DNA of 12,070 nucleotides, taken from contig JAIPJR010000074.1 of assembly GCA_021734045.1 (NCBI GenBank), positions 1-12,070 on the forward strand. The letters are read 5' to 3'. Below are positions 1-12,070 of the stretch, piece after piece. The position numbers were made by a program, and so were the translations under genes. The DNA is from Fidelibacterota bacterium. Its GTDB lineage: Bacteria > Fidelibacterota > UBA8477. Position 1 is the stretch's first letter. Each line of letters opens with the position of its first letter. The notes beneath the pieces were generated by a model, which saw only the letters and a list, made by a program, of their open reading frames with translations, was not told the DNA's origin and made no database searches.

Positions 1-978
1 TATCAGGAAATCCTCACCGATCCATCCTACTGCGGGCAAATCGTGACCATGACCGATCCCCATATGGGGAATTACGGGGTTAATCCGGACGATATAGAAA
101 GTGACCGCATTCAGGTGGCCGGTTTTGTGGTGCGGGAAGCCAGTGATATCCCGTCCAATTTTCGTTCACGCCAATCGCTGCCGGATTACCTGCGGGAACA
201 AGACATCGTGGGGATTCAGGGGATCGACACGCGTGCATTAACGCGAATGATACGGGATGAGGGTGCCATGAACGGCATGATCAGTTCAGTGGACCTTAAC
301 CCTGATTCATTGCTACAGAAAGTACGAGAAGCGCCTGGTATGGCCGGACAGGATCTGGCACAGGTGGTGTCCCGTAAATCCCCGGAAAAATGGTCATCTG
401 ATTCAGGGAAAGCGCGCTCTAAAGTCGTGGCGTTGGATTTTGGCATCAAACACAACATCCTGCGACAATTATCAGATCACGGTTGCGATATAACCATTGT
501 TCCCGCTCAAACATCGGCTCAAGACATTTTAGACATGGACCCCGACGGCATTTTCCTCAGCAATGGTCCTGGTGATCCGGAGGCCGTGACATACGCCGTT
601 GAGACGGTAAAAAATCTGCTGGGGAGGCAACCCATATTCGGGATTTGTCTGGGACACCAGATCATGGGATTGGCGCTGGGAGCGAAAACCTACAAGCTGA
701 AATTCGGTCATCGCGGCGGCAATCACCCGGTAAAAAATCTCCTCACCGGGAAGGTGGAAATCACCGCCCAGAACCATGGATTTGCCGTGAATGCGGAGAC
801 ATTGCCAGCAAATGTGGCGGTAACCCATTGGAATTTGAACGACGACACGCTGGAGGGTTTTCGTTGCACCGATATACCGGCATTTTCCGTCCAATACCAT
901 CCCGAAGCCAGTCCCGGTCCCCATGACTCCCGCTATTTATTCGAAAATTTTATCCGCTTGATGGATGAAAATGCCTAA
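1..978 (+). CDS. carA: Carbamoyl-phosphate synthetase small (glutaminase) subunit, 5' truncated
   Basis: This subunit hydrolyses glutamine and channels ammonia to CarB for carbamoyl phosphate synthesis, feeding pyrimidine and arginine biosynthesis in the cytoplasm. The frame is open from base 1 and begins inside the conserved [10 protein letters not shown] segment, so by comparison with E. coli CarA about 38 N-terminal residues lie outside the window; 325 residues remain. The N-terminal CarA-specific domain is followed by a class I glutamine amidotransferase domain from about residue 140. Catalytic residues are visible: the nucleophile Cys in GICLGHQ (codon 646-648) and the His and Glu of QYHPEAS (codons 898-900 and 904-906). 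FLSNGPGDP and AQNHGFAV are also typical. The first in-frame ATG, at base 49, is internal and not a real start. The gene overlaps the start of carB, indicating translational coupling. Identification is secure. Confidence 0.97.
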
Positions 979-3900
979 ACGGACAGACATTCATTCTATT
1001 CTCATTCTGGGTGCCGGTCCCATTGTCATTGGTCAGGGAGCGGAGTTCGATTATTCGGGTACCCAGGCCTGCCGAGCGTTGCGGGAAGAGGGCTACCGCG
1101 TGATTCTGGTGAATTCCAATCCGGCAACGATAATGACCGACAAGCAAATGGCCGACGCTACCTACCTGGAGCCGGTGATTCCGGAAACGGTAGCCAGTAT
1201 TATTGAAAAGGAGCGCCCGGATGCCATTTTGCCCACAGTCGGTGGTCAAACTGCTCTGGATGTGGCGGTGAAGCTCCACGAAAATGGCGTGTTGGAAAAG
1301 TTCGGCGTTGAGCTGATCGGCGCCAGGATTGACGCCATTCAAAAAGCGGAAGATCGCGAGCAATTCAAAGCCGTCATGGATGCCGTGGGAATTCCTACTG
1401 CAAAGGGTGGGTTCGTGGGTAGTGTGGAAGCGGCTCTGGAGAAAGTCAGGGAAACCGGATTTCCGGCCATTATTCGACCGTCATTTACGCTGGGCGGGAC
1501 GGGTGCCGCCACGGCTTACAATGCCGAAGAATTTCGCGAGATGGTGGCAAACGGACTCAACGCCAGTCCGATCCACGAGGTGCTGGTGGAAGAGTCGCTG
1601 TTGGGGTGGAAAGAGTTCGAGATGGAGGTGGTGCGGGATCAGGCAGACAATGCCATTATCATCTGCTCCATCGAAAATGTGGATCCCATGGGGGTGCACA
1701 CCGGCGATTCCATCACGGTCGCACCGGCGCAGACATTATCGGATAAAGAATTTCAGCAGATGCGCAACTGGTCGCTCCAATGTTTGCGCACGATTGGCGT
1801 GGATACGGGTGGCTCCAATGTGCAATTTGCTGTCAATCCTGAAAATGGACGCATGATTATCATCGAGATGAACCCCCGCGTCAGCCGTTCCTCGGCATTG
1901 GCCAGTAAGGCCACCGGTTTTCCCATCGCCAAAATCGCGGCAAAATTGGCAGTGGGGTTTCGGCTGGACGAATTACCCAATGACATTACCGGAACGACGC
2001 TGGCAGCATTCGAGCCGGTCATTGATTATGTGGTAACTAAAATCCCGAGATTTGATTTTGAAAAATTCCCTACCGCAGACGGCGTGCTGGGTGTGCAGAT
2101 GCAATCGGTGGGGGAGGTGATGGCCATCGGGCGAACCTTTCGGGAGAGTCTGCAAAAGGCATTTCGTTCGCTGGAAGTTGGGCTGAATGGTCTGGAGCCG
2201 AAAGATCCGGGGGAATCGCGGGAGCTGGATCTGCGAAAAATGCGGTTCGCTACGGCATTCCGGTTGTTGAAAATCTGGCAGGCTTTCCAGCAGAGCGCCG
2301 GCGTGGATGAGCTTCATCAAATCACCGGGATTGATCCCTGGTTTCTGGAGCAAATCCGGTCATTAGCGGCCATGTCGATAAGTTCCGGTAAAATGGACGC
2401 GGATTCGCTGCGTGAATGGAAACAACTGGGGTTTTCCGATGCCCAGATCGGTGCGCGGACGGGTCAGCCGGAAGAATCCATCCGGGATTTGCGAAACCAA
2501 TATGAGATTTTTCCCACATTCAAAGAAGTGGATACCTGTGCGGCTGAATTTGAGGCTAAAACTGCGTATTGCTACAGTACGTATGAAACCGAAAATGAGA
2601 TTGAGTCCCTGGCGGGAAAGAAGGTAATGATTCTGGGCGGTGGTCCCAATCGCATCGGTCAGGGCATTGAATTCGATTATTGTTGTGTACAGGCTGTGTT
2701 TGGTCTGCGGGATCAGGGTTATCAAACCATCATGGTAAATTGCAACCCGGAGACAGTTTCCACCGATTTTGACATTGCGGACCGGCTTTACTTTGAGCCA
2801 CTCACATTTGAACATGTGATGAACATCGTAGATTTGGAGCAGCCGGACGGCGTGCTGGTCCAGTTTGGCGGTCAGACACCACTGAATATTGCGCAACGGT
2901 TGAAAAATGCCGGCGTAACCATTCTCGGTACCAGTCCCGATGCCATTGATTTGGCAGAAGACCGGCAGAAGTTCGGTGCGATTCTGGATAAACTAAAGAT
3001 TCCGCGACCTGATTATGGGACGGCATTTTCGGAAAAAGAGGCGATGGACATCGCCCGTGAAATTGGCTTCCCGGTGCTGGTACGTCCCAGCTATGTCCTG
3101 GGCGGCCGGGGCATGAAGGTTGTCTTCAACGACAAAGCTCTGACGCAGTATATGCGGGAGGCGGCGCTGATTTCCGGTGATCATCCGGTATTGATTGATG
3201 CTTTTTTGGAAAATGCCTATGAATTTGATGTGGATGCGCTTTGTGATGGCGAAGCGGTTCATATTGGCGGCATCATGCAGCACATTGAGGAGGCGGGGAT
3301 TCATTCCGGGGATTCGGCGTGTGTTCTGCCACCGTATCAATTGTTGCCGCGAACCCGCAGACGTATTGAAGAAATTACACGCCAGTTGGCAGTGGCATTG
3401 AATACAATTGGACTCATTAACATTCAATTCGCAGAGAAGAACGGCACTGTTTATGTGCTGGAAGTGAATCCGCGTGCCAGCCGCACAGTACCGTTCGTGA
3501 GCAAGGTGACTGATATCCCTCTGGCGCGTTATGCAGCGCAGGTGGCCGTGGGTGTGAAATTGACGGCATTAAATCTCACCTCTCAAAATCCGGGTGTCAT
3601 CGCGGTGAAGAAACCGGTCTTCCCGTTTAACAAATTTCCGAAACAGGGCGTATTTTTATCCCCGGAAATGAAGTCTATTGGTGAAGTAATTGGTATGGAT
3701 CAGGGCTGGGGTGCCGCTTACGCCAAAGCTGAATTGGGGGCGGGGAACCGTTTACCGGTCGCTGGTGGACGGGTATTTATTTCAGTGAATGATCATGATA
3801 AAACAGAGGTCATCTCTCTGGCGCGGGATTTTAGTGAGTTAGGATTTGAATTGGTTGCTACCCGGGGAACCGCGAGTGTGTTAGCGGAGAATGGTATTCC

Positions 3901-4162
3901 AGTGGCAGCGGTAAATAAGGTTATTGAAGGCCGTCCCCATGTGGTGGATGCTATTAAAAATGGTGAGATTCACTTGGTGGTGAACACACCGTTGGGTGAG
4001 GCGGCGCGGGAGGATGAGTTTGAAATCGGCCGGGCAGCCATTCGCGGTAAAATTCCGGTGATTACCACATTATCAGGTGCCAGAGCAGCTTTGCGGGGCA
4101 TTCGACGGCTCATGTCCCAATCACTGAAGGTCTTTAATCTGCAAGAACTTTTCCCGGATTAG
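971..4162 (+). CDS. carB: Carbamoyl-phosphate synthetase large (ammonia) subunit
   Basis: CarB makes carbamoyl phosphate from bicarbonate, two ATP and the ammonia delivered by CarA. The protein is about 1063 residues, normal for the family (E. coli about 1073). Its two homologous ATP-grasp halves are clear: the first opens with [19 protein letters not shown] and the second with [17 protein letters not shown] (base 2630 onward). The oligomerisation domain lies between them. A C-terminal MGS-like allosteric domain begins near residue 932 (base 3764); its TRGT, VNKV and VVNTP segments match where UMP binds in E. coli CarB. I prefer ATG 971, giving MPKRTDI as in most CarB proteins, over the in-frame ATG 965. 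GGA at 963-965 is only a weak ribosome site. The gene overlaps carA by 8 bases, so coupled translation is likely. The TAG stop overlaps the stop of the convergent gene. Confidence 0.97.
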
Positions 4163-4911
4163 TACCTGCGGCGACTTCCCGCATGCCGACGGGTTGGTAG
4201 TGTGGGATAGGGCGTGTGTTTGTGGCGTTCGTCTTCAGCATCCTCCTCTGAGTTACTACGATAGATTCTCAAACGCCACAGGTAGAACCCGAACAGCGCC
4301 GCCAACAAGCCAAGTTCGATTATGATGATTAAAAATTTCCGTTGGTATTTATTGAACTCATGCAAGTAAGCACCCTCCAGGGTGATACTGATTCCACCGG
4401 CGAAATCGCCTAACTGCAGCCCTTCCTTTGGGAAACCGGTGGCGTCCAACTCGCCCGCCGGATCGCCGTGACATTCGAGGCAACCTACATTGGCACGCAG
4501 TGGCGCCATAAAACGGAATTGGGGATCCGCGCCTCTTTCCACACGCTCATATTCAAATGTGTAAGGTTTCATGGGATTGGATTCCAGAAACTCCAGGCTT
4601 TTTAATTCCCACGTATCGGGTTTGTGTTCAGGATTCCGTACCTTGAAATTGGTGAATTTAATGGTGAAGGGGGTTGCCATGTTATACATGTTGGCGGTCT
4701 GCAAGGCAGCAGTAAAATCGCTGTTATAATTCATGAGAACCACCAATGACTGGGCTGTCTCCACTGAACTGGAAAGATAGACGTCCTGTTCCATTTTGGA
4801 TCGTGACGAATAGAAATGAACGAAGGTCAATATTGTTGCTACAAACAGAATGGTGGTAAAAAACAGTACGATATTTTCATCATTTCGTCGGTTGAAATCT
4901 ATGTTTGCCAT
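4159..4911 (-). CDS. Membrane-anchored Tll0287-like (DUF3365) c-type heme domain protein
   Basis: This 250-residue protein has a hydrophobic segment at about 13-33, a periplasmic domain at about 35-190, a second membrane segment at about 193-212 and a short, charged C-terminal tail. The tail is acidic (SEEDAEDE), then His/Arg-rich. The middle domain resembles the Tll0287-like/DUF3365 family: a [12 protein letters not shown] segment (91-102), a FMAPLRA strand, then CLECHGDP with a single CxxCH heme-attachment motif (144-148), followed by a Gly-rich GDFAGGISI strand. Family knowledge suggests PAS-like periplasmic sensing or redox domains with covalent heme; the ligand here is unknown. No HAMP, kinase or cyclase output domain is present, so it may act with partners. 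It is the last gene of the minus-strand run, 13 bases after the SUMF1-like gene, with AAGGA 10 bases before the ATG. The domain call is fairly confident; the role is not known. Confidence 0.8.
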
Positions 4912-4921
4912 GATTCATTCA

Positions 4922-4926
4922 TCCTT
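4922..4926 (-). promoter_or_regulatory. Ribosome binding site of the c-heme gene
   Basis: On the minus strand AAGGA lies 10 bases before the ATG at 4911 and overlaps the TAA stop of the upstream SUMF1-like gene (TAAGGA). This supports the chosen start and suggests coupled translation. It is the clearest Shine-Dalgarno-like site in the window. Confidence 0.6.
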
Positions 4927-6058
4927 AATTGGATTTTTCCGGGGACTTGGCACACCGGAATCCGATGAGCTCATTTCGCAATTCTGGTCGGGCAGAGGAA
5001 CGGTAGCTTGTTCGCAGCCGGTCGCGTATGTCAAACCAACTGCCACCGCGGACACTGCGTTCCACACCCCCTGGTGGTCCCTGGGGATTTTGGGGGACAT
5101 CCCACTTATAATAGTCTTTAAAATACCAGTCCGAGACCCATTCGAAGACATTGCCAGCCATATCATACACCCCAAAGGGGCTGGGGCTGTTGACGGTCTT
5201 AAACCCGCGGTAGGTTTGACCGTTGTAAAACCCAATGGGCGTGGGTCCCATTTCATACGGGTCCCCGCTGTTGCGGTAATTGGCGATGGCACCGGTTATC
5301 CTGTCGCCGGTGGGGAAGTTGCGGTCATCTGTTGCGCCACGGGCGGCTTTTTCCCACTCTGCTTCAGTGGGCAGGCGCTTCCCGACCCAATTGGCATAAG
5401 CCTGAGCCGCATACCAGCTGACATAAGCCACCGGGAAATCTTCTTTACCCGGTGCGGCTTGAAATTCACCATAGCGCCGGACAATACTCATCTGATTGTC
5501 ATAGAATCCGCTGCCCCGGGCATTCAGGAAATTGGCAAACTGGCTGTTGGTCACCTCGTACTTGTCGATCCAATAGCCATCCAGATAAATGGTTTTTTGT
5601 GGTTCTTCACTCTGGGAATATCCCGGACGACTTCCTTGCGTGAAAGGTCCGGCGGGTATCCAGACCATGTCGCCCATGACCACATTCACATCCACAATGG
5701 TCTCCAGCATCCGGTTGCTATCCGCTAAAACCATACGGGTGTAGCCCACTTGATGCCCAAAAATCATCCCGTTGGAATCGGCTTCACAAATGGTGGAATC
5801 TTCGCTCAAGAATTTGACAGGTGCGCCCAGCACCAGCTCGCCGTATCGATTGAGTGTGAAGGCATCAATGCGTGTGCTGTCGCCCACCGCCAGTGACAGG
5901 GAGGTGGGACGGGCATAAATTCTAAAGGGGGTAGAGTCTTCCGGTGGAAACCGGTCCATGGTCATCAACGGCTGCATAAACCAATAGTTGATGATAATTA
6001 ATAAGCCCATGATTGTGAAAATCAGGGTGAAAATTACAGTAATGTTCAACTTCCGCAT
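4925..6058 (-). CDS. Membrane-anchored Ig-like (BIG2) plus SUMF1/FGE-fold protein, catalytic cysteines absent
   Basis: The 377-residue protein has an N-terminal membrane anchor (about 7-28, no lipobox Cys), a bacterial Ig-like domain (about 48-127, with LSLAVGDSTRI and an SNGMIFGHQVGYTRM segment as in BIG2) and a formylglycine-generating-enzyme/SUMF1-type domain (about 130-371). SUMF1 hallmarks are MVWIPAGPFTQGS, KRLPTEAEWEKAARGA, DMAGNVFEWVSDW, SVRGGSW and a terminal IGFRCA. True FGE enzymes carry two active-site cysteines just after RGGSW; here that stretch is FDIRDRLRTSYR, and the only cysteines are 91 and 369. Sulfatase activation is therefore unlikely. A structural or ligand-binding role is more likely, as proposed for SUMF1-fold GldK of the type IX secretion machinery, though this is not clearly GldK. 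Predicted topology places the bulk in the periplasm. No convincing ribosome site precedes the ATG; the hydrophobic segment right after it supports this start. Confidence 0.85.
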   Translation of the reverse strand: MRKLNITVIFTLIFTIMGLLIIINYWFMQPLMTMDRFPPEDSTPFRIYARPTSLSLAVGDSTRIDAFTLNRYGELVLGAPVKFLSEDSTICEADSNGMIFGHQVGYTRMVLADSNRMLETIVDVNVVMGDMVWIPAGPFTQGSRPGYSQSEEPQKTIYLDGYWIDKYEVTNSQFANFLNARGSGFYDNQMSIVRRYGEFQAAPGKEDFPVAYVSWYAAQAYANWVGKRLPTEAEWEKAARGATDDRNFPTGDRITGAIANYRNSGDPYEMGPTPIGFYNGQTYRGFKTVNSPSPFGVYDMAGNVFEWVSDWYFKDYYKWDVPQNPQGPPGGVERSVRGGSWFDIRDRLRTSYRSSARPELRNELIGFRCAKSPEKSN

Positions 6059-6097
6059 GGGCGTGATTAGGTGCTCTATTCTCGTTGTGACCGGCGA

Positions 6098-9000
6098 TTA
6101 CCGCCAATCAAAGATAGATTCGCTAAACTTGAGATGAAAGCTGATATAAAAGTTATGGAGCTGGTAATTGAGGTAGGAGAAGTCCGGATCGTCGTCCTCA
6201 AAATTTTTGAAGATATAGCCCAGGCCTAATTGGGTATTGGTCATCACCAGATAATTCATTTCCGCCGCCGCACCGGATTGCCAGCCACCGGCAGGCGTAA
6301 TGTGCATATAACGCAGATCCACGGCGGAACTCCATTTCAAAGTCCAATCCAATTCAACCCGTCCGGAAATAAAATTGGTTACCACCTTATCACTCAACAG
6401 CCCCTCTTCGTCAAATACCCGACGGGTCGCGATACGGGTACCCAGTTCTAACCAGCGGATCGGCTGGTAATAGCCATGCACCGAAAAGATTAGCCGGTCT
6501 TCACGGGTCGGCTGGTCCACATGGGTATTCTGGTCGGTAAGAAAGGCAATTTTTCCAACGCTGTTAAATTTATCCATCAGGTCCGGTCGGTAGGCCATTC
6601 CGAGCTGATAGACACCGTGGCGCGCATAAGTATCCCCAGCTTTGAGATAATTCACATTCATGTGGTCCAGCTTGATAATGGTGCTGAGCCCATGGAGGAG
6701 CTTGAAGTCGGTTGCCATCCCCACAACCAGCTTATGTGTGGTGGGATCGCGGCGGAATTCAAATTTTCCCATACTTTTCCAAGGCATCTCCGGCAGGTAC
6801 TCAAATGAAAATGCAAAAGCGTCATGGTCGGGGGTGGGAACTTCCAGTGAGTCAATGGTCGCCGTACTCTCATACCCCAGGTTCAGAGTTAGATCCGGAT
6901 GCACTTGCCATTTGTTGCGAATGCCAATACTGGCGCGGTTGCGCGATTCGCCGGTTGCGCCACCAATTTCATATTTTCCCAAAATCTCCGTATTTTCCGC
7001 AACCTTTGAATCGAATCCCAGTATGGTCTGGTTTTTCCCGCCATCCTGATGTAAGAGCCGGTGTTTTAAGTACATGGAGAGCTTTTCAGACAAATCATAT
7101 TGAAATGCCAGGGCAGTGTTGGTGGGTTTCACCAAATCCGCATTACCCAGATTCTGTTCATGGGCTAGTGAGCCTTTAAGTTTTGTCGTAATCTGGTAGC
7201 TGAGGACACCGGATAATAAGCGCGAGTTCTCGTCGCTGAATGCCAGACTGTCCGGCATCCATTTTTCTCGCAGCGCATCCTCAAATCCCAGCTTCGATGT
7301 GAGCCGATTTTGCAGGAAAGTCTTTTCATAATCCACACTTAGAACATTCACGCGGTTTTCATTTACCGTGCCCACCCGGTTAAGCTGATGATAATATTCA
7401 GATCTCAAGGAGCCGTATGACCTTGATTCAAGACTGGCCTGTGCCCCATATTTTTCCGAGCCTCCTTCATCAAAACCAGCGCCGCTTTGGGAGGGATTGA
7501 CAAAACTGCTGTCCACCTTTCGATAGTAGCCATCCAGCTTCATAAAGTTGAGAAAATTGAATTTCACTTCCGTTCGATAAGCCTGGCCGGTGGTGGCCTG
7601 CCCGTTGATTCCCGGCACGCCGGATTCAGCGAATTCACCCTTAATCGTCAAACCGCGCATGATGGGAATTTCCCCGTCCACACCATAAAGTGTGTAAGCT
7701 GAAGGCGCTCGCTCTTCGTAAATCAGGGTGGAACCCATGTTTACGCGATTTCCAAATGTCCCGCTGTATCGAACGCCGCCGATGGGCGTTTCACTGCGGG
7801 AGGTCTGATATTCATAGGATGCGACGATGAACATAGGATTGCCGTTGACATCCATGCTCCTCACCGGCTGCTTGAACATGAGCGTTCCTTGGATATAATT
7901 GATGTCATAATCCTGAAAACGCACCAAATCCTGAGAGCGCAGGACAATTTCCGGATGATAGCGATCCCGGGTTTCCAGACGGACTTTATCCGAATACTTG
8001 GTGATGTCACTCTTATTTAAGAAATAGAACCCGGAAATACCTTCGCCTCGAATCTCGTCCATGCGGAGTTGCCTGTTGGTCAGCGTAGCGAAAGATTGGA
8101 GTGAATGGTTTTTGCCCTGCCAGTTCGTGTAAATGCCATTAAACGAGCGATTGTAAGCGGTGAATTCACTGCCAATCAGATTGGTATTGAAATCACCAAC
8201 CAACGCGAAGGAGTCATCCCGCTCGATTTTGGCGAACAGCTTGGAACGTGTCTGGGCGTCATACCGCAATTCACTGGCATCGCCAAAAATGGGGTATTGG
8301 TCGTTGGGATCAATGTCATCGAATAGCTGGTTATCCTTGTCACGCTCCGAATCAAAGGAAGCTGTGAGCTTGTATTTTTCTGCTAAGGAGCCTTTGGCAT
8401 AAAAAGCCAGCCGCCCTTGATAATAGTTATCCGTTGCATCAATAGCCGGCAGATCGGTATTAGCCTGTGGGCTTTGGGTGAACGAGAGATTTCCATCAGC
8501 CGTTCCCACCAGAATAAAGGGTTCAGCGGGTACGGAAAAACGAATAGGGATTTGGAAAAATTCCTGATTGATGGAAAGCTCCAGGATACCATCACCTGAA
8601 GTGTTGGGCGATTGAATCATGACACTCACCACACCATTTTTAACCGGGACCTGCTGACCGGGATTCACACGGTCTGCATCATCGGTCACGATTCTACCCT
8701 TGGTAATTTTGACCGAGATATGTTTAACCGAAGTGACCGAATATCCCCAATCATCCGCCAGTTTGACCTGAATTTCACGCTGGGTGTACCCGTCAGCCGG
8801 GATCACCAGATTATCCTCATATGGCAGTGCTTTTTTCGGTGGGCCAATGATGTGGATATCGCGCTCAGCAGAGAAAATGCGATTCCGGGCACCGGGTGCT
8901 TCCACTTTGATATGGACGGGCCCGCGCGGCACTTCCACATTCAGGAAATCATAAATACCATCAATCCGAATGGTCCCCTTCGCTGATTCCTCCTGATTGA

Positions 9001-9151
9001 TATACAGCGTGGCTTCCTCGCCCGGTTTACCAATCACGGTGACAGCAATCCGGTCGGAGGTACTGACGGCGTTGGTTGGGGGTGAAACGATGACCATCTG
9101 CGCCCGTACCATACCTGTCAGGAGCACAAGACTCATGAAAAACCGGATCAT
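6098..9151 (-). CDS. Large outer-membrane beta-barrel protein with Ig-like N-terminal domains
   Basis: This is an exported protein of about 1017 residues. From ATG 9151 it begins with a typical signal peptide (MIRFFMSLVLLTGMVRA, then Q). In-frame alternatives are ATG 9172 and TTG 9184; the TTG would overlap the upstream gene's TGA by 4 bases. I favour 9151 for its short n-region and a weak AGGG upstream. Residues about 20-210 look like two beta-sandwich (Ig-like) domains. The rest, from about 240, alternates amphipathic strands and polar turns as in an outer-membrane barrel. Distinctive segments are YPIFGDASELRYDAQTRSKL and FALVGDFNT, resembling the GD-rich openings of barrels found beside DUF11/OmpA proteins. 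I see no TonB box or plug motif. The penultimate strand FYISFHLKF is followed by a short SESIFDWR extension. Barrel location is likely; substrate or function is unknown. Confidence 0.8.
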   Translation of the reverse strand: MIRFFMSLVLLTGMVRAQMVIVSPPTNAVSTSDRIAVTVIGKPGEEATLYINQEESAKGTIRIDGIYDFLNVEVPRGPVHIKVEAPGARNRIFSAERDIHIIGPPKKALPYEDNLVIPADGYTQREIQVKLADDWGYSVTSVKHISVKITKGRIVTDDADRVNPGQQVPVKNGVVSVMIQSPNTSGDGILELSINQEFFQIPIRFSVPAEPFILVGTADGNLSFTQSPQANTDLPAIDATDNYYQGRLAFYAKGSLAEKYKLTASFDSERDKDNQLFDDIDPNDQYPIFGDASELRYDAQTRSKLFAKIERDDSFALVGDFNTNLIGSEFTAYNRSFNGIYTNWQGKNHSLQSFATLTNRQLRMDEIRGEGISGFYFLNKSDITKYSDKVRLETRDRYHPEIVLRSQDLVRFQDYDINYIQGTLMFKQPVRSMDVNGNPMFIVASYEYQTSRSETPIGGVRYSGTFGNRVNMGSTLIYEERAPSAYTLYGVDGEIPIMRGLTIKGEFAESGVPGINGQATTGQAYRTEVKFNFLNFMKLDGYYRKVDSSFVNPSQSGAGFDEGGSEKYGAQASLESRSYGSLRSEYYHQLNRVGTVNENRVNVLSVDYEKTFLQNRLTSKLGFEDALREKWMPDSLAFSDENSRLLSGVLSYQITTKLKGSLAHEQNLGNADLVKPTNTALAFQYDLSEKLSMYLKHRLLHQDGGKNQTILGFDSKVAENTEILGKYEIGGATGESRNRASIGIRNKWQVHPDLTLNLGYESTATIDSLEVPTPDHDAFAFSFEYLPEMPWKSMGKFEFRRDPTTHKLVVGMATDFKLLHGLSTIIKLDHMNVNYLKAGDTYARHGVYQLGMAYRPDLMDKFNSVGKIAFLTDQNTHVDQPTREDRLIFSVHGYYQPIRWLELGTRIATRRVFDEEGLLSDKVVTNFISGRVELDWTLKWSSAVDLRYMHITPAGGWQSGAAAEMNYLVMTNTQLGLGYIFKNFEDDDPDFSYLNYQLHNFYISFHLKFSESIFDWR

Positions 9152-9180
9152 ATATGTGGAAATACCCTGCATCAGTAATA

Positions 9181-11283
9181 TCAATTCTTTTTCTTCACAA
9201 TGACGGTTTGCTCCAGCGATTTACCGTAGTACCGGTCCTTCATAATGGGCAGCACTTCAAAACGAGCCGCGTTTTCACCCGGACTTGTTTCCTCTATTTC
9301 CAGCATAAATTCCTTGCGAAACACACGGGGGTTCTCACCGACCGGGAATACCCAGGTGGATGCTTCAGCCTGTATGCCCGCAGCATCACCATTCTGGATG
9401 ACTAATCCCTCTGGTAACCGAACCGATACCTGTACCGAATCCACATCTTCATAATCAGTGAGTGCCAGGTTCAGCAGGTAAGGCGCGGGAATGCCCGGTT
9501 TTAGCGCGATGGATTGGGTGACCTTCCCTGAATCGGTTAATGCATGCTCTACCAGGATTCGGTAAGCCAGCGAGTCACGGGAGGCATCCACTTTCACCAC
9601 AAATTCCTGCTGGAAGTCAGAATTTACCAGTAACTCCACGCGCCGGTTTTTGGCGCGTCCGGCAGGTGTATCATTTCCGGCCACCGGATAGAGCGGCCCG
9701 TAGAAGCTGGTCTCAATCCGATCCCGGTCGATTGGGAAATGATCCAGCAGGTAATCTTTTACACTCTCCGCCCGGTTGCGCGAGAGCTGCATGTTATAGT
9801 CAAATGTTCCGGTATTGTCGGTGAATCCTTTGATGGTGATGGTGAAATCTTTCTGCCAGACCATGAAGTCGCCCAGTTTGTTCAACTCCATGTAAGCCTG
9901 GGAACGGAGTTGGGCGGAATTCAGATCGAAATTTGCCTCCTGCATATTGATTCGCAGCAGGGTCTCCTCGATTTGAGTAATCATGTTGGTTTGAAGAGCG
10001 GTGGTGGAGTCGCGGACACCGACGTCATTTAGGAAACCGATATAGCTCTTTGAGCTGGAAATGGTGGGAATCCGGCTGTGGTCATTGGGCTCCAGCGCAA
10101 ATTCGATGGACTGCAGCGTCTCTTCATCGGTCCAGGCCCCCAGGTACCAGATCGCTTCCGTTTCGGTCACCGCAACCGGCTCCAGCGGACGCCCCTTAAA
10201 GGATGCCGTATTGGGCTTATAGGTAAAGCCGTTGGGTAAAATTTCGTGGAATGTCACATCAGTGAGGCGGGCATTCCCCTTCTTCATCATATCCACACGG
10301 AAACGCAGCTCCTGATTGTAGGGCAGGTCTTCTTCCGGATTATGGAATATCATTTCCACACGGCGATTCAGGTGCTTGCCGTCTTCCGTCTCATTTGAGG
10401 CAATGGGTCTGGTCGGTCCGTAGCCATGAGTGGTAATGCGTTCCGCGGCAATTCCCATCTCATCCACGAGAAATTGCTTTATGGCTTCAGCCCGGGCTTT
10501 GGACAGTTGGAAATTGTCTTTATAGTTGCTGGCATCGGAAATGGGGACATCGTTAGTGTGGCCGTCAATCTCGATAATGACCTGTTTTTGCCATCTGAGG
10601 AAATCGCTGGCTTTGCGCAGGGCAGAGAATAATTCCGGCCGTAACTTGGCTTCTCCCGAGAGGAAGCCCAGTCTGAAAGTGGTTCGCCAGGGTTTGTAAA
10701 CCACCTGCCTGAAATCGGTAGTCAGTGGATGCTGGGTCAGGGTAAGCGTTGAGATTTCGGTAATCAACATAGCCATATCCACTTCCTGCTCAAGGGCAAA
10801 ATTGGCTTTGGCCATACCGCCGGGGGAGACATCCACCGCACGGGAAATGGCATCGCCCATAAAATCCGCCGAGTTCAGCAAGACATGGGTGCGTTCCGGC
10901 AGACTCTGCCGATTCACACGCAGGATATGCCGCCCGGGACGCACATTGGGTATGGAATACTTTCCGAATTCGTCGGTGACCACCCGAATACCCGTTTCCG
11001 TGATGAGTTCCACATCCCCGGCGGTGGGTTCTCCCGAATCGTGTTCACCATTTTGATTCAGGTCGAAATAGACTTTTCCAAAAATGAATCCCACATCCGA
11101 GATGAATCCGGGTTTAATCACCACTGTCGCCCGGGCTTCAGCACTTTGGGTGCGCGCGTCGGCTGGCGTGTTGGCAGTAGCGTAGGCGTAATTTTCATTC
11201 TCACCATATTTGGCATTCATACCCACCACGGCTCGGTATTTAATGACGCATTTTTCACCGGGCAGGACTCCGGTAATGACCAA
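9181..11283 (-). CDS. DUF11/SdrD_B/dual-OmpA mosaic protein, downstream part after a frameshift
   Basis: These 700 codons are the C-terminal part of a larger protein; TTG 11283 is not a real start, because the frame opens in the middle of a DUF11 repeat (GVLPGEKCVIKYRA). Domains in order: end of a DUF11 repeat (1-57); an SdrD_B-type domain (about 63-125) with the Ca-loop-like DLNQNGEHDSGEP; OmpA-like domain 1 (about 200-313, LSKARAEAI and LNRRVEM); a DUF11-like module (about 320-400); OmpA-like domain 2 (about 443-553, GFTDNTG, LSRNRAESV, KNRRVEL); and a beta-rich tail (about 560-700). OmpA-like domains bind peptidoglycan through an Asp and an Arg 15 residues later. Domain 2 has both (D489, R504); domain 1 has Asn244 at the Asp position, with D245 next. 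The protein is probably periplasmic, tethering the envelope complex to the cell wall. Its stop is directly followed by the barrel gene, so the two are probably co-expressed. Confidence 0.85.
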   Translation of the reverse strand: MVITGVLPGEKCVIKYRAVVGMNAKYGENENYAYATANTPADARTQSAEARATVVIKPGFISDVGFIFGKVYFDLNQNGEHDSGEPTAGDVELITETGIRVVTDEFGKYSIPNVRPGRHILRVNRQSLPERTHVLLNSADFMGDAISRAVDVSPGGMAKANFALEQEVDMAMLITEISTLTLTQHPLTTDFRQVVYKPWRTTFRLGFLSGEAKLRPELFSALRKASDFLRWQKQVIIEIDGHTNDVPISDASNYKDNFQLSKARAEAIKQFLVDEMGIAAERITTHGYGPTRPIASNETEDGKHLNRRVEMIFHNPEEDLPYNQELRFRVDMMKKGNARLTDVTFHEILPNGFTYKPNTASFKGRPLEPVAVTETEAIWYLGAWTDEETLQSIEFALEPNDHSRIPTISSSKSYIGFLNDVGVRDSTTALQTNMITQIEETLLRINMQEANFDLNSAQLRSQAYMELNKLGDFMVWQKDFTITIKGFTDNTGTFDYNMQLSRNRAESVKDYLLDHFPIDRDRIETSFYGPLYPVAGNDTPAGRAKNRRVELLVNSDFQQEFVVKVDASRDSLAYRILVEHALTDSGKVTQSIALKPGIPAPYLLNLALTDYEDVDSVQVSVRLPEGLVIQNGDAAGIQAEASTWVFPVGENPRVFRKEFMLEIEETSPGENAARFEVLPIMKDRYYGKSLEQTVIVKKKN

Positions 11284-12070
11284 ATCATCTCCTGCTGACC
11301 GCGTTCAGATTGAATCACCAGCGGGTCAGTCAATGGTGCGGGACCGCAATAAGTCGTGTTGGATTTATATTTAAAACCCAACGGCATTCGGTCGGTGAGA
11401 TCAATGGCGGTGAGCGAATCCTGATTGGAGCGATTCTGAACGGTAACAGTGTAGGTGAGAATGTCACCACGCTGGGCGATCCGCTTATTTACGCGCTTCT
11501 CGACACTGAGATAGGGGACGATGATTTTGGTGGTGGCACGGCTGCGACTGTCAGCTGTGGTGGATGTACTGTCATTGGCATTGTAAACAGTAGCAGCGTT
11601 GGAGATGAATGTGACACCCGCCGGTAAGTCATCCCGGATGCGGGTCATGAAAACCACAGAATCCATGGCATTATGGGCGATGCCATTCCGTTTGAAAACC
11701 AACCGGTTATCAGTAGAATCAAAGCTGAATAGCGTCATGCCGTTGGAGGCCTGGAGCGTACCATTAATGTATACGATTTCCGGGGGTAAGTTATCGGATA
11801 TCCGGACGGGAACACTATCGGGCAGGGCGCTCAGAGCGCTGCCATAATAAATTCGATAAGTGAGGGTATCTCCTAATTGTGCCAGAACTTTATCCACCCG
11901 TTTATAGGTGTAGAACTGCGCCTGGGTCAGCGCCAGGTTGGCATTCACCACATAGGTCCCCGTATTACCCAGCGTTAAACTAAGGGCATCGTCGCTGAAT
12001 GACCCTGAACCGGCGTATTCCGTGCGCAGCGTGTAGTCACCGGGTAATAGGTTGGTAAAAAAGTAAAATC
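11217..12070 (-). CDS. DUF11/SdrD_B mosaic protein, upstream part, open at the window edge and frameshifted
   Basis: The frame is open from the right edge of the window (first full codon at 12068), so the true start lies outside; GTG 11951 is internal. The visible part starts in the last strands of an SdrD_B or carboxypeptidase-regulatory-like beta domain (NLLPGDYTLRTEYAG), followed by two DUF11 repeats. Repeat 1 opens with YKRVDKVLAQLGDTLTYRI and includes a VRISDNLPPEIVYINGT segment. Repeat 2 opens with LSVEKRVNKRIAQRGDILTY and includes DLTDRMPLGFKYKSNT. The second repeat is cut by the frameshift near 11270; residues after EMIWSLP in this frame are out-of-frame sequence. Joined to the downstream part it gives about 960 residues in the window alone. 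DUF11 repeats are Ig-like stalk modules common in large envelope proteins. It is the first visible gene of the four-gene minus-strand run. Confidence 0.8.
   Translation of the reverse strand, partial: FYFFTNLLPGDYTLRTEYAGSGSFSDDALSLTLGNTGTYVVNANLALTQAQFYTYKRVDKVLAQLGDTLTYRIYYGSALSALPDSVPVRISDNLPPEIVYINGTLQASNGMTLFSFDSTDNRLVFKRNGIAHNAMDSVVFMTRIRDDLPAGVTFISNAATVYNANDSTSTTADSRSRATTKIIVPYLSVEKRVNKRIAQRGDILTYTVTVQNRSNQDSLTAIDLTDRMPLGFKYKSNTTYCGPAPLTDPLVIQSERGQQEMIWSLPESCPVKNASLNTEPWWV
11262..11283 (-). other. One-base frameshift within the DUF11/OmpA gene
   Basis: The upstream frame reads EMIWSLP and then drifts into ESCPVKNAS, ending at a TGA at 11219-11217. The next frame reads GVLPGEKCVIKYRA across the same bases. 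On the minus strand the sequence is TTACCGGAGTCC. One extra G in the GG at 11271-11270 would restore a continuous EMIWSLPGVLPGEKCVIKY, which matches the usual end of a DUF11 repeat (W, then LPGE, then a hydrophobic strand). No slippery heptamer is evident, so a sequencing or assembly error, or a real mutation, is more likely than programmed frameshifting. Confidence 0.85.

Follow-up and report, generated by a model that had tools for sequence, protein, structure and literature searches.

A DUF11/OmpA wall protein and its barrel-type neighbour: probable base and port of a DUF11 surface-fibre system in Neomarinimicrobiota

The window spans a whole contig (C41; 12,070 bp) from a Neomarinimicrobiota MAG of 2.5 Mb (genome G000). 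Our analysis suggests that it probably carries the base and port of a widespread surface-fibre system of the DUF11 (CLIPPER) type, whose genes are ordered A-B-C-D-E. The gene set, the division of a DUF11 domain between subunits, the link between D and E, and the OmpA domains are all shown at the level of sequence. More tentatively, we put forward as a possibility that these genes build a Gram-negative organelle which polymerizes via split DUF11/CLIPPER domains, has its joints locked by a spontaneous interchain Lys-Asn bond, leaves the cell through a dedicated new barrel family, and is anchored to the wall via OmpA domains.

Gene content of the window

The plus strand of the window carries carAB, and the minus strand carries the Tll0287-like, SUMF1-fold, E and D genes. 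The Tll0287-like gene (4159..4911, minus strand; PF11845, E=9.5e-20, 71.9 bits, cut-off 24.1) encodes 250 aa comprising a TM helix, a periplasmic c-heme domain with the motif GCLECH, a second TM helix and a short tail. The SUMF1-fold gene (4925..6058, minus strand) encodes a 377 aa protein with an N-terminal anchor, an Ig-like segment and an FGE-sulfatase domain (PF03781, E=5.5e-57) without the catalytic cysteines. E (6098..9184, minus strand) is a large outer-membrane barrel-type protein of 1028 aa, with a signal peptide and N-terminal Ig-like domains. D is split between two frames: its 3' part (9181..11267, minus strand) comprises an SdrD/CarboxypepD_reg-like domain, a first OmpA domain, a DUF11-like domain, a second OmpA domain and a C-terminal region, and the preceding part (11268..12070, minus strand) comprises DUF11 domains in a different frame and ends at the contig end. 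The intergenic gaps are 13 bp (Tll0287/SUMF1), 39 bp (SUMF1/E), and either -4 bp or ~29 bp (E/D), depending on the start codon. Pfam matches and gaps mostly confirm the initial annotation's four closely spaced minus-strand genes with heme, SUMF1, barrel-type and two-OmpA products. Promoter-like and terminator-like sites were no more frequent in the window than in shuffled sequence.

The wall protein is not encoded by one intact gene in this assembly: the gene runs off the contig, and its frame is interrupted by a 4-bp deletion when compared with the sister genome. The ORFs at 9181-11283(-) and 11217-12068(-) are halves of one gene that forms a single open frame in the sister genome L031, where 4 bp absent from the window at about 11267/11268 are present. 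This frameshift is either real or an assembly error. Given the continuous frame in L031, 11283 is not the true start of D. The contigs of the window and of L031 both end inside D, and full-length D proteins in relatives comprise about 1,700-2,300 aa. The 3' ORF contains two PF00691 OmpA domains (E=5.4e-39, Pfam), located at about 10342-10665 and about 9628-9951 on the minus strand, with a DUF11-like domain placed between them by PF01345 at about 10117-10326 (minus strand). The upstream ORF matches DUF11 (PF01345) with E=3.5e-14 and 53.5 bits (cut-off 24.6), and its relatives score up to 272.7 bits.

In D proteins of this genus, the motif GFTDNTG...LSxxRA with the usual wall-binding Asp is retained solely by the second OmpA domain; in the first, Asn replaces this residue (GHTN). 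OmpA domains are absent from D of L029 and from D of cyanobacteria. In one cyanobacterial case an OmpA domain lies inside E, and in Acinetobacter it is encoded by a separate gene; in at least those two, the wall anchor is thus kept by other means. The anchor therefore seems to have moved among D, E and a separate gene across lineages. In Synechococcus, the C-terminal half of E (L055 8350-12981) contains a weak OmpA domain. We propose D as the wall-anchored base of the putative fibre.

The sequence pattern of E and its homology point to an outer-membrane barrel; AlphaFold modeling with four sequences gave a pLDDT of 35. The window copy matches no Pfam family significantly, including the usher family PF00577, and homologs from other phyla match no Pfam or NCBIfam barrel family above cut-off. 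A profile of E likewise returned no matches against all PDB chains or against viral contigs. Its adjacency and fusion to D and its barrel-like sequence suggest that E is the port of the proposed DUF11 fibre.

D and E form the conserved core

Homologs of E were found in 23 of 60 relatives and, by profile search, in 27 of 245 genomes of the phylum, where they fall in three families (29 genomes were listed, from which two weak fragments were left out). D lies directly before E in every locus with enough contig (~20 loci), and their ends usually overlap by 1-30 bp, the window copy, L031, L033 and L034 each showing an overlap of 4 bp. The pairing extends beyond the phylum: E homologs occur on cyanobacterial and proteobacterial plasmids, D-E pairs are found in Sinorhizobium, Pseudochrobactrum and Eleftheria, and overlap or fusion of the two genes is seen in three phyla. 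Genes of the A/B/C type accompany E on plasmids of Synechococcus NIES-970, Kovacikia and Acinetobacter, the last of which has D and E fused. In the Acinetobacter haemolyticus plasmid (L054 9067-15093), the fused D-E protein of 2,008 aa is autotransporter-like with a very large barrel; around it lie small DUF11 genes, as well as OmpA in a gene of its own. Within the phylum, PF01345 scored above cut-off in all eight tested genomes with E and in 1 of 28 without it, a co-occurrence that is phylogenetically nested, the carriers being related, and that fits one system.

The SUMF1 and Tll0287 genes show a narrower distribution. The start of SUMF1 lies 39, 39 and 42 bp behind E in the three genus genomes, and their constant place in this one genus suggests co-expression. 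No case of SUMF1 or Tll0287 behind D-E was found in the other two Neomarinimicrobiota families; outside the genus, the nearest homologs of both lie on other contigs, those of Tll0287 mostly within longer proteins. The conservation of D-E and the restriction of SUMF1/Tll0287 to one genus identify D-E as the core and the four-gene set as a genus-level arrangement, with SUMF1 and the heme gene added in this lineage. The initial annotation's view of the four genes as a system with one component per envelope layer thus does not describe an evolutionary unit. It had proposed that the idea would fail if homologs were rarely adjacent elsewhere, and adjacency in fact divides the set: D and E are neighbors in ~20 loci and in other phyla, and SUMF1 and Tll0287 are not.

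True formylglycine-generating enzymes possess paired active-site cysteines near the C-terminus. The SUMF1 protein lacks this pair (motif RGGSWFDIRDRLRTSYR), the corresponding C-terminal motif in the three genus members being RGGSWFDI[RP][DN]RLRT[SG]YRS, and is therefore probably not such an enzyme. The CxxCH heme motif (GCLECH) of the Tll0287 protein is retained in all three genus genomes, with TM segments flanking the domain. At the level of a guess, SUMF1 may perhaps act as a periplasmic adaptor and the heme protein as a redox sensor. Just one further FGE-domain gene was found in the window genome (L002 949-3253, G000:C10); it reads as EgtB-like and adjoins an EgtD-like gene, suggestive of ergothioneine synthesis.

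Upstream genes complete the set

The genes missing from the D-E unit lie upstream, outside the window. Full loci have the order A-B-C-D-E, and two or three DUF11 genes precede D in two other families as well as in G002 (L155), a member of the same genus that itself carries A-B-C-D. A proteins have a variable N-terminal part (e.g. a DUF6923-like propeller) followed by DUF11, B proteins comprise about 170-280 aa with a single DUF11 domain, and C proteins comprise about 290-650 aa. In the window genome, an A-like gene (L156 2340-3532) with an MG2-like domain and then DUF11 is cut off by the end of its contig (G000:C87), and is probably the missing start, or first gene, of the window operon. B proteins (e.g. 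L051 17633-18145, L155 8001-8609) share the motif [ST]H[IVL][KR]W in conserved form and are similar in cyanobacterial plasmids. The A-type protein of L155 (8525-10387) features an Asp/His/Glu-rich run (DDDDEHDDDDEH) that interrupts a DUF11 domain and is possibly metal-binding.

A DUF11 domain apparently divided between subunits

To compare domain ends we used a DUF11 model of 119 positions, made from 114 domains internal to D proteins. In A, B and C, which are small and secreted, the final DUF11 domain never extends beyond position 88 of this model: 19 of the 32 proteins align to positions 84-88 with 0-3 residues before the stop codon, and the remainder end earlier in a divergent loop. By comparison, 132 of 168 D-internal domains reach position 112 or more. 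A terminal strand pattern, chosen after inspection unlike the model-based position count, was present in 32/32 small DUF11 proteins, 0/20 D proteins and 1/164 other ORFs. The two missing strands are found elsewhere: C and D begin with them, immediately after the signal peptide, in the form GTxIxNxAxxxYxDxxG...SNxVxTxV. When the N-termini of 198 ORFs were scored with a model of the last 34 positions, scores >5 were obtained in C and D only, and the donor motif GTxIxNxAxxxY was absent from all 153 other ORFs. A and B are accordingly acceptors only, C is both acceptor and donor, and D is a donor only. Plasmid-borne proteins of Synechococcus, Kovacikia and Acinetobacter are laid out in the same way. 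The reciprocal pattern suggests strand complementation between subunits; alternatively, C could be self-complementing and monomeric. A single-sequence AlphaFold prediction of a C-type subunit from L029 gave a pLDDT of 38.5, too low to lend the joint structural support.

The register of the split agrees with a crystal structure. The profile of these DUF11 domains matches PDB 9ifr, a single DUF11 domain, as well as the grappling-hook protein GhpA. 9IFR contains a complete folded DUF11 domain (residues 708-828) with an isopeptide bond between Lys715 and Asn806 and Asp748 as the presumed catalytic residue (PMC12617251); these three residues correspond to K7, N98 and D41 of our model, respectively. 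It follows from this match that the strands absent from A, B and C are the last strands of the real fold, which bear the bond-forming Asn. We considered whether the split merely reflects the choice of border in a tandem repeat, and rejected this, since 9IFR shows one whole domain whose register agrees with ours and whose Asn lies near the C-terminal end. Moreover, whichever register is chosen, the strands are missing from A and B, and D has one set in surplus.

The residues of the isopeptide triad are unevenly distributed among the acceptors. The full Lys/Asp/Asn triad is present in 114 of 150 fully aligned domains internal to D. C acceptors keep both the L-x-L-x-K motif and the Asp; A acceptors keep the Lys in five of six cases, with Glu replacing Asp; and B has no aligned Lys at the acceptor site. 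In the A protein of L155, Ile and Gln occupy the positions of the Lys and Asp, and in the A-like protein encoded by the window genome Leu replaces the Lys. These A proteins and the residues of B indicate that covalent locking is not universal. Judged by these residues, such locking is predicted where C joins C or D, is possible for joints made by A, and is unlikely for those made by B.

A candidate fibre and competing explanations

In the assembly that we propose, the N-terminal hairpin of each subunit would fill the C-terminal groove of the preceding one. A, with its special N-terminal domain and acceptor end only, would cap the tip; C, with both donor and acceptor, would polymerize to give a fibre A-(C)n-D; and D, with its surplus donor, long DUF11 stalk and OmpA domains, would form the base held to peptidoglycan. 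E would be the outer-membrane barrel where the chain exits, and the single-domain acceptor B might serve as an initiator, alternative cap or escort. The joints may self-lock covalently without a sortase, in the manner of a natural SpyTag/SpyCatcher pair; the possibility arises since the Asn identified in 9IFR lies on the part supplied in trans, and both Lys and catalytic Asp are retained in C acceptors. Against the fibre stand the frameshift in D and the mostly unassembled state of A-C in the window genome, where function is predicted only.

The same genes might instead encode D as a stand-alone fibrillar adhesin displayed by E in the manner of a two-partner autotransporter, with A, B and C as separate, non-polymerizing adhesins or effectors using the same barrel. 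Monomeric fibrillar adhesins with DUF11 stalks and OmpA anchors are known (PMC12617251), and the D-E fusion in Acinetobacter resembles a type V autotransporter. We nevertheless consider this rather unlikely, as it gives no reason for the exact match between the strands missing from A, B and C alike and those that C and D have in surplus. More improbable still is a single trans-envelope complex of all four window genes, serving, for instance, secretion or a wall attachment under redox control. The four-gene order and short gaps are kept in all three genus genomes, with no excess of terminator-like sites between the genes, but the absence of SUMF1 and Tll0287 behind D-E in every other D-E genome makes them dispensable to the D-E system. 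Of the initial annotation's suggestion of trans-envelope surface assembly, the portion concerning the OmpA and barrel genes is thus retained and that concerning SUMF1 and heme genes as parts of the system is not; as to redox control of wall attachment, only the heme motif itself points to redox.

A type IX route, with the DUF11 proteins as cargo of a PorK/GldK-like ring protein represented by the SUMF1 protein, merits very little credence. The annotation had seen no other type IX component, which is correct within the window; the genome, however, encodes a SprA homolog, scoring 358 bits over its best segment against a cut-off of 200, on another contig (G000:C3). The best NCBIfam match of the SUMF1 protein is GldK, and since the genome's other FGE-domain gene is EgtB-like, it is left as the one SUMF1-fold candidate. 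However, its GldK (TIGR03525) score of 104.3 bits falls far below the equivalog cut-off of 350 and about equals its score against the unrelated EgtB model, and SUMF1 is not near D-E outside the genus. A-D end in DUF11 or OmpA-related regions with no recognised sorting domain, and were rejected as type IX cargo on this ground. A search for GldL/PorL in the window genome gave no matches, and no control matched either. The SprA homolog (L165, G000:C3:48-6008) comprises about 2,000 aa and is present in the window genome and both genus mates.

Relation to known systems

The proposed fibre shares its DUF11 stalk, Lys/Asp/Asn triad and OmpA-type anchor with the Gram-negative DUF11/CLIPPER adhesins, exemplified by Acinetobacter silvestris B9T28_05395, the source of 9IFR (PMC12617251). 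Those adhesins are single long polypeptides with intramolecular bonds, whereas here the domain is split across genes and a dedicated barrel gene is adjacent. The GhpA/GhlA grappling-hook proteins (9flp; PMC13319060) also form surface filaments from DUF11-type repeats, but there one giant chain spans the filament within a multimer and no split termini are described. The closest functional precedent is the archaeal thread of Sulfolobus acidocaldarius, Saci_0406 (PMC9715654), which features head-to-tail donor-strand complementation, a proposed intermolecular isopeptide bond and a putative cap. Archaeal threads differ in having no Pfam domain, outer membrane or barrel, and in a bond that joins subunits n and n+2 through an N-terminal Asp and an Asn; no relation at the sequence level is visible.

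Type V secretion shares a passenger and barrel that are fused or adjacent, although E differs in its ~800-aa barrel, which matches no Pfam/NCBIfam barrel family. Chaperone-usher pili resemble the proposed fibre in their Ig subunits, which are short of a strand given by the next subunit, in their donor-less tip, and in their outer-membrane barrel. Here, however, a two-strand segment rather than one strand would be donated, and no chaperone gene was recognised. The usher family PF00577 was found in none of the three genus genomes, with E. coli as a positive control. SpyTag/SpyCatcher is an engineered split of an isopeptide domain, in which the last strand is supplied in trans. Compared with such engineered tag/catcher pairs (see PMC5487036), the split described here is natural, concerns DUF11 (a CnaA-like domain), and apparently serves polymerization.

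Donor-strand fibres and DUF11 adhesins are thus already known, and the A-E combination is apparently undescribed: the papers searched, few of them from subscription journals, contain no description of this gene set. If our reading is correct, the fibre would represent a pilus-like assembly route in at least three phyla, based on a self-bonding domain, with no sortase needed and no usher seen. It would explain the clustering of DUF11 genes with a large unnamed barrel gene, and would provide a function for a barrel family without a Pfam/NCBIfam model. Moreover, its joints would offer natural covalent tag/catcher pairs for protein engineering.
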